Assembly: GCF_000020325.1 (NCBI RefSeq)
Contig: NC_010730.1
Coordinates: 360,001-424,000, forward strand
DNA length: 64,000 bases
Origin: Sulfurihydrogenibium sp. YO3AOP1
GTDB taxonomy: Bacteria > Aquificota > Aquificia > Aquificales > Hydrogenothermaceae
Direction of reading: 5' to 3'
In this document: positions 1-64,000 of the stretch, one piece after another
Layout of the letters: each line of letters starts with the position of its first letter
Position numbering within the stretch: the first letter of the stretch is position 1
Position numbers and translations under genes: made by a program
Notes under the pieces: generated by a model
Database searches by the model: none
Told to the model about the DNA's origin: nothing
Seen by the model: only the letters and a program-made list of their open reading frames with translations

Positions 1-783
1 TAAGAGGCTGTTAAAAAATGATATAGTCTCCTTTGATACAATATCCCTTTCGTTATCCATTGTTATTATGTGATAGCTGTTGGTAAGCTCTACAAATTTT
101 TTTATCTTGCTTGGTGCTTTTTCGTATATAAACTTTGCCCCTTTTATAGAAGAAAGGTCGTCTTCTTTGGAATGAATTATTATTAAAGGTGCTGTCAAGC
201 GATTGATGTTTTGTTTGATATATTTTGACATTCTGTTTAGTTCTAATATTGTGGTAGCAGGTATTTTATCATAAGCTCCAAAATTTTCTTCTCTTTCCAT
301 CATCTGCTTTATTTTTCTTCTCATAGATTCGTTTTTTATACCATAAGGGTCTGACTCTTTCCAGTAATACAAATGCTTTAAAGGAGAATGCAACACAAAA
401 GGCAGTAAAAATCTGTACCATGGTATCGCCCAGCCATCAATGTCCATGGCTGGAGACCACGATGCTACTGCGTCAATATCCGGAAAATCCATAGCAAGAA
501 TTAAAGATAGCATACCGCCAACGCACAATCCACCAACAAAAACATGCTTATATTTGGCTTTTAATGAAAGATAATAATCTTTTGTAAATCTGTACAAATC
601 TTGCCATTTTATATTTTTAATTTCTTCTAAAGAAGAGCAATGACCGGGTAGTATCGGAAAGTATACATCATAATTTTCTTTTGAAAAATCCCTTGCTACC
701 CATCTTAATTCTAACGGCGTTCCTGTAAGGCCGTGAAGTAGCAGTACTGCTTTTTCGTTATTGTTTACGATAGAAAACTCCAA
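1..783 (-). CDS. alpha/beta hydrolase, carboxylesterase (Est30-like), 3' end cut by window
   Basis: Translating the minus strand from a TTG at 783 gives 261 codons open to the window edge. The start lies one base after the stop of the upstream aminotransferase gene, so the two are translationally linked. The fold markers are the oxyanion motif HGLTG at residues 17-21, the nucleophile elbow GLCVGG at 85-90, an acidic pair near 208 and a histidine at 238 in SYHIITMDNERD. The last segment closely follows the end of Geobacillus Est30-type carboxylesterases, so only a few residues are probably missing. The nucleophile position holds Cys where the family normally has Ser, which may mean altered chemistry or loss of esterase activity. 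The natural substrate is unknown. Confidence 0.75.
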   Translation of the reverse strand, partial: MEFSIVNNNEKAVLLLHGLTGTPLELRWVARDFSKENYDVYFPILPGHCSSLEEIKNIKWQDLYRFTKDYYLSLKAKYKHVFVGGLCVGGMLSLILAMDFPDIDAVASWSPAMDIDGWAIPWYRFLLPFVLHSPLKHLYYWKESDPYGIKNESMRRKIKQMMEREENFGAYDKIPATTILELNRMSKYIKQNINRLTAPLIIIHSKEDDLSSIKGAKFIYEKAPSKIKKFVELTNSYHIITMDNERDIVSKETISFFNSLL

Positions 784-784
784 A

Positions 785-2146
785 CTAAAACACCCTTCTA
801 AATAGTTGATCTAATAAAGATATAGACATGTCTATCTCTTCATCTGTGATCTCTAAGGATGGTGCAAGTGTAAATACGTTTTTATAATAACCGCCAACGT
901 CTAACACAAGGCCAAAACGTTTATTTTTATATTCAAGGTCTCCTTTTAGTCCTTCTTGTAATATTTTGTCAGTAAGTGCTTTTGATGGGGTAAATCCGTC
1001 AGCTTCACATATTTCTATTCTAAGAGCCAATCCAATACCATCAACATCTCCAATGTTTTTATACTTTTTCTTTAATTCTTTCAAGCCCTCTAAAAACTTC
1101 TGCCCTTTTTGTGCTACCGTGCTTTCGTAATCTTTTTCTTCTATGATGCTCATAACTTCTAAGCCGGCTCTTACACCTATTGGATTTGAAGAGAAAGTAG
1201 AATGAGTAGAACCCGGCGGCCATATACTTGGATTGATAAGCTCTTCTCTTGCCCATAGTCCGGATAAAGGATTCATTCCATTTGTAAGAGATTTTCCAAA
1301 AACTATGATATCGGGCTTAACTCCGTAATGCTCTATACTCCACAGTTTGCCAGTTCTGTAAAATCCCATTTGAATTTCGTCATCTACTAATAAAATGTTT
1401 GCTTGGTCGAGTATCTTTTTTAGTTTTTTAAAGTATTCCGGTGGAGCTTTTACGTATCCACCAGTACCTTGTATAGGCTCTACGTAAAAGGCTGCATATT
1501 CACAATCTTTTGTTCTTGGATTATAAATAGAGTAGTACTCCGATTCAAATAATTTTTCAAATTCTTTTACACAGTAATAATCGCAACTGTCTAAGTTTTT
1601 GCCATAAGGACATCTAAAACAGTATGGAAATGGAATAAATAACGCTCTATCGCTAAAATGTCCAAATCTTTCTCTGTATCTATAGCTTGATGTAATTGCA
1701 GTAGCTCCAAGAGTTCTTCCGTGATATCCGCCCATAAAAGCGAAGTTTAGATTTTTCTTTTTATAATTTCTTACAAGCTTTAAGCTGTCCTCTATAGCCT
1801 GAGAACCGCCAACATTAAAATGAACTCTTCCCTTTAATCCAAATCTTTTTTGATTAGCATCAACCAATTTTTTAGAGAGAATGACTTTTTCTTCAAATAA
1901 AAACTGGGACGCCAGCTGTCCCATTCTATCCATCTGGTCTTTTATGGCATTGTTTATACGCTCGTTTTTGTACCCAAAATTACAGGCACTATACCACATT
2001 TGAAGGTCAAGGTATGGTTTGTTTTCTTCATCATAAAGATAAGACCCTTCACAAGCCTTAAAAATTTTTGGAGGATTTAGATAATGTACCGTATCACCCC
2101 ATGAACATACTTCCTGCTCTACTGCCAAGATTTCTTCTTTCTTCAT
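785..2146 (-). CDS. class-III PLP-dependent aminotransferase
   Basis: A 453-residue fold-type I aminotransferase of the ornithine/4-aminobutyrate class. VGGSQAIEDSLK is the phosphate-binding region, LLVDDEIQMGFYRTGK carries the aspartate that contacts the PLP ring nitrogen, and FGKSLTNGMNPLSG (about residue 285) contains the Schiff-base lysine. A cysteine cluster CFRCPYGKNLDSCDYYC near residue 177 resembles an insertion seen in archaeal-type members and may bind a metal or form disulfides. The 5' end overlaps the preceding HAD phosphatase by 53 bp and the 3' end abuts the esterase, so the three probably form one operon. The amino donor cannot be told from sequence. Confidence 0.85.
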   Translation of the reverse strand: MKKEEILAVEQEVCSWGDTVHYLNPPKIFKACEGSYLYDEENKPYLDLQMWYSACNFGYKNERINNAIKDQMDRMGQLASQFLFEEKVILSKKLVDANQKRFGLKGRVHFNVGGSQAIEDSLKLVRNYKKKNLNFAFMGGYHGRTLGATAITSSYRYRERFGHFSDRALFIPFPYCFRCPYGKNLDSCDYYCVKEFEKLFESEYYSIYNPRTKDCEYAAFYVEPIQGTGGYVKAPPEYFKKLKKILDQANILLVDDEIQMGFYRTGKLWSIEHYGVKPDIIVFGKSLTNGMNPLSGLWAREELINPSIWPPGSTHSTFSSNPIGVRAGLEVMSIIEEKDYESTVAQKGQKFLEGLKELKKKYKNIGDVDGIGLALRIEICEADGFTPSKALTDKILQEGLKGDLEYKNKRFGLVLDVGGYYKNVFTLAPSLEITDEEIDMSISLLDQLFRRVF

Positions 2147-2792
2147 ATAATATCTCCTTTATGTAAGGTATTTTATTTATTACGTCTTTAAAGGTAGAAA
2201 ATTTTGTAAAGTGTTTAAACTTATTTTCTTTTAGAAAATCAAAAAGCTTTCCTTTTGCAAAAACAAAATCTGTTGTTTGACTTACACAAAAATCAGACCT
2301 GCCATCCCCAATGTAGATAGATTTACTGTTTTTTAAACTCTGAACCAATGAACACTTGCAAACTCCAAGCTGACAGTCATGTTTTGAATGGTTATAGAAA
2401 GTTTGAAATTTATTATTTATAAGCTTTACATTGTTTGCATAGATACCATCTATATTTGATAGAACACCATAAGGCTTTAATATTTTTTCAATGAAAAGCT
2501 TAAATCCATCGCTGAGTATATAAACTTTTGAGTTGTAGTTTGATTTTACAAAATCTACAAACATCAAAAAACTTTCGTCAATTTCTATCTTTGATAAAAA
2601 ATCGTCTAATTCTTTTTCTGTTATTGTTATTAGAGCCATTTGGGCGTCTAAACATTCTCTTGTTGTTATTTTGCCTTCATTCCATAGCTTTTCTATTTCA
2701 AGCCACTGTCTTGATGCGTAATTTTCTAATAATGTATCTATTACATCTTGTTTTGATATCGTCCCGTCAAAATCACAAAAAAATGTAAGCAA
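2094..2792 (-). CDS. HAD-superfamily phosphatase (MtnX/PSP-like, subclass IB)
   Basis: A 232-residue HAD phosphatase. Motif I is DFDGT at residues 7-11 (nucleophile Asp and acid/base Asp), motif II is the Ser of ILSDGF, and motif IV is GDGRSD, which binds magnesium. The cap has the signature WLEIEKLWNEGKITTRECL, typical of 2-hydroxy-3-keto-5-methylthiopentenyl-1-phosphate phosphatases (MtnX) and of metal-dependent phosphoserine phosphatase relatives. No other methionine-salvage gene is in view, so either substrate is possible. The last 53 bp overlap the aminotransferase start in another frame, an unusually long overlap. A phosphatase plus an aminotransferase fits amino-acid metabolism, but that is inference. 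Confidence 0.75.
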   Translation of the reverse strand: MLTFFCDFDGTISKQDVIDTLLENYASRQWLEIEKLWNEGKITTRECLDAQMALITITEKELDDFLSKIEIDESFLMFVDFVKSNYNSKVYILSDGFKLFIEKILKPYGVLSNIDGIYANNVKLINNKFQTFYNHSKHDCQLGVCKCSLVQSLKNSKSIYIGDGRSDFCVSQTTDFVFAKGKLFDFLKENKFKHFTKFSTFKDVINKIPYIKEILYEERRNLGSRAGSMFMG

Positions 2793-2825
2793 TTAAAAAC
2801 TCCTTTTTAAGAAATTTAAAAATTA

Positions 2826-2895
2826 TGAGATCCTTGCCGGCTGCCGAACTATGTTTTTGGTTAATTCCCATTCTGAGGCAAAGCCGAAGGATCAC
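2826..2895. repeat. degenerate REP-like palindrome pair
   Basis: Two decayed copies of the window-wide REP-like unit lie between the HAD phosphatase and the RND pump: GAGATCCTTGCCGGCTGCCG at 2827 and CATTCTGAGGCAAAGCC... at 2869. They keep the outer arms (GAGATCCTT and CATTCTGAG...GAAGGATC). This is a gap between an operon start and an operon end. No gene is visible in it. Confidence 0.6.
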
Positions 2896-3009
2896 TTATT
2901 CAAATTTTAATAAAATTCTCAATCTATCACAAAATTCATTTAGTTTTAACAAACTAAATATTTTATCTATAATTCAAGGTTTTGTATTAAATAAACTGTA
3001 AACAATTTA

Positions 3010-6000
3010 TTATGTTTTACTTATTCTAATTCTTGATAAAAAGTGAAAGAGCATCGGTATTATCAGTAAGTTTAAGAATATGGCAAAAATTAGGCCTCCT
3101 ATCGTGCTTATGGCAAGGTCTTGGAGTATCTGGGTTCCACTTCCTATGGTTAAGGCAATCGGTAGCATCGCAAAGGCGTTTGATAACATCGTCATGGTAA
3201 TTGGTCTAAACCTGCTTGCAGTTGCATACAGGATTCTTTTTTCCAATTTTTCTTCTGTTGAATTTTTGTAAAAATCAAAAATTAAAACGTTATTGTTTAT
3301 AACAATGCTTAAAACTATTAGCATTCCGATAAGCCCGGTTATATCAAGGGGTTTTCCTGTTATAAAAAGAGCTGTTAAAACTCCTGTTAATGTTAAAATT
3401 ACTGCAAGTAAAACAGAGACAGTAATTTTTGTATCTACAAAAAGAATCATGGTAAAAATGCCCATAAGTGTTAATGCTGCTAAAATTACAAGCATTAGAC
3501 TTTTAAAAGACTTCTGCTGTTGTTTGTAAAATCCTGATATGACGGGGGTTATGTCTGATGGAAGGTTTGCTTCTTGGATGGTTTGACTTACTACTTTTAC
3601 AGCCTTAGACATATCGTTACCTTTAAATCTTACAGTTATAACCGCAACAGGAGATAGGTTATAGTGTGTGATTTCTGGAACGTTAGTCATGTAAGACACT
3701 TCTGCCACTTGGGACAATGGTATAAACCTTCCTACTGCAGGAGAGTAAATCTTAACATTTTCTGGATTTAAAAATTGCTGTCTGTCTATGGATATCAATC
3801 TAAGATTTATAATTTTCTCGCCGTAAACTATGTTTCCTACCACATTTCCCCAGTAGGCGTTGTAAAGTTGTTGATAAAGGTCGTTTAGATTTAAGCCATA
3901 AATACTCTGTGCCTCCGGTTTTAATCTTATTCTTATTTCTCCTGATGCAAAGGTGGTTTTTAAATTTACCTCTGTAAGGATAGGCTTTTCTCTTAGCAGG
4001 TCTCTGAGTTTAAATCCGTATTTTACAAGCTTGTCAGGGTCATAGCCGTAGAGTATTACAGATATTGGTGCTTCCTCTCCGAGTATGTCTGCCAATCTAT
4101 CCTCTACAACCTGTGGAAGGTCAAACTCTTCAAGGTTGTCAAACTTCGCCTCTATCTTTTTTCTGACCTCGTCTTCTATATCAAAAATGCTTCTTGTTCT
4201 GTTTTCTTTTAATACCACCAAAAAGTCGCCGATGTTAGGCTGTTCTGCTACGTGCCCTAAGGATGTGCCTATTCTTAAAGTCCAGCTTTTAACCTCAGGA
4301 ATCGAATTTAAAATCTTTCCCATTTCCATGGCGGTTTTGTAAGACTCTTCCAAAGGAGTTCCTGCTGGTAGTGTAAAGTCTACTACAAAGTTTCCTTCAT
4401 CCCATTTAGGTAAAAACGTGGTAGGAATTGCCCTAAAAAGTAAAAATCCTATTAATGCAATAATTAAAACAAGCGGTACGGATACAAAATCATACTTAAA
4501 TAGTCTTTCTAAAAAGGTTTCATAACGTTTTTCTAATCTTGATATAAAGTCTTCTTGACTTTTAAATCTGCTTGGTAGTAGTATGTAGGCCATTATAGGG
4601 ACTAAAAATATGGCTGCAATTTGTGAAACGATATAGGTCAAAACTAATACCAAACCAAGTTGTTTTAAAAATACTCCAACAACACCGGGTACAAAGAGAA
4701 GAGGCAAGAAGACTAAAGTAGATATTAAAGTTGCGGCGGTCATGATAGGAAGGATCTCTTTTGAACCGTCTATTATGGCGTTTAGCTTATCCTTGCCCAT
4801 TTTTAGGTGTCTGTCTATGTTTTCTATGACGATGATAAGATGGTCTACCAAGCCTCCTATTGCAGCAGCCATACCGCCCAAAGAGAACAGATTAAAGTCT
4901 AAGCCCAAAATTTTAATGCCTATGATTGTGGTGAAAAATACCACCGGAAGGGTTAGCAAGGTAGCAAAGGAAAGCTTTAACTTTCTCAAAAAGATAAACA
5001 GAATCAAGACCGCTATGATGCTTCCTAAAACTATCGCATCTCTTACGCTCTTTATTGATTCTTTTATGAATGCTGAAGAGTCATATGATTTGTATATCCT
5101 GATACCTTCCTTTTCCAAGGATTTATTTATACTCTCTATTTGACTGTCAACGTTTTGTATAACCGTTGTTGTATCTGCGTCCGGCTGTCTTAGGATGTTA
5201 AAGACAACCGCATTTTTGGCGTGAGAAAACCCTGAGATAGACCTTGACGGATACTTAGAGTTTATAATCGTCGCTACCTCAGATAGGTTTATGTATCTAC
5301 CACCGGAAAGTGGTATTTTTACATCTAAAAGTTTATATACATCGTCAGGCTTTTGGTAGAGAGTTATTACATACTGTTTGTTTAACATCTCAGTTATGCC
5401 TAAGAAGTCTATCTTGGTTTGGTCGTAAATCACAGATTTTAAATAATCCAAGGAGATGTTGTAGCTGTTTAGCTTGTCTGTATCTATTACTACATGAAAC
5501 TCCTGCCATTGTGGAGCTTTTATTTCAAGGTCGTAAACGCCGGGCAAGGATATTATTAAAGGTTTTATTTTGTAATAGAGTATGTCTGTCAGCTGTGTTT
5601 GTGATTTAGCGTCAGAACCTATGGCATAAATGCCTATTGGATACATGCTTGGCGTAGCCTGTCTTACAACAACCTTTGCCGTCGGCGGTAAGACGTTTTT
5701 TAACTCACTTACTCTTGCTAAAACAAGCTGATAGGCGGTGAATGGATTTGTAGACCAGTTAAAGTAGAGGTTTATCTCTGTTGAACCGATAGAAGTCTTT
5801 GAAACTATTTTCTCTACACCTTGAACGGTTTTAAGAGACTCCTCCGCAGGTTTTGTAATTTCAAGCAGCATCTGCTTTGTAGGAGTGTAGCCATTTTCTA
5901 TTGCAACCTCAACCCTTGGAAAATAGACATTTGGAAAGATGTCTTTCGTTATAGAGTTAGATGTAGAGTAGCCAATGATGGCAAGCAAAAGAAAAATGAG

Positions 6001-6054
6001 CATAATAGCAAACTTTCTTTTGATGATAAATATAAAAAAATCCTTAGAAATCAT
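3010..6054 (-). CDS. RND-family efflux permease
   Basis: A 1014-residue inner-membrane pump with the twofold RND plan: a TM helix near residues 14-32, a large periplasmic porter loop, TM blocks at about 335-500, a second large loop, then TM blocks at about 830-1010. It would export substrates by proton antiport through the adaptor and TolC-type channel encoded just upstream. In TM4 the usual paired aspartates (LVDD) read GGLVDHLII, and in TM10 the usual relay lysine aligns with Asn in INNNVLIFDF, so the proton relay differs from AcrB. It overlaps the adaptor gene by 4 bp. The two-component system heads the same gene run. The substrate (drug, metal or lipid) is unknown. Confidence 0.9.
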   Translation of the reverse strand: MISKDFFIFIIKRKFAIMLIFLLLAIIGYSTSNSITKDIFPNVYFPRVEVAIENGYTPTKQMLLEITKPAEESLKTVQGVEKIVSKTSIGSTEINLYFNWSTNPFTAYQLVLARVSELKNVLPPTAKVVVRQATPSMYPIGIYAIGSDAKSQTQLTDILYYKIKPLIISLPGVYDLEIKAPQWQEFHVVIDTDKLNSYNISLDYLKSVIYDQTKIDFLGITEMLNKQYVITLYQKPDDVYKLLDVKIPLSGGRYINLSEVATIINSKYPSRSISGFSHAKNAVVFNILRQPDADTTTVIQNVDSQIESINKSLEKEGIRIYKSYDSSAFIKESIKSVRDAIVLGSIIAVLILFIFLRKLKLSFATLLTLPVVFFTTIIGIKILGLDFNLFSLGGMAAAIGGLVDHLIIVIENIDRHLKMGKDKLNAIIDGSKEILPIMTAATLISTLVFLPLLFVPGVVGVFLKQLGLVLVLTYIVSQIAAIFLVPIMAYILLPSRFKSQEDFISRLEKRYETFLERLFKYDFVSVPLVLIIALIGFLLFRAIPTTFLPKWDEGNFVVDFTLPAGTPLEESYKTAMEMGKILNSIPEVKSWTLRIGTSLGHVAEQPNIGDFLVVLKENRTRSIFDIEDEVRKKIEAKFDNLEEFDLPQVVEDRLADILGEEAPISVILYGYDPDKLVKYGFKLRDLLREKPILTEVNLKTTFASGEIRIRLKPEAQSIYGLNLNDLYQQLYNAYWGNVVGNIVYGEKIINLRLISIDRQQFLNPENVKIYSPAVGRFIPLSQVAEVSYMTNVPEITHYNLSPVAVITVRFKGNDMSKAVKVVSQTIQEANLPSDITPVISGFYKQQQKSFKSLMLVILAALTLMGIFTMILFVDTKITVSVLLAVILTLTGVLTALFITGKPLDITGLIGMLIVLSIVINNNVLIFDFYKNSTEEKLEKRILYATASRFRPITMTMLSNAFAMLPIALTIGSGTQILQDLAISTIGGLIFAIFLNLLIIPMLFHFLSRIRISKT

Positions 6055-7004
6055 CTAATTTCTACCTCATCCCCATCTTTAAGATTGCCGGATGCGATAA
6101 TAAAATCTCCTTCATCTTTGATTATGTTAACTTTTTCTTTAAACTTTTTACCGTTGTAAATCTTATATACAAAAAATCCTTTTTTCCCTAAAACTAAAGC
6201 CTTCTTAGGTATTTTAAAGCCTGATAAACCATCAACATATAGTGTTATACTCTGTCTAAAGTTTAAAGGAAGTTCTAAGGCTTTTTCTGAAAACGTTTTA
6301 ACTTTTACAAGGTTTCCTTCTGAAACTGGAATGATTTCTTTTACTTTCAAAGAGATTGTCTCATCGTTTAATTTTGCGTTTAAGACTTTTTTAGACTTTA
6401 TGAGATTTAAAAACTCAACCGGAAAATACAGATACAAAAAGTTTGAATTTTGATTATAAACTGTTGCGACGGTTGTCCCTATAGTAGCATACTGACCTTC
6501 TGGTATCATGTTAATAATATAGCCTTCACAATTTGAAGATAGTTTAAAGTTGTTTTTCTGGATGTTGTAAGTTTTAAGCTGTGCCTTTAATGATTCAATC
6601 TCGGACTGTTTTAATGATATATTGTTTTTAAGGTCTAAAATTTCGTTTTTTGATGCTAAGCCTAAGCTGTACAATTTTTCGTAGTTTTCAAGTTTTTTTG
6701 TTAAGTTCTCTACCTCGCTTTGGGTAATCTGAATTTTTTTGATTGTTGACTGTAAGTTTGCATCTAAAAACTCATTCTTAAAGCTGCCCATAACCTGTCC
6801 TATTTTCACTCTATCACCAACTGAAACAAAAGGATAAAAGTATCCCTCAGTTTTTGATGTTATACTACACTGTTTGCTAGATTCTATTTGTCCTGAGACC
6901 TGAATTTCCATCTGCGACTTAGCAGGAACTACTTTATAAGTATCTTGACCAAAGGCAACTTTAAAACTCAAAGATATAAAAGTCAAAAGTAATATAAGTC
7001 TCAT
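6051..7004 (-). CDS. periplasmic adaptor (membrane fusion) subunit of RND pump
   Basis: A 317-residue HlyD/AcrA-type adaptor. Residues 1-20 form a signal sequence with no obvious lipobox. A biotinyl-lipoyl half motif (SKTEGYFYPFVSVGDRVKIGQVMG) precedes a coiled-coil hairpin at about 85-155, followed by the second lipoyl half (NCEGYIINMIPEGQYATIGT) and a beta-barrel domain. It would link the permease to the TolC-type channel across the periplasm. It overlaps both neighbours by 4 bp, implying coupled translation. It is shorter than AcrA and lacks a long membrane-proximal domain. Confidence 0.88.
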   Translation of the reverse strand: MRLILLLTFISLSFKVAFGQDTYKVVPAKSQMEIQVSGQIESSKQCSITSKTEGYFYPFVSVGDRVKIGQVMGSFKNEFLDANLQSTIKKIQITQSEVENLTKKLENYEKLYSLGLASKNEILDLKNNISLKQSEIESLKAQLKTYNIQKNNFKLSSNCEGYIINMIPEGQYATIGTTVATVYNQNSNFLYLYFPVEFLNLIKSKKVLNAKLNDETISLKVKEIIPVSEGNLVKVKTFSEKALELPLNFRQSITLYVDGLSGFKIPKKALVLGKKGFFVYKIYNGKKFKEKVNIIKDEGDFIIASGNLKDGDEVEIR

Positions 7005-8218
7005 CTGTATAAATCTCCTTTTATCAGATGCTCTAAAAGTTTAAAATTCATGTATGCGTTATACTTTGTTTGAATGTAGTTGTTGGTTGCATTTATGTAA
7101 TCGTAATAATATTTGTCTAAAACAACGAAATTAGACAAGCCCATTTTGTAGGCTTTAAGGTATTTTTCATATATATCGTAAGATGATTGAATCTGCTTTT
7201 TGTAAGCTTTAAGTCTATCTATATCGTAAAATACAGATGTATAAAGACTCTCAAGATTTTGATTTAAATTTAAACTCTCTCTGTATTTTTGAATGTTTAA
7301 TATCCTATCTCTAACTGAAAGACTTAGTAGTTTATACTTTAAGCCACCATAGAAAATATTTGACATAATCCCAACTGTAAATATATTCTGATTTCCGTTT
7401 CCTGTTGGGTCTTTGTTGATCTGTCGTTCATAAGACAATAATAAATTTGGAATCCAATAATTTTTTTCTTTTTTGTAATGTGCATCGTTTAACTTTTTTT
7501 CTAAATCTATGACTTTAACGTCTGGACTGGTTTTTAAATAACCCTCTTTCTGACTGTAAATTTGATTTAACTCTTCTTTTGTTAAACTGTAAGCTTGCAA
7601 AGGTTTAATCTGGTCTAAACCTGAAGTTATCTTTAAGATTTTCAAGTATGTTTCCAAAGCTTTTTGATACTTTAAAAGGTTTTCTTCTTCATTTAGAAGT
7701 TTCAGCTGCCAGTTGTCATACTCTATGGCAGGAAGCTTTCCATCTTTTACTGCTTTTTCTATAAAGCTTAAGTTCTCTTTGATGTTTTTTATTCTCTCCT
7801 CCTGAAGTTTTACAAGCTCAAAGTACATACTGTAATTAGCGTAGGCTGTAAGGATGTTTTTAAACAAAGTTTCTTTTTCTTTTTCAGACAAGACTGCTGA
7901 CTTTTCAATCTCTATTTTGTTTATCTCTTCATCGTACTTAGATTTTCCAAAAATATCTATTTCGTTGCCAAATTTCAAAGAAGAAACGTTATAGGAAGAT
8001 ATTGCTTGAGTGTTGTAATGAGAGAAGTTTAAATCTGCGGTTAATTTTAAAAATCTTGTAGCGTATAGGTCTTTGTTTGAAAGTTGATAATACTCTTTGT
8101 TATTTTTGAGATTCTCATCTACTAAAAAATTCTTCTTTGCAGCTTGGAAAATATCCATTACTTCATCAGCTTTTACCGTATAAAATAAAGCAAACATAAT
8201 AAAGATTAATTTTTTCAT
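7001..8218 (-). CDS. TolC-family outer-membrane efflux protein
   Basis: A 405-residue protein with a signal peptide at residues 1-17 (MKKLIFIMFALFYTVKA) and two long, mostly helical halves of the outer-membrane efflux protein type. Helix-rich segments such as LFKNILTAYANYSMYFELVKLQEERI and a repeat of the same plan near the C-terminus are typical of TolC relatives. It would trimerise into the outer-membrane duct of the pump. It overlaps the adaptor gene by 4 bp and lies 97 bp after the histidine kinase gene. That gap shows no clear terminator. Confidence 0.85.
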   Translation of the reverse strand: MKKLIFIMFALFYTVKADEVMDIFQAAKKNFLVDENLKNNKEYYQLSNKDLYATRFLKLTADLNFSHYNTQAISSYNVSSLKFGNEIDIFGKSKYDEEINKIEIEKSAVLSEKEKETLFKNILTAYANYSMYFELVKLQEERIKNIKENLSFIEKAVKDGKLPAIEYDNWQLKLLNEEENLLKYQKALETYLKILKITSGLDQIKPLQAYSLTKEELNQIYSQKEGYLKTSPDVKVIDLEKKLNDAHYKKEKNYWIPNLLLSYERQINKDPTGNGNQNIFTVGIMSNIFYGGLKYKLLSLSVRDRILNIQKYRESLNLNQNLESLYTSVFYDIDRLKAYKKQIQSSYDIYEKYLKAYKMGLSNFVVLDKYYYDYINATNNYIQTKYNAYMNFKLLEHLIKGDLYR

Positions 8219-8315
8219 GATTTAAAAATCACAGTACCACCTGATTAAAGTCGAGAGTATCTTAGATTATAAACGACAATGATTAATCTAATATTAAAAT
8301 TACCTTAACACAAGC

Positions 8316-9617
8316 TTAATGACTTTTTGTACAAATTTTTACAGAAGTTCCTCTGTCAAGTTCACTATGAATGGTTAATTCCCAACCTAAGATTTTAGCT
8401 ATAACTTTGCTTATACTAAGACCAAGACCCGAACCTTCTTCAAGCTTTGCTTTTTCTGACCTGTAAAAAGGTTCAAAAATTTTAATCAGCTCTTCTTTTG
8501 AAATTCCGATACCTTCGTCCTCTATGATAACGCAATAGCCATCTTTTTTTATACCTATTTTTCCGTCTTGCGGGCTATATTTTATTGCATTTTCTATAAT
8601 GTTGCTAAAAAGTGAATGAATAAGCTCATAATCACCAAACACCTTAAATTCATCTTCAAAAATCTCAAAACTTAGATTTTTATTATTAATCAGTTGTTTA
8701 AAATCCCCTAATATGCCGAGTATTAAAGTTTTTAGCTCTACAATTTCTCTCTTTGGATCTACATTTTGAGTTTCTAATCTGTATAGCAATAAAAGTTTTT
8801 CTACTACCTGAGAAGCTCTTTCAACTGCGCTTTTAATGCTTAACAGAAACTCTCTCATCTCAGCTTGACTTCTTGGTTTTCGTAAGGCTAAGTCTGTTGA
8901 AGTTCTTATGATAGACAACGGTGTTTTAAGCTCGTGGGACAGGTGATAAAAGAAAAACTTTTGAGTATCAAGATACTTGTTTAATTGATTTACTAATTGA
9001 TTGTAGGCTTTTACAATTGGTTTTATCTCAGAAAACACATTTTCATCTAAGATGTCAAGCTTGGCTGGGCTACTCTCTTCTATTTTTTTGGCTAACCTCA
9101 TAACAACTCTAAAAGATAAATACCATAAAGGATATGCAATTAGAGTATATACTACCAAAATAGCAAGCCAACCTGTAAAAAAATTTTTAGAAAACTTTTT
9201 TAACATTGCTTGCTGATTGCTGATTTCTCTGTAAACCAAAATATAATATCTACCGTATTTTTCACCATAGCCTGCGCACTCTTTACCGTTGATTTCAAAA
9301 AAGAAAAGTCCATTTTCCAATGGGAAATTAAGAACGCTTTTATCAGGTTGTAATTCAACATATTTGTTATCTTCCAAGATTTTTAGATAGTTGCCAGAAC
9401 CTTTTCTAAAGTTTATCATGACTTCTTCATCGTACTGAAACTTTCCCTCTTCTTTAATAAGATACGCAACTGACCGCCACAGAATGTTTAAAGATGAACT
9501 TATCTCTTGATGCACAGAATTTTTTATCGTCAAATGTGTAAAAAGATAGATTGACAAAAAAGCACTAAAAAGCAAGATGAGAGATAATACATACACTCTT
9601 AAAAATAGGCTTTTCAT
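8316..9617 (-). CDS. sensor histidine kinase of the efflux operon
   Basis: A 433-residue membrane kinase. TM helices lie at about residues 8-28 and 148-170, enclosing a sensor domain of about 110 residues outside the membrane. Then come a HAMP-like linker, an H-box HLSHELKTPLSI (phospho-accepting His near 226), an N-box NIIENAIKYSPQDG, a G1 box EDEGIGIS and a G2 box GSGLGLSIS. It overlaps the response regulator gene by 4 bp. The position upstream of the pump genes suggests that it senses an envelope stress or pump substrate and controls the operon. Confidence 0.92.
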   Translation of the reverse strand: MKSLFLRVYVLSLILLFSAFLSIYLFTHLTIKNSVHQEISSSLNILWRSVAYLIKEEGKFQYDEEVMINFRKGSGNYLKILEDNKYVELQPDKSVLNFPLENGLFFFEINGKECAGYGEKYGRYYILVYREISNQQAMLKKFSKNFFTGWLAILVVYTLIAYPLWYLSFRVVMRLAKKIEESSPAKLDILDENVFSEIKPIVKAYNQLVNQLNKYLDTQKFFFYHLSHELKTPLSIIRTSTDLALRKPRSQAEMREFLLSIKSAVERASQVVEKLLLLYRLETQNVDPKREIVELKTLILGILGDFKQLINNKNLSFEIFEDEFKVFGDYELIHSLFSNIIENAIKYSPQDGKIGIKKDGYCVIIEDEGIGISKEELIKIFEPFYRSEKAKLEEGSGLGLSISKVIAKILGWELTIHSELDRGTSVKICTKSH

Positions 9618-10276
9618 ATCTTAAGTATATATCCTAATCCTTTAACGGTTTTGATGTACTTACCTTTCGGGTCAAGCTTTTTTCTCAATCTGCTTATTAA
9701 AACTTCTATTACATTGCTGTCAGGAGATCCTTCCCATCCGTATAAGCTTTGTTCTATATAAGTTTTAGAAAGAATTCTGTTAGACTTTAGGGCGAGCATC
9801 ATTAAAAGTTTTAGCTCCATAGCTGTAAGCTCCACATCTTTACCTTTCACTTTCACATTTTGATTAACTAAGTCTACTTCAACATCACCAAAGGAGACCA
9901 TGCCTTTGCTTACATTATGATAGCGTCTTATTAAAGCTTTTATTCTTGCAACAAGCTCTTGAAAATCAAACGGCTTTGCAAGATAATCATCAGCTCCTGC
10001 ATTCAGTCCTTTTATTTTGTCTTCAACAGAACCTTTAGCGGTGAGTATCAAAACTGGAGTGCAAATTCCACGATTTCTTAAGCTTTCTAGAATGCTTAGA
10101 CCATCCTTTTCAGGAAGCATCAAATCTAAAACTATCACTTCATAGTTTTCTGTATTCAAGTACTCTTCTGCTGTAGCTCCATTAGAAACTAAGTCAACCA
10201 AAAATCCTTCCTCTTCAAGACCTTTCTTAATAAGCCTTCCTAAGGTTTTATCATCTTCTACCAATAAAAGTCTCAT
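9614..10276 (-). CDS. OmpR/PhoB-family response regulator
   Basis: A 220-residue regulator. The receiver domain has acidic residues EDD near 7-9, the phosphorylation Asp in LDLMLPEKDG near 51, a conserved Thr/Lys in LTAKG, and GADDYLAKPF. The C-terminal winged helix begins at about residue 125, with the trans-activation region VIEVLISRLRKKLD and the wing IKTVKGLGYIL. It is the first gene of the efflux operon, and its product is phosphorylated by the kinase encoded next to it. No sharp direct-repeat operator was identified upstream at 10277-10340. Confidence 0.93.
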   Translation of the reverse strand: MRLLLVEDDKTLGRLIKKGLEEEGFLVDLVSNGATAEEYLNTENYEVIVLDLMLPEKDGLSILESLRNRGICTPVLILTAKGSVEDKIKGLNAGADDYLAKPFDFQELVARIKALIRRYHNVSKGMVSFGDVEVDLVNQNVKVKGKDVELTAMELKLLMMLALKSNRILSKTYIEQSLYGWEGSPDSNVIEVLISRLRKKLDPKGKYIKTVKGLGYILKI

Positions 10277-10987
10277 GGTTTTCTTCCAGGGCTCAATTTA
10301 TATGTTAAAGTATTTTATCAAAGTAAAACTTCAAATTTTAAAATGAAAGTTAATCAACTCCCGTCATTCACCTCTTACACAAGGTCAGGTCATGAGCTAC
10401 TTATGAGCGGGCAATCCATGAATTGCCCAACATCAATCTCCCACTTTTAACATTCTAGCTACGGCAAAGAATCTTGTGTAATCTATTGAATTTTTTCACT
10501 CAAGATACGAGCAAACGGTTTAAATTTTTGACTATAAAAATTTGAATTTATCCGGAGATGAAGACTATAGAGTATGTAAAAATGTTAGAGTGTGTGATAA
10601 CGAGCAAAAAAACAAGTTATTGAGGCAATAAATTCTTAGATAAATAATTTTAATCTTACAAGTAATAGGAAAAAGTTAAAACTTTTATCGCTTGTCTATG
10701 ATGCATATACTATTGGTTATAACTTTTTTAGTAAAAGTAAACTACGTAGGTAATTTCACATTCCAGAGATAATATGTTTTTTGATTTTTTTGAAAAATAA
10801 AAACAGAAAATTTTTCGCCTCACTTAGAATAGCGTACGAAAGGTTAATTAATAATTTTCAGGTTATGGTGAAATTTGGAATGCTCTTGTTATATCAATCC
10901 AATAATTCAAGCCAAAATATAAAAAATGTATTTTCTATCTTTACAGTTAGCAATTATTAACTTAAAATATTGTAGGAGGTTTTAAAT
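10277..10987. other. 711 bp gap: decayed repeats and coding-like remnants
   Basis: The region divides the divergent efflux operon and DHH gene. It holds a GGGCAATCCATGAATTGCCC palindrome at 10409-10428 and a worn REP-like arm at about 10451-10476 (ACATTCTAGCTACGGC...AAGAATCTT). Two short open stretches on the plus strand look compositionally coding: one ending at about 10631, including CKNVRVCDNEQKNKLLRQ, and one at about 10640-10752, including LLSLVYDAYTIGYNFFSKSK. They are in different frames, have no start site and match no family I recognise, so I do not call a gene. Confidence 0.5.
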
Positions 10988-11839
10988 ATGAAAATTATCG
11001 GACTTTATCATAAAAATTGTACAGACGGAACTACAGCGGCGGCAGTGATACTAAAAAAATTTCCGGATGCAACCGTCATTCCAATAGAACACAACTTCAA
11101 AGGTGAAGATTTTGAGCAAATACTTGGGCAGATAGATGAAAATACAATAGTCTATATTGTAGATTTTGCATTAAAACCAGAGTATTTAAACAAAGTTTTA
11201 GAAAAAGCCAAGAAAGTAATAAATTTAGACCATCACATCAGCATAAAAAACATATTGGAGGAGATAAAAGACCCAAAATTTGAATTTATATTTGATAATG
11301 ACAAATCAGGAGCATCTTTAACTTGGCATTATCTATTTAATACTGAGCCGCCAGAAATAATAAAATATGTAGAAGATAAAGATATATGGAAATGGCAGTA
11401 TGGAGATATAACAAAATATGTTAATGATTATCTATTCCTAATCACCAATAAACCAGAAGAGGTAAAAGAGCTTTTAGATAAAGATATTACAGAAATTATA
11501 GAAAAAGGTAAAATAATAAATCAGTATACAACTTATTTAATCAACACCTTTGTAGAAAAAGCCAAAGACCTGTTTATAAAAGTAGGAAATTACAAAGTAA
11601 GAGTATACAACACTGGTTTATTTCAGTCTGAAATTGGAAATTTATTAGCTACTAGGTATAATGAAGCTGTTTGTCTTTTTTCAATCAATGGCGATTATGT
11701 GAAGTTGAGTTTTAGAAGTCTTGATAATCATAATCCGTCGGCTTTAGACCTTGCAAAATTACTAAATGGTGGCGGTCATAGAAATGCTGCTGGTGCATCT
11801 GTAAGCATTAACGAATTTTGCAGCATGATTATGATGTAG
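10988..11839 (+). CDS. DHH/DHHA1 phosphoesterase (nanoRNase-like)
   Basis: A 283-residue DHH-superfamily hydrolase. The N-terminal metal site has HKNCTDGTTAA (residues 8-18), a middle Asp in VYIVDFAL and the name motif LDHH at about 79-82. The DHHA1 domain ends with GGGHRNAAGAS at about 261-271, which binds the substrate phosphate. Enzymes of this type degrade short oligoribonucleotides, cyclic dinucleotide products or pAp. Which one applies is not decided here. A strong GGAGGT site precedes the ATG, and the TetR gene begins 10 bp after the stop. Confidence 0.8.
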   Translation: MKIIGLYHKNCTDGTTAAAVILKKFPDATVIPIEHNFKGEDFEQILGQIDENTIVYIVDFALKPEYLNKVLEKAKKVINLDHHISIKNILEEIKDPKFEFIFDNDKSGASLTWHYLFNTEPPEIIKYVEDKDIWKWQYGDITKYVNDYLFLITNKPEEVKELLDKDITEIIEKGKIINQYTTYLINTFVEKAKDLFIKVGNYKVRVYNTGLFQSEIGNLLATRYNEAVCLFSINGDYVKLSFRSLDNHNPSALDLAKLLNGGGHRNAAGASVSINEFCSMIMM

Positions 11840-11849
11840 GAGGAATTTT

Positions 11850-12437
11850 ATGGTAGAAGAGCTATCTACAAGAGAAAAAATAATATTAGCAGGAGCTGAA
11901 ATAATAATCCATGAAGGATTAAAACGATTTACAGCAAAGAATATTGCCAATAAAATAGGCATCACCGATGCAGCCATCTATAAACATTTTCCTTCCTTAG
12001 ATGCTATAGTAGTAGAAATTATCAATAGATATATATCTCGGTGTTCTCAAAGCGTTGACAGAGCAAAAGAGTTAGGACTTTCTACAGAAGAAACTTTAAA
12101 ACAAGTAATGAGAGAACATATAAAAGTATTGGAAGAAACAAAAGGGGCTGTTCCTGTTTTATGCTTCGAATTTAGCAGGTCTGGAAATAAAAAGTTTTTT
12201 GATATACTTCATAACTTTGTTGAAGATTACAAAAAGAAACTTTCTGAGATTATTAAAAAAGGTCAAGAAGAAGGATTTGTAAGAGAAGATATTGACCCAT
12301 CTGAAACAGCAATGCTTTTTGTAGGACTAATACAGGCAAAAGTTTTTGCGTATGTAATGGAAAGAAGAGAAGGACCAATAATCAAAGACCCAGATCAGTT
12401 AATCTCAGAATTATTCTATGGAATCATTAAAAAATGA
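11850..12437 (+). CDS. TetR/AcrR-family transcriptional regulator
   Basis: A 195-residue protein with a TetR-type helix-turn-helix at about residues 25-50 ([23 protein letters not shown]) and an all-helical ligand domain after it. It begins 10 bp after the DHH gene behind an AGGAGG site, and its last 4 bp overlap dtd, so it is read as part of a DHH-tetR-dtd unit. Neither ligand nor operator is evident. Members of the AcrR/FadR-like group often regulate lipid or efflux genes. Confidence 0.85.
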
Positions 12438-12877
12438 TTGCGGTAGTTCAAAGAGTTACAAAGTCAAGCGTTGAAGTAGACGGTAAGGTTGTAGGAGAAA
12501 TAAGAAAAGGAGTTAATATACTTCTTGGGGTAGCCGAAGATGACACAGAAGAAGATATAAATAAGTTAGTTAATAAAATTGTTTATTTAAGAATGTTTGA
12601 AGATGAGGATAAAAAGATGAATTATTCGCTTCTTGATATCAACGGAGAAGCTCTTATTATTTCTCAGTTTACACTTCTTGCTAATTTAAAGAAAGGAAGA
12701 AGACCATCTTTTGAATATGCTGCCAAGCCAGATAAAGCTAAAGCTTTATATGAAAAATTTGTAGAAGAGTTTTCTAAATATGTGAAAGTTCAAACAGGTA
12801 TTTTTGGTGCTGATATGAAAGTTTATATTTTAAACGATGGACCAGTAACATTCATCCTTGATTCAAAACAGTTATAA
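12434..12877 (+). CDS. dtd: D-aminoacyl-tRNA deacylase
   Basis: The 147-residue product matches the full length of the DTD family. It starts [17 protein letters not shown] and holds the two hallmark motifs SQFTLLA (residues 77-83) and GPVTFILD (135-142), which build the chirality-proofreading pocket at the dimer interface. It removes D-amino acids, and glycine, mis-attached to tRNA. It overlaps the TetR gene by 4 bp (ATGA) and converges on a small membrane-protein gene 2 bp away. Confidence 0.95.
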
Positions 12878-12879
12878 CC

Positions 12880-13104
12880 CTATCTTCTAAACCAAGGCTT
12901 TTTCTCACCTTTGCCTTCTCTTGGTGGAAATACGCTTCTATATAGATTCTTCCAAAAAACTTTTGCTCTTGTAGATTTATAACTCCAAATAGTTACAGCT
13001 ACCGAAAGAATAATCCACAAAGGAATAAAAATCTTTATTAATACATTAGTAGCCTCTTTTTCCATTTGATTAAATGCTGAAGGGTCAATCATTCTTAGCT
13101 CCAT
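12880..13104 (-). CDS. small single-pass membrane protein, unknown function
   Basis: A 74-residue product with one hydrophobic helix at about residues 24-43 (IKIFIPLWIILSVAVTIWSY), followed by a strongly basic tail (RAKVFWKNLYRSVFPPREGKGEKK) that would remain cytoplasmic. It could instead start at the internal Met in MIDPSAFN. It ends 2 bp from the convergent dtd stop. I recognise no family. Composition and position support a real gene. Confidence 0.55.
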   Translation of the reverse strand: MELRMIDPSAFNQMEKEATNVLIKIFIPLWIILSVAVTIWSYKSTRAKVFWKNLYRSVFPPREGKGEKKPWFRR

Positions 13105-13490
13105 TTTTATTTTATAGTCTTGTCAATAATAATAATAAGATAAATAGTAAGATTTTTCAATATACGTCGGGTGAGAAATTCAATAAAAGTAGGAGATTCT
13201 TCTCGCAGCTGTAGAATGATAACTTTAATTTTGTAAGGGCGATTCATGAATCGCCCCCCACTTTTCACTTTTATTTGTCATCCTGAGGACGTAAGTCCGA
13301 AGGATCTCCTGTTAAAAAAAGCAAGAAAGTGATGGGTGAAAGTGGGGAGATTCTTTAACGACTGCAGAATAAAGTTCAAGAACTTAATTAATTCTTGACT
13401 TAGTCAAAATTTTAAAGCACTCTCATACACCAACTTGAGAATAGCTGAAAATAAGCATATAATTATTTAAAAACTTACAGAGGTTAAAGT
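13105..13490. repeat. 386 bp gap filled with REP-like and palindromic repeats
   Basis: From left to right: a MITE-type terminus ATACGTCGGGTGAGAAATTC at about 13162-13181, a REP-like arm with GAGATTCTTC...GTAGAATGAT at about 13192-13220, the perfect palindrome GGGCGATTCATGAATCGCCC at 13237-13256, and a complete second-type REP unit (GTCATCCTGAGG...CCGAAGGATCTC) at 13277-13308 with the inner palindrome GGACGTAAGTCC. A worn arm follows at about 13347-13372. The remaining part is the topA promoter region. Confidence 0.8.
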
Positions 13491-15542
13491 TTGAGCGAAA
13501 AGAAAATAGTTATTGTAGAATCACCAAAAAAAGCAAAAGAGATATCACACTTTTTAGGAAAAGATTTTATTGTGAAAGCAACAGTAGGGCACTTTAAAGA
13601 CCTTCCAGAAAATGAAATGGGAGTTGACTTAAACACATATGAGCCAAAATTTGTAATAAAATCTCAAAATCATAAAAAAATCTTATCAGAAATAAAAAAA
13701 TTGGCAGAAAAATCTGAAGTAATCATAGCAACTGACCCAGATAGAGAAGGATATGCTATAGGATTTTTTATGTATGAAGAATTAAAGAAAAAAGCAAAGG
13801 AAGTAAAAAGAGCTGAATTTCATGAAATTACTAAGGAGCATATTAAAGAAAAAATAAAAAACGCAGTTCCATTTGAAAAAACAAATTTTGGATTATTTAA
13901 TGCGTTTCTTGGAAGAAGGGTTGGAGACAGGATTGTTGGTTATACATTATCACCGATAGCATCAAGAGAGATAGGTGGAAGATTCAGCGTCGGTAGAGTT
14001 CAGTCTCCAGCTGTAAGATTGATAGTAGAAAGAGAAATAGAAATTCAAAATTTCAAGCCAACGCCGTACTATGTGTTATCTGCTGTTTTACGTGCAACGT
14101 CTCACGTCTCACCTCTCACGTTTACAGCTATTTATGAAAATCCAAAAATAGAAAACAAAGAAGAAGCAGAAAAAATCTATGCAGATATAAAAGATGAGAA
14201 AATAGCTACTATAAAGAAAGTAGAAAAAAAGCAAGTAAAACAATCCCCAAAACCACCATTTACAACTTCTACACTCCAGCAAACCGCTAGCACAGTTTAT
14301 AGATTTGCTCCAGAAAAAACGATGATGTTAGCCCAAGACCTTTTTGAAAGCGGACTTATTACATACCACAGAACAGACAGCGTGAGAATAAGTGAAAAAG
14401 CTATAGATGGAATTAGAAATCTAATAAACAAAGAGTTTGGTAAAGATTATCTGCCGGAAAAAATAAGAGTTTACAAATCAAAAAATACACAAGCAGATGC
14501 CCATGAAGCCATAAGAATCACCCATTTTGTAAACTTAGAAGAACAAAAAAAGCTTATTAAAGAAAAAGGTTTATCAGAAGACCATTTTAAACTGTTAAAG
14601 CTTATCTATGAGAGAACAGTAGCATCTCAGATGGCTGATGCAATTTTTGAAAGAACAAGTGCGGCTGTTGATATAAAAGGCTATACATTTAAAGCCAGTG
14701 GCTCAATCTTAAAATTTAAAGGTTATAAGGCTGTTTATGATTTAGAAGAAGAGGAAGATAAAGAAGAAAATCAAAAACTACCAGATTTAAAAAATAAAGA
14801 TGTCTTAACGCTTGAAAAAATAAATTTGGAAGAAAAATTTACAAAACCACCGGCAAGATACACAGAAGGCGGACTTGTCAAAAAATTGGAAGAGCTTGGT
14901 ATAGGTAGACCTTCAACCTATGCAACGATAATAAAAACTATAAAAGAAAGAGGTTATGTAGTTAAGGAAAATGGAAGTTTAAGACCAACAGAAAACGCCT
15001 TTCATCTGATTGAATATTTAAACACTCGCTACAATTGGGTGATAGATTACTCTTTTACAAAGAAAATGGAAGATTTTCTTGATAAAGTAGAAGAGAATAA
15101 AAAAGATTGGAAAGAGTTTGTAAAACAGCTTCATGAAAAATCAGGTTCAAAACAAAATGTGAAAATATCAAAGAAAATGCTTGATTATGCAAAAGATTTA
15201 GCAGAAAAACATGGCAAAAGCATAGAAGAGATAAAAGATGACCCAGAAAAACTAAAAGAGTTTATCGATGCTCACGCTGAAAAAAATCCATCTCAAAAAC
15301 AAATAGAATACGCAAAAAGTTTGGCTGAAAAAACGGGCTTGAAACTAACAGAGAAAGAGCTTTTAGATAGAAAATTGCTTACAAAATGGATAAATAAAGC
15401 AAAGAAAGAAATGATGAAAAACTACCAGTTGTCAGAAAAACAAAAAAATGTTTTAATAAAGTATGGTAGAGAAGATTTGGTTAACAATCCGGTCCAAGCT
15501 TTAAAGTTTATAAAAAGTAAGCTTTCAAGATATAAAAAATAA
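13491..15542 (+). CDS. topA: DNA topoisomerase I (type IA)
   Basis: A 683-residue type IA topoisomerase that relaxes negative supercoils through a 5'-phosphotyrosine. The TOPRIM domain begins IVIVESPKKAKEI and includes DPDREGYAIG. The active-site Tyr is in GLITYHRTDS at about residue 294. RPSTYATIIKTIKERGYV is also conserved. The TTG start at 13491 has an AGAGG site upstream. The C-terminus after about 560 has no Cys4 zinc fingers. Instead it has three helical repeats of the type SQKQIEYAKSLAEKTGL. Near residues 203-210 a short stretch (RATSHVSPL), encoded by reiterated TCTCACGT-like bases, looks inserted. Confidence 0.93.
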   Translation: MSEKKIVIVESPKKAKEISHFLGKDFIVKATVGHFKDLPENEMGVDLNTYEPKFVIKSQNHKKILSEIKKLAEKSEVIIATDPDREGYAIGFFMYEELKKKAKEVKRAEFHEITKEHIKEKIKNAVPFEKTNFGLFNAFLGRRVGDRIVGYTLSPIASREIGGRFSVGRVQSPAVRLIVEREIEIQNFKPTPYYVLSAVLRATSHVSPLTFTAIYENPKIENKEEAEKIYADIKDEKIATIKKVEKKQVKQSPKPPFTTSTLQQTASTVYRFAPEKTMMLAQDLFESGLITYHRTDSVRISEKAIDGIRNLINKEFGKDYLPEKIRVYKSKNTQADAHEAIRITHFVNLEEQKKLIKEKGLSEDHFKLLKLIYERTVASQMADAIFERTSAAVDIKGYTFKASGSILKFKGYKAVYDLEEEEDKEENQKLPDLKNKDVLTLEKINLEEKFTKPPARYTEGGLVKKLEELGIGRPSTYATIIKTIKERGYVVKENGSLRPTENAFHLIEYLNTRYNWVIDYSFTKKMEDFLDKVEENKKDWKEFVKQLHEKSGSKQNVKISKKMLDYAKDLAEKHGKSIEEIKDDPEKLKEFIDAHAEKNPSQKQIEYAKSLAEKTGLKLTEKELLDRKLLTKWINKAKKEMMKNYQLSEKQKNVLIKYGREDLVNNPVQALKFIKSKLSRYKK

Positions 15543-15545
15543 AAA

Positions 15546-15567
15546 GGGTCGGGATTGCTCCCGACCA
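15546..15567 (-). terminator. intrinsic-terminator-like hairpin, minus-strand orientation
   Basis: GGTCGGGATTGCTCCCGACC forms an 8 bp GC-rich stem with a 4-base loop just after the topA stop. The U-rich tail needed for termination lies on the minus strand (CCTTTTTATTTTTT across the end of topA), so it would stop transcription entering topA backwards. On the plus strand it is followed by a G-rich run and may only pause polymerase or protect the topA mRNA 3' end. Confidence 0.5.
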
Positions 15568-15572
15568 GGTAT

Positions 15573-15590
15573 GGAGGGGGAGGGAGGGGG
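15573..15590 (+). other. G-rich tract with quadruplex potential
   Basis: The 18-base run GGAGGGGGAGGGAGGGGG stands out in an AT-rich genome. It has several G tracts separated by single A, which can fold as a two- or three-layer G-quadruplex. It lies between the topA hairpin and gatC, about 80 bp before the gatC start. Any effect on expression is inference. Confidence 0.6.
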
Positions 15591-15669
15591 ATGCGAACTA
15601 AGTAATAACAATATATTAACATTCGAATATATTTAAAATGACAAAAATCATATCTTAGAGAGGTGAAAA

Positions 15670-15969
15670 ATGACAAATCAAATAGAAAAAGAGTTAATTG
15701 AAAAAGTAGCAAAATTATCAAACTTGAAATTAAAAGAAGAAGAGATAGAGTTATTTTCAAATCAGTTTAAAGATATTTTGAGTTTTATAGATAAGCTAAA
15801 TGAGGTTGATGTAAAAGATACATTGCCATTTTATGAACTTCAAATTGAAGAAAAATCGGAAAGGGAAGATATTCCTACAGGCTCAATAACAAACGAAGAA
15901 GCAATAAAAAACGCACCACAAGCAAAAGGTGGATTTTTTGTTGTTCCAAGAGTTGTTGGCGAAGAATAA
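15670..15969 (+). CDS. gatC: Asp/Glu-tRNA amidotransferase subunit C
   Basis: The 99-residue product fits GatC, which wraps around GatA in the GatCAB complex that converts misacylated Glu-tRNA(Gln) and Asp-tRNA(Asn). The family pattern is clear: VAKLSNLKLKEEEIELF near residues 13-29, then LSFIDKLNEVDVKDTLP, then a C-terminal FFVVPRVVGEE. A GAGAGGTG ribosome site lies just before the ATG. gatA and gatB are not in the window, so the complex is encoded at scattered loci. Confidence 0.9.
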   Translation: MTNQIEKELIEKVAKLSNLKLKEEEIELFSNQFKDILSFIDKLNEVDVKDTLPFYELQIEEKSEREDIPTGSITNEEAIKNAPQAKGGFFVVPRVVGEE

Positions 15970-16251
15970 AATTATAACCTTATATTGTTATTCAGCATCA
16001 ATGGTATAAATTATATTTGGCAGAAATACCTTGGATGGGAAATTAGTGATTTTTATAAAATTTAAAAAGGAGATCTTCGGACTTATGTCCTCAGGATGAC
16101 AGCGAAAATGGAAAAGTGGAAGAGTAGGGGCGATTCATGAATCGCCCTTACGAAAGTAAAGTATTGTCATTCTGAAGTAGGCGAATAATCTCCCCGATTT
16201 TTAGAAATTTTTATAACAATGATTTAAAAGTTTATATTTTAGGAGGCATCA
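15970..16251. repeat. REP/MITE repeat cluster upstream of recA
   Basis: A MITE-type left end (TTGGATGGGAAATTAGTG at about 16031) leads into a REP unit at 16070-16100 with the inner palindrome GGACTTATGTCC. Next come the perfect palindrome GGGCGATTCATGAATCGCCC at 16128-16147 and a REP arm (GTCATTCTGAAG...GAATAATCTC) at 16166-16192. The recA ribosome site AGGAGGC follows at about 16241. No gene lies here. Confidence 0.75.
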
Positions 16252-17271
16252 ATGGCTGTAGAAGAAAATTTAGAAGCAAAAAAGAAGGCTCTTGAAAGTG
16301 CTATTCTTCAAATAGAGAAAAGGTATGGAAAAGGCTCACTTATGACATTGTCTTCTGAAGGTATAAAATCTGTAGAAGTTATTCCAACAGGTTCTTTATC
16401 CTTAGATATAGCAACAGGGATCGGTGGAGTACCAAAAGGCAGAGTAATTGAAATATACGGTCCAGAATCTTCAGGAAAAACAACCTTAACACTACACATA
16501 ATAGCAGAAGCACAAAAAAAGGGTGGAAGAGCGGTATTTATCGATGCAGAGCATGCTTTTGACCCAAAATATGCAAAAGCGATTGGGGTAAATCTTGACG
16601 AACTCATAATTTCTCAACCAGATTATGGCGAACAAGCTATAGAAATAGCAGAGACATTAGTAAGAAGTAATGCTGTAGATGTAATAGTTATAGACTCTGT
16701 GGCTGCATTGGTTCCTAAAGCAGAAATTGAAGGAGATATCGAAGATTCTAACGTAGGTCTTCATGCAAGACTTATGTCTAAAGCTATGAGAGTATTAAAA
16801 GGGGCTGTAAACAAAAGCAATACTGCTCTTATTCTTATAAACCAAATCAGAGAAAAAGTCGGTGTTATGTTTGGAAATCCAGAAACAACAACAGGTGGTA
16901 GAGCTATCAAATTCTTTGCAGATATGAGAATGGAGGTTAGAAAAAGTGATATAAAAACCGATGGTGAAAAAGTTGGTAGCAGAGTAAAGGTTAAAGTTGT
17001 TAAAAATAAATTAGCACCTCCATTTAAAGAAGCAGAATTTGATGTTATATACGGAGAAGGTATTTCAAAGGAAGGAGAAATCCTTGATTTGGGAGAAGAG
17101 CTTGGTATAATTAAAAAAAGTGGAGCTTGGTATTCTTACAAGGATGAAAATGGCGAAGAAATAAAACTTGGTCAAGGTAAAGAAAAAGCAAGAGAATTTT
17201 TAAAACAAAATAAAGAATTAACCGAAAAGTTAGAACAGATAATTAAGGAGAGGACATTAAATGGAGCTTGA
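16252..17271 (+). CDS. recA: recombinase RecA
   Basis: The 339-residue product is a full-length RecA. The Walker A motif is [10 protein letters not shown] at about residues 66-75, followed by [10 protein letters not shown], a Walker [11 protein letters not shown], loop L1 ([18 protein letters not shown]) and the L2 region ending in [10 protein letters not shown]. It forms the strand-exchange filament and activates the SOS repressor where present. Its last 11 bp overlap the pilT-type gene, heading a run of seven plus-strand genes. Confidence 0.98.
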
Positions 17272-18379
17272 TGAAATTCTTACTAAAGCTGTAAAGTTAG
17301 GTGCATCAGATATACATTTAAAAGTTGCCAGTAAGCCAAAGGTCAGAATAAAGACAATTCTTCAAACTTTGGATGAGTATAATCCCATTACTGTTGAAGA
17401 TATGACAAATTTTATATCTAAAATTCTTGCAAAATCCGAAAATAAAAAAGCTGAGCTTATAAAAAATGGAGAGGTTGATATTTCTTATTCTATCCCAACT
17501 GTAAGCAGGTTTAGGGTAAATATTTATAGACAAAGAGGAACTTATGCTATTGCTTTAAGAGCTTTAAAAACAAACATTCCAAGATTTGAAGAACTTCTTC
17601 TGCCAGAAGTAATAAGAAAAATAGCTGAAGAAGCAAGGGGGTTAGTTCTTGTTACTGGTCCAACAGGTTCAGGTAAATCCACAACTTTAGCATCTATGTT
17701 AGATTACAGAAACGAAATTTTCGAGGAAACTATCATAACAATAGAAGACCCTATAGAATACGTTTTCAGAGATAAAAAAGCATATATTGTTCAAAGAGAG
17801 GTAGATTTGGATACACGAGACTTTAGCACTGGCTTAAGAGCTGCTTTACGTGAGGACCCAGATGTTATTATGGTTGGTGAGATGAGAGATTTAGAAACAA
17901 TTCAAACCGCTTTAAGAGCTGCAGAAACTGGACACTTCGTTTTATCCACATTACACACTCAAGACGCGAAAGACACAATAAGCAGGATAATAAATATGTT
18001 CCCTGGAGAAGAACAGAATCATTTAAGGATACTTTTAGCTGCCGTATTAAAAGCTGTTATATCTCAAAGATTAATACCAAGGAAAGATGGTAAAGGAGTT
18101 GTTCCAGCTGTTGAGGTCTTAATCAATACTGGAGCAATAACAGAATGTATTATGGATCCAGATAAACTCCTTTTAATAAATGATTATATGGAAAAAGGGA
18201 AAAAAATGTACGGAATGCAAACTTTTGACCAAGCAGTTGTAGACCTTTACAATCAGGGACTTATTTCTTATGAAGATGCACTCATGCATGCTTCAAATCC
18301 ATCGGATGTTGAATTAAAGATAAAAGGTATTACTGCGGGAGAAGATGAAGGATTAGATTTTGGTGGATTCACGTATTAA
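17261..18379 (+). CDS. pilT: type IV pilus retraction ATPase (PilT family)
   Basis: The 372-residue hexameric motor has an N-terminal PAS-like domain ([15 protein letters not shown]), Walker [13 protein letters not shown] at about residue 131, an Asp box (IEDPIEYVF), Walker B ([16 protein letters not shown]) and a His box ([15 protein letters not shown]). The AIRNLIRE-like C-terminal motif of classical PilT is not obvious, so PilU-like function is possible. It drives pilus depolymerisation for twitching and DNA uptake. It overlaps recA by 11 bp, and recX appears to start inside its 3' end. Confidence 0.93.
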
Positions 18380-18781
18380 ATCTTACGCTTTAAAGCTATT
18401 ATCAAAAAGAGATTACTTTGAAGAAGAGTTAAACCAAAAATTATTAAAAAAAGCTTTGATAAAGAAAAAATTGAAGAAGTTTTAGCATATTTAAAACAGC
18501 AAAATCTTTTAAATGATGAAAAATTAAAAGAAAGGCTTAAAGAGAAAAGTATTAATAAAGGTAAAAGCTCTTTAAAAATAAATCAAAAAATCTATCAGAA
18601 AACAGGAGAATTTATAGAAATTTCTGAAGATGAAGAGTTAGAAGCAGCCATAAATCTTCTTAAAAGGTCATTTAAAAAAGAAAAGACTTTTGAAAATGTG
18701 GTAAAATTTCTAAAGAACAGAGGATTTAGATACTCTGTAATTTCTAAGGTTACCAATAAATTCCTTAACGAGGAGTTATGA
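18363..18781 (+). pseudogene. recX: RecX-family regulator split by a -1 frame change at an A7 run
   Basis: Frame one starts at a GTG (18363) inside the pilT end and reads YALKLLSKRDYFEEELNQKLL, the RecX N-terminal signature, but stops at about 18485. The next frame, entered at the A7 run 18446-18452, continues KKSFDKEKIEEVLAYLKQQNLLNDEK and runs open to TGA at 18779-18781, overlapping the ribF ATG. Joined at A-AAA-AAA, the product is about 140 residues, normal for RecX, which restrains RecA filaments. The heptamer is a textbook -1 slippery site, so this may be programmed or slippage-rescued expression rather than a dead gene. A sequencing error is the third option. Confidence 0.75.
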
Positions 18782-19707
18782 TTTTAAGATTAACAGACCT
18801 TCCTATAAAAGAAAAAACAGCATGCACTATTGGGAACTTTGACGGGGTCCATAAAGGACATAAGGAAATCCTTGATAAGCTAAAAAACATTGCATCAGAA
18901 AGAAATCTCAAAACAGTTGTAATAACATTTTATCCCCATCCAAGAAAAATTTTAAACCCCCAGCAATATAAATGCTCTATTGTAAATCTTGAAACGAAAG
19001 TCCAGCTTTTAAAAGAAGCAAAAATCGATTACATCTTAGTTATAGATTTTGATAAAAACTTTTATGAAAAACAACCAGAAGATTTTTTAAATTTTTTAAA
19101 AGAAAAAATAAATTGTAAATATTTAGTTGTTGGTAAAGATTGGAGGTTTGGACATAAAAGGTCCGGAGATATAAACCTTGCAAAATCCTTAGAAGAAAAA
19201 TTAGATTATAAAGTTGTCATTATAGAAGATATTACAGAGGAGAATAAAAGAATAAGCAGCAGCGATATAAGAGATTTTTTAAAAAATGGAAGTCTCGAAA
19301 AAGCTGTCCAACTTCTTGGAAGAGATTATTATCTTATTGACAAAGTTGTAGAAGGAGACAAAAAAGGTAGAGAACTTGGATTTCCAACGATAAACCTTAA
19401 GCCAGACGATGACCTTTGTCTTAAAAAAGGTGTCTATGCCGGATTTATATGCTATGAAAATGTATGTCAAAAAGCAGTTATAAATTATGGAAACAGACCA
19501 ACAGTTGATGGAACAAAAACATTTATGGAAGCACATATTATTGAAGATTTAAAAATACATCCAAAAACAAACGATTATGTAAAATTGGTTTTTAAAACAT
19601 ATTTAAGAGAAGAAAGAAAATTCAACTCTGTAGATGAGCTTAAAAATCAGATAAAATTAGATATACAAAAAGCTTTAGAGGTTTTAAATGAAAGTATTAA
19701 ACAGTAG
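18778..19707 (+). CDS. ribF: bifunctional riboflavin kinase / FAD synthetase
   Basis: A 309-residue RibF. The N-terminal adenylyltransferase half has TIGNFDGVHKGHKEIL at about residues 17-32 and ITEENKRISSSDIRDFL near 160. The C-terminal kinase half has GRELGFPTINLKP at about 199-211 and a late FMEAHI. It converts riboflavin to FMN and then FAD. Its ATG overlaps the recX stop (ATGA), and its 3' end overlaps the TPR gene by 20 bp if the earliest start of that gene is used. Confidence 0.95.
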   Translation: MILRLTDLPIKEKTACTIGNFDGVHKGHKEILDKLKNIASERNLKTVVITFYPHPRKILNPQQYKCSIVNLETKVQLLKEAKIDYILVIDFDKNFYEKQPEDFLNFLKEKINCKYLVVGKDWRFGHKRSGDINLAKSLEEKLDYKVVIIEDITEENKRISSSDIRDFLKNGSLEKAVQLLGRDYYLIDKVVEGDKKGRELGFPTINLKPDDDLCLKKGVYAGFICYENVCQKAVINYGNRPTVDGTKTFMEAHIIEDLKIHPKTNDYVKLVFKTYLREERKFNSVDELKNQIKLDIQKALEVLNESIKQ

Positions 19708-22504
19708 ATCCTTAGAGCTTTTTTCTCAGAATGAAAAAGAAAGCTTGATAAAACTAAATATTATTTTGGCATTAGTCTTAACTCTATTTTTTTGTTCTTA
19801 TGCAGAAGTAAAAGTCCCGGAGGTAGTTTTTCCGTTAGAAATAACGACAAAAATCACTGAAGAAAAACCCTATTTAGAACCACCTAATACTCTTGAGCTG
19901 AAAACTTTAAACGAAGAATTAAATATTACACAATACATAAAACCAAAAAAACCGACAGATGTAAAACTTCCAGTCCTTACCATAGAAAAACCTACAGCTT
20001 ACTTAGGAATCCCTCCATCAAATGCACTATTATCCGATGCAATAGATTACTACAACAAAGGAGATTTATTGTTTGCTGAAAGCAGTCTTGAAAAATTTAT
20101 AGAAAAATATAAAGACCATAAAAACCTGTTTTATGCTTATTATCTACTTGGGGTAGTTAAATACAATCTTGGAAAATACCTGGAGGCAGAAAGTAATCTA
20201 TCAAAAAGCTGTGAAATATTAAAAACAAAAGAGGCATGCCTATCTTCAGCTATTGTTAATATAATGCTTGGCAATCAAGAAAAAGCCAAATTCTTATTAT
20301 CACAATTTGACAAAGATATAGATGTTAGTTTTTATAATCAAGTGATAAATCTACTATCAGGCGGTAAAGCTGATTTTAACAATATAAATTGCGATAATTT
20401 AGACATTGGAAGCATAGAGTACTGTCAATACATTCAAAAGTATTATAATTTTTCAGTAGGAAACTTTTTAAAGGCTTTAAAGATAAAATACACAGGCAAG
20501 AACAAACAGTTAATATATGACTCTATCTTAATAGATGGATTTTCTTATTATTATACAGGTGATTATCAAAATGCTTTGGAAAAATTCAACCTTATTCTCA
20601 AAGAAAACACAAATGGGTATGTTTATAATCTTGCTTTATACGGTAAAGCTTTAATAGATTCAAATAACATTGATGACTACGCAGGCGTTTTACAATCAAG
20701 AGATGAGCTTTTAGCACATTATCTTTACATAAAACTTGCAAATGAAAGGTTTAAAAAAGGAGATTATTTAGATGCTTTTATATACTTCCAAAATGCTATA
20801 AAGCTAACAGACAAAAATAAAACATACTTAAAGCTTGCCATTGCAACATCTTTATACAATCTTAAGAACTACGACTACGCATTAAAATTATTTTCTGATT
20901 TAACGACAGAAACAAAAGACCCGGAAGTATTTTATTATGCAGGAATAACCGCTTACGCAGATAAAGATTTTGTAAAAGCAGAAAGATTTCTAAACAAAGC
21001 ATCAGAATCAAAAAATTCAGAGATTAGAAAGAAAGCATTGATATATTTAGCAGAAATCTATTTAATAAATAAAGATGATGAAAATTTTGTCAATACAGTT
21101 TCACAGCTAAAAGAGTTTGACCAAATCTATGCATATGATTTACTTGGTTGGTACTTTTACTTAAATGGAGACTATCAAAACGCTTTTAAAGCCTTTAAAG
21201 ACCCATATATGAAAGCAGTATCAGCCTTTAACGCAGGAGATTTAGAAGCTGTTAAAAATATAATTCAAAATAGAAACGATAGAAAATCAAAGTTTTTATT
21301 AGTTTATGTTTACATCAAAGAAAACGACCTTGAAAAAGCAAGAGAAGTGTTAAAAGAGCTGCTAAATGGAGATGATTTAATTGCAAAAAAAGCATACTAT
21401 CTTTATGCTTACACATTTTTCTCCTCAGGAGATTTTGTAAGAGCATCCCAAGAGTTTAGCAAATTTTTAGAAAAATATAAAAATGATGATGATATATACA
21501 CAAGGAAAGCACTTCTTAGACTTGCAGATAGCTACTACAACCTTGGAGAAAGAGACTTAGCAGTAAATATATACAAAGATTTCATAACCAAATACTCAGG
21601 TACTAAAGATAGTATTGATGCTGCCTACAATTTAATCATTCTTGAATCTAAAGGTTCTTCTGAAGATGTGGAAAGTATGATTAAAAGCTTTTTGGCTAAA
21701 TATCCAAACTATCCTTTAGCAAATATTCTAAAAATCCAGCTTGCAGAGATTTATCAAAACAAAGGAAAAATAGAAGATGCTATTAAAATTTATCAAGAAG
21801 TAGCGGCATCAAATAGTAAAGAATCAGCCCTTGCTACTTACAAACTTGCAGAAAGCTACTATAAACTAAACCAACTTGACAAAGCAAAACAAGTTTTAAT
21901 AGATTACTTAAATACAAACAACGAAGAATATAAAGTTCCAAGTAAATTACTTTTAGCAGAAATCTATGAAAAACAAAACGATTTAGACAATAGCATAAAA
22001 ATCTATGAAGAGCTTAAAGAAAATGATGACGTTAAATTTAAACTTGCAAAAATACTACTTCAAAAAGGGGATTATGATAAAGCATCAGCATACTTTAAAG
22101 AACTTTTAGAAAAACACCCTGAAAAGGTTAATGAACTTAGCTTTTATATTGGAAAAACATATTATCTTATGAACAATGAAAAAGATGCTGTAAGTTATTT
22201 AGAAAATGGGACAAAATCCTCAAACTACAACGACGCGGCAGAAAGCTATTACCTCCTTGGTATGATTTATAATAAAGAAAATCCTAATAAAGCGTTGAAC
22301 TACTTTTTAAACGGAATATATCTATATCCAGAAGCAAAGGATATTACAGCAAAATCGAGAATCGAAGCTGCAAAAATCTTATTAAAAGCTGAAAAAAGAA
22401 AAGAAGCATCTTGCCTGCTTACACCTTTACAAAATTACGAAGATGAAAATATTAAAAATACAGCCATAAACATTTTAAAAGATTTACCAAAATGTGTGAG
22501 GTAG
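19688..22504 (+). CDS. large exported TPR-repeat protein
   Basis: A 938-residue protein made almost entirely of tetratricopeptide-like helical repeats, for example DAIDYYNKGDLLFAESSLEKF, NALEKFNLILKENTNGY and DAIKIYQEVAASNSKESA, with a repeat period near 35 residues. An in-frame TTG at 19745 would give the cleaner signal peptide MIKLNIILALVLTLFFCSYA and remove the overlap with ribF, so that start may be the real one. It is probably periplasmic or outer-membrane attached and serves as a scaffold. No catalytic motif is visible. It sits in the recA operon, 4 bp before rimM. Confidence 0.7.
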   Translation: MKVLNSRSLELFSQNEKESLIKLNIILALVLTLFFCSYAEVKVPEVVFPLEITTKITEEKPYLEPPNTLELKTLNEELNITQYIKPKKPTDVKLPVLTIEKPTAYLGIPPSNALLSDAIDYYNKGDLLFAESSLEKFIEKYKDHKNLFYAYYLLGVVKYNLGKYLEAESNLSKSCEILKTKEACLSSAIVNIMLGNQEKAKFLLSQFDKDIDVSFYNQVINLLSGGKADFNNINCDNLDIGSIEYCQYIQKYYNFSVGNFLKALKIKYTGKNKQLIYDSILIDGFSYYYTGDYQNALEKFNLILKENTNGYVYNLALYGKALIDSNNIDDYAGVLQSRDELLAHYLYIKLANERFKKGDYLDAFIYFQNAIKLTDKNKTYLKLAIATSLYNLKNYDYALKLFSDLTTETKDPEVFYYAGITAYADKDFVKAERFLNKASESKNSEIRKKALIYLAEIYLINKDDENFVNTVSQLKEFDQIYAYDLLGWYFYLNGDYQNAFKAFKDPYMKAVSAFNAGDLEAVKNIIQNRNDRKSKFLLVYVYIKENDLEKAREVLKELLNGDDLIAKKAYYLYAYTFFSSGDFVRASQEFSKFLEKYKNDDDIYTRKALLRLADSYYNLGERDLAVNIYKDFITKYSGTKDSIDAAYNLIILESKGSSEDVESMIKSFLAKYPNYPLANILKIQLAEIYQNKGKIEDAIKIYQEVAASNSKESALATYKLAESYYKLNQLDKAKQVLIDYLNTNNEEYKVPSKLLLAEIYEKQNDLDNSIKIYEELKENDDVKFKLAKILLQKGDYDKASAYFKELLEKHPEKVNELSFYIGKTYYLMNNEKDAVSYLENGTKSSNYNDAAESYYLLGMIYNKENPNKALNYFLNGIYLYPEAKDITAKSRIEAAKILLKAEKRKEASCLLTPLQNYEDENIKNTAINILKDLPKCVR

Positions 22505-22508
22505 GCAG

Positions 22509-23009
22509 ATGAAAAAAGACCTTATAGCCATTGGAAAGATTCACGGAACCCATGGCGTAAAAGGCAATTTAAAATTTGAGATATTTGTTAAAAATTTTTA
22601 TCTACCGGAAGAGATATACATAAAAGATGAAGAAAATGAGCTGCAACCTTTGAACATAGAAACCGTAGACAGAAAAAAAGGATTGATAAAGTTCAAAAAC
22701 TATGACACACCAGAAAAAGCAAAAGAAATTAGCCATAGGCTAATTTATGTACCAGAAGATTTGCTGCCAAAACTTGGAGAAGATGAGTTTTACGAATTTC
22801 AATTAATTGGAATGGATGTTTATTATAATGACAAGCTAATTGGAAAGGTTGAAAAAATAGATGATAGATTATCTCAAGCGTATTTGATAATAAAATGCAC
22901 AGATGAAAAAACAAGACACTTACCATTTATTAATGAATTTGTGAAAGATGTAAATGTAAAAGAAAACAAAATGCAAATAACACCGCCGGAAGGATGGTTT
23001 AGCTTATAG
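22509..23009 (+). CDS. rimM: 16S rRNA maturation factor RimM
   Basis: The 166-residue product has the RimM N-terminal domain (IAIGKIHGTHGVKGNLKF at residues 6-23) and a C-terminal PRC barrel (EFYEFQLIGMDVYYNDKLIGKVE, then HLPFINEFVKDVN and a terminal ITPPEGWF). It helps assemble the 30S head around S19. It follows the TPR gene by 4 bp, and lptF starts immediately after its stop. Confidence 0.95.
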   Translation: MKKDLIAIGKIHGTHGVKGNLKFEIFVKNFYLPEEIYIKDEENELQPLNIETVDRKKGLIKFKNYDTPEKAKEISHRLIYVPEDLLPKLGEDEFYEFQLIGMDVYYNDKLIGKVEKIDDRLSQAYLIIKCTDEKTRHLPFINEFVKDVNVKENKMQITPPEGWFSL

Positions 23010-24020
23010 ATGAAAATTCTTGATAAGTATCTGATAAAGTTATTTTTTAAAAACTTTATACTGCTTATCGGACTATTTTCACTGATCATAACATCTTCTC
23101 AGCTTTTGCATCTTCCATCTTTTGCCTACAGTATGAATATAATAGACTTTTCAAAGCTGCTGTTTTTGATAGACATATCTTTTATAAAATATCAACTTCT
23201 TTTTGCTTTTTTTATAAGTTGGCTACTTGTTGGGATATCTTTAAGAGACAAAAATGAAATCTACGCTGTGTACTCTGCCGGCATATCAAAAAAACAGCTC
23301 TTAAAACCTGTTTTTATCATGACTGTTATTTTTGTAATCATTGCGTTTGTTTTTTCTACGGTTATAGTCCCATCAGCAAACAGAGAAAGATATAAATTTT
23401 TAACGTATAAAGTCAAAAGCTACATTTTAGAAAATGTTTCTCCAAAAAACTTTTCTAAGATAAACGACAATGTCTCTGTATACGTTGAAAAGAAGGAAAA
23501 AAACACTTTTTATAATATCTTGATTTATAATGCTTCTAACGGCTATCTTATCACAGCCAAAGAAGGTATGTTTATATCAAACAACCTAATTTTAAAAGAT
23601 GGCTACATACAGCTACCATCCGAAAAATCCTTTGACACAATAAAGTACGAAAAATATACATTTAGCTTGGATGTTTCTTACATAAAAGAGATTTCTATGC
23701 AAGATTTTAGAACAAAAGATTTATTAAAACTTGCCGTTGAAGAAGATAGTAAAGTTTTATCTATTTTAGCTGATAGATTTTATTTTGTAATACCTTTTAT
23801 GTTTTTAGGATTTATTGGTTTTTTATCAGGAATAAATACCTATCGTTCAAAAGAAACCCTTTTAACCTTTGCCGTCAGCCTGTCTATTGGCTATATGGTA
23901 TTAAACTACTACTTTTTAAAAATCATTGAAAAAATGCCTGCATTGTTTTTTGTTTATCCAATTCTGTTGATAGTTATTTTTTACTTGGTTTATAAGCTTC
24001 AAGAAAAAGATAAAAAGTAG
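23010..24020 (+). CDS. LptF/LptG-family LPS export permease
   Basis: A 336-residue inner-membrane permease of the YjgP/YjgQ family. TM helices lie at about residues 12-34, 55-75, 100-122 and, after a periplasmic beta-jellyroll-like domain, three more at about 250-330. The N-terminal ILDKYLIKLFFKNFILL is typical. With LptB it would extract LPS and pass it to LptC/A. The sequence does not separate LptF from LptG. It starts directly after the rimM stop and ends the recA-to-lptF gene run. Confidence 0.88.
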   Translation: MKILDKYLIKLFFKNFILLIGLFSLIITSSQLLHLPSFAYSMNIIDFSKLLFLIDISFIKYQLLFAFFISWLLVGISLRDKNEIYAVYSAGISKKQLLKPVFIMTVIFVIIAFVFSTVIVPSANRERYKFLTYKVKSYILENVSPKNFSKINDNVSVYVEKKEKNTFYNILIYNASNGYLITAKEGMFISNNLILKDGYIQLPSEKSFDTIKYEKYTFSLDVSYIKEISMQDFRTKDLLKLAVEEDSKVLSILADRFYFVIPFMFLGFIGFLSGINTYRSKETLLTFAVSLSIGYMVLNYYFLKIIEKMPALFFVYPILLIVIFYLVYKLQEKDKK

Positions 24021-24432
24021 TAATTAGATGATAAACATAGGTTGATTTCAAGCTCCTGATTAGAACACTTCTACCGATTATACTGTAGTCAAGCAAAAAA
24101 TTAAATTACCTAATTTTAGAATGAACACCAACAAATTCACAAGTTATAAGTGAGGGTGTTCTAAAATTCTCGTAAGTTGTAGAATGTATGTGTAAAATGG
24201 GTTTACATTTGCTCGTCATCCTTGAGGACTTTAGTCCGAAGGTTCTCCTCTTTTAAAGAAGGTGAGAAAGTGAGTAAGTGAGAGGTAAAAGGACGGAGAT
24301 TCTCTACTTCGTTCAGAATGACAATAAAAAAGCTAATTAATTTTTAAACTTAGTTGAAATTTGGAACACCATTTTAATTTAAAAGATTGATTGGAAATAT
24401 AGAAAACCCGGGATAGACCCGGGTGTATTTGA
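24021..24432. repeat. 412 bp convergent gap with REP units and the csp terminator
   Basis: The gap contains a REP unit at 24215-24247 (GTCATCCTTGAGG...CCGAAGGTTCTC, inner GGACTTTAGTCC) and a REP arm at 24296-24322 (GAGATTCTCTACTTC...CAGAATGAC), with the filler GTGAGAAAGTGAGTAAGTGA that also recurs beside other units. Worn arms occur near 24062 and 24115. Both flanking genes end here, so the hairpins may double as terminators. Confidence 0.75.
24404..24424 (-). terminator. intrinsic terminator of the cold-shock genes
   Basis: On the minus strand ACCCGGGTCTATCCCGGGT forms a 7 bp GC-rich stem with a 5-base loop, and TTTTC follows at once. It lies 8 bp after the stop of the distal cold-shock gene, in the right place and orientation to end that transcript. 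Confidence 0.85.
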
Positions 24433-24639
24433 TTAAAGTTTTTCTACTTTATCAGCTCTTGGACCTTTTTCGTCTTGAACGATTTCAAATCTAACTTTTT
24501 GACCTTCTTCTAAGTTCTTAAATCCAGAACCTTGGATAGCTGAGAAGTGTACAAATATGTCTTGTCCATTGTCATCTCTTGTAATGAAACCAAAACCTTT
24601 TTTTGAATCAAACCATTTTACTGTCCCTGTTACTGCCAT
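24433..24639 (-). CDS. cold-shock domain protein (second copy)
   Basis: A 68-residue single cold-shock domain with RNP1 [10 protein letters not shown] (residues 14-23) and RNP2 DIFVHFSAI (28-36). It would bind single-stranded nucleic acid as an RNA chaperone. An ATG start has a GGAGGTAATT site upstream. It lies 21 bp after a close paralogue (about three quarters identical) and before a strong terminator, so the two are a tandem duplication transcribed together. Confidence 0.95.
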
Positions 24640-24660
24640 TTCTAATTACCTCCTTTTTCC

Positions 24661-24867
24661 TTAAACTCTTACTACGTTTGCTGCTTTTGGACCTTTTTCG
24701 TCCTGAGCAATTTCAAACTCTACTTTTTGACCTTCTTCAAGAGTTTTGAATCCTCTTGACTGAATCGCTGAAAAATGAACAAAAACGTCCCCTTGACCAT
24801 CATCTCTTGTGATGAAGCCAAATCCTTTCTTTGAGTTGAACCACTTAACTGTACCTGTGATACGCAC
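24661..24867 (-). CDS. cold-shock domain protein (first copy)
   Basis: A 68-residue cold-shock domain protein with the same RNP1 ([10 protein letters not shown]) and RNP2 (DVFVHFSAI) motifs as its neighbour. It starts with GTG at 24865-24867, 9 bp after a GGAGGT site. The unusually long leader upstream can form a long-range stem that competes with pairing to that site, so translation is likely structure-controlled. It is the promoter-proximal copy of the tandem pair. Confidence 0.95.
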
Positions 24868-25020
24868 GACTATAATACCTCCAAAAAAATAATAAATTTA
24901 CCTCTAACAGAAGAGGTTTAAAGAAACACTTTGGATTTTTTGGGACCTGAAGAGATTTTTTGATGTGTTACTTCCTTCCCCTGATTTAACAGTACTTCTT
25001 TAAACGTCTTCTATTATTTT
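24868..25020 (-). promoter_or_regulatory. structured 5' leader of the cold-shock operon
   Basis: About 150 bases separate the promoter from the GTG. Arms at 24995-25012 and 24909-24926 pair over 18 positions with one C-C mismatch and one G-U pair, closing a loop of 68 bases. The 3' arm contains CCTCTTCT, which alternatively forms a local CCTCT...AGAGG hairpin (24901-24916), and ACCTC, which can pair with the ribosome site GAGGT at 24877-24881. The three pairings exclude one another. A temperature-dependent switch like that of cspA is inferred. Confidence 0.55.
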
Positions 25021-25026
25021 GTTCTT

Positions 25027-25057
25027 ATAGTATGACCCATTTTTTAAGTAAAGTCAA
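25027..25057 (-). promoter_or_regulatory. sigma-70-type promoter of the cold-shock operon
   Basis: The minus strand has TTGACT at 25052-25057 and, 17-19 bp on, overlapping -10 candidates CATACT and TACTAT (25027-25034). The start point would be near 25020, giving the long structured leader. Confidence 0.5.
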
Positions 25058-25159
25058 GTAATAGATGCACCTTTTTTGTGCATATTACCGAACTTACAAT
25101 ATTGTCAAAATGACAAATTTGTTATATCATTAAAATGAATAATATTTGAGGTGATGAAG

Positions 25160-26125
25160 ATGGAAATTTCATATCTTAGAATATCAGTTACAGATAAATG
25201 TAATCTTAAATGTTTCTACTGCAGACCTGATAATCAGGAATTCATTCCACATGAAGAAATATTGAGATATGAAGAGATAGTAAGACTTGTAAAAGCAATG
25301 ACAAAATACGGATTAAAAAAAGTCAGAATTACAGGCGGAGAGCCGTTGGTAAGACCACAGATAGAAAACTTAGTTAAGCTAATTAGAGAAATCCCTGAAA
25401 TAGAAGATATAGGAATGACAACAAACGCTATAACACTAAAACACCATGCAGAAAAGCTTAAAGAAGCAGGCTTAGATAGATTGAATATAAGCATAGATAG
25501 CCTAAAGCCAGAATTATTTCATCAGATAACAAAAGGTAGATTGGAAGATGTTTTGGAAGGAATAAGGATGAGCAAAAAACTTGGATTTGACCCAATCAAA
25601 GTCAATGCAGTAATAATAAAAGGTTTAAACGAAGATGAAGCTTTAGATTTTGTAAAATTTGCAATAGATTATGGTGTTGAAGTAAGATTCATTGAGATGA
25701 TGCCAATTGGTCATGGTTATATAAAATGGAATGAAGAGATGGTTAAACCATTAGACCAAGTGAGAGAAAAGATTGAAGAAAAGTATGGAAGATTAATCCC
25801 TTCAACGTCTATAGGTAGTGGTGCAGCAAGGGTTTATGAAATACCAAAATTAGGTGTGAAGGTTGGCTTTATTACTCCTATCTCAAATCCTTTCTGTGAT
25901 GGATGCTCTAAATTAAGACTTACAGCAGAAGGAAAAATAAAACTTTGCTTGAGAACGGATGAAGAACTATCAGTTAAAGAAGTATTAAGATATGGAACTG
26001 ATGAAGATTTAGATGAATTTTTAAGAAAAGTTTTAATAGCTAAGGAAATTTCAAATCTAAACATTCAAAAATCAAATTATGCTTTTTCAGACTGTGTAAG
26101 AGTTATGACGAGCATTGGCGGTTGA
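25160..26125 (+). CDS. moaA: GTP 3',8-cyclase MoaA (molybdenum cofactor biosynthesis)
   Basis: A radical SAM enzyme of about 321 residues that starts molybdopterin synthesis. The N-terminal cluster is CNLKCFYC, then ITGGEPLVRP. The C-terminal [4Fe-4S] ligands are in NPFCDGCSKLRL and KLCL, and the chain ends in the conserved double glycine (SIGG) that takes part in catalysis. A GTG at 25151 and an ATG at 25154 are also in frame, but GAGGTG there is better read as the ribosome site for the ATG at 25160. No other moa gene is adjacent. Confidence 0.95.
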   Translation: MEISYLRISVTDKCNLKCFYCRPDNQEFIPHEEILRYEEIVRLVKAMTKYGLKKVRITGGEPLVRPQIENLVKLIREIPEIEDIGMTTNAITLKHHAEKLKEAGLDRLNISIDSLKPELFHQITKGRLEDVLEGIRMSKKLGFDPIKVNAVIIKGLNEDEALDFVKFAIDYGVEVRFIEMMPIGHGYIKWNEEMVKPLDQVREKIEEKYGRLIPSTSIGSGAARVYEIPKLGVKVGFITPISNPFCDGCSKLRLTAEGKIKLCLRTDEELSVKEVLRYGTDEDLDEFLRKVLIAKEISNLNIQKSNYAFSDCVRVMTSIGG

Positions 26126-26134
26126 TATGTTAAA

Positions 26135-26167
26135 ATAGTATTAATCTGCCTTGGAGGTTAATACTAT
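26135..26167 (+). promoter_or_regulatory. perfect 10 bp inverted repeat enclosing a ribosome-binding site
   Basis: ATAGTATTAA at 26135-26144 and TTAATACTAT at 26158-26167 are perfectly complementary. They flank a 13-base loop holding the GGAGG site, and the distal arm includes the first bases of the ATG at 26166. As RNA it would partly hide the start codon in an A-U stem. As DNA it is a good operator dyad. Confidence 0.6.
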
Positions 26168-26261
26168 GGATGTTGGAACTTGGTTTCCAATAGTAATTCT
26201 TGGAATGGTGATTTTTACTTTTGTACTATTTGGAATTTTTGTATACTTAGATAGGGACTAA
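26166..26261 (+). CDS. 31-residue membrane protein, unknown
   Basis: The predicted peptide is almost one transmembrane helix: it starts MDVGTWFPIVILGMVIF, continues through TFVLFGIFVYL and ends in the charged DRD. It has a strong GGAGG ribosome site 9 bp upstream, placed in the loop of an inverted repeat, and its stop overlaps the thiE ATG (TAATG), a clear sign of translational coupling. Small single-helix proteins of this kind often accompany oxidases or transporters, but nothing here identifies a partner. Confidence 0.6.
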   Translation: MDVGTWFPIVILGMVIFTFVLFGIFVYLDRD

Positions 26262-26812
26262 TGCTCCATAGATTTTATTTTATTACTGACAGAAAAAAGT
26301 TTAAAAAACCTTTTCTTGATACTATAAAAGAAGTTTTAGATAAAGGCATTAGATTATTTCAAATCAGAGAAAAAGACCTTCCAGATAATGAACTTTTTAA
26401 GCTTACGGAAGATGTTTTAAAGATTGCCGAAGGTTACGATGTAAAGATAATCATCAATAGCAGGCTTGATGTTGCTTTACTTTTAAATCTTGATGGCGTG
26501 CATCTTCCAGAAAATGGTCTTCCAATAGAGCCAATAAAGAAAAAATTTCCTAATTTGATAGTTGGCAAGTCTTGTCATTCTTTGGAATGTGGATTACAGG
26601 CTTATCAAGATGGGGTAGATTATGTTTTTATTTCTCCAATTTTTCAGGTAGAAGGCAAAGCACCACCGATCGGGGTAGAAAAGTTAAGAGAGATAGTAAA
26701 TAAATTACCTTTGCCTGTTTATGCTCTTGGTGGTATAAATAAGTACAATGTTCAATCTGTGCTTGATACAGGCGTTTATGGAATTGCAAGCATAAGATAT
26801 TTTTTAGATTAG
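26261..26812 (+). CDS. thiE: thiamine-phosphate synthase / TenI-family protein
   Basis: A 183-residue TIM-barrel protein. It has FYFITDRKKF at the start, FQIREKDLPDNEL (the QxRxK pyrophosphate-site pattern), GKSCHSLECGLQAYQDGVDYVFISPIF and the phosphate-binding loop LGGIN. ThiE joins the pyrimidine and thiazole halves of thiamine. This copy is shorter than typical ThiE (about 210), so a TenI-like thiazole tautomerase is possible. The ATG overlaps the stop of the 31-residue membrane protein. No TPP riboswitch is visible upstream. Confidence 0.8.
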   Translation: MLHRFYFITDRKKFKKPFLDTIKEVLDKGIRLFQIREKDLPDNELFKLTEDVLKIAEGYDVKIIINSRLDVALLLNLDGVHLPENGLPIEPIKKKFPNLIVGKSCHSLECGLQAYQDGVDYVFISPIFQVEGKAPPIGVEKLREIVNKLPLPVYALGGINKYNVQSVLDTGVYGIASIRYFLD

Positions 26813-27244
26813 GTTTTTATGGTGTTATGAAAGTGCTTTAAAATTTTAGATAAATATCTTGGGGGGGAACTGTTCCAAAAATTCACACCGTCATTCTGCA
26901 GCCGGCGAAGAATCTCTGCCTTTGTGTGTCTAAATCTGTCATTCTGAGTGAAGCGAAGAATCTCCTCTTTTCACTCTTTCACTTTCTTAAAAAAGGAGAT
27001 CCTTCGGATTTACGGCCTCAGGATGACAGAGGAAGGTTTAATGGTAAGCACTAGAAAAAGGATAATCTTATTCGTCATTTTGAGCGAAGCGAAGAATCTC
27101 CTGTTTTACTTCTCACTTATTCATTGTACGGGCAATTCATGAATTGCCTCTACTTGCTTTCCTTAAAACAGAAAATTCTTCTGCCTAAAGTCCTTAGAAC
27201 GATATGATGAAATGTAAACTTACAAAAATTTTAAAACATTTTTA
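26813..27244. repeat. 432 bp convergent gap densely packed with REP units
   Basis: After a G7 run at 26861-26867 and the small dyad GGAACTGTTCC, four REP units follow: 26890-26916, 26938-26964, 26996-27027 (inner GGATTTACGGCC) and 27074-27100. The palindrome GGGCAATTCATGAATTGCC lies at 27130-27148. Between the third and fourth units lies the spacer GGTTTAATGGTAAGCACTAG, shared with the MITE-like element at 44.3 kb and with the flank of IS110. No gene is credible here. Confidence 0.85.
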
Positions 27245-28048
27245 TTAAACCTTAACAGACATTACAGTAATGCCATATTCCTTTACTCTATTTATAAACT
27301 TCTCTCTTTCTAACAAAAATGTTTTATTTGCCTCGACTGCCAAAACTTTGGCTTTTGCTTTCTTCATACTTTCAAGAGTTTTTAAGCCAATAACTGGAAC
27401 GTCGTATCTCATATCTTGATTACTACGTGCAGTTTTACAGACTACTGTATTCTCTCCTCCAAGCTCCCCACCTCTTAAAATACACTTATCAGTTCCTTCC
27501 ACGCCTTCCACAGCTATCACAACACCATCTTTTACAACCACAGTTTGACCAATATCAAGGTCTGCAATCTCTTTTGCTATCTTTATCCCAAATTCTACAT
27601 CGTTTAAAACTTCTGTATCATCAACCGGATTTATCAAAAAACCTTCCGGGATTAGCAACTCTTTTAAATAAGGTGTTGGGTCTATAAATTTAAATCCTTC
27701 TGACTCAAGCTCCTGAATGATTGAATGGAGTATAGATTTTGCCCTTTTGTCTTTCAATTTACTTAAAAATGTTTTTGCTCTATGGTCTAATTTATGAAAA
27801 TGAAAAAGTATAGAGCTATGCTCTATTTTCCCAAGCATAACAAGGTTTTGAATGTTTTCTTTTTTGAGAAAATCTATTATTTTTTGAGCTTCTGTGAATG
27901 AAAACCAGTGAGTTTTTCCATAGCGTTCTAACTCTTTATCTGCTGAGGATTTTATGGCTATGATTGTTAGGTCTTCGTTGTTTTGATAGGCTGATTTTGC
28001 AAAGGCTTTTGGAAGTTCTCCACTACCTGCGATAAGTCCGATTTTCAT
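27245..28048 (-). CDS. lpxI: UDP-2,3-diacylglucosamine pyrophosphatase LpxI
   Basis: A 267-residue LpxI that makes lipid X from UDP-2,3-diacylglucosamine, replacing LpxH. The start IGLIAGSGELPKAFAKSA is the family N-terminus. The central segment has MLGKIEHSSILF, and the C-terminal domain has ILRGGELGGENTVVCKTARSNQDMRYDVPVIGLKTLE. It overlaps lpxA by 4 bp on the same strand, an arrangement that supports the lipid A assignment. Confidence 0.93.
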   Translation of the reverse strand: MKIGLIAGSGELPKAFAKSAYQNNEDLTIIAIKSSADKELERYGKTHWFSFTEAQKIIDFLKKENIQNLVMLGKIEHSSILFHFHKLDHRAKTFLSKLKDKRAKSILHSIIQELESEGFKFIDPTPYLKELLIPEGFLINPVDDTEVLNDVEFGIKIAKEIADLDIGQTVVVKDGVVIAVEGVEGTDKCILRGGELGGENTVVCKTARSNQDMRYDVPVIGLKTLESMKKAKAKVLAVEANKTFLLEREKFINRVKEYGITVMSVKV

Positions 28049-28860
28049 TCTTCGTCAGATATAAGCAGTTTCCTTTTTGAAGCTTCTGGGGCTATTCCTC
28101 TTTTTGTTGTTTTGACAAAGTCTAAAAGCATTTGAATTTCTTTAGTCTTAGGAAGTTTTTCTTCTACTTCTTTTATACCCTCTGCCAAAGTTGGAGATGT
28201 TCTAAATAATATTCTGTATGCTTCTTTTAAAAGTTTTATAGTTTCTGAGCTAAATCCTCTTCTTTTTAAACCAACTAAATTTAAACCATACAATAAAACA
28301 TGATTTTTTGACGCCCTTGTAAAAGGTGGTATATCTTTATCTACGGCAGATGCACCGCCTACCATAGCATAATCACCAATTCTGCAAAATTGATGTATCG
28401 GTGTTAGTCCGCCTACAAATACATAGTTTCCTATTTTTACGTGTCCTGCTAATGTGACACAGTTAGCTAAGATTGTATTGTCTCCTACTTTGCAATCATG
28501 AGCAATATGAACGTATGCCATCAAGTAAGTATTATTTCCGATTCTTGTAATTCCATCATCAAAAGATGTTCCTCTGTGTACTGTACAGTATTCTCTTAAA
28601 ACTGTATTATTGCCGATTTCTACGTAAGAAATTTCACCTTTAAAGCCAAGATGCTGCGGAATGTTTCCAATAACACAGCCTTCAAAGATTTCGCAGTTTG
28701 AACCTATTTTTGTATAATTTCTAATTTTGACAGATGAATGAATGACTGTGTTATCGCCAATTTCTACTTCATCCTCAATAATAGAAAAAGGACCAACCTT
28801 AACGTTGGTCCCAAGCTTTGCTTTATTACTAACAATTGCTGTTGGATGTATTTCTACCAT
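28045..28860 (-). CDS. lpxA: UDP-N-acetylglucosamine acyltransferase LpxA
   Basis: A 271-residue left-handed beta-helix acyltransferase, the first lipid A step. Hexapeptide repeats run from about residue 5 to 185 (IHPTAIVSNKAKLGTNVKVG..., YLMAYVHIAHDCKVGDNTIL). The catalytic His sits in AHDC near 120, and a helical C-terminal domain follows. An 8 bp perfect hairpin (GGACCAAC...GTTGGTCC) spans its codons 14-21 at about 28791-28812. It follows trxA by 9 bp. Confidence 0.95.
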   Translation of the reverse strand: MVEIHPTAIVSNKAKLGTNVKVGPFSIIEDEVEIGDNTVIHSSVKIRNYTKIGSNCEIFEGCVIGNIPQHLGFKGEISYVEIGNNTVLREYCTVHRGTSFDDGITRIGNNTYLMAYVHIAHDCKVGDNTILANCVTLAGHVKIGNYVFVGGLTPIHQFCRIGDYAMVGGASAVDKDIPPFTRASKNHVLLYGLNLVGLKRRGFSSETIKLLKEAYRILFRTSPTLAEGIKEVEEKLPKTKEIQMLLDFVKTTKRGIAPEASKRKLLISDEE

Positions 28861-28869
28861 TAAATTCCT

Positions 28870-29187
28870 TTATGTAAGTAATGCTTTTAAAACTTCCTTA
28901 GATTGTACGCCAACTTTTGTATCAACTACTCTTCCGTTTTTGAATACCATGATTGTTGGAATAGCTCTTATGCCATATTTCATTGCAAGATTAGGATTTT
29001 CATCTGTATTTACTTTTACAACCTTTGCTTTTCCCTCTAATTCTACTGCAAGCTCTTCTACGATCGGAGCTATTAATCTACATGGACCACACCATGGAGC
29101 CCAAAAGTCTACTAATACAGGCACATCTGAGTTTAATACTTCTTGTTCAAAATTGGATTCGTTCACGGATATAACTTTGCCAGCCAT
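28870..29187 (-). CDS. trxA: thioredoxin
   Basis: A 105-residue classical thioredoxin with the active site [10 protein letters not shown] (Cys 33 and 36 by position), cis-Pro in [10 protein letters not shown] and GRVVDTKVG near the end. It reduces disulfides in the cytoplasm. It lies 4 bp after an ArsR-type regulator, which may control it, and 9 bp before lpxA. Confidence 0.95.
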
Positions 29188-29191
29188 ACTT

Positions 29192-29506
29192 TTAATCCTC
29201 CTGTGTTAAATTTTTGTATAAATCTAATACTCTTTTATCCTTAATATAATAACATACAATTGAGCCTTCTCGCTTGTATCCAAGTATTCCTCTGTTTCTC
29301 AATACTGATAGATGTTGAGATACGTTTGGTTGTGGCAAATCTAAAGCTTCCCATATATGTTTAACGCATTTTTTTCCGCTTGCAAGAAACCCGATAATTT
29401 TAAGTCTCGCCGGATGAGCTAAAGCTTTAAGAAGTTCAGCTGTATCTTCTAAAAATTGTTCATCTTGCCATTTTTCAAGCTCTTTTGTTCCTTCCTTCAA
29501 TTCCAT
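29192..29506 (-). CDS. ArsR/SmtB-family transcriptional regulator
   Basis: A winged-helix regulator of about 104 residues. It has [20 protein letters not shown] at residues 25-44, the recognition helix [19 protein letters not shown] and a beta-wing [13 protein letters not shown]. It has only two cysteines (about 47 and 85), and the metal-binding ELCVCDL of ArsR is absent, so a thiol- or persulfide-responsive switch is possible. An earlier ATG at 29515 adds three residues. The ATG at 29506 is preferred by its CAGGTGATT site. Overlapping context with trxA suggests redox control. Confidence 0.88.
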
Positions 29507-29919
29507 AAAAATCACCTGCGATTTAGAATATTAGAATATATTATAAATATATTTTTTTATATATGCAATAGAAATTTAGAGACTACTTGCAAAAATCAAC
29601 ATCATCATTATGAAGCCATGCGAAGAATCTTAATCCTTTTACCTTTCATTTATTTATTGTATAGACAATTAATGAATTACCTCTACTTTCTTGCTTTTTA
29701 AAAAAAGAGATCCTTCACTTCATTCAGGATGACAAGGAAAGTGAAAATGTCATTCTGAGCGTTAGCGAAGAATCTCCTTTTTTACCTCTCACTTATTCAT
29801 TTTCTTAAAAGAAGAGATCCTTCGGACTAAAGTCCTCAGGATGATGGTTGAAGATAAAGTTGTATTTACACTCTACAATTTACTAAAATTTTAAGACCTT
29901 CTCTTTTCTTACCTATTTA
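29507..29919. repeat. 413 bp gap with four REP units and one palindrome
   Basis: Decayed REP arm at about 29604-29630, palindrome relative GACAATTAATGAATTACC at 29664-29681, REP units at 29707-29733, 29749-29776 (GTCATTCTGAGCG...GAATCTC) and 29814-29844 (inner GGACTAAAGTCC). The fillers CTCACTTATTCATT and TTCTTAAAAGAA recur at other clusters. The upstream part also carries the promoter side of the arsR gene. Confidence 0.8.
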
Positions 29920-30795
29920 CTATGCTACTTTTTCAATGATTGCTTTTGTTGAAATTACATGCTTGTGTAATCCAAGCTCTTTTGGTTTTAAACCTATTGC
30001 TAAACCTATAAGCTGTGGTAAGTGTAAAACCGGCATTCCAATATTTACTCCGATTTTTTCTTCTGCTTCCGGCTGCATAGCATCAAGTTGCGTATGGCAT
30101 AATGGACAAGGTGTTACCATAAAGTCGGCTTTTTCTTTTTTTGCTGCTTGTGTATCCATTGCTGTTAATCTTAATGTAACTTTGTCTTCTGCAGACCAGA
30201 AAGAATGGAATCCACAGCAAGCAAGCCTTGCATCATGGTCTACCGGTGTTCCGCCAAGAGCTTCTATCAATCTCTCTATAGAAGTTGGGTTGTCTGGGTC
30301 TTCGTATCCTGTTAAGTAAGGTGGTCTTATGATGTGACAACCATAGAAAGGAGCTATTTTAAACTCTTTTAATGGTCTTACCACCATTTCTTTAATTTTA
30401 TCAAGACCAACCGCATCTATTACTTCCCATAAAAAGTGAGTAACTTCTATCGTTCCTTTATATTCTAATCCGGATTCTTTTAAAACTTCATTAACTGCAG
30501 CTCTAACTTCTGGGTCATGGTCTAATTTGAATTTTGCTTCTCTAAGCATTAATGTACAAGTATTACAGATTGTTAACATATCAAGCCCAAGCTCTTCTGC
30601 CAATGCTAAGTTTCTTGCATTTATAACAAGAGATAAAAATTCATCTTTTTCTTGAACGGCACCTGCTCCACAGCAAGTAGCAGCTTCAAGCTCTATTAAT
30701 TCCATTCCAAGCTTTTCTGCAACAAGCTTTGTTGAATCATAAAGCTCAGGAGCTACACCCTTAGCTGAACATCCTGTATAAAATGCATATTTCAT
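29920..30795 (-). CDS. succinate dehydrogenase/fumarate reductase subunit E (HdrB-like, two CCG domains)
   Basis: A 291-residue protein with two CCG cysteine-rich domains. The first has CSAKG near residue 9, TCCGAGA near 42 and CNTC near 78. The second has GCH, ACCGFHSFW near 193 and CPLCHTQ near 230. This architecture, shared with heterodisulfide reductase subunit B, is the membrane-associated subunit of type-E succinate:quinone and methylmenaquinol:fumarate reductases and probably carries a [4Fe-4S] cluster. It overlaps the iron-sulfur subunit gene by 4 bp. The flavoprotein gene is not adjacent. Confidence 0.9.
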   Translation of the reverse strand: MKYAFYTGCSAKGVAPELYDSTKLVAEKLGMELIELEAATCCGAGAVQEKDEFLSLVINARNLALAEELGLDMLTICNTCTLMLREAKFKLDHDPEVRAAVNEVLKESGLEYKGTIEVTHFLWEVIDAVGLDKIKEMVVRPLKEFKIAPFYGCHIIRPPYLTGYEDPDNPTSIERLIEALGGTPVDHDARLACCGFHSFWSAEDKVTLRLTAMDTQAAKKEKADFMVTPCPLCHTQLDAMQPEAEEKIGVNIGMPVLHLPQLIGLAIGLKPKELGLHKHVISTKAIIEKVA

Positions 30796-31847
30796 GATTG
30801 AACCTCCTTCTTCTTGCTTTTTCTCTTGTCTTCATAAACAGTATGTACGTCCGGAATAATTTTTATCTTAACTTTATCTTTCATTTCTCTTGCTTTATCC
30901 ATGATCTTTTGAACTTCTTCATGTCTTTTTACTTTATGACCACCAAAGAAGTCTGCAATGTTAACTTTACCTTTAAAGAACATTCTAAGACCAAATGGAG
31001 CTCTTTTTGCAGCACCAAGCAATCCTTCTTGTCTCATTGGAAGAAGCATTTCGTTTAAAAGACCCCTGTTGTATATATCATTTTCAAAAATCTCAGCGTG
31101 GATTTCTCCCGGTGATTTAAAGCCCTCTTCTGCTGCAATGATTCTTGTTCTTATGATGTTTTCATACGGCTGAACTTCCTTAGGACATCTTGTTGTACAC
31201 TCCATACATCTAACACACCATTCAAGATTGAACTCTTTTAATACTTCTTCAAGTCTTTCTTTCTTTGCCCCATCTCTTGAATCTGCAATAAATCTGTATG
31301 CTTTTGATATTACCATTGGTCCTAAGAAATCTTTATTAACTTTAAGAGCATTACAATCTGACATACAAGAATTACATAAAATACAATCAGAAGCATAATC
31401 TATTTTCTGATGGTCAAATGGGTCTTGTCTGTATTCTTTACCATCTGCAGGTGGAGGCTCTTTTGGTATAAACCAAGGCTTAATTCTTTTTAATTTATCA
31501 ACTACCCAGTCCATATCATAGACAAGGTCTTTTAATACTCTAATATTTCCTGCCGGTTCTACGATTATAGTATCTGTATTATATTTTTCTAATAGATGCG
31601 TAATTTGGACTTTGCAGGCTAAGTTCGCATGTCCGTTTATTTTTACTGCACAAGAACCACAGATTGCAGCCCTACAGTTATATCTGAAAGAGATTGACGG
31701 GTCTTGTTCTTCTTTAGCTTTGAAGAGTGCTGCCAGTAGCGTCATTCCTTTTTCTACCGGGAGTTTGTAAGTTTTGTAATATGGTTCTGCGTCTTTTGTT
31801 GGGTCGTATCTAAACACTTTAAGATAAAAAAACTCCATAGCTGCCAC
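30792..31847 (-). CDS. sdhB: succinate dehydrogenase/fumarate reductase iron-sulfur subunit
   Basis: A 351-residue SdhB/FrdB. The N-terminal plant-type ferredoxin domain has CRAAICGSC and, later, LACKV for the [2Fe-2S] centre. The C-terminal part has CILCNSCMSDC and CVRCMECTTRCPKE for the remaining clusters. The C-terminus is about 100 residues longer than in E. coli FrdB. It transfers electrons between the flavoprotein and the E subunit encoded next to it. ATG start with a CAGAGGTGGC site. Confidence 0.92.
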   Translation of the reverse strand: MAAMEFFYLKVFRYDPTKDAEPYYKTYKLPVEKGMTLLAALFKAKEEQDPSISFRYNCRAAICGSCAVKINGHANLACKVQITHLLEKYNTDTIIVEPAGNIRVLKDLVYDMDWVVDKLKRIKPWFIPKEPPPADGKEYRQDPFDHQKIDYASDCILCNSCMSDCNALKVNKDFLGPMVISKAYRFIADSRDGAKKERLEEVLKEFNLEWCVRCMECTTRCPKEVQPYENIIRTRIIAAEEGFKSPGEIHAEIFENDIYNRGLLNEMLLPMRQEGLLGAAKRAPFGLRMFFKGKVNIADFFGGHKVKRHEEVQKIMDKAREMKDKVKIKIIPDVHTVYEDKRKSKKKEVQS

Positions 31848-32204
31848 CTCTGTAAAAATTTACATTCATATATTTAAACATATTTTTTATAAAAATCAAA
31901 TACTGTTTGATTTTTTCTTTTTTAAGTTAATCGGTTGGTTAGTAATTTTTATAAATACGTCGAGTGAAAAGTTCAATAAAATTACGAGATTCTCCGCCGG
32001 CTTCAGAAGACGGATTTTTATTTTCCTTGTCATCCAGCAACGAAGTAAAGGATCTAATGTTTTAATGTGTTTTAAAAGGAAGGAAACAATAACAGGTGAT
32101 TCTTCGCCGGCTGCAGAATGACGATGTGGATTTTTATAAGCAGCCTCAAGCAGCAAATAATGAGTGAAGTTGTGGACGATTCGCGAAACGCCTCTACTTA
32201 CTTT
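31848..32204. repeat. 357 bp gap: MITE-type terminus and REP units
   Basis: The minus-strand side carries the sdhB promoter region. Within lie the MITE-type end AATACGTCGAGTGAAAAGTT at about 31955, REP arms at about 31986-32012, 32029-32055 and 32097-32122, the recurrent stretch TTTTTATAAGCAGCCTC, and a decayed palindrome (GACGATTCGCGAAACGCC) at about 32174. An apparent 86-codon reading frame here is made of repeat DNA and is not a gene. Confidence 0.75.
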
Positions 32205-33155
32205 TTAACTGTTTATTAATTTCTTTTCTCTAAATCTAATCAAATTTGTAATCGTAAAATTAACCTTTGGCAGATAGCCTACATTTTCACCAAGTTTTAC
32301 AATAGCACCATTTAAAGCGTCTATCTCTGTCCTTTTACCGGATTTCAAATCATAATACATAGATGGGAAATGGTCCTTTGTCGGTGGGATTAATTTTTCA
32401 TAAAACAATTTTTTATAATCTTCTGGGTTGTCAAAGTTTAGTTGTATGTTGTTTAACTTTGCCACTTGAAAGATTTCATCTATGATTAAATCCATTATCT
32501 CTTTTGTTTCTTTATTTTCTTTTAGCGTTCCATAACTACACTCAAGCAACGCACCAAGAGGATTTAACGCACAGTTATAAAGTATCTTATCCCATAAAAC
32601 TTTATACACATCCTTAGAAAAAGAAGCAGGAATGCCGGCATGTTTTATTGTGCAAACTACATCTAAAACTTCTTTGTCTTCTAATAGATTCTCCGGCTGT
32701 CCTATTCTTACATCATCTGCGTTTACGGTTATGTAAGCATGAAAAGGTTCAATTAATTTTGAGCCAAAAATCACTCTGCCAAGTAAAATTTTTGATTTGT
32801 TTATATATTTTGATGCTGTTTCATAGTTTCCATAGCCGTTTTGGGTTAATAGTATTTTGGTTTTTGGTTTTATAAGTGGAAGTATCTTTTTTATAGTTTC
32901 TTTTGTATCAAAAGACTTAACGGCAACTATGATTAAATCAAAATCTATATCTTTTAAATTTTCTATGTTAGTTGTTATTAAATCAAGCTTTGCTTTATGA
33001 TTGCCCCAAATTCCTTCAACGTTTAGAGTATTGTCTTTTGCAAACTCTAAATGATGGTCTTTTACTAAGCCATAAACATTATGCTTAGATTCTTTTAAAA
33101 ACGTTGCAAATACTGTTCCAACAGCTCCAAGTCCTACGACAAGGATATTTTTCAT
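32205..33155 (-). CDS. panE: 2-dehydropantoate 2-reductase
   Basis: A 316-residue ketopantoate reductase for pantothenate/CoA synthesis. The Rossmann motif is [12 protein letters not shown] (residues 6-17). The catalytic Lys lies in [18 protein letters not shown] near 185, and the C-terminal helix has [22 protein letters not shown]. It overlaps threonine synthase by 4 bp, so the two are co-translated. Confidence 0.92.
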
Positions 33156-34222
33156 ATTAGTTCTAAAAATCTTGCTATTTCTTCTAAGTTTGGTGGGAGT
33201 TCTACCGGTTTTTCACTTGCTTTTATTACTGTGTCCGGGTCTTTAAGTCCATTTCCTGTAAGTGTGCAAGTGATAACTTCTCCACCTTTAAATAAACCTT
33301 TTTTAACAGATTTTATCACTCCTGCCACTGATGCAGCAGATGCCGGCTCGCAAAATACACCTTCCGTTGATGCTACAAGTTTGTAAGCATATAAAATTTC
33401 ATCATCAGAGACTGCGTCTATAAAACCATTACTTTCTCTTGCTGCTTGTAGTGCTGGCTGCCAGCTGTAAGGATTGCCTATCTTAATTGCTGTTGCTATT
33501 GTTTGTGGATTTTTTATAGGAAATCCTTTTACAATTGGTGCTGCTCCTTCTGCTTGCCATCCTATCATTCTTGGAAGTTTTTTAACCTTTCCAAGTTGAT
33601 GGTATTCTTTATATCCTTTCCAGTATGCTGTAATGTTTCCTGCATTACCAACGGGTATAAAATGAAAGTCTGGTGCTTCTTCAAGGTAATCGCAAATCTC
33701 AAATGCTGCTGTTTTTTGTCCTTCTATTCTGTAAGGATTTACAGAGTTTACAACTTCAACAGGATATTTTTCTCCTATTTCTCTAACAATTTCTAAGGCA
33801 TCGTCAAAATTTCCCATAACCGCTATTATTTTTGCTCCGTATACCATTGCTTGGGATAATTTTCCTATGGCAACAGCTCCTTTTGGAAGTAAAACGTATG
33901 CTCTCATTCCGGCTTTTGCTGCATAGGCTGCCGCAGATGCAGAAGTGTTTCCGGTAGATGCACAGATTACAGCTTCTTTTCCATTTTCTTTCGCTTTTGA
34001 AATTGCCATAGTCATTCCACGGTCTTTAAAAGAACCGGTTGGATTAAGTCCTTCATATTTTAAATAAATCTGTAAATTTAAGTTTGGCGCTATTTCTTTT
34101 GATAAATTATCAGCTTTTATAAGTGGTGTGTTTCCTTCATGAAGCGTTATGATTGGAGTATTTTCATTAACTGGTAGATACTGTCTGTATGCTTCTATGA
34201 TTCCTTTCCATTTACAACCCAA
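33152..34222 (-). CDS. thrC: threonine synthase
   Basis: A 356-residue PLP-dependent synthase that turns O-phosphohomoserine into threonine. The PLP lysine is in [11 protein letters not shown] near residue 65. [10 protein letters not shown] and the phosphate loop PVGNAGNIT follow. It belongs to the short, thermophile/actinobacterial class of about 350 residues. It lies 18 bp after mlaF and overlaps panE by 4 bp. Confidence 0.93.
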
Positions 34223-34240
34223 GAAAAAATGCCTCCTTTA

Positions 34241-35029
34241 TTATTTTTTAAGATTGTTATTAAGCTCTTTCATCAACTCTTCCGTTATTGGACCTTCTGG
34301 GCTTCTTCTGATAAATTGCTGAACTACTGGGTCTGGATGGTTTTTAATCTCCTCAGGCGTCCCGATAGCGTAAATAACACCTTTATGAATCATAGCTATT
34401 CTATCTGCAATGCTAAAAGCACTTTCAAGGTCATGGGTAACTACGATAGAAGTAACTCCAAGCTCATCTCTAAGTTTTAAGATTAATTTATCAATCATTG
34501 CAGCAGTTACAGGGTCAAGTCCGGAAGATGGCTCATCATAAAGTATGATTTCTGGATTATAAGAAATTGCCCGTGCAAGGGCAACTCTTTTTCTCATACC
34601 ACCTGATAGCTGAGAAGGATATAAATTTTCCACATCTTTTAAACCAACCAACGCAAGCTTTTCTTTTGCAAGGTTATATATATCTCTTTCCGGCATTTTT
34701 GTATTTTCTAAGTAGTAAAAACCTACATTTTCCCAAACTTTTAGACTATCAAATAATGCTCCTTCTTGAAATAGATAGCCTATTTTCTTTCTAAATTCTA
34801 TTAATTCGGTATCCTTTAAAGATGTGATATCAACGTTATCGATATAGATTTTTCCTGATGTGGGTTTTAAAAGTCCGATGATGTGTTTGATAACGGTACT
34901 TTTACCGCTTCCACTACCACCCATAATAACAAAGACTTCAGACTTTTTAACATCAAATGATATATTCTTTAAAACTTCTCTATTTCCAAACTTTTTTGTA
35001 AGATTTTCAACCTTTATTTTCGTATCCAT
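34241..35029 (-). CDS. mlaF: ABC transporter ATPase MlaF (phospholipid transport)
   Basis: An ATPase of about 262 residues. Walker A is GGSGSGKSTV, the Q-loop is LFQEGALFDSL (the typical MlaF/Ttg2A sequence), the signature is LSGGMRKRVALARA and Walker B is IILYDEPSSGLDP. With MlaE and MCE proteins it powers lipid movement across the envelope. An MCE-family gene lies about 15 kb away at 50409. An upstream ATG at 35041 is in frame, but GAGG sits between it and the ATG at 35029, which is therefore preferred. Confidence 0.9.
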   Translation of the reverse strand: MDTKIKVENLTKKFGNREVLKNISFDVKKSEVFVIMGGSGSGKSTVIKHIIGLLKPTSGKIYIDNVDITSLKDTELIEFRKKIGYLFQEGALFDSLKVWENVGFYYLENTKMPERDIYNLAKEKLALVGLKDVENLYPSQLSGGMRKRVALARAISYNPEIILYDEPSSGLDPVTAAMIDKLILKLRDELGVTSIVVTHDLESAFSIADRIAMIHKGVIYAIGTPEEIKNHPDPVVQQFIRRSPEGPITEELMKELNNNLKK

Positions 35030-35194
35030 CCTAAACCTCATAAAAATTATAACATCTTTTTAAATAAAGTGAGAAAGTGCATAAAGTCATATCAGTTTAG
35101 GAAAATTGAAAAATAAAAATTGTGAAATACGTCGAATGAGAAATTCAATAAAAATAGGAGATTCTTCGCTTCGCTCAGAATGTTCTATGTTAAA

Positions 35195-35200
35195 TGTCAA
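35195..35200 (-). promoter_or_regulatory. outward -35 hexamer in the IS110 right end
   Basis: TTGACA on the minus strand points out of the element. When right and left ends are joined in a circle, it falls exactly 17 bp before TATATT in the left end (37592-37597), creating a consensus-like promoter for the bridge RNA and transposase. In the inserted state the pair is broken. Confidence 0.7.
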
Positions 35201-35580
35201 GTACAAAAATTTTCATCAAATGGTCTTCTGCTTTTTAATACACCATATGCCTGCCTTAATAACTTATGTGCTACAGCCACTAATGCTAACTTTTTAGCCT
35301 TACCTTTACTTACTAATCTTTCGTATAATTCTCTGCAGTATTTGTTAAACCTTATTGCTGATAATGCTGCCATGTATAATATTTTCCTTGCATATGGATT
35401 TCCCATCTTTTTTATTGAACCACTTTTCTTTACACTCGTTCCACTTTCATGTATACCCGGACTGATTCCTATAAAACTTGATGCATCTTTTACACTCTTA
35501 AATCTTTCAAAATTTCCATATACTGATATTATCATTCCTATAGTCCTATCACTTATACCGGGTATGGGAGTTAAAATAAT
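35197..35580 (-). pseudogene. IS110 transposase, C-terminal fragment
   Basis: The fragment reads from the IS256 junction: IILTPIPGISDRTIG, then SFIGISPGIHESGTSVKKSG and MGNPYARKILYMAALSA. This is the C-terminal Tnp (transposase_20) domain with the catalytic serine region of IS110 enzymes. It ends DENFCT at 35197. Together with the N-terminal part it gives only about 295 residues, whereas relatives have 320-400, so the segment between the coiled coil and the PGI motif is probably missing. Confidence 0.85.
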
Positions 35581-36850
35581 GTTGTGTCTAAATTAAATTT
35601 ATAAGGAGGAATGATAATGGATAAAAAAGAATACTTTGAAAAAGTATTAAACAGATCCACAGAGGAATTAGTAAAAGAATTTTTCCCAAACGGTATAACA
35701 ACCAAAGAAAAGATAGGTATAAGAAAGCTTTTAGAATCTGTTGTAGAACTGGTCATGAATCAGGAAAGAAATTTCTTCCTTGAAAATGATGAAGATAACA
35801 AAGCAAATGGATACTACGAAAGAAACCTAAATACTGGTTCTTTCAAGCTTAACATAAATGTCCCAAGAGATAGAAAGGGTAAATTTAGACCACAAATATT
35901 ACCTGACCCTTACAAAAGAGTTGATGAAGATTATATAGACCTTCTTATGAGTTTGGTATCCAATGGATACTCAGAAAGCAAGATAGATTCTACATTAAAA
36001 AGCTTAGGCTTAAACTATTCAAAACAACATATGGATAAAATCAAAAAAGAGCTTATAGAAAGACTTAATGATTTTAAAACAAGAGAGCTTCCATCGGATG
36101 CATTTGTACTGTATATAGACGCATATCACTGTGATATAAAAGAGAAAAACAAAATCAGAAAGGCTTCTGTCTATGTAGTTCTTGGAATAGATTTACAAGG
36201 AAATAAAGATATATTTGGATTTTACACATTTTTCAGTAGTGAAAACAAAGCAGACTGGATAAAAGTATTCAATGATTTAATAGATAGAGGACTAAAAAGG
36301 GTAATGCTTATAGTAAGTGATGATTTTCCTGGGATAACAAAAGCCATAGAAACACTATTTCCTTATACAGACCATCAGCTATGTTTAGTCCATTTACAAA
36401 GAAACGTTAGAAATCAGATGGATAAAGAAGATTCACAAGTATTTAACAAAGAATTAAAAAACATAAAAGAAAACAGCTTAGATTATGAAGATGGATTAGA
36501 AAAATTAGATGATTTATGTAGTAGATTTAAATCTAAATATCCAAGCTTTATAAAACATATTCAATCTAACAAAGAGAGATACTTATGTTTTTTAAAATAT
36601 CCAGAAAATCTAAGAAAGCACATATACACAACAAATCCAGTTGAAAGTGTTAATAGCATGATAGAGAAAGTAAGAATAAATTTAGGCGGATATTTTCAAT
36701 CTGTAGACATTCTTGAGATAAATCTGCTTATACAGAGAGATAATTTAAAGAATGGAAAATGGAAAAAACCTATACCTGCTTTTAAAGGAGCTTCTTATGA
36801 AATTTTACAATTGTTTAATAAAAAGTTTTCAATCCAGACACAAAATTATT
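35575..36850 (+). mobile_element. IS256-family insertion sequence inside IS110
   Basis: Inverted ends AATAATGTTGTGTCTAAATT (35575-35594) and the complement of 36831-36850 agree at 17 of 20 positions. The exact outer limits are uncertain by a few bases. It carries one intact mutator-type transposase gene. No clean 8-9 bp target duplication is visible, only a 6-of-8 candidate next to the ends. Combined with the missing transposase codons this suggests a deletion at insertion or later. It splits the IS110 transposase. Confidence 0.85.
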
Positions 36851-36852
36851 GA
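35617..36852 (+). CDS. IS256-family (mutator) transposase
   Basis: A DDE transposase of about 411 residues. The first Asp is in LYIDAYHCDIKEKNK, the second in LIVSDDFPGITKAIE, followed by the C/H motif HQLCLVHLQRNVRNQM, and the Glu is in YTTNPVESVNSMIEKVR near residue 350. It is intact and probably active. ATG 35611 is also in frame, but AAGGAGGA directly abuts it, so ATG 35617 has the proper spacing. Confidence 0.93.
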   Translation: MDKKEYFEKVLNRSTEELVKEFFPNGITTKEKIGIRKLLESVVELVMNQERNFFLENDEDNKANGYYERNLNTGSFKLNINVPRDRKGKFRPQILPDPYKRVDEDYIDLLMSLVSNGYSESKIDSTLKSLGLNYSKQHMDKIKKELIERLNDFKTRELPSDAFVLYIDAYHCDIKEKNKIRKASVYVVLGIDLQGNKDIFGFYTFFSSENKADWIKVFNDLIDRGLKRVMLIVSDDFPGITKAIETLFPYTDHQLCLVHLQRNVRNQMDKEDSQVFNKELKNIKENSLDYEDGLEKLDDLCSRFKSKYPSFIKHIQSNKERYLCFLKYPENLRKHIYTTNPVESVNSMIEKVRINLGGYFQSVDILEINLLIQRDNLKNGKWKKPIPAFKGASYEILQLFNKKFSIQTQNY

Positions 36853-37337
36853 TAAGTCTCCACATAGGTTAATGATTCTCTTTTGTTTCTTAGCATTGTA
36901 AGCTGCTGTTGTAGGTCTTCTAATATCTTTAGTTTTACTTCAATTTCTTTTTCTACATCTGATTTTGGTTTATAAAGCTCTCCATCGAAAAACGTTCTTC
37001 CATATTCTGCAATAAAGAATGAATCAGCTTTATCTGTTTTGACTCTTGTCATTTTAGCTTCCATAAATTTCTTTATTGAAAATGGATTTATTACTGCTAC
37101 ATTATAGTCATTTTCATACAGATAATTAGCAAGCTTTAAATGGTAAACTCCTGTATGCTCCATTATGATAAGCATATCTGACTTTTTAAACTTCTTAAGG
37201 TAAGGCTTTACTTTCATTTCAAACTCAACTGGGTCAGATTTAACTTCAAAATTTTCTTTCTTGTTATCATACAAAACTGTAGCAGTGAATGAGTTTTTAG
37301 ATACATCAATTCCTATGACTATTTTGTAGCTGTTCAT
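36846..37337 (-). pseudogene. IS110 transposase, N-terminal fragment (DEDD domain)
   Basis: The fragment reads MNSYKIVIGIDVSKNSFTA (first catalytic Asp at about 10), IIMEHTGVYH (Glu), VKTDKADSFFIAEYG (Asp pair) and a coiled coil KILEDLQQQLTMLRNKRE. It is cut at VETYQ by the IS256 end, and the stop codon is supplied by guest DNA. GGAGGT before ATG 37337 makes that the real start, although an in-frame ATG exists at 37355. The RuvC-like DEDD domain is hallmark IS110. Confidence 0.9.
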
Positions 37338-37386
37338 AATAGTACCTCCTTTCATAAAATACTTGACATGAAAGAAACTTCCTGAT

Positions 37387-37520
37387 AACCTATCATCGTA
37401 GTTAAATACAGGCTTAAAAGCCTAATGTTCTAATTCAGGTTGTAGGAAGTAGAGGAAGGACAGTCTAAAACATCCTGAGCGGTCTTAAAAGACCAATGAC
37501 AGTCACTTGATCTGTCCTTC
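37387..37520 (-). ncRNA. predicted IS110 bridge RNA (target- and donor-binding loops)
   Basis: Two stem-loops lie between the IS110 left end and its transposase. Loop one (37455-37520) has stem GAAGGACAG/CTGTCCTTC, 5' guide TGTCATT (37495-37501), inner hairpin GGTCTTTTAAGACC and 3' guide CTCAGGATG (37471-37479). Loop two (37387-37441) has stem AACCT/AGGTT, 5' guide TAGAACAT (37425-37432), inner hairpin AGGCTTTTAAGCCT and 3' guide TACGAT (37395-37400). The loop-one guides match both halves of the interrupted target. The loop-two guides match the element's right and left ends. This is the published bridge-RNA logic. The transcript probably extends upstream and downstream of these limits. Confidence 0.85.
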
Positions 37521-37601
37521 TTTTTTCTCTCATGTCTATAATTATTATAAAATCTTATTCTCTTATAGTTTAAAAAATTTTTGGTATATTTAATATACGA
37601 T

Positions 37602-37843
37602 GACATATAAGGTTATCCTTTATTTAATGCTTATCATTCAACCTTTTCTTGTCATCCTGAGGACTTTAGTCCGAAGGATCTCTTTTTAAATTTTATAAAA
37701 ACCACTAATTTCTCACCCAAGGTACAAATCTTAATAATTCTTTTTTGAAATCTATTATACATTTTTCCATGCTTTTTAACTTATACGTTGACACAAAAAG
37801 TCTCTTTACAATGATAAAATATTAATTAAACTAACTTTAAGAG
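37602..37843. repeat. MITE remainder with REP unit, upstream of ftsY
   Basis: Contains AACCTTATAT and the GGTTGAATGATAAGCATT spacer on the minus strand, the complete REP unit 37651-37682 (inner GGACTTTAGTCC) and the terminus AATTTCTCACCCAAGG near 37708. The last 100 bases are the ftsY promoter region. No gene is visible. Confidence 0.7.
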
Positions 37844-37852
37844 GTGCAGGCG

Positions 37853-38767
37853 TTGTTTAAATCTTTCTTTGAAAAAGTCAAAAAAGGTCTTGAAAAAACA
37901 AAAAAACAATTAGCTGAAGGCTTTAGTAAAATTTCCTTTGGAAGAAAGATAGATGAGTCATTGTTTGAAGATATAGAAGCTGTTTTACTTAAAGCAGACG
38001 TTGGAGTAAAAGCTACTCAGGAGATAATACAATTTTTAAGAGAAGAGAGCAAAAAAAGAAAAATCACCGAAGGCCAGCAGTTAAAAGAGCTATTAAAAGA
38101 GAAAATATACGATATTTTAAAAGATTGCGAAGGAAGGCTGACATTTTTAGGTGAAAAGCCGGATGTTTTATTATTTCTTGGAATTAACGGAAGTGGAAAA
38201 ACTACAACCGTTGGAAAGTTAGCTTATATGCTAAAACAAGACGGCAAATCGGTAGTCCTTGCTGCGGCAGATACGTTTAGAGCTGCGGCAATAGACCAGC
38301 TTGAAGTATGGGCTAACAGAGTAGGAGTTAGAATTGTAAAACATCAGCCAGGAGCAGACCCATCAGCGGTTGTTTTTGATGCTATAAACAGTGCTAAAGC
38401 TAAAGGCGATGATATTGTTATTGTTGATACAGCCGGAAGGCTTCATACAAAAGAACATCTGATGAAAGAACTACAAAAAATTAAAAAAACGATTGCTAAA
38501 TTTTCTGAAAATCAACCGGTAGAGACCTTATTAGTCTTGGATGGAACGATAGGTCAAAACTCAATAAATCAAGCAAAAACATTTAAAGAAGCAACGGATG
38601 TAAGCGGTATTATTATCACAAAGCTTGACGGAACATCAAAAGGCGGAGCAATCATTCCTATCTGTAAGGATTTAAAAATACCAATCAAATTTATCGGCGT
38701 TGGTGAAGGAATAGACGATTTACAGCCATTTGACGCAAAAGAGTTTGTAGATGCACTATTTGAGTAA
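37853..38767 (+). CDS. ftsY: signal recognition particle receptor FtsY
   Basis: An SRP receptor GTPase of about 304 residues with a short basic amphipathic N-terminus and an NG domain. It has G1 GINGSGKTTTVGKLA near residue 110, DTFRAAAIDQLE, G3 VDTAGRLHTK and G4 TKLDGTSKGG. It docks the SRP-ribosome complex at the membrane. A GTG at 37844 is in frame, but GAGGTG there looks like the ribosome site for the TTG at 37853, giving MFKSFFEKVKKGLEKTKKQL. pyk begins 6 bp after its stop. Confidence 0.95.
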   Translation: MFKSFFEKVKKGLEKTKKQLAEGFSKISFGRKIDESLFEDIEAVLLKADVGVKATQEIIQFLREESKKRKITEGQQLKELLKEKIYDILKDCEGRLTFLGEKPDVLLFLGINGSGKTTTVGKLAYMLKQDGKSVVLAAADTFRAAAIDQLEVWANRVGVRIVKHQPGADPSAVVFDAINSAKAKGDDIVIVDTAGRLHTKEHLMKELQKIKKTIAKFSENQPVETLLVLDGTIGQNSINQAKTFKEATDVSGIIITKLDGTSKGGAIIPICKDLKIPIKFIGVGEGIDDLQPFDAKEFVDALFE

Positions 38768-38773
38768 ATAACC

Positions 38774-40171
38774 ATGCTAAACCTGCCAGAAATCAAAACA
38801 AAGATTGTATGCACCATTGGACCGGCATCTTCTGATGAAGAGACTATTAAAAAATTGATTCAAAATGGCATGAACATTGCCAGAATTAACTTTTCTCACG
38901 GCTCTTTTGAATCTCATCAAAAAGTTATAAATCTTCTTAGACAAACAGCAAAATCTTTAAATAAAAGAATAGTTATCTTAGGAGACTTGCCCGGACCAAA
39001 AATCAGAATTGGAGACTTGCAGCCTCTTGATATAAAAGTTGGCGATAGGTTAATCCTTTCAGATAAGCCACAGGAAGGAGTCATTTCTGTTAACTTAAAA
39101 GATTTTTCTAAGTACTTAAAAGTTGGAGATGTTATTTATATAAACGATGGATTTTTACAGTTTAAGGTTGAAGATATAAAAGATGATAAAGTTTATGTTG
39201 TAAGTTTAACAAATGGGAAGCTTACTTCTCGTAAAGGTATAAACCTGCCAAACGTAGATTTACCATTAAAAGCCATCGGAGAGTTTGAGAAAAAATGCAT
39301 TGAGTTTTCAAAAGAAGTTGAGATTGACGCTTTATGTGTATCCTTTGTTAGAGATAGGCAGGATATTGTAGATGCAAGAGAGTATGCAAAAAGTATAGAT
39401 TACCATCCTTTTTTGATTGCAAAGATAGAAAGACCAAAGGCAGTAGAAAATATAGATGAGATTATACAAGAAGCTGATGGGATAATGGTTGCAAGAGGAG
39501 ACCTTGGCATAGAAACGCCGATAGAGTGTATAGCAATTACACAAAAAAGAATCATTAAAAAAGCAAATTTAGCCGGAAAGCCGGTGATTACTGCAACACA
39601 AATGCTTGAGTCTATGATTGAAAGCGTTAGACCAACACGAGCAGAGGCAACGGATGTAGCAAATGCAATATTAGACGGAACAGACTGTCTTATGCTATCG
39701 GCAGAAACTGCTGTTGGCAAATATCCAGATATAGCAGTTTTAACATTAAAAAATATTGCGAAATGCATAGAAAAAGAAAGATATGAAAGTCCAATGTATG
39801 AAGTGCTTTTGAAAGACCTTTCAAAGTCAAACTCACTCCAAGATACTATGACACTAAATGCCTTTAATTTAGTAAAAAACCTAAATCCTGAGTTTGTTAT
39901 AACTCCAACATCAAGTGGAGCCACAGCTAGAAGAATGAGCAGGTTCAAACTTCCTGTATGGATAATTGCTGTTTGTTTTAATAAAAATGTAGAAAAAAGC
40001 TTAGAATTTTCATATGGTGTTTATCCAGTATACGAAGAACAAATGCCAAAAAATTGGAAAGAGTATATCAAAAATATAACATTATTGAAAAATGGCTATT
40101 TTGTATTAATCAAAGGTCCTTCTGAGAAAAACCCGGATGAAAGTAACACGTTGGAAGTGATAAGGGTTTAA
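38774..40171 (+). CDS. pyk: pyruvate kinase
   Basis: A 465-residue glycolytic kinase. It starts IKTKIVCTIGPASSDEETI and has NFSHG (substrate loop), GDLPGPKIRIG, the B-domain lid, the catalytic-site KIERPKAVENIDEI...DGIMVARGDLGIE, and KPVITATQMLESMI. The C-terminal allosteric domain ends with a short acidic tail. It follows ftsY by 6 bp and probably shares its transcript. Confidence 0.95.
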   Translation: MLNLPEIKTKIVCTIGPASSDEETIKKLIQNGMNIARINFSHGSFESHQKVINLLRQTAKSLNKRIVILGDLPGPKIRIGDLQPLDIKVGDRLILSDKPQEGVISVNLKDFSKYLKVGDVIYINDGFLQFKVEDIKDDKVYVVSLTNGKLTSRKGINLPNVDLPLKAIGEFEKKCIEFSKEVEIDALCVSFVRDRQDIVDAREYAKSIDYHPFLIAKIERPKAVENIDEIIQEADGIMVARGDLGIETPIECIAITQKRIIKKANLAGKPVITATQMLESMIESVRPTRAEATDVANAILDGTDCLMLSAETAVGKYPDIAVLTLKNIAKCIEKERYESPMYEVLLKDLSKSNSLQDTMTLNAFNLVKNLNPEFVITPTSSGATARRMSRFKLPVWIIAVCFNKNVEKSLEFSYGVYPVYEEQMPKNWKEYIKNITLLKNGYFVLIKGPSEKNPDESNTLEVIRV

Positions 40172-40550
40172 TGTTTGCGAATGAGAGAATTTTGAGCTGA
40201 GAGTGATCTAAAAATTAAATAACCTTTTAGTCGTCATTCTGCAACCGAGCGAAGAATCTCCTGTTTTATTTTTAAAAAAAAATCAAAAAAAGAGATCCTT
40301 CGGCTTTACAGCCTCAGGATGACAAGGAGCTTCCGAATGGTGTCATTTTGAAGCTACAGCGAAGAATCTTCGCCTTTGTCCCTCTACAGTGTCATTCTGA
40401 GCGTAAGCGAAGAATCTGCATCCTTTCACCTCTCACTTATTTATTGCATGGGCAATTAATGAATTGACTCTACTTATATTTCAAAGCTAATTCCTGCTTT
40501 CTTTATAATATTCAATTAATTTTGAAACGCTCTGGAATTAATTTAATTGT
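40172..40550. repeat. REP cluster between pyk and the tRNA genes
   Basis: Four REP units: 40233-40260, 40292-40323 (inner GGCTTTACAGCC), 40342-40370 and 40391-40417 (GTCATTCTGAGCG...AGAATCT). Then comes the palindrome relative GGGCAATTAATGAATTGAC at 40450-40467, preceded by the recurrent CTCACTTATTTATTGCAT. The hairpins may terminate pyk transcripts. No gene is visible. Confidence 0.85.
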
Positions 40551-40552
40551 GA

Positions 40553-40558
40553 TATAAT
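40553..40558 (+). promoter_or_regulatory. -10 element of tRNA-Leu
   Basis: A consensus TATAAT lies 13 bp before the mature tRNA 5' end, inside TTAATTGTGATATAATAT. Nearly the same string precedes the next tRNA, so the promoter block has been duplicated. No strong -35 is seen at 17 bp. Confidence 0.6.
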
Positions 40559-40571
40559 ATATATTTACTTT

Positions 40572-40655
40572 GCGAGTGTGGCGGAATTGGCAGACGCGCG
40601 GGACTTAGGATCCCGTGCCCGAAAGGGCGTGTGGGTTCAACTCCCACCACTCGCA
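40572..40655 (+). tRNA. tRNA-Leu (anticodon UAG)
   Basis: The 84-nucleotide class II tRNA has acceptor stem GCGAGTG/CACTCGC, anticodon loop CTTAGGA giving UAG, a long variable arm (TGCCCGAAAGGGCG) and T loop GGTTCAACTCC. The discriminator base is A, and CCA is not encoded. It is highly GC-rich against the AT-rich background, as expected for a thermophile. Confidence 0.97.
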
Positions 40656-40656
40656 C

Positions 40657-40685
40657 TTGAAAAGAATATTAAATTGTGATATAAT
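40657..40685 (+). promoter_or_regulatory. promoter of tRNA-Gly
   Basis: TTGAAA at 40657-40662, a 17 bp spacer and a consensus TATAAT at 40680-40685 lie between the two tRNA genes, so tRNA-Gly can be transcribed alone. Confidence 0.75.
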
Positions 40686-40701
40686 ATTTAGTATCTTTTA
40701 T

Positions 40702-40774
40702 GCGAGAGTAGCTCAGTTGGTAGAGCGACTCCTTGCCAAGGAGTAGGTCGCGGGTTCGAGTCCCGTCTCTCGCT
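40702..40774 (+). tRNA. tRNA-Gly (anticodon GCC)
   Basis: The 73-nucleotide tRNA has acceptor GCGAGAG/CTCTCGC, D arm GTAGCTCAGTTGGTAGAGC, anticodon stem ACTCC/GGAGT around GCC and T arm CGGGTTCGAGTCCCG. The discriminator is U and CCA is not encoded. Most of the gene is antisense to the 3' end of the converging CorC-type gene. Confidence 0.97.
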
Positions 40775-42014
40775 CTTCTAACTTTTTGATTAAAACTTCT
40801 AAAACTCTTCTCTTTTCAATTTTCAAAACTTTGAAAACATATTGGTCTATAACTATCTCTTCATCTTTCTTTGGCATTCTTCCAAGAATGTAAGTAATCA
40901 TGCCGTTGATAGTTTCAAATGGTCCATCCGGAATATTGATATCTATATAATTTTTCAACTCTCTAATTTCCATAAGTCCATCTACAATAAGCTCCGTTAA
41001 AGATTGTTTTTTTAGTCTTACTTTATCTTTTTTGACAAACTCATCTTTAATTTCTCCTACTATTTCTTCTAAAACATCTCTTAAAGTGATTATTCCGATA
41101 GTTGCTCCTCTTTCGTCAACGACTACAGCTATATGGTCTTTGTAGTTTTTAAAACCTTTTAAAACATTTGGCAGATTTGCAAACTCCGGAATGTATCTAA
41201 TACCTTTCATGTACTTTGTTATTGGCTCGTTTGGTTTTGCAAAAATTAAATCATAAGACCTTACAAATCCAATTATTTGGTCTATTCTTTTTCTATAAAT
41301 CGGAATTCTTGAATAACCTGTTTCTTTAAATATCGGGACTATATCCATAACCTTTTTATCATCAGAAACTGCAATAACATCTGAAAGTGGTACTACTATC
41401 TCCGATATTCTTCTTTCGCTAAAAATTAAGATATTAGCTATTATTTTTTTCTTTAATTCATCTATTTCTTTAACTTCAGAAATCAGTAAATCTAAAATTT
41501 CTTGCTTTGATAAAGGTTTTTCTGATGCAGGTTTTAGCTTAAAAAGTACGAAAACAATTTTGTTTATCAAATTTGCAAACATTAAGAATGGCTTAAATAT
41601 TTTTCTAAAAACTTCTAAAAAATGAACAACATAATAAATAATGTCATTTGCGTAATGCTGAAAAATACTCTTTGGAATAACTTCACCAAACAGAAGAGTC
41701 AAAATTACTATAGCTTCTGCAAAGATTTCTTCTTTTCCTTTTATGATAGGTGTATAATAGGAAATATCATGAAGTAATGCGACAAATGTAGATGTTGCAA
41801 AAGTTATGCTTAAAATCGTGCCAATCAATCCAATAGAGATATATTCATTGTAATGTTTAGCCAAAAGCTGATAAATTTTTTCTGCTTTCTCATCACCTTT
41901 TGAAGCTTGATACTTTAATTTGCTTTTGTTTACTGAAAATAACGCAATCTCTGAACCGGAAAAAAGAGCCTCAAAAAATATAAATAAGATTATCAATATT
42001 ACAGAACTAATCAT
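40713..42014 (-). CDS. CNNM/CBS/CorC-type membrane protein (3' end antisense to tRNA-Gly)
   Basis: A 433-residue protein with an N-terminal CNNM (DUF21) domain of about three TM helices (residues 1-140), paired CBS domains at about 205-320 (YSRIPIYRKRIDQIIGFV, HIAVVVDERGATIGIITLRDVLEE) and a C-terminal CorC/HlyC domain. The family is linked to magnesium or cobalt export. The last 20 or so residues (RETGLEPATYSLARSRSTN) are read from the complement of tRNA-Gly. The true ancestral end was probably close to IKKLEER. It overlaps the paralogous gene upstream by 8 bp. Confidence 0.88.
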   Translation of the reverse strand: MISSVILIILFIFFEALFSGSEIALFSVNKSKLKYQASKGDEKAEKIYQLLAKHYNEYISIGLIGTILSITFATSTFVALLHDISYYTPIIKGKEEIFAEAIVILTLLFGEVIPKSIFQHYANDIIYYVVHFLEVFRKIFKPFLMFANLINKIVFVLFKLKPASEKPLSKQEILDLLISEVKEIDELKKKIIANILIFSERRISEIVVPLSDVIAVSDDKKVMDIVPIFKETGYSRIPIYRKRIDQIIGFVRSYDLIFAKPNEPITKYMKGIRYIPEFANLPNVLKGFKNYKDHIAVVVDERGATIGIITLRDVLEEIVGEIKDEFVKKDKVRLKKQSLTELIVDGLMEIRELKNYIDINIPDGPFETINGMITYILGRMPKKDEEIVIDQYVFKVLKIEKRRVLEVLIKKLEERETGLEPATYSLARSRSTN

Positions 42015-43272
42015 TTTCTTCCCCGTTAGAGTTTGGAGTTTCTAATCTCTCTATCATTACCTTTTCTATTCTGTTTGAACTCATTTCAATAACTTTAAAT
42101 TTGTAATCTTGAACGATGAACTCTTCATTTTCCTCCGGAAATCTTTTTAAATAGTCAAGAATAAAGCCTGCTATGGTGTCATAGTCATAGTCTTCTGGCA
42201 ATACAATTCCAAGCTCATCTGTTAAGAATGCAACATCTTCCTTACCGGAGACAATCCATACATTATCTGAAATTTGTTTTATTGTTGCTTCTTCCGGTTC
42301 ATACTCCTCTGGTATATCTCCTACGATTGTCTCAATCAAATCTTTGTATGTAATAAGTCCAACGGTTGTACCATGCTCATCTACTACGATGGCTATATTC
42401 TGCTTTGATTCGTTAAATTTTTTCATTGCATCTAAGACGGTTGTAAATTCTGGCAAAAATAAGATTGCTTTTATAAAGCTATCTATCTTCTCTTCTTTGC
42501 CCTCATAGATTAAAAATAAAATATCTTTTAGATAAATAACTCCAACCACATTATCAAGATTATCTTCATAAACAGGAATTTTACTATAATCTTTACCCTC
42601 TAATATTTTTGCTAACTCTTTTACTGAAATTCCTTTTTCTACTGCAAATATATCTCTTCTTGGAACCATTATCTCGGTTATCGAAATCTCTGATAGTTCA
42701 AAAGTATTAAAAATCAACTCCGTTTCTTCTTCTGACAGAATCTTATGTTCGGCTGACTGATGGATGATGAATTTTAAATCTTCTTCTGTTATTTTGTGTT
42801 CATGGGTAGCAAGCTCTAATCCAAGTTTGTTTAAGACGAAAGTTGTAAATTTTAAAAAAACAATTCTAAAAGGTGTTATTAAAATGTAAAACAGATAGAA
42901 AGGTCTTGCAGTTATTAATGCATACTTTTCTGGATAATTTGTTCCGATAAGCTTTGGCGTTATATCTCCAAGACTAAGTAAAAGTAATGCACTTACTAAG
43001 GCTCCAACTGCTAAATACTCTTTTCCAAAATGGTTTATGGTGAATGATGCTATTAAAGATGTTGCTGTTATGTTTGCAAGCTCATTACCTATCAAAAATG
43101 TAATTACAAGTTCCTTTGGATGGTTTCTTAAAAACTCTACAAGCTTTGCAGATTTTGAGCCAGTATTTGCTAATTTTTTTATTTTTATTCTATCTAAGGA
43201 AAAAAACGAAGATTCTATAGCAGCAAAAAACCCGGCTGTTAAAATAACCAAGAATATTATTAAAGCTTCCAT
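42007..43272 (-). CDS. CNNM/CBS/CorC-type membrane protein (paralogue)
   Basis: A protein of about 421 residues with the same layout as its neighbour: a TM domain beginning MEALIIFLVILTAGFFAAIESS, CBS domains (YSKIPVYEDNLDNVVGVIYLKD, NIAIVVDEHGTTVGLITYKDLIE) and a CorC domain ending in an acidic tail. A longer in-frame start at 43311 would run into the OppF-type gene. ATG 43272, 7 bp after that gene's stop, starts cleanly at the first TM helix and is preferred. The pair arose by duplication and may form a heteromer. Confidence 0.85.
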   Translation of the reverse strand: MEALIIFLVILTAGFFAAIESSFFSLDRIKIKKLANTGSKSAKLVEFLRNHPKELVITFLIGNELANITATSLIASFTINHFGKEYLAVGALVSALLLLSLGDITPKLIGTNYPEKYALITARPFYLFYILITPFRIVFLKFTTFVLNKLGLELATHEHKITEEDLKFIIHQSAEHKILSEEETELIFNTFELSEISITEIMVPRRDIFAVEKGISVKELAKILEGKDYSKIPVYEDNLDNVVGVIYLKDILFLIYEGKEEKIDSFIKAILFLPEFTTVLDAMKKFNESKQNIAIVVDEHGTTVGLITYKDLIETIVGDIPEEYEPEEATIKQISDNVWIVSGKEDVAFLTDELGIVLPEDYDYDTIAGFILDYLKRFPEENEEFIVQDYKFKVIEMSSNRIEKVMIERLETPNSNGEEND

Positions 43273-43279
43273 GGTTAGA

Positions 43280-44221
43280 TCAGACAAAATGGCAGTATAC
43301 CTCTCTCCCATTTATATTTTTATAGTTTGGCTTTGTTTTACATTCATCTTTTTTGATTGGGCAACGACTGTAAAACTCACATCCATCAAAGCTTTCATCA
43401 TCTTGTTCTATAATGTTTGTTATTGTCTTTCTATATTTTGGATGATGTGGTGGCAGACTATCAAATAATATTTTTGTGTATGGATGCAATGGGTTTTCTA
43501 TAATATCGTTTTTTACTCCTTTCTCCATGATTTTACCTTTGTATAATACAACTATATAATCAGATAGCTTTCCAACTACGTTTAAATCGTGAGATATAAA
43601 AATAAAGCTTATATTTTTCTCGTTTTTTAGTTTTTCTAAAAGATTTACAATCTGTAGCTGAACTGTAACATCAAGGGCGGATGTTGGCTCATCTGCAATT
43701 ATTAGCTTTGGATTAAGAATAATAGCCCTTGCAATGGCTACTCTCTGCCTTTGACCACCAGAAAGCTCGTGTGGATATCTATCTAAAAATGTTTCATCTA
43801 ATTCAACAGATTTTATAGTTTTGACTACAATATCTTTTCTTTCATTTTTTGGTATATTATGAACTATTAAAGGTTCTTCTAAAATGTCGTAGATTTTAAA
43901 TCTTGGGTTTAAGGATGTTCTTGGGTCTTGGAATATGATGGATATTTCTCTTCTTAAAGCTTTTGATAAATTGTTTGTAATATCTATGCCTTTATATAAA
44001 ATCTTTCCTTCATTTGGCTTGATAAGGTTTAGAATAAGCTTTCCGATTGTAGATTTTCCGCTTCCGGATTCTCCAACAAGCCCTAAAACTTGACCTGTGT
44101 TTAACTCAAAGGATACATTATTAACAGCTGTGAAATAATTTTTACTGAAAAATCCTTTTTTTATAAGATATCTTTTAGTAAGATTTTCAACCTTTAAAAG
44201 CGGCTGCCTACTACTATCCAT
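43280..44221 (-). CDS. oligopeptide/dipeptide ABC transporter ATPase (OppF/DppF type)
   Basis: A 313-residue ATPase. Walker A is GESGSGKSTI at about residue 45, Q-loop IIFQDPRTSLNPRF, signature LSGGQRQRVAIARA, Walker B LIIADEPTSALD, and a C-terminal oligo_HPY domain with cysteines in CEFYSRCPIKKDEC that may form a cluster. It normally pairs with OppD, two permeases and a binding protein, none of which is adjacent, so it either works with genes elsewhere or is a remnant of a split operon. Confidence 0.88.
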   Translation of the reverse strand: MDSSRQPLLKVENLTKRYLIKKGFFSKNYFTAVNNVSFELNTGQVLGLVGESGSGKSTIGKLILNLIKPNEGKILYKGIDITNNLSKALRREISIIFQDPRTSLNPRFKIYDILEEPLIVHNIPKNERKDIVVKTIKSVELDETFLDRYPHELSGGQRQRVAIARAIILNPKLIIADEPTSALDVTVQLQIVNLLEKLKNEKNISFIFISHDLNVVGKLSDYIVVLYKGKIMEKGVKNDIIENPLHPYTKILFDSLPPHHPKYRKTITNIIEQDDESFDGCEFYSRCPIKKDECKTKPNYKNINGREVYCHFV

Positions 44222-44303
44222 TTTTATAAGTTTTTATAAGCAAAAATGTAAAAATTAAGTTTTTCATAATAGCTATATTATAGCATAAGAATATTTTATA
44301 TAG

Positions 44304-44503
44304 CTTGGGATGAGAAATTAGTAATTTTTATAGAATTTAAAAATGAGATCCTTCGGCCTTACGGCCTCAGGATGACAGAAAGGTTGATTGATAAGCATTA
44401 GAGAAAAAGACAACCTTATATGGAGGCTGCTTATAAAAATCCACACTGTCATTCTGAGCGAAGCGAAGAATCTCATGTTTTTGTTGAATTTCTCACCCGA
44501 CGT
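44304..44503. mobile_element. MITE-like element with internal REP units (intact reference copy)
   Basis: A non-coding element of about 200 bp bounded by inverted ends CTTGGGATGAGAAATTA (44304-44320) and the complement of AATTTCTCACCCGACG (about 44488-44503), sharing GGG(A)TGAGAAATT. Inside are REP units 44346-44377 (GAGATCCTTCGG...CAGGATGAC, inner GGCCTTACGGCC) and 44448-44474 (GTCATTCTGAGCG...GAATCTC), joined by the spacer GGTTGATTGATAAGCATTAG and GAGGCTGCTTATAAAAATCC. Parts of the same order recur at 13.2, 16.0, 27.0, 32.0, 35.1/37.7 and 52.9 kb. Confidence 0.75.
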
Positions 44504-44515
44504 ATATAAAAGTTG

Positions 44516-45823
44516 TTATCTAACTCTAATTTTTCCTGTCATAAGTTGATGTAGTAGTGTTTTAAATAAGCTTCGTAATGCTACTTTCTTTTTTTCTTCT
44601 GCTTGAATTTTTTGGTCTATGGTTGTTAGGATGTTAGCTATTTTTTGCTGTTCGTCAAGTGGTGGAAGGGGGATTTTTATAGTCTTGAATTCTGTTAGCT
44701 GGAAATTATACTTACCATCGGAAGACCTTCTAACATAATCTTTATAATTAAACCAATGTGAATTTGCCATAAAATATAAAAATTTTGGGATGACAGTATT
44801 AACTTTTACTCTTGCTCTAAATACGAAAGAAGCAAACCCAATACCTTCAAAAGAAAGATTTTCAATAAAAACATTTCTGCCCACATTCTCAATACTTCCG
44901 CTTGAACCAACAAAAAGAATATCGTTCAATTGAATTTGCTTATTCTTGGGAATATGCTTAATTAGATAATGATTATATTTTGAGTTAAAGTCAATATATC
45001 CATCTTTAATGTTTGGAATGGAAATTATCAAATGTCCATTATCTTTGCTACCTTCTTCAAACTTTCTCCAAGAAATTCCTCTATCAAGGTCAACAACCTC
45101 TCCCAATCTCACAACTTCCCAATGTTCTGGAATTAGTCCGATTTCAGACTCTTTTAATTTAATTCTATCAATCTCATCAACTGCAACAGCTCCATATGTA
45201 AAAAGATGCTTCATCATAGACTTTTTAAGCTGTTTTGTAGCATTTATAACTTTTTCTGTTTTTTCTATAGCATTTTGGACAGTAGAAAGAATATCAGCAA
45301 TAGCTCTTTGCTCTTCAAGTGGTGGTAGGGGGATAGGAAAAGCTTTAAGTCTTGAAGAAGAAAGATTAGGAATAGTTGTTTTATTAGCGTTTTGATGATA
45401 AAGGTTTTTTATAGTAATTGCGTATTCCATCCAGTAAGCAAAAAAGTAATTGTTTATATTATCTTTAACTGACCTTAACCTGTGTAAATGGTTTTGATAA
45501 GATATTTCATCTATTTGACCGTCCCAAACCGCAGTTCTGCCAACATCTCCACCTTCACATACAAGTATATCACCTTTCTTGAGTTTTAAATTTTTAAATT
45601 CCGATTCTGAAAATGGCATATAACTAAGTTCTGATAAATCTATTTTGTTCCATAAAACATTTGATGTTCTTAAAAATGGTTTTAAGACCTTACCATCCCT
45701 ATTTTCTTTTGCAGATAGCTGTTTTCCTTGTTTAACTTCAAAAACCTCCCCCAACCTCGCAACTTCCCAATCCTCTGGAATTAATCCAATCTCAGTTTCT
45801 TTAAATCCTTTACTTTCTTTCAT
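44516..45823 (-). CDS. orphan type I restriction-modification specificity subunit (HsdS)
   Basis: A 435-residue HsdS with two target-recognition domains, each followed by a conserved helix. The halves start with near-repeats ETEIGLIPEDWEVARLGEV (about residue 9) and ESEIGLIPEHWEVVRLGEV (about 225), and the spacer helices end PLPPLEEQRAIADIL and PLPPLDEQQKIANIL. It would set the DNA sequence read by HsdM/HsdR, but neither gene is next to it. It lies between a MITE copy and aspC. The internal DNA repeat could allow domain exchange. Confidence 0.9.
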   Translation of the reverse strand: MKESKGFKETEIGLIPEDWEVARLGEVFEVKQGKQLSAKENRDGKVLKPFLRTSNVLWNKIDLSELSYMPFSESEFKNLKLKKGDILVCEGGDVGRTAVWDGQIDEISYQNHLHRLRSVKDNINNYFFAYWMEYAITIKNLYHQNANKTTIPNLSSSRLKAFPIPLPPLEEQRAIADILSTVQNAIEKTEKVINATKQLKKSMMKHLFTYGAVAVDEIDRIKLKESEIGLIPEHWEVVRLGEVVDLDRGISWRKFEEGSKDNGHLIISIPNIKDGYIDFNSKYNHYLIKHIPKNKQIQLNDILFVGSSGSIENVGRNVFIENLSFEGIGFASFVFRARVKVNTVIPKFLYFMANSHWFNYKDYVRRSSDGKYNFQLTEFKTIKIPLPPLDEQQKIANILTTIDQKIQAEEKKKVALRSLFKTLLHQLMTGKIRVR

Positions 45824-45882
45824 TTCTAACCTAAAAATTTATACCTCCAATCTCCGACTGTAATTCTTGGTTATTTTCACTC

Positions 45883-47061
45883 CTAACTTTCTAACTTCTC
45901 TAAAGCTTCTTTAATTCTTCTTACTCCTTCAACAATATTATCCATAGATGTTGCATAAGATAATCTTATGTAACCTTCTTTTCCAAAGGCTGAGCCGGGA
46001 ACTACCGCAACTCTTGCATTTTCAAGTAAATACTCTGTTAGGTCTAAATCGTTTTTAATATTGCCCTTTATGTAATAAGAAACATTAGGAAAAGCATAAA
46101 ATGCACCTTCTGGTTTTACACACTTAACGCCTTTAATGCTGTTTAAAGCATCAACTATATAATCTCTTCTTTTTATAAACTCATTTCTCATCATCGCCGG
46201 AAATTGACCGTTATCTTTTAATGCTTCTAAAGCTCCATACTGGGCAAAAGTTGTTGGGTTTGAGATTGTCTGACTTTGTATGTTAGTAATAGCTTTTATG
46301 TACTTTTCAGGGGCTGCAACCCATCCAAGCCTCCAACCTGTCATAGAGTAAGATTTAGAAAATGCTCCAACTGTAAATGTTATCTCTCTAACTTCTTTTG
46401 ACAAAGAAGCTATGCTAACGTGTGGCTCTCCATAGCTAAACTCTTCATAACACTCGTCAGAAATTATCATTATTTTGTGTTTTAAGCAAACTTCTGCTAT
46501 TCTTTCAAGCTCTTTTTTTGGTATTACTGCACCGGTAGGGTTTGATGGTGTGTTTAAGACTAAAGCCTTTGTTTTTGGAGTTATTGATGCTTCTACTATT
46601 TCCGCTGTTAAAACAAAGCCGTTTTCTTCTGATAGCTCCGGTGTAATACTTTCTCCATCGTTTAAAGCTATCTGCTCTGTATAAGAAACCCAATAAGGAG
46701 CTGGAACTATCACTTCATCTCCTGAATTTAAGAGAATTGCAAAGATCTCATACAATCCCATTTTAGCACCGGGAACTACTATAACTTCTGAAGGTGTGTA
46801 TTCTATGTTATTTCTGTTTTTTAATTTCTCTGCAATTGCTTTTCTAAGCTCTGGAATTCCTGCTGCCGCTGTGTATTTTGTTTTTCCTTCTTTTAATGCC
46901 TTTATTGCTGCTTCTTTTACAAAGTCCGGTGTATCAAAATCTGGCTCTCCTGCTCCAAAGCTTATTATATCAACACCTTTAGCTTTAAGCTCGTTAGCCT
47001 TTGCAGTTATTGCTAACGTTTGAGAAGGTTTTATCTTTTGAATTCTCTGAGATAATTCCAT
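45883..47061 (-). CDS. aspC: aspartate aminotransferase (class I/II)
   Basis: A 392-residue fold-type I aminotransferase, aspartate aminotransferase Ib-like. It has GAGEPDFDTPDFVKEAA at the start, NTPSNPTGAVIPKKEL, SDECYEEFSYG, the PLP lysine in GAFSKSYSMTGWRLGW near residue 235 and a C-terminal RLSYATSMDNI with the carboxylate-binding Arg. Alanine or prephenate activity cannot be excluded. Confidence 0.92.
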   Translation of the reverse strand: MELSQRIQKIKPSQTLAITAKANELKAKGVDIISFGAGEPDFDTPDFVKEAAIKALKEGKTKYTAAAGIPELRKAIAEKLKNRNNIEYTPSEVIVVPGAKMGLYEIFAILLNSGDEVIVPAPYWVSYTEQIALNDGESITPELSEENGFVLTAEIVEASITPKTKALVLNTPSNPTGAVIPKKELERIAEVCLKHKIMIISDECYEEFSYGEPHVSIASLSKEVREITFTVGAFSKSYSMTGWRLGWVAAPEKYIKAITNIQSQTISNPTTFAQYGALEALKDNGQFPAMMRNEFIKRRDYIVDALNSIKGVKCVKPEGAFYAFPNVSYYIKGNIKNDLDLTEYLLENARVAVVPGSAFGKEGYIRLSYATSMDNIVEGVRRIKEALEKLES

Positions 47062-47084
47062 ATTTCACCTCTACTTAAGGTTTT

Positions 47085-48077
47085 TTAACTTAATATTTTA
47101 TCAATATTTTCAATTACCATCTCAGGATTTATTTTTTCCATACATTCATGTGTTCCGATGGGACATTTATCATGGCCATGAAGTCCACAAGGTCTACATT
47201 TTAAGCCTTCAATCTCTACAACAATTCCATTTTTATAAGGATAAAATCCAAAATCTTTAACAGTCGGACCATAGATATCAATTATTGGAACGTTAAAAGC
47301 CACTGCCATATGAACAGGTGCAGAATCGTTAGATATCAATAATTTTGAATGCTTGATTATCGCAAAACTTTCTCTTAAAGAACTTTTTCCTACCAAGTTT
47401 AAAGGAGTGTGTTTAGCAATGTTTAAAATTCTATTTGTAAACTCTTCATCCTCCTTTCCACCAATCAAGACAACATTTTCATTTTTACTAATCAGATAAT
47501 CAATTACACTTGCAAAGCCTTTTTCAGTCCATCTTTTTGTTGCCCACTTAGACCCGGGAGCAATCACAATGTAGTTTTTAGAAGTTAGATCATACTTTTG
47601 AATATATTTATCTTCTGCCTCGTCTAAAAATAGTTTTGGATTTTTTACCATCTTTTTTTCATCAAAATCCGGAAGCTTTTCAAGAAGTTTTAGATTTCTA
47701 TCTATCTCATGAGTGCCGTCAAATCTGTGTGGAACTAAGTCTGTATATAAGAAAGAAAATCCTGCTTTGTCAAATCCAATTCTTTTTTTGATAGATGCAA
47801 AAAATAAAACATAAGATGCCCTATGAGACCTATGGGGAGAGATTGCAATATCAAACCTTTTCCTGATTTTTTTTATTAAATCTATCATAGAATCTTTGCT
47901 TTTTTCAAAGATTATAAGCTCATCAACAAATGGATTGTTTTTTAAGACATCTTTCCCAAAAGATTTTGTAATAATGGCAAGATGTGAGTTTGGATAGATG
48001 TTTTTTATAGATTCTAATAATGGCGTAGTTAAAATCAAATCACCTAAGAATGCTGTTTGATAAACTAAAATTTTCAT
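47085..48077 (-). CDS. ADP-heptose:LPS heptosyltransferase (GT9)
   Basis: A 330-residue GT9 glycosyltransferase. It has LVYQTAFLGDLILTTPLLESI at the N-terminus, VIAPGSKWATKRWT (nucleotide-sugar site), LLISNDSAPVHMAVAFNVPIIDIYGPT and the cysteine-rich C-terminal CRPCGLHGHDKCPIGTHECM. It adds heptose to the LPS inner core. The WaaF versus WaaC choice is not decided. It fits with lpxA, lpxI and kdsD elsewhere in the window. Confidence 0.9.
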   Translation of the reverse strand: MKILVYQTAFLGDLILTTPLLESIKNIYPNSHLAIITKSFGKDVLKNNPFVDELIIFEKSKDSMIDLIKKIRKRFDIAISPHRSHRASYVLFFASIKKRIGFDKAGFSFLYTDLVPHRFDGTHEIDRNLKLLEKLPDFDEKKMVKNPKLFLDEAEDKYIQKYDLTSKNYIVIAPGSKWATKRWTEKGFASVIDYLISKNENVVLIGGKEDEEFTNRILNIAKHTPLNLVGKSSLRESFAIIKHSKLLISNDSAPVHMAVAFNVPIIDIYGPTVKDFGFYPYKNGIVVEIEGLKCRPCGLHGHDKCPIGTHECMEKINPEMVIENIDKILS

Positions 48078-48149
48078 TAAGAAAATTTTAACATAGATTG
48101 GATTTGATTTATAATAATAGCTTAAATCTCGTTATTTAAAGGTTAGGCT

Positions 48150-48647
48150 ATGCTCAAAGTGTTTGTTGCTTACGTGTTATTTGCATCTGCTTTGACTGTA
48201 TTTGTTATATACAAATATTTTAGATTTTTCTTTTGGAGAAAGATAGAAGGGGAGATTTTAGATAAGAGAGTTGAGAGAGTTAAAGAGATAATCAAATATG
48301 AGACTTATAAGCCGGTTATAGAATATAAATACCAAGTAGATGGAAAAGAGTACATGTCTAATAGGATATTTATAACTCCTTTTGAATCTGACTACAACAC
48401 TGCCGAGAAAATAATAAACGATTTTATTGATAAAAAGGTTGTGGTTTATTATAATCCTTTGAATCCTTCAGAAAGCATTCTAAAAAGAAATTTACATGCC
48501 GGTATGGTAGTTATGTTAATTGCGTTGATCGGAATTATGCTGCCATTTCTCTACCAAGCATTTGTGGAAGTTATAGGCATTGGAACATCAAAAGAAGATA
48601 TAGCCTTTTTTGTTAGAAGTTTATTACATTCTTTGTTTGATAATTGA
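48150..48647 (+). CDS. DUF3592-type membrane protein
   Basis: A 165-residue protein with TM helices at about 3-23 and 115-137 enclosing a soluble beta-rich loop (IEYKYQVDGKEYMSNRIF..., KVVVYYNPLNPSESILKRN), which is the DUF3592 pattern. Function is unknown. It starts 72 bp from the divergent heptosyltransferase and converges on a YIP1-like gene, with a single base between the stops. Confidence 0.7.
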   Translation: MLKVFVAYVLFASALTVFVIYKYFRFFFWRKIEGEILDKRVERVKEIIKYETYKPVIEYKYQVDGKEYMSNRIFITPFESDYNTAEKIINDFIDKKVVVYYNPLNPSESILKRNLHAGMVVMLIALIGIMLPFLYQAFVEVIGIGTSKEDIAFFVRSLLHSLFDN

Positions 48648-48648
48648 T

Positions 48649-49299
48649 TTAGCTAATTAGCATTTGAATAAGCTTAGTTTGAAGCATACCTAAAATTCCG
48701 CTCAATATTACATAAAAGATAACAAGCACCACTACAAACTGAAAGTTTTTAGAATTTTCTGAAGGAACTTTTAAAACCTTTTCACTTCCTATAAAAATAA
48801 GGTAAAACATATAAAAACTACTCAAAAACAATGCAATAGCAGTTAATGGCGAGTTTATCATATAGGTAATTTCAGATATATAAACGGGTATAACAGCATA
48901 GACTACAAGGTTAAAAACTTTCATTGGATTATCCTCACCACCAAAAGATTTACCAAAAAAGTAAGTTAAACCTGTTAAAAATATAGGTTTGAAAATTTCA
49001 AATATCCATACAATCAATAAGAAAATTAAGATTTTATTAAAATCATTATTTTGAAGCATGTTTAAAATCAAATTCATATAGTCAATAGTTGATTTGTCAG
49101 CCTTTGGGTCATTTTTAAGCATGTCTAAAAACTGGATTATAGAAGAAATATAGTTTGACTTTAAAACTGTAAAACCAATCAGATATCCAAGCACCGGAAA
49201 GAAAGAGAAAGGAAGAATATATTTTAAAAACATTTCAAAGTAGCCTTTAATCTCTAAGTTTTCCATAGACTTTTTTGGATTTAGATATATATCTAACAT
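48649..49299 (-). CDS. YIP1-family integral membrane protein
   Basis: A 216-residue protein with a short N-terminal MLDIYLNPKKSMENLE motif (the P-x-x-x-ME entry of bacterial YIP1 proteins) and about five TM helices at 25-45, 90-115, 130-150, 160-180 and 190-212. The role is unknown in bacteria. It converges on the DUF3592 gene. Confidence 0.7.
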   Translation of the reverse strand: MLDIYLNPKKSMENLEIKGYFEMFLKYILPFSFFPVLGYLIGFTVLKSNYISSIIQFLDMLKNDPKADKSTIDYMNLILNMLQNNDFNKILIFLLIVWIFEIFKPIFLTGLTYFFGKSFGGEDNPMKVFNLVVYAVIPVYISEITYMINSPLTAIALFLSSFYMFYLIFIGSEKVLKVPSENSKNFQFVVVLVIFYVILSGILGMLQTKLIQMLIS

Positions 49300-49411
49300 T
49301 TAACCACCTCAAACAATGCTTTATTAGTTTTTAAATTATACCATTTTAATGGTAATCATAATTATTTTGTGATAAAATTAAGAAAACCATAAACTTAGTT
49401 AAGGAGTTTAA

Positions 49412-50407
49412 ATGAAAGAGTTTATTCTTGATGCCAGAAATGTTCCTAAAGCTGTAATAACAACCGCGATAGAATCTGGAGTTGATTTTATATTAATAAA
49501 AGAAGAACAAGCAAATGAGATAAAAAAGCTCGGAAGAGTCAAATTGATAATCCAAGACAAAGAAGGAAATCTTTCTGACGATTTCGTAATAGTAAAAATA
49601 GAAAATAAAGCCGATGAAGAAAAGGCGGCAAATCTTGCAAAAAGTGGTAAAAAAGTAATCGTAGAAACAACAGACTGGACTATCATTCCACTTGAAAACT
49701 TAATTGCCCAATCTCCCAACATATACTCAATTGTTAAAAATTCAGAAGAAGCAAAGACCTCTGTTGGCATTCTTGAAAAGGGAGTTAAAGGTGTTGTTTT
49801 AAAAACAACAGATATAAACGAAGTAAAAAAGGTAGCTAAGGTTATTAAAGAAGATACTGAAAAATTAAACTTTATTAAAGCAAAAGTGACCGCAATAAAA
49901 CCTATCGGAATGGGTGATAGGGTTGCGGTAGATACAACCTCTCTTTTAAAACGTGGTGAAGGAATGCTTGTCGGAAATTCTTCAGCCGGAATGATTTTAG
50001 TTCATGGAGAAACGGAAGAATCTGAATATGTAGCATCAAGGCCGTTTAGAGTTAATGCTGGTGCGGTTCATATGTATACAAGAGTGCCAAACGGAAAAAC
50101 CACCTATTTAAGCGAGCTTTCAGCAGGAAAAGAAGTGATGGTTTATGATTTTAACGGCAGCGGAAGGGTTGTCTATGTAGGAAGGGCTAAGGTAGAAAGA
50201 AGACCTATGCTTTTAATAGAAGCTGAATATGAAGGAAAAAAACTATCAGCAGTATTACAAAATGCAGAAACAATAAGAGTTGTAAAGCCTGACGGAACGC
50301 CAATATCTGTGGTAGATTTAAAAGTCGGAGATGAAATTGTCGGCTACGTTGAAGAGGCTGGAAGACACTTTGGAATGAAAGTGGAAGAGACTATTTTGGA
50401 GAAATAA
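49412..50407 (+). CDS. 3-dehydroquinate synthase II (archaeal-type AroB')
   Basis: A 331-residue member of the DHQ synthase II family. It has an N-terminal region MKEFILDARNVPKAVITTA, a central ITAIKPIGMGDRVAVDTTSLL-like segment and a C-terminal conserved block VGNSSAGMILVHGE, ASRPFRVNAGAVHMY, YLSELSAGKEV. It closes 2-amino-3,7-dideoxy-heptulosonate to dehydroquinate with NAD in the archaeal aromatic pathway, bypassing DAHP. ATG with an AAGGAG site. The MCE gene begins 1 bp after its stop. Confidence 0.9.
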   Translation: MKEFILDARNVPKAVITTAIESGVDFILIKEEQANEIKKLGRVKLIIQDKEGNLSDDFVIVKIENKADEEKAANLAKSGKKVIVETTDWTIIPLENLIAQSPNIYSIVKNSEEAKTSVGILEKGVKGVVLKTTDINEVKKVAKVIKEDTEKLNFIKAKVTAIKPIGMGDRVAVDTTSLLKRGEGMLVGNSSAGMILVHGETEESEYVASRPFRVNAGAVHMYTRVPNGKTTYLSELSAGKEVMVYDFNGSGRVVYVGRAKVERRPMLLIEAEYEGKKLSAVLQNAETIRVVKPDGTPISVVDLKVGDEIVGYVEEAGRHFGMKVEETILEK

Positions 50408-50408
50408 A

Positions 50409-51956
50409 ATGAAAACTTCACAAAAAGTAGGAATATTTGTTTTATTGATATCAATTTTAACAGGATATTTGATTATAAAATTTAGCGGCAAAGAGCTGGG
50501 TCAATCTTTTAAGACTTATTATGTTTATTTTGATGATGCTCAAGGTTTATCTAAGGGTGCGGATGTTCAGGTTTTAGGTGTAAAAGCAGGTAGAGTTGAA
50601 GATATAGCCTTTGAAAATGGAAAAGTTAAAGCACTTTTAAAGATAAAAGAAGAAATACCTTTATACAAAAATGCAACTGTTTCAATTAGAACTTATGGTT
50701 TAATGGGAGATAAGTATATCTATATAGATCCGGGTAGTCCTAACGCAGGCAATTTAGCAGAAAATCAGGTTATTCAAAATCAAGCAAAAGTTGCTTCAAC
50801 GGAAGAGATGATAAATCAAGTTCAGATTTCAGCACAGAAATTTGCGCAATTGATGGATAATTTAAACAAAGCCTTGGGTGATGACAGATTAAAGAAACTC
50901 ATAGAAGATTTTGATAAATTTGCTTCAAACACAAATGATGTTGTAGTAGAAAACAAAGAAGATATAAGACAGTCTATAGCCAATATCAGACAGATTACAG
51001 CAGACATTAGACAACAGCTTCCAAGTATTATCCAAAATTTAGACAAAACTCTTGAAAACACTAAAAATATAACGGCAGAAAACAGAGAAGATATGAGAAA
51101 GTTGATTGCTAACTTAAAAGACCTATCTGTTGCACTGAAAGAAAAAGCTCCCAAGACTCTTGATTCTGTAGATAAGGCAGCTACACAAATAGAACAAGCT
51201 GTTAGTGAAAATAGACAAGATTTAAAGCTATCAATCGAAAATATCAGAAAAGCATCTCAAAACTTAAACGAACTTTTGGCAAAAGTTAACGAAGGAAAAG
51301 GAACACTTGGAAAATTAGTAAATCAAGATGATATGTATAATAATGTAAATGAGGGTATAAAATCCTTTGCAGAGCCGTTTAAAGTTGTAAAAGAGTCAAA
51401 TCTTGAAGTTATCATGCAAGGTGAGAAACATACAGGAAACGATGATTCAAAAGCTGGTGCAGCATTTAGATTTATACCAACAGATGACAGATACTACTAT
51501 GTTGGAATACTTTCCAACTCTCAAGGTTATGTAGATAAAAAAGAAGAAATTACTTCAAACGGAACCACTACAACATACGTAACAAAAAAATATGGAATAC
51601 TTTTTGACCTTCAATATGCAAGAAAAATATTAACACTTGGCTCTACACAGCTTTGGGCTCGTTTTGGTATTAAAGATTCTTCAGCAGGCCTTGGTGCAGA
51701 TATAGTATTAAACGATAATTTGAAATTAGTGTCAGACCTTTATAAATTTAATAGAAAAGATTTGATAAATCAGCCAAACAATCCCGAGTTAGACATTGGA
51801 CTTGAGTACAGATTTAGTGGTTATCCAATATTTGTAAAATTTGGTGGCTCTGATTTAATAAACAGTTCTGTTAGAGGCTTTTATGTAGGTGGTGGATTTG
51901 TATTTACAGACAATTATTTAAAATATCTTCTCGGCAGTTTGCCAAAAGTTAGATAA
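50409..51956 (+). CDS. MCE-domain protein with coiled coil and C-terminal outer-membrane barrel
   Basis: A 515-residue protein with one N-terminal TM anchor (residues 7-25), an MCE/MlaD domain at about 38-115 (YYVYFDDAQGLSKGADVQVLGVKAGRV, TYGLMGDKYIYIDPG), a coiled coil at about 125-320 with three related blocks (ENKEDIRQSI, ENREDMRKLI, ENRQDLKLSI), and about 175 C-terminal residues rich in alternating amphipathic strands (YYYVGILSNSQGYV, LDIGLEYRFSGYPIFVKFGG, GFYVGGGFVF) typical of a porin-like barrel. Such a protein could itself span the periplasm for lipid traffic with MlaE/MlaF. Confidence 0.82.
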   Translation: MKTSQKVGIFVLLISILTGYLIIKFSGKELGQSFKTYYVYFDDAQGLSKGADVQVLGVKAGRVEDIAFENGKVKALLKIKEEIPLYKNATVSIRTYGLMGDKYIYIDPGSPNAGNLAENQVIQNQAKVASTEEMINQVQISAQKFAQLMDNLNKALGDDRLKKLIEDFDKFASNTNDVVVENKEDIRQSIANIRQITADIRQQLPSIIQNLDKTLENTKNITAENREDMRKLIANLKDLSVALKEKAPKTLDSVDKAATQIEQAVSENRQDLKLSIENIRKASQNLNELLAKVNEGKGTLGKLVNQDDMYNNVNEGIKSFAEPFKVVKESNLEVIMQGEKHTGNDDSKAGAAFRFIPTDDRYYYVGILSNSQGYVDKKEEITSNGTTTTYVTKKYGILFDLQYARKILTLGSTQLWARFGIKDSSAGLGADIVLNDNLKLVSDLYKFNRKDLINQPNNPELDIGLEYRFSGYPIFVKFGGSDLINSSVRGFYVGGGFVFTDNYLKYLLGSLPKVR

Positions 51957-51969
51957 AATTTGGGGGTAA

Positions 51970-52686
51970 ATGATGAAGAGAGAAAGAGAAAGGATAAATA
52001 TAGATAAAATAGAGGCTTTAAAAGAGTTAGAACTATTTAAAGAGCTTAAAGAAGAAGAGTTGAAAAATATAGAAAAGTTCTTTGTTGTAAAGAAATTTAA
52101 GAAAGGTGAATACATATTCTATGAAGGAGATAAAGAGCCGGGTATTTATTTTGTAATAGATGGAATAGTAAAGCTAATCAAAGAAACGAACGAAGGCAAA
52201 ACTGTAATACTAAGACTTGCAACAAAAGGCGAAAGCTTTGGCTGGCTTGTTATGAAAGATAACAGACCACCTGTTAATACTTATACAGCTCAAGCTTTGG
52301 TTGATACAACAGTTTTATATATATCAAATCAGGATTTCTTAAAACTGCTTCTAATGTATCCTGCTTTAGCAGTAAGAATAACGTGCGAGCTTACTAAAAA
52401 TATTCTTGAAGCATATGACAGACTTAAAAGCTTAGCTGTTGAAAAGGTAGAAGGAAGAATAGCAACGCTTATTCTCGAACTTGTTGATAAGATTGGAAAG
52501 AAAGAAGGCGATAACGTAGTAATAAATGCCCCAATAACAAGGCAAGATATAGCAGAAATGGCAGGAACAACGGTAGAAACAGCAATTAGAGTAATAAGCA
52601 GATGGAAAAAAGAAGGAATATTAGACACAGAAAGAGGCAAAATAGAGATTTTTGATATAGATTATCTTCAAGATTTGATTAGTTAG
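51970..52686 (+). CDS. Crp/Fnr-family transcriptional regulator
   Basis: A 238-residue regulator. The cyclic-nucleotide-binding beta roll covers about 35-145 (GEYIFYEGDKEPGIYFVIDGIVKLI), followed by a dimer helix and the winged helix-turn-helix ITRQDIAEMAGTTVETAIRVISRWKKEGIL at about 192-221. No N-terminal cysteine cluster is present, so it is not an oxygen-sensing Fnr. The recognition helix carries TVET..R as in Fnr/Dnr types. A GGGGGT site precedes two adjacent ATGs. Confidence 0.9.
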   Translation: MMKRERERINIDKIEALKELELFKELKEEELKNIEKFFVVKKFKKGEYIFYEGDKEPGIYFVIDGIVKLIKETNEGKTVILRLATKGESFGWLVMKDNRPPVNTYTAQALVDTTVLYISNQDFLKLLLMYPALAVRITCELTKNILEAYDRLKSLAVEKVEGRIATLILELVDKIGKKEGDNVVINAPITRQDIAEMAGTTVETAIRVISRWKKEGILDTERGKIEIFDIDYLQDLIS

Positions 52687-52976
52687 TTTTGCAGAATTCT
52701 TTGACTAAAGTAAGCAGATTTTCCAAAATTTTGTAGAAGTTCGTTCAGTCTTGTGCTTTGGAATTACAAAGGAGAAATAATACGGTTCTACGTCATCTAG
52801 GAGACAAACAATAAAAAGTTCTAATATTTATTAAATATATCGGCCAAGAAACTCAAAAAAACATGAGATTCTTCGCTAACGCTCAGAATGACGATGTTGA
52901 TTTTTGCAAGCAGCCTCCCTTTTTACTCAATTTTTTAAAAGAGGATAGATAACCTGTCTTAATATTAAATTCCTTT
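52687..52976. repeat. convergent gap with partial MITE/REP
   Basis: AT-rich spacer with a MITE-type end (AATATATCGGCCAAGAAACT at about 52834), a REP unit at 52865-52892 (GAGATTCTTCGC...CAGAATGAC) and the recurrent GATTTTTGCAAGCAGCCTCC. No gene or clear terminator other than these hairpins is visible. Confidence 0.7.
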
Positions 52977-54512
52977 TCAAGAAGTAATTTTTAACTTCTC
53001 CACCTCTTCTTTCAGCTTAGCTTCAAAAGATTCTTTAAACTTTTGAGAGTAGAAGGCTATGTAAACATTAGAAATACCGTTATTCTCCTCAATCTTGACC
53101 CAAATTCTTCTATGAACGATATAGAATGCCAGCATTGTTCCAAGAACTACTATAATAGTTCCAAGCCAAATGAGATTGGTTCCAGGGAAATAGCTAATCT
53201 GCAATCCTGAAAAATATCTTGGTTGCATATTTTCAATGATAAGTAAGTAAGGAAATCCATAAGGTTTTACAAATTTTTCGTAGGCAAAAATAGAAACGTT
53301 AACATCTGCACCAACTGGCATGTTAAACTCTTTATCGTTGTACTTTACTTTTGTTACGACTAAGGGGTCAAACACATCTTGCTGGGCTAACATTGGATTT
53401 TTGTAGTTTAAAGTCGTATTAACAACTTGAATTACAGCATCGTCAAATTTATAAATATTGTTATTGTAGTTGTAATTTATTCTTTTTGCTTTATTAAAAA
53501 ATTCAGAAACTCTCCTATCTAAATCTCTCAGCTGTTTTTCAATCTCTCTTTTTTTGTCTTCATCTGATTCTGATGCAAGTTTTTGATTTAAAATTTGAGA
53601 TTCTTCTATATACTTTATAAGTTCATCATAATTAACTGCTACTATAGAAGCTTCTTTAATCTCTCCTGTTTTTCCGTAAGATGTTTGAAAAATTCTATAA
53701 CCTTTATGTTCTGCTGGTTCGTTAACTTTTATAACTTTTTTCATAACGGGTTTTCCATCTTCTAAAATCTCTATTTCACTGTTATAGGATTTTACAGCAC
53801 CTGCAAACTCTTTGCTATCATAAAATTCAAGCCAAAATTTATCCACCTTTATTTCAAACGGCAATTTATAAATTTCATCTCCGGGTTTTAAAGAACCTTC
53901 TCTGTACTTTCTTATATAATCAGCTTTTTCACCTTCTGGAATTTCTATCTGACCCCTAACACCAAGATAGGAACCTAAGAAAGCGCCTATAAGGAAAATA
54001 ATGATACCTATGTGAGTAACAAGCATCGCAAGTCTTGAGACCTTGCCTTTTTCTGCAAAGAGATATACAGCATTATCTTCTTTTATGACTTCAACCTTTC
54101 TAAAACCTAAGTTATGAATAAATGAAACAATTTTTTGAAGAGTTTCATCGATTGATTCATTGAAAGAAAGCTTTATCGTAGAAGGCTTTTTTAAAACACC
54201 TTCCGGCATCTTCTTTTCTACTTTACCAAAGGCAGTTCTATAGATTGATGGAAATCTTTCGATTGTGGCAAAGATTACAGCTATGGCTACCAAAACTATC
54301 AATAACTGATAATACCATGCATGGAATACATTGTTTAACCAAGTAATCCATATAATTTTTGCGGGAATTTCTCCATACTCTTTATAGTAAGTAATATAGG
54401 TTTCACCTTGTTTTATGTATGTTGACCCTAAAACAGACAAAATTGCTAAAAGAATTAAATAAATAATTCCAAGTTTTACATTTCCAAGAAATGATATGAT
54501 TTTTTTAATCAA
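52977..54512 (-). CDS. resB: ResB/Ccs1-type cytochrome c biogenesis protein
   Basis: A 511-residue membrane protein with TM helices at about 12-32, 68-88, 158-178 and 440-462 and a large external domain between the last two. The ResB hallmarks are KLGIIYLILLAILSVLGSTYIKQ near the start, VTHIGIIIFLIGAFLGSYLGVRGQI and HKGYRIFQTSYG. With CcsA (not in the window) it delivers haem and holds apocytochrome c in System II maturation. It overlaps spoVG by 8 bp. Confidence 0.9.
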   Translation of the reverse strand: MIKKIISFLGNVKLGIIYLILLAILSVLGSTYIKQGETYITYYKEYGEIPAKIIWITWLNNVFHAWYYQLLIVLVAIAVIFATIERFPSIYRTAFGKVEKKMPEGVLKKPSTIKLSFNESIDETLQKIVSFIHNLGFRKVEVIKEDNAVYLFAEKGKVSRLAMLVTHIGIIIFLIGAFLGSYLGVRGQIEIPEGEKADYIRKYREGSLKPGDEIYKLPFEIKVDKFWLEFYDSKEFAGAVKSYNSEIEILEDGKPVMKKVIKVNEPAEHKGYRIFQTSYGKTGEIKEASIVAVNYDELIKYIEESQILNQKLASESDEDKKREIEKQLRDLDRRVSEFFNKAKRINYNYNNNIYKFDDAVIQVVNTTLNYKNPMLAQQDVFDPLVVTKVKYNDKEFNMPVGADVNVSIFAYEKFVKPYGFPYLLIIENMQPRYFSGLQISYFPGTNLIWLGTIIVVLGTMLAFYIVHRRIWVKIEENNGISNVYIAFYSQKFKESFEAKLKEEVEKLKITS

Positions 54513-54795
54513 TGTTTTCCTCCGGCTTTACGTCCATCATTTCTTTATACTTATCAACCACTGCCCTTCTGATTTGTTCTAATTGCTGACTTTCAAGAAT
54601 TTCAACAATATCAACGAATTTGTTGCCAGACCTTTTCTTTGGAAAGCTTAAAAAAAGTCCACCGTGCTTTGATTCTATGAGTTTTATATCTCTTATTAAG
54701 ATTAAGTCATCTAAAACTATCTCTGCAACAGCTCTAACCCTTCCGCCTATTCTTCCAGTGTTAAAAGGAAATAGATTTACTTGAGTAATCTTCAT
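54505..54795 (-). CDS. spoVG: SpoVG-family protein
   Basis: The 96-residue product matches the whole SpoVG domain: MKITQVNLFPF at the start, VRAVAEIVLDDLILIRDIKLIE in the middle and GGLFLSFPKKRSG before a charged C-terminus. SpoVG proteins bind nucleic acid and act as broad regulators outside spore formers. It starts 5 bp after pfkA and overlaps resB by 8 bp. Confidence 0.92.
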   Translation of the reverse strand: MKITQVNLFPFNTGRIGGRVRAVAEIVLDDLILIRDIKLIESKHGGLFLSFPKKRSGNKFVDIVEILESQQLEQIRRAVVDKYKEMMDVKPEENID

Positions 54796-54800
54796 GCTTA

Positions 54801-55775
54801 TTACATAGATAGAATGTTATTTATTTGATACTCTTCAAGATTTGGAATTCTAACTTTATTAAAGCTAATTTCCAGTGGTTTTGTAAGAAGTTTACCATTT
54901 TCATAGGCAACCATAAAATTCTTCTCACCTTGAACAAATTTTTCAACAGCAAAAACTCCAAATTTTGAAGCCATTACTCTATCGTATGCTGAAGGACTAC
55001 CACCCCTTTGTATGTATCCAAGAACCTGATATCTAATTTCTCCAACATCTTTGTCTTTTAATCTTTCGTTTAGTATTTCAGAAAGTTCTTTTGCTGATGC
55101 AACACCTTCAGCAAGAACAATTATCGCAAAGTTTTTCCCCATTTCTTTTGCTTTCAAGATTGTTTCTTCAATTACATGAAGCGGAAATGGATATTCTGGT
55201 ATTAATGTTAATTCCGCTCCTACAGCAATACCTACTTCTAATGCTATAAATCCGTTATCTCTTCCCATCACTTCTACAATAAAGATTCTTTCATGGGACA
55301 TGGTTGTGTCTTTTATTTTATCTATTGCTTCCATAGCATTATTTACAGCTGTATCAAACCCTATTGCATAATCTGTTCCATAAATATCATTGTCAATAGT
55401 TTTTGGAATTCCTATGATGTTTAGTCCAAAATCTTTTTGCAGTAAATAAGCACCTTGAAAGCTTCCATTACCACCAATCACAAACAATGCCTCTATATTA
55501 TGTTTTTGTATATTTTCATAAGCTATTTTTCTAAAATTATAATCTTTAAATCTTGGCTCTCTTGCAGTTAAAAGAATAGTTCCTCCCTTTTGTAAAATAC
55601 CTGCAACAGATTTGTAATCTAAGGTCGTAAAATCGTTTTCTATAAGACCTTTAAAACCTCTTTTAAAAGCTACAACTTCAATATTATAGTAATTAGCAGT
55701 TCTAACAACTGCCCTAATGCATGCGTTAAGACCAGGGCAGTCTCCACCGCTTGTAAGTAATCCGATTTTTTTCAT
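54801..55775 (-). CDS. pfkA: 6-phosphofructokinase
   Basis: A 324-residue PfkA-family enzyme. It has TSGGDCPGLNACIRAVV at the start, VIGGNGSFQGA near residue 100, GIPKTIDNDIYGTDYAIGF near 122, VEVMGRDNG and a substrate-binding YIQRGGSPSAYDR. The usual GGDGS is GGNGS here, so the magnesium-site Asp is Asn. The donor-determining positions are Gly (ATP-like) and Lys (PKTIDND, found in PPi-dependent and group III enzymes). Phosphoryl donor is therefore uncertain. Its ATG overlaps the preceding gene's stop by one base. Confidence 0.9.
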   Translation of the reverse strand: MKKIGLLTSGGDCPGLNACIRAVVRTANYYNIEVVAFKRGFKGLIENDFTTLDYKSVAGILQKGGTILLTAREPRFKDYNFRKIAYENIQKHNIEALFVIGGNGSFQGAYLLQKDFGLNIIGIPKTIDNDIYGTDYAIGFDTAVNNAMEAIDKIKDTTMSHERIFIVEVMGRDNGFIALEVGIAVGAELTLIPEYPFPLHVIEETILKAKEMGKNFAIIVLAEGVASAKELSEILNERLKDKDVGEIRYQVLGYIQRGGSPSAYDRVMASKFGVFAVEKFVQGEKNFMVAYENGKLLTKPLEISFNKVRIPNLEEYQINNILSM

Positions 55776-56056
55776 TATTTATTTAGCATGTAGCAAAAAT
55801 CAGAAGCTTGAGCCATCTCCGGGATAATATCGCCTGTTTGTTTGTTAACATAAACTTTTCTGACAGTTGATAAATTTTCATAACCTTTTAGATTGATTTC
55901 ACCTATAAAATATTTATCATTTTCGCAAACGTTGATTGTATAGTCTTTACCAAGTCCTACATAGTTTGCTATCTTTTTCTCTGCTTCTTGTTTTGTGATT
56001 GCAAATGATGCGCTTACAACAGATGTAATAGCTAATGCAAATAATACTTTTTTCAT
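55775..56056 (-). CDS. small exported PepSY-like protein
   Basis: A 93-residue protein with a signal peptide at residues 1-19 (MKKVLFALAITSVVSASFA) and one small domain ITKQEAEKKIANYVGLGKDY... ending in a KVYVNKQTGDIIPE hairpin, the usual PepSY-type helix plus beta-sheet pattern. Two cysteines (about 44 and 88) could form a disulfide in the periplasm. It is co-transcribed with pfkA (TAATG overlap), but a functional link is not clear. Confidence 0.65.
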   Translation of the reverse strand: MKKVLFALAITSVVSASFAITKQEAEKKIANYVGLGKDYTINVCENDKYFIGEINLKGYENLSTVRKVYVNKQTGDIIPEMAQASDFCYMLNK

Positions 56057-56616
56057 GATACAACCTCCAAAAAATTTAGGATAATTTTATCACTTTTTGA
56101 GATTAATTTGTATATGTTTTATTGTTTTTGAAGTAAGAAAACGAGAGGTAAGAGAGTGGGTTTTACTACAGGAATGTCCCGTCAGTCTGAAACAGGACTA
56201 AGTTATGGACAATTTATGCATTGCCCCCTACCTACCATCCTATTCTACGTCTCGCCAAATCATTAACAGCTTTTCCAGAGAAGTAGTCTCTTAAGAAAAA
56301 ACTTTCCGAGAAAGGGGCAAGAACTTGCTAGTTAAAATTCCTTCCATCGATTTTCTCACAGAAACTTTGATTACTTTGAAGGCTTTTTATCTTCTATGCT
56401 CACTTAGAAGAATTTCCTGTTTTTCTTTTTAAAGAATCAAAAAAGAGATCCTTCGGACTAAAGTCCTCAGGATGACGAGGAATGTAAAAATGCGTCATTC
56501 TAAAGCTGTGAGAAGAATCTCCGCCTGTATGCCTTACAGTGTCATTCTGAACGAATGTTCTTATTTTCAAAAAATCAAAAAAGAGATTCTGCCGTGAAAA
56601 ACCTCTTTTTATGTGA
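56057..56616. other. 560 bp gap: repeats plus a coding-like remnant
   Basis: The palindrome relative GGACAATTTATGCATTGCC is at 56207-56225. On the minus strand, about 56232-56330 reads QVLAPFSESFFLRDY then FSGKAVNDLARRRIGW and a stop, with another stop upstream, which looks like the end of a decayed gene of a family I do not recognise. REP units follow at 56445-56476 (inner GGACTAAAGTCC) and 56494-56521, with half a unit at 56541 (GTCATTCTGAACGAATG). The last 40 bp carry the nfu terminator-like hairpin. Confidence 0.6.
56579..56613 (-). terminator. possible terminator of the nfu gene
   Basis: On the minus strand AAAAAGAGG and CTCTTTTTTG pair over 8 bp around a loop derived from a REP arm and end in a T run, just after the nfu stop. 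The stem is weak for a thermophile. Confidence 0.4.
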
Positions 56617-56856
56617 TTATCCTAAGTTTATGGCTACTACTTCTTTAACTTCTGGGATAGCTTGTTTTAATCTTGTCTCTACACCACCTTTTAAAGTCCA
56701 TAAAGACATATGACATCCTGAACATGCACCCATTAATCTAACATAAACAGTACCATCTTCACCAACATCAACAAGTTCAACATCTCCACCGTCAAATCTT
56801 AAATATGGTCTAACTTGCTCTAAAACTTCCTCGACCTTTTGTCTATCTATTGCCAT
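56617..56856 (-). CDS. NifU C-terminal-domain (Nfu) iron-sulfur carrier
   Basis: A 79-residue protein made of one NifU C-terminal domain: VEEVLEQVRPYLRFDGGDVELV, then the cluster-binding CSGC in GACSGCHMSLWTLKGGVE, and IPEVKEVVAI. It carries and donates [4Fe-4S] clusters. The ATG at 56856 has a GTAGGAGGC site. A longer frame to 56898 runs through that site and is rejected. Confidence 0.92.
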   Translation of the reverse strand: MAIDRQKVEEVLEQVRPYLRFDGGDVELVDVGEDGTVYVRLMGACSGCHMSLWTLKGGVETRLKQAIPEVKEVVAINLG

Positions 56857-56932
56857 CTTAAAGCCTCCTACTTTGTTTATGCTAAAATTATATACCAAGC
56901 GGTTAAAATTTTTATGATTTAAGTGAGGATAA

Positions 56933-57547
56933 ATGGGGTTTTTTATTACGTTTGAAGGAATAGAAGCATCAGGTAAAACTACACAGATAAATCTTCTTTA
57001 TGATTACTTAAAAAGTATAGGTAAGAATGTTATAAAGACAAGAGAACCCGGCGGGACTAAAATAGGTCAAAAAATTAGAGAAATATTACTTTCAAAATGG
57101 GATGAAAAATTTCCATACATAGCTGAACTTTTACTTTACGAATCAGACAGAAATATACATATTCAAAGCATAGTCAAACCAAGCTTAGATGCCGGTTATA
57201 TAGTTTTATCAGATAGATACATTGACTCTACAACTGCATATCAGCACTATGCAAGAGGGATTGATTATGAGATTGTTAGCTATCTAAATACTCTTGCAAC
57301 AGATGGATTAAAGCCTAATTTAACATTTTTGATAGATATTCCTGTTGAAATTAGTCTTAAAAGATTAAGCGAAAGTAAAGACAGGATAGAGAGCGAAGAT
57401 ATAGAATTTCATAAAAAGTTAAGAGAAGGATTTTTAAAGATTGCTGAAAATGAAAAAGGTAGATTTGTTGTCATTGATGGAACGATGGATATTATGGAAA
57501 TACACAAAATTATTGTTGATTCGTTAAAACAGAGAAGCATAATATGA
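56933..57547 (+). CDS. tmk: thymidylate kinase
   Basis: A 204-residue dTMP kinase with P-loop FEGIEASGKTTQ (residues 6-17), the DR(Y/E)-type TREPGGTKIGQKIREILL, LSDRYIDSTTAYQHYARG and a lid region with DRIESED. It makes dTDP for DNA synthesis. It overlaps holB by 4 bp, starting the conserved tmk-holB-ricT order also known from Bacillus. Confidence 0.95.
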   Translation: MGFFITFEGIEASGKTTQINLLYDYLKSIGKNVIKTREPGGTKIGQKIREILLSKWDEKFPYIAELLLYESDRNIHIQSIVKPSLDAGYIVLSDRYIDSTTAYQHYARGIDYEIVSYLNTLATDGLKPNLTFLIDIPVEISLKRLSESKDRIESEDIEFHKKLREGFLKIAENEKGRFVVIDGTMDIMEIHKIIVDSLKQRSII

Positions 57548-58482
57548 AGGTTATCGGACACGAGAAAGAAAAGACACTGATTAAGAAATATTTACATAAA
57601 AATTATGACTCTTTATCTTTACTATATGAGGGTAAAGACTGTATTGGTAAAAAGTTATTGGCTTTATATACTGCTCGTGGTTTTTTATGTGAAAAGAAAG
57701 AAGGTTTTGGCTGTGGAGTATGTAATGATTGCAAGTTAGTCAATAATTTAATTTCTAATGTTTATGAAAACACAAACCTAACACCACATCCCAATATAAT
57801 GCTTATTCAATCTGACAACAGAGAGATAAAAATAGACCAAATTAGAGAAGCTATAAGCTTTCTTTCTTTAAAGTCTTCGAAAGGAAAGGTTTTAATCATA
57901 GAAAAGGCAGAAAATTTAAATACAGAAAGTGCAAATGCATTGCTAAAAACCTTGGAAGAACCACCGTCAAACACTTTAATCATACTTACAACTTCTAACC
58001 AAAATCAGCTTCTTCCTACAATAGTTTCTAGGCTAAAAAAAATTAGATTTAGAAAGTTGAGCCATCAGGATGTGGTTGATATTTTAAGCCTAAAATTAAG
58101 TGATGAAAAAAAGATCAAAGAGCTTGCTGATATATCAGATGGAAGTTTATGTATTGCTTCTACGTTATTGAAAAAAGAGGAGATTTATGTATGGGCTAAA
58201 GATTTTGTTGGAATTTTGATAAACAAAAAACATCCGGAAGGTATATTTTCAATCGCAGCTAAGATAGACAAAATGGATATAGAAGATGTAAATCTTTTTT
58301 TTGATATAATTTTCAAATTCTACATTAAGCATAGTAAAGATTTAAAAGATATTGATAGCTATCAAAAATTTTTAAATCAGTATAGATTAGCTATTACAAG
58401 TTTAAGAAAGGGTGTTAAGAAAAAATTGATTATTGAAAGTTTTTATTTTAGACTAACTCAAAAAGGAGCGTTGTATGAATAA
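57544..58482 (+). CDS. holB: DNA polymerase III delta' subunit
   Basis: A 312-residue clamp-loader subunit. It has HEKEKTLIKKYL near the start, a zinc module with cysteines in CEKKEGFGCGVCNDC (about 50-64), KVLIIEKAENLNTESANALLKTLEEPPSNT and the SRC-like segment TIVSRLKKIRF in which the usual Cys is Leu. The P-loop is degenerate, as usual for delta'. It overlaps both neighbours (4 and 8 bp). Confidence 0.9.
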   Translation: MKVIGHEKEKTLIKKYLHKNYDSLSLLYEGKDCIGKKLLALYTARGFLCEKKEGFGCGVCNDCKLVNNLISNVYENTNLTPHPNIMLIQSDNREIKIDQIREAISFLSLKSSKGKVLIIEKAENLNTESANALLKTLEEPPSNTLIILTTSNQNQLLPTIVSRLKKIRFRKLSHQDVVDILSLKLSDEKKIKELADISDGSLCIASTLLKKEEIYVWAKDFVGILINKKHPEGIFSIAAKIDKMDIEDVNLFFDIIFKFYIKHSKDLKDIDSYQKFLNQYRLAITSLRKGVKKKLIIESFYFRLTQKGALYE

Positions 58483-59347
58483 CATAAAACCGGTAAGAAT
58501 AAGGTTTTTTGATACAAACAAATTTTCTGAGGCAGAGGTTCCGGTAAGTGTAAAAAAAGGAGACTTTGTAGTTATTGAATCAGAAAAAGGTGAGGAGCTT
58601 GTTTTAGTTCTTGGTAATACTGTTTACACACCGGAATTAAAAAATTATAAATTTCTTAGAAAAGCAACAAAAGAAGATATTATGAGGTTTGATGCTTACG
58701 AAAACGAAGCTCAGGAGCATCTTAAAACCTGTAAAGAAGAAGCAAGCAATCAAGGCTTAAAGATGAATCTTTTAAAAGCTTACATACCAATAAACAGAAG
58801 TAAAGTAATTTTCTATTATACTGCAGAAAGTAGAGTGGATTTCAGAGAGCTTGTAAAGATCCTTGCTAAAAAGATAAAGATGAGAATAGAGATGAGGCAG
58901 GTTGGAGTGAGAGATGGGGTTCAAATTGCAGGTGCAATTGGCATATGTGGTCAACAGTGTTGTTGTAATGTATTTTTAGATAAATTTGAAAATATCTCTG
59001 TAGAAATTTTAGAAGACCAAAATCTTCCGCCAACGCCGACAAAGTTTACAGGAATCTGCGGAAGACTTATGTGCTGTTTGACTTATGAACTTGGAAATTA
59101 TGAGATTAAAAAAGACCTTCCGGAAATTGGTTCAACCATCAATTGGGACGGCAAAGATTATATAGTTAAATACTACGATTTTATAAGAGAGAAAATAATC
59201 TTAACAAATGAAGAAAATGATACGATTGAAATTGGTTTTAAAGAGCTTGAAGAAAAAGGAATGATTAAGCCACAAAAAAGTTGTAGTGGATGTAATGGTT
59301 GTGGGTCAAAAGAAAATCTAACAATACCTGAGGCTGAATTAAATTGA
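58475..59347 (+). CDS. ricT: PSP1-domain protein, RicT/YaaT type
   Basis: A 290-residue protein with the PSP1 C-terminal domain: RVDFRELVKILAKKIKMRIEMRQVGVRDGV, the Cys-rich GICGQQCCCNVFL and FTGICGRLMCCLTYE, then a tail with CSGCNGCGS. In Bacillus the RicT complex carries iron-sulfur clusters and promotes RNase Y-dependent RNA processing. It follows holB as in many genomes and shares TTGA with the kdsD start. Confidence 0.88.
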   Translation: MNNIKPVRIRFFDTNKFSEAEVPVSVKKGDFVVIESEKGEELVLVLGNTVYTPELKNYKFLRKATKEDIMRFDAYENEAQEHLKTCKEEASNQGLKMNLLKAYIPINRSKVIFYYTAESRVDFRELVKILAKKIKMRIEMRQVGVRDGVQIAGAIGICGQQCCCNVFLDKFENISVEILEDQNLPPTPTKFTGICGRLMCCLTYELGNYEIKKDLPEIGSTINWDGKDYIVKYYDFIREKIILTNEENDTIEIGFKELEEKGMIKPQKSCSGCNGCGSKENLTIPEAELN

Positions 59348-60291
59348 TTTTGGATATTGCAAAAAAAACAATAGATGAGGAGATAAATGCCTTAAACAGA
59401 CTTAAAGACTCATTAGATGAAAATTTTGAAAAGGCTGTAAACTTAATTTTAAATTGTAAAGGTAAAGTTGTAATAACAGGAATTGGCAAATCAGGAATCG
59501 TAGGCAAAAAAATTTCTTCTACTTTTTCATCAACGGGTACACCTTCGTTTTTCTTGCATCCGGCTGAAGCCATTCATGGCGACCTTGGGATGGTAGAAAA
59601 AGAAGACTTGATTTTAGCCATCTCAAACAGTGGTGAAACTCCGGAATTAATCGCAATCATTCCAATTTTAAAAAGATGGGGAAACAAGATAATCTCTATA
59701 ACAAATAAAAAAGACTCTACTTTGGCAAAATATTCTGATGTGGTTTTATATTTAAACGTTGACAAAGAAGCCTGTCCGCTGAATTTAGCACCAACTTCAA
59801 CGTCGACGGCAACGCTTGTTCTTGGTGATGCTTTGGCAGTAGCATTACTTACATTAAGAGGTTTTAAAGAAGAAGATTTTGCAAAATTTCATCCAGGCGG
59901 TTCTCTTGGTAAAAAGCTTATGAAAGTTGAGCATATCATGAGAAAAGACCTGCCATTATCTTATACAGATGCACCTTTAAGAGAAGCTATTATTGAAATG
60001 TCAGAAAAAGGCTTAGGTGCTGTTTTGATAGTTGATAAAAATAATAATTTAGTGGGAATTATAACAGATGGCGACCTAAGAAGATTTATAAACAAAGGTG
60101 GTAGTATAGACAATTCTTTGGCAAAAGATGTTATGACAAAAAACCCTAAGGTAGCTGAAAAACATTGGTATGTTCTTCAAGCATTGGAGTTAATGGAAAG
60201 ATATAACATAACAGTCCTTCCGGTGGTTGAAAACAGTAAGCCAATAGGAATAGTTCATATTCATGATATTTTAAAGAGTGGAGTGATTTAG
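59344..60291 (+). CDS. kdsD: D-arabinose 5-phosphate isomerase
   Basis: A 315-residue KpsF/GutQ-type isomerase. The SIS domain covers about 35-170 (VVITGIGKSGIVGKKISSTFSSTGTPSFFLHPAEAIHGDLG), followed by paired CBS domains at about 205-315. It makes arabinose 5-phosphate for KDO of LPS. The TTG start at 59344 overlaps the ricT stop (TTGA). It ends by overlapping the convergent RlmN-like gene by 4 bp. Confidence 0.93.
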   Translation: MILDIAKKTIDEEINALNRLKDSLDENFEKAVNLILNCKGKVVITGIGKSGIVGKKISSTFSSTGTPSFFLHPAEAIHGDLGMVEKEDLILAISNSGETPELIAIIPILKRWGNKIISITNKKDSTLAKYSDVVLYLNVDKEACPLNLAPTSTSTATLVLGDALAVALLTLRGFKEEDFAKFHPGGSLGKKLMKVEHIMRKDLPLSYTDAPLREAIIEMSEKGLGAVLIVDKNNNLVGIITDGDLRRFINKGGSIDNSLAKDVMTKNPKVAEKHWYVLQALELMERYNITVLPVVENSKPIGIVHIHDILKSGVI

Positions 60292-61097
60292 ACTACTGTT
60301 AACCTATTTATCATTAAAGTACCACAACCGCCTATTTTTCTTGTTCTGTATCTATTGGATAAAGTTGTTCTAACTCCATGACTTTTTAGCTTTAAAAATG
60401 CTTTTTCGTACTCTTCATCCGGAGTGGTCTTAAATGGCAAACTTTCTATCTCATTGTATTTAAGCAAAGAAACTCCAATGTTTAATCTTTTTGCAATGTT
60501 TGCCAAAGCCTCTAACTCTTCGTCAGAGTCATTTTCTCCATAGATTAGCAGATATCCGATAGAATAAAGCTTTCTTTTTCTGCTTGATAAAGTTTTTAAA
60601 TGGTTTTCAAAGACTTGAATTAATTCTTCTATGCTATGAGAGTTTGGAATTAAGGATTTTCTTTTTTCTTCTAAAACTGAATGTAGAGATAATGTCAGTC
60701 CATCATGATTTAGATGAAGTAGCTCTTTAAAGTATTTTATGGGAAATCCTGTTGTGTAAAAGCTAACTTTTAAACCAATAGACTTAAAGTAATCAAATGC
60801 TTGTTTAACATTTTCAAAGTTAAGTAGTGGTTCACCAATTCCGGCAAAGGCTATGTTTGTAATCTCAAATCCTTGGTCTTTTGCTATTTCGAACTGATTA
60901 ATAATCTCTTGTGATGAAAGATTTCTTATAAGACCATTTAAGCCAGATGCACAGAATGCACATCTGACCGAACATCCAACCTGAGATGAAACGCATAAAG
61001 TAGTCCTATAATGGACAGATTCTATGGTGTATCCATCATCTGTTTTTATCTCTAACAAACAGTTAAGCTGGTCTTGGATGATTCCTTCTAATTTCAT
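60288..61097 (-). CDS. short RlmN/Cfr-like radical SAM protein
   Basis: A 269-residue radical SAM protein with the RlmN/Cfr core: TTLCVSSQVGC (first catalytic Cys near 34), cluster motif CSVRCAFC, GLIRNLSSQEIINQ, GIGEPLLNFENV, LSLHS and the C-terminal GGCGTL carrying the second catalytic Cys. The N-terminal accessory domain of about 85 residues found in RlmN is missing, with the chain starting about 30 residues before the first motif. It may methylate a different RNA or have another substrate. It overlaps the oxidoreductase gene by 4 bp. Confidence 0.8.
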   Translation of the reverse strand: MKLEGIIQDQLNCLLEIKTDDGYTIESVHYRTTLCVSSQVGCSVRCAFCASGLNGLIRNLSSQEIINQFEIAKDQGFEITNIAFAGIGEPLLNFENVKQAFDYFKSIGLKVSFYTTGFPIKYFKELLHLNHDGLTLSLHSVLEEKRKSLIPNSHSIEELIQVFENHLKTLSSRKRKLYSIGYLLIYGENDSDEELEALANIAKRLNIGVSLLKYNEIESLPFKTTPDEEYEKAFLKLKSHGVRTTLSNRYRTRKIGGCGTLMINRLTVV

Positions 61098-62224
61098 TTT
61101 GCTACTAAGCTTTCTTCCGGCTCTTCTTGTCCGGATGGTATTCCTTCAACAAGCTCTCTTATTAAATCCTTCACATGAACTAATCTTTTAATTCTATATC
61201 CATTAGCACCGGAGAAGAATAATCCTGTTTCTACTCTTCCAAGGTAAGCATCTCCAAGTCTGTCTGCTATACAGTATCCAACCTTTTTAGCTTCTTCTCC
61301 ATGATTACATGGAACTACACAGTTAGACGTACATTTAACTTCCGGAGCTATTCCTCTTTCAATATCTTTTATAAGCTTTGTTACAATTCCCCTTGCCGGA
61401 TAGCCAACAGGTGATTTAAGTAAAACTATATCTTCCTTTTTTGCATTTATGATAACTTTTTTAAATTCTGGTGATGCATCACATTCATAAGTTCCAACAA
61501 ACCTTGTACCCATCTGAACGCCGGCAGCACCTTGTGAAATATACCATTCAATATCCTCTTTACTCCAAATTCCACCTGCAACTATGACCGGAAAATCTCC
61601 CCACATATCCCTTTCTTTTAAAACCTCAGGAAGAAGATTTTCTAACTGATATTCCGGCTTAAAACAGTCTTCATAAGGTATCCCTTGATGACCTCCGGAC
61701 AATGGACCTTCAAGCACTACTGCATCAGGAAGTCTGTTATACTTCTTTTTCCAGTGTTTACAGATTACCCTTAAAGCCCTTGCAGAAGATACAATCGGCA
61801 CAAGAGCAGCATCAGAACCTTCCGCATATTCAGGAAGTCTAAGCGGCAATCCAGCACCGGAGATTATTATTTTAGCACCGGCTTCAATAGAATCTCTAAC
61901 GACTCTATCATACTCTGTAATGGCACAGAGAATGTTTACGCCTATTATAGCTTTTTCTCCACCTGCTATTTCTTTTGCATCTTGTATTATTTTTGTTAAA
62001 GCTTCTTTGTTATGAATATACTTACTTCCTATTGGCCTTCCGTCTTTTAGTTTTACATAGTTAGGATATCTGTATCCTGTTCCAACGGAGGATACAACCC
62101 CCAAACATCCATGCTTAGAAACATTGCCTGCCAAATTTTCCCACGATATACCAACGCCCATTCCGCCTTGAATTATTGGATATTCAAATTCATATTTTCC
62201 TATTCTTAAACTTGGTAAGCCCAT
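61094..62224 (-). CDS. FMN-dependent NAD(P)H oxidoreductase (2-nitropropane dioxygenase-like)
   Basis: A 376-residue TIM-barrel flavoprotein. It has PIIQGGMGVGISWENLAG at the N-terminus, GVVSSVGTGYR, IISGAGLPLRLPE, VLEGPLSGGHQG, VIVAGGIWSKEDIEWYISQGAAGVQMGTRF (FMN phosphate site) and a Cys-containing tail CTSNCVVPCNHG. The family includes nitronate monooxygenases and FabK-like enoyl reductases. The long C-terminus is unlike short nitronate monooxygenases. The physiological substrate is unknown. It is followed by the RlmN-like gene (4 bp overlap). Confidence 0.85.
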   Translation of the reverse strand: MGLPSLRIGKYEFEYPIIQGGMGVGISWENLAGNVSKHGCLGVVSSVGTGYRYPNYVKLKDGRPIGSKYIHNKEALTKIIQDAKEIAGGEKAIIGVNILCAITEYDRVVRDSIEAGAKIIISGAGLPLRLPEYAEGSDAALVPIVSSARALRVICKHWKKKYNRLPDAVVLEGPLSGGHQGIPYEDCFKPEYQLENLLPEVLKERDMWGDFPVIVAGGIWSKEDIEWYISQGAAGVQMGTRFVGTYECDASPEFKKVIINAKKEDIVLLKSPVGYPARGIVTKLIKDIERGIAPEVKCTSNCVVPCNHGEEAKKVGYCIADRLGDAYLGRVETGLFFSGANGYRIKRLVHVKDLIRELVEGIPSGQEEPEESLVAK

Positions 62225-62238
62225 TTTAAAACCTCTCT

Positions 62239-62619
62239 TTAATCGATTTCTGGTAAAGCCTTTTTAGCCTTTAACATATTTAATATATTTCTGTATAAAT
62301 CTGGTTCACCTGCTTCAAAAGCCAATGTATCTATTATATACTGATTCTTGCTTTTATATCCTTTTGCTATAAAATCTGCTATGAAAGAGCCTTCTCTTCT
62401 CTTATGTTCATAAGCTACCGTCCCAATGACTCCAATATCAGATTTGTTTATTTTGTAAACAATATCCATGCCAAGAACATTTTTTACTGCAAAATTAGAA
62501 AGTATATGCTCTTCTACCGCTTTTTTTATCTGCATTTCTTCATCATTTTCATCAATAGCTTTCTCTTTATTTTCTTCTGGATTTTCTTCAAAATTCCCAA
62601 ACTTAACTATTTTTGCCAT
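62239..62619 (-). CDS. hypothetical protein
   Basis: A 126-residue soluble protein with an acidic, low-complexity N-terminal 30 residues (ENPEENKEKAIDENDEE) and a compact remainder with LGMDIVYKINKSDIGVIGTVAYEHKRREG. No signal peptide or membrane segment is present. I recognise no family. It lies 14 bp upstream of the FMN oxidoreductase gene and probably shares its operon. Confidence 0.6.
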   Translation of the reverse strand: MAKIVKFGNFEENPEENKEKAIDENDEEMQIKKAVEEHILSNFAVKNVLGMDIVYKINKSDIGVIGTVAYEHKRREGSFIADFIAKGYKSKNQYIIDTLAFEAGEPDLYRNILNMLKAKKALPEID

Positions 62620-62699
62620 TCTCTACCCCTCTTTAAAAATATCATTTAGATCAAATTCTAAACACTGTTTTTTTTAGCTAATGCTGGCATGTTAATCAC

Positions 62700-63968
62700 C
62701 TATATTTCATTTTTAAAAGATTCTCTTATAAATAAAGTAGTAAGAAAACATATAAATGCAACCACAGAGAGATAAACAGCCGGAGAGTATAAAATACCCG
62801 TTTTTTGAATTAGAAGCGTAGCAACCATAGGAACTGTTCCGCCAAATATTCCAAGAGATATGTTATATCCAACAGAAAATGCAGTATTTCTTACATCCGG
62901 TGGAAAGTTTTCTACCAAAAATGTAGGAAGTATAGACATAAACAGTGATGATATTACAGCAAACGCAACATGAGACATTACAATGATACTAATATCACCT
63001 GATAGAATTGCTTTAAATAAAAATACAGAAGCCGCTGAATATAAAAACGTAGATGCTAATAAAAATGGCTTTCTACCATACTTGTCTGACAAATGAGCTG
63101 TAATAGGTATTAAAATTATCAAAACAAACATCGCAAAGCTGTTTATAAACAAAGCCTTTGACATCTCAATTTTCAGTATTTTACTATAAAACGTTGGCAT
63201 ATATACAAATAATAAGAAAAACGCTACACCTTGTAAGCTACTATAGATAATAGAGATTAAAAACTCTTTTGGATGGTGTATGAATGTTTTCAGTAGTGGA
63301 TTTTTTGTTTTGTTTTCTTCCTCTATTGCTAAAAATTCCGGTGTTTCTGATGTGTTTTTTCTAATGTATATTCCTACTATAGCTAATACTATCCCAAATA
63401 AAAATCCAACTCTCCAACCCCAATCAAGTAAAGTTTCTTTATCGAAAATAGAAGTTAAAAACGCTCCCATCAAAGAGCCAAACATAATTCCAATTACAGC
63501 ACCAAGTAAATTTATACTTCCAAAAAAGCCTCTTCTGTCTTTTGGTGCATGCTCTACCACAAACGTAACGGAAGTTGTATACTCTCCACCTGTTGACAGC
63601 CCTTGAAGTATCCTAAAAAAAGTAAGTAATATTGGAGCTAAAATCCCAATCTGCTGATAGGTTGGAAGTAGTCCTATCAAAAATGTTGGTATAGCCATCA
63701 AAAAGATAGAAAGTATCAAAGCCTTTTTTCTTCCGTACTTATCGCCTATATATCCAAACAAGACAGAGCCAAGAGGTCTAAAGAAAAAACCTACAGCAAA
63801 CGCCCCAAATGATGCAAGAAGTGATACTGTTTCGTTTTCTGATGGGAAGAATAACTGAGATAAAATTACAGCAAGATAGCCATATAAAGTAAAATCATAC
63901 CATTCTAAAATATTCCCAATCATTCCGGAAAAAGCTACATTCTTATTAGATGCCAATTTTCTTATCAC
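62700..63968 (-). CDS. MFS transporter, metabolite:H+ symporter (MHS) family
   Basis: A 422-residue protein with 12 predicted TM helices. The MHS signature is clear: GNILEWYDFTLYGYLA in TM1, then RPLGSVLFGYIGDKYGRKKAL in the 2-3 loop, FFRILQGLSTGGEYTTSVTFVVEHAPKDRRGF in TM4-5 and a second loop LSDKYGRKPFLL. Relatives import dicarboxylates, osmolytes or sugars acids with protons. The substrate is not predictable. The ATG at 63968 has a GAGGTGATA site at the window edge. Confidence 0.9.
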   Translation of the reverse strand: MIRKLASNKNVAFSGMIGNILEWYDFTLYGYLAVILSQLFFPSENETVSLLASFGAFAVGFFFRPLGSVLFGYIGDKYGRKKALILSIFLMAIPTFLIGLLPTYQQIGILAPILLTFFRILQGLSTGGEYTTSVTFVVEHAPKDRRGFFGSINLLGAVIGIMFGSLMGAFLTSIFDKETLLDWGWRVGFLFGIVLAIVGIYIRKNTSETPEFLAIEEENKTKNPLLKTFIHHPKEFLISIIYSSLQGVAFFLLFVYMPTFYSKILKIEMSKALFINSFAMFVLIILIPITAHLSDKYGRKPFLLASTFLYSAASVFLFKAILSGDISIIVMSHVAFAVISSLFMSILPTFLVENFPPDVRNTAFSVGYNISLGIFGGTVPMVATLLIQKTGILYSPAVYLSVVAFICFLTTLFIRESFKNEI

Positions 63969-64000
63969 CTCTAAGCTTTTTTTTATATAATTTAAAAATT

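Follow-up and report, generated by a model that had tools for sequence, protein, structure and literature searches.

Grasekamp et al. (2023) described in Veillonella a transenvelope MlaD with a ten-strand barrel, together with a minimal MlaEFD system (PMC10665443). According to the main text of that report, minimal MlaEFD systems with a transenvelope MlaD are widespread, the MCE half of the Veillonella protein was recovered with the inner membrane on fractionation and the barrel with the outer membrane, and the direction of transport is retrograde. In Brucella, the Mla-Pqi chimera Mpc contacts the outer membrane through a PqiC-like lipoprotein, and its MlaE carries a STAS domain (PMC12436622).

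Aquificota are not named in the main text of Grasekamp et al. (PMC10665443). The MlaD-MlaE tree presented there took clustered genes only, and hence genomes with dispersed genes, like those of the Aquificales, would not have entered it. A search for literature naming both MlaD and Aquificota gave nothing relevant (the match concerned nitrogenase genes), and we found no experimental work on a barrel-type MlaD of Aquificota in the literature.

The locus studied here lies in a stretch of 64,000 nucleotides from Sulfurihydrogenibium sp. YO3AOP1 (hereafter the window). It contains an open reading frame of 515 codons with an ATG start, and a 3-dehydroquinate synthase II gene ends one base 5' of this start. 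The gene and its main parts are as follows:

50409..51956, + strand: long barrel-type mlaD gene, 515 aa (ORF call, PF02470, orthologue alignment, AF2)
50415..50483, + strand: N-terminal inner-membrane anchor helix, residues 3-25 (AF2 helix)
50511..50735, + strand: MCE/MlaD domain, residues 35-109 (PF02470, E=4e-20)
50799..51389, + strand: periplasm-spanning helical region, residues 131-327 (AF2 helices, low confidence)
51399..51905, + strand: predicted 10-strand outer-membrane beta-barrel with a hairpin insertion, residues 331-499 (AF2, Foldseek, strand faces)
51909..51935, + strand: conserved C-terminal helix D-x-L-K-Y-L-L-G, residues 501-509 (AF2 helix)

In the full-length AF2 model, built on 48 Aquificota orthologues, residues 3-25 form a transmembrane helix and the MCE strands follow. 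Residues 131-327 are helical, the all-beta domain extends over residues 331-499 (pLDDT mostly 67-93), and residues 501-509 make up a short final helix. A hydrophobic N-terminal stretch is present in all orthologues aligned. The same domain order is kept in the 48 aligned Aquificota orthologues, which rules out a chance ORF or frame artefact and confirms that the reading frame at 50409-51956 is real. PF02470 matches the protein once, in one stretch, and Pfam thus gives a single MCE domain; this part aligns with the core of E. coli MlaD at a TMt of 0.84-0.89 in Foldseek. NCBIfam places the protein near MCE family models, with a TIGR04430 score of 81.3, under the cut-off of 135. The order of membrane anchor, MCE domain, helical blocks and beta-rich C-terminus, proposed in a preliminary description made from the sequence, is borne out by AF2, PF02470 and the 48 orthologues.

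Directly downstream of mlaD lies a gene for a Crp-family regulator (window 51970-52686), an arrangement found in all Hydrogenothermaceae loci examined. The regulator is present in most Aquificaceae loci examined too, one gene further from mlaD. Possibly, the two genes are linked in their regulation.

Between the MCE domain and the beta domain, four smaller elements can be distinguished:

50949..51077, + strand: 43-residue helical repeat 1, residues 181-223 (lag-43 autocorrelation)
51078..51206, + strand: 43-residue helical repeat 2, residues 224-266 (lag-43 autocorrelation)
51207..51293, + strand: 43-residue helical repeat 3, partial, residues 267-295 (lag-43 autocorrelation)
51294..51317, + strand: G-x-G-T-x-G-K-L motif between stalk and barrel, residues 296-303

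The preliminary description pointed out three related helical blocks, which proved to be a true sequence repeat of 43 residues, with block starts at E181, E224 and E267. The autocorrelation of residues 126-305 peaks at lag 43 (z=8.5), a value reached in 0 of 1000 shuffles, and lag 43 is the best lag in 38 of the 48 orthologues, most clearly in families f1 and f2. A shorter orthologue of 479 aa (L050) has a gap of approximately one repeat block. At 3.58 residues per turn, 43 residues make 12 turns, and the side peaks at 18, 25, 50, 61 and 68 agree with the same helical pitch. Such a pitch would suit a nearly straight helix, in which one continuous hydrophobic stripe lines a tube. A profile match to the Mce1 needle (8fed_B) covers profile positions 5-267, and the G-x-G-T-x-G-K-L motif is nearly invariant among 75 sequences. 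AF2 models the helices of the stalk with low confidence; from the repeat we infer that the stalk could form a straight periplasmic tube with a hydrophobic lining.

The C-terminal 228 residues were modelled separately, using an alignment of 75 sequences from several phyla. This gave pLDDT values of 92-98 over most strands, with a pTM of 0.74. DSSP assigns 12 strands; a poorly conserved hairpin accounts for two of them, leaving a core of ten. With this even number both ends of the domain would be periplasmic, which matches the need of the attached stalk. The top Foldseek matches in the PDB are OmpG, Vibrio OmpT, FapF, KdgM, Ail and the designed TMB10_163, all of them outer-membrane or transmembrane barrels. 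The best target-normalised TM-scores (0.59-0.62) were obtained with TMB10_163, a designed 10-strand transmembrane barrel, while the query-normalised scores are modest (<=0.42). In the core strands, least clearly in the first, hydrophobic and variable positions on one face alternate with polar or glycine positions on the other, which are more conserved.

The last strand, YVGGGFVF, is strongly conserved, with G494 in 75 of 75 and F499 in 73 of 75 sequences, and the pattern G-x-G-Hy-x-F occurs in nearly all of them. The BAM machinery recognises the pattern Po-x-G-x-x-Hy-x-Hy, which YVGGGFVF resembles except for its aromatic first position. A short helix follows the last strand in all 75 sequences, which come from several phyla (K505 in 75 of 75 and Y506 in 74 of 75 sequences). 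A search of the barrel profile against the sequences of solved structures gave no match. The beta domain is predicted to be a 10-strand transmembrane barrel.

The genome (1,838,442 bp in one contig, 99.98% complete) contains one MCE gene. It also contains one MlaE gene, which the preliminary description had left to be located and which was found at 1,754 kb on the genome, flanked by dnaB and a gene of the LptF/LptG family. In locus L033 (8083-9896), an LptF/LptG-family permease gene directly 3' of mlaE brings two envelope-lipid genes together at one locus. The ATPase gene is encoded separately from mlaD, as stated in that description:

34241..35041, - strand: mlaF, ABC ATPase partner, 15 kb from mlaD (match to operonic MlaF)

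Its product shows 55% identity with the operonic MlaF of Desulfurobacteriaceae (E=8e-85), compared to 4e-42 for the next ABC ATPase. MlaA and MlaC, when searched for, were absent from the genome. The genome encodes LpxC, two Omp85 proteins and TamB, and hence an LPS pathway and Omp85 insertion machinery exist. The three genes mlaD, mlaE and mlaF sit at three separate places, without an mlaE-mlaF-mlaD cluster. Because of this dispersal, their partnership is deduced from the single-copy presence of each and from the operons of relatives.

Across Aquificota, MlaD was found in 125 and MlaE in 126 of 136 genomes, with near-identical distributions. MlaA and MlaC were found in none of the 136, while the E. 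coli and Caulobacter controls were positive. We also ran the barrel profile against 84,980 species and considered the best 80 loci. These come from at least Aquificota, Nitrospirota, Thermodesulfobacteriota, Myxococcota-labelled deltaproteobacteria, Deferribacterota, Campylobacterota and Nitrospinota, and from one alphaproteobacterial bin; S. yellowstonense is the nearest named relative among the matches listed. In nearly all of these 80 loci the MCE domain precedes the barrel in one ORF; those that deviate are at contig ends or have frame breaks. Outside Aquificota, mlaE and mlaF lie immediately 5' of the barrel-type mlaD in most of the 80 loci with enough flanking sequence, an order seen in Nitrospirota, Desulfobacterota, Deferribacterota and Campylobacterota. 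Desulfurobacteriaceae have retained the mlaE-mlaF-mlaD order; in Aquificales genomes with contiguous sequence, mlaD and mlaE are apart. The MlaD tree matches taxonomy, with Aquificota as a single clade (support 100) and every family as a single clade. Most simply, this would mean that MlaD was inherited vertically and that the operon broke up once, in the lineage of the Aquificales.

Several loci deserve separate mention. In L046 (2551-8889 and 9774-15501), a 7.2-kb stretch with mlaE-mlaF-mlaD and the following genes occurs twice in tandem, in apparently identical copies, which reflects either a recent duplication or an assembly artefact. In the divergent family f4 (L034:4142-5500), the MCE protein has 452 aa, and its C-terminus looks beta-rich and is barely recognised by the barrel profile; possibly, this is a diverged barrel. 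In Desulfurobacteriaceae, proteins of 377-414 aa gave weak PF02470 matches. They were examined as possible additional MCE proteins and then treated as false positives, because the two loci examined from this group (L044 and L045) hold adaptor-like genes beside RND-type pumps and TolC-like genes.

Some Aquificota have an extra cassette, which is absent from the window genome. It consists of an MlaE with an N-terminal extension, an MlaF, a barrel-less MCE protein of ~305 aa and a lipoprotein of 170-187 aa (L037:223-3482, L038:3044-6222, L041:3183-6393, and in L036, L039, L040, L042 and L043). The lipoprotein profile matches PqiC (E=1e-4), and the profile of the barrel-less MCE protein has its best match, over its length, in PDB entry 13hr (E=3e-38). 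Pfam did not identify a STAS domain in the N-terminal extension of the cassette MlaE. As far as these profiles indicate, the cassette fits an Mpc-like system, as in Brucella (PMC12436622), and genomes that carry it seem to possess both means of contact with the outer membrane. In a Sulfurihydrogenibium-like genome (L035:4222-5670), the barrel-less MCE protein and the PqiC-like lipoprotein form a single ORF of 482 aa, which is either a true fusion or the result of a lost stop or frame error.

We consider it very probable that the MlaD of the window is a subunit of a minimal MlaEFD lipid transporter made up of three proteins, and bridges the inner and outer membranes by means of its barrel. The N-terminal helix would anchor each chain in the inner membrane, where six chains, by analogy with solved MCE proteins, may form an MCE ring on an MlaE2F2 ABC transporter. 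The helical segments with their 43-residue repeats would then build the periplasmic tube, and every chain would end in its own predicted 10-strand barrel, presumably inserted in the outer membrane. ATP hydrolysis by MlaF could, via MlaE, move the presumed substrate, phospholipids, along the tube, so that in this proposal a MlaC shuttle and a MlaA lipoprotein would be unneeded. By analogy with the direction given for Veillonella in the main text of Grasekamp et al. (PMC10665443), transport is probably retrograde.

Alternatively, the beta domain might stay soluble in the periplasm as a barrel or sandwich and attach to the underside of the outer membrane, or to another protein there, without inserting. 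The membrane placement of the domain is a prediction, and the conserved helix after the last strand would fit such a domain, since many outer-membrane proteins end at their last strand. Yet, essentially all of the 50 Foldseek matches listed are transmembrane barrels, and the last strand is similar to the BAM signal. Moreover, a variable hydrophobic face and a conserved polar face are the reverse of a soluble core and point to a lipid-facing barrel with a polar interior. From the strand faces and the Foldseek matches we regard a soluble domain as quite improbable. The prediction for the C-terminus, with its matches to transmembrane barrels, thus agrees with the closed barrel that was initially proposed. 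That mlaD might consist of two genes joined by a fusion or annotation error merits hardly any credence. It is true that the frame breaks between MCE part and barrel in a few relatives: by a frameshift within the helical region that leaves the two in different frames (L053:3699-5416 region, genome G001) and, outside Aquificota, by an in-frame stop (L123:5041-6663, bin Dive96_bin3.184) and by a frame break in Candidatus Manganitrophus (L151:5210-6672). However, a single intact frame is present in the window, in the 48 aligned Aquificota orthologues and in most loci outside the phylum.

The protein might also be a barrel-bearing MCE bridge that works without MlaE and MlaF, for instance as a motorless system like LetB or PqiB, or that carries another lipid or transports in the anterograde direction. 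The distance between mlaD and mlaE in contiguous Aquificales genomes would allow this, and the direction and substrate given above for MlaD are themselves inferred. It is nevertheless very improbable, given that MlaE and MlaF are single-copy orthologues in the window genome, that the sister family and several other phyla have barrel-type mlaD in one apparent operon with mlaE and mlaF, and that MlaD and MlaE have nearly the same distribution across the phylum. A broader reading, possible but rather doubtful, is that Aquificota join an MlaEF motor and MCE needle to the outer membrane in two ways, by a cis barrel fixed in the phylum and, in a few genomes, also by the separate PqiC-like lipoprotein of an extra Mpc-like cassette. 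The number of 43-residue repeats would then set the reach across the periplasm, and the conserved helix after the last strand would cap or gate the tube.

For the MlaEFD bridge, then, the suggestion of one polypeptide with a barrel that spans both membranes gains support from structure prediction, strand faces, conservation and genomic context. Its novelty calls for correction, since this architecture was published in 2023, as the main text of that report makes clear (PMC10665443). In relation to that text, the Aquificota case is more a confirmation and dense sampling of a known pattern than an extension. New are the repeat architecture, the phylum-wide fixation and the operon break-up; the kind of protein was already known. 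Barrel-type MlaD is the standard and, on the simplest reading, vertically inherited version across Aquificota, and a whole thermophilic phylum probably conducts its phospholipid traffic through a one-protein bridge, without MlaA or MlaC. This presumed bridge is common to Aquificota, Nitrospirota, Desulfobacterota, Deferribacterota and Campylobacterota. The pattern in Aquificota supports the view, expressed in the main text of PMC10665443, that the six-part Mla system of E. coli is the exception. For cryo-EM of a full lipid bridge from inner to outer membrane, orthologues from thermophiles may be good targets; the profile search found no solved relative of the barrel by sequence.

Compared to the known systems, the window protein shares a transmembrane anchor and the MCE domain fold with E. 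coli-type MlaD (MlaFEDB with MlaC and MlaA; TIGR04430). The latter is short, lacks a stalk and barrel, and needs MlaC and MlaA. With mycobacterial Mce1 and E. coli PqiB it shares an MCE ring followed by a helical tube, as reflected in the profile match to 8fed chains. However, neither of these has a C-terminal transmembrane barrel on each chain, and Mce1 is a heterohexamer while PqiB has three MCE domains. Brucella Mpc likewise combines an MCE domain and a long helical needle across the periplasm with an MlaE- and MlaF-type motor, but lacks a barrel (PMC12436622). We rejected membership of Mpc for the window gene, because a barrel is predicted and its neighbours are the DHQ synthase II and Crp-family regulator genes, with no PqiC-like lipoprotein gene adjoining.

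The closest likeness is to Veillonella parvula as described in the main text of PMC10665443. Its MlaD has the same succession of transmembrane anchor, one MCE domain, long helical region and 10-strand C-terminal transmembrane barrel. In both genomes MlaE and MlaF are present, MlaA and MlaC are absent, and an LPS pathway and TamB occur. The V. parvula protein has 419 aa compared to 515 aa here, the barrels being compared by architecture, and its stalk has ~150 residues, whereas ours has ~190 with 43-residue repeats. Furthermore, V. parvula has an mlaEFD-tolC-tamB cluster, in contrast to the dispersed genes found here. Judged by its predicted structure, the window MlaD therefore has the architecture of a long barrel-type MlaD throughout and departs from this group in gene clustering only. 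This departure does not argue against membership, since gene order usually accompanies the protein and is not one of its properties.
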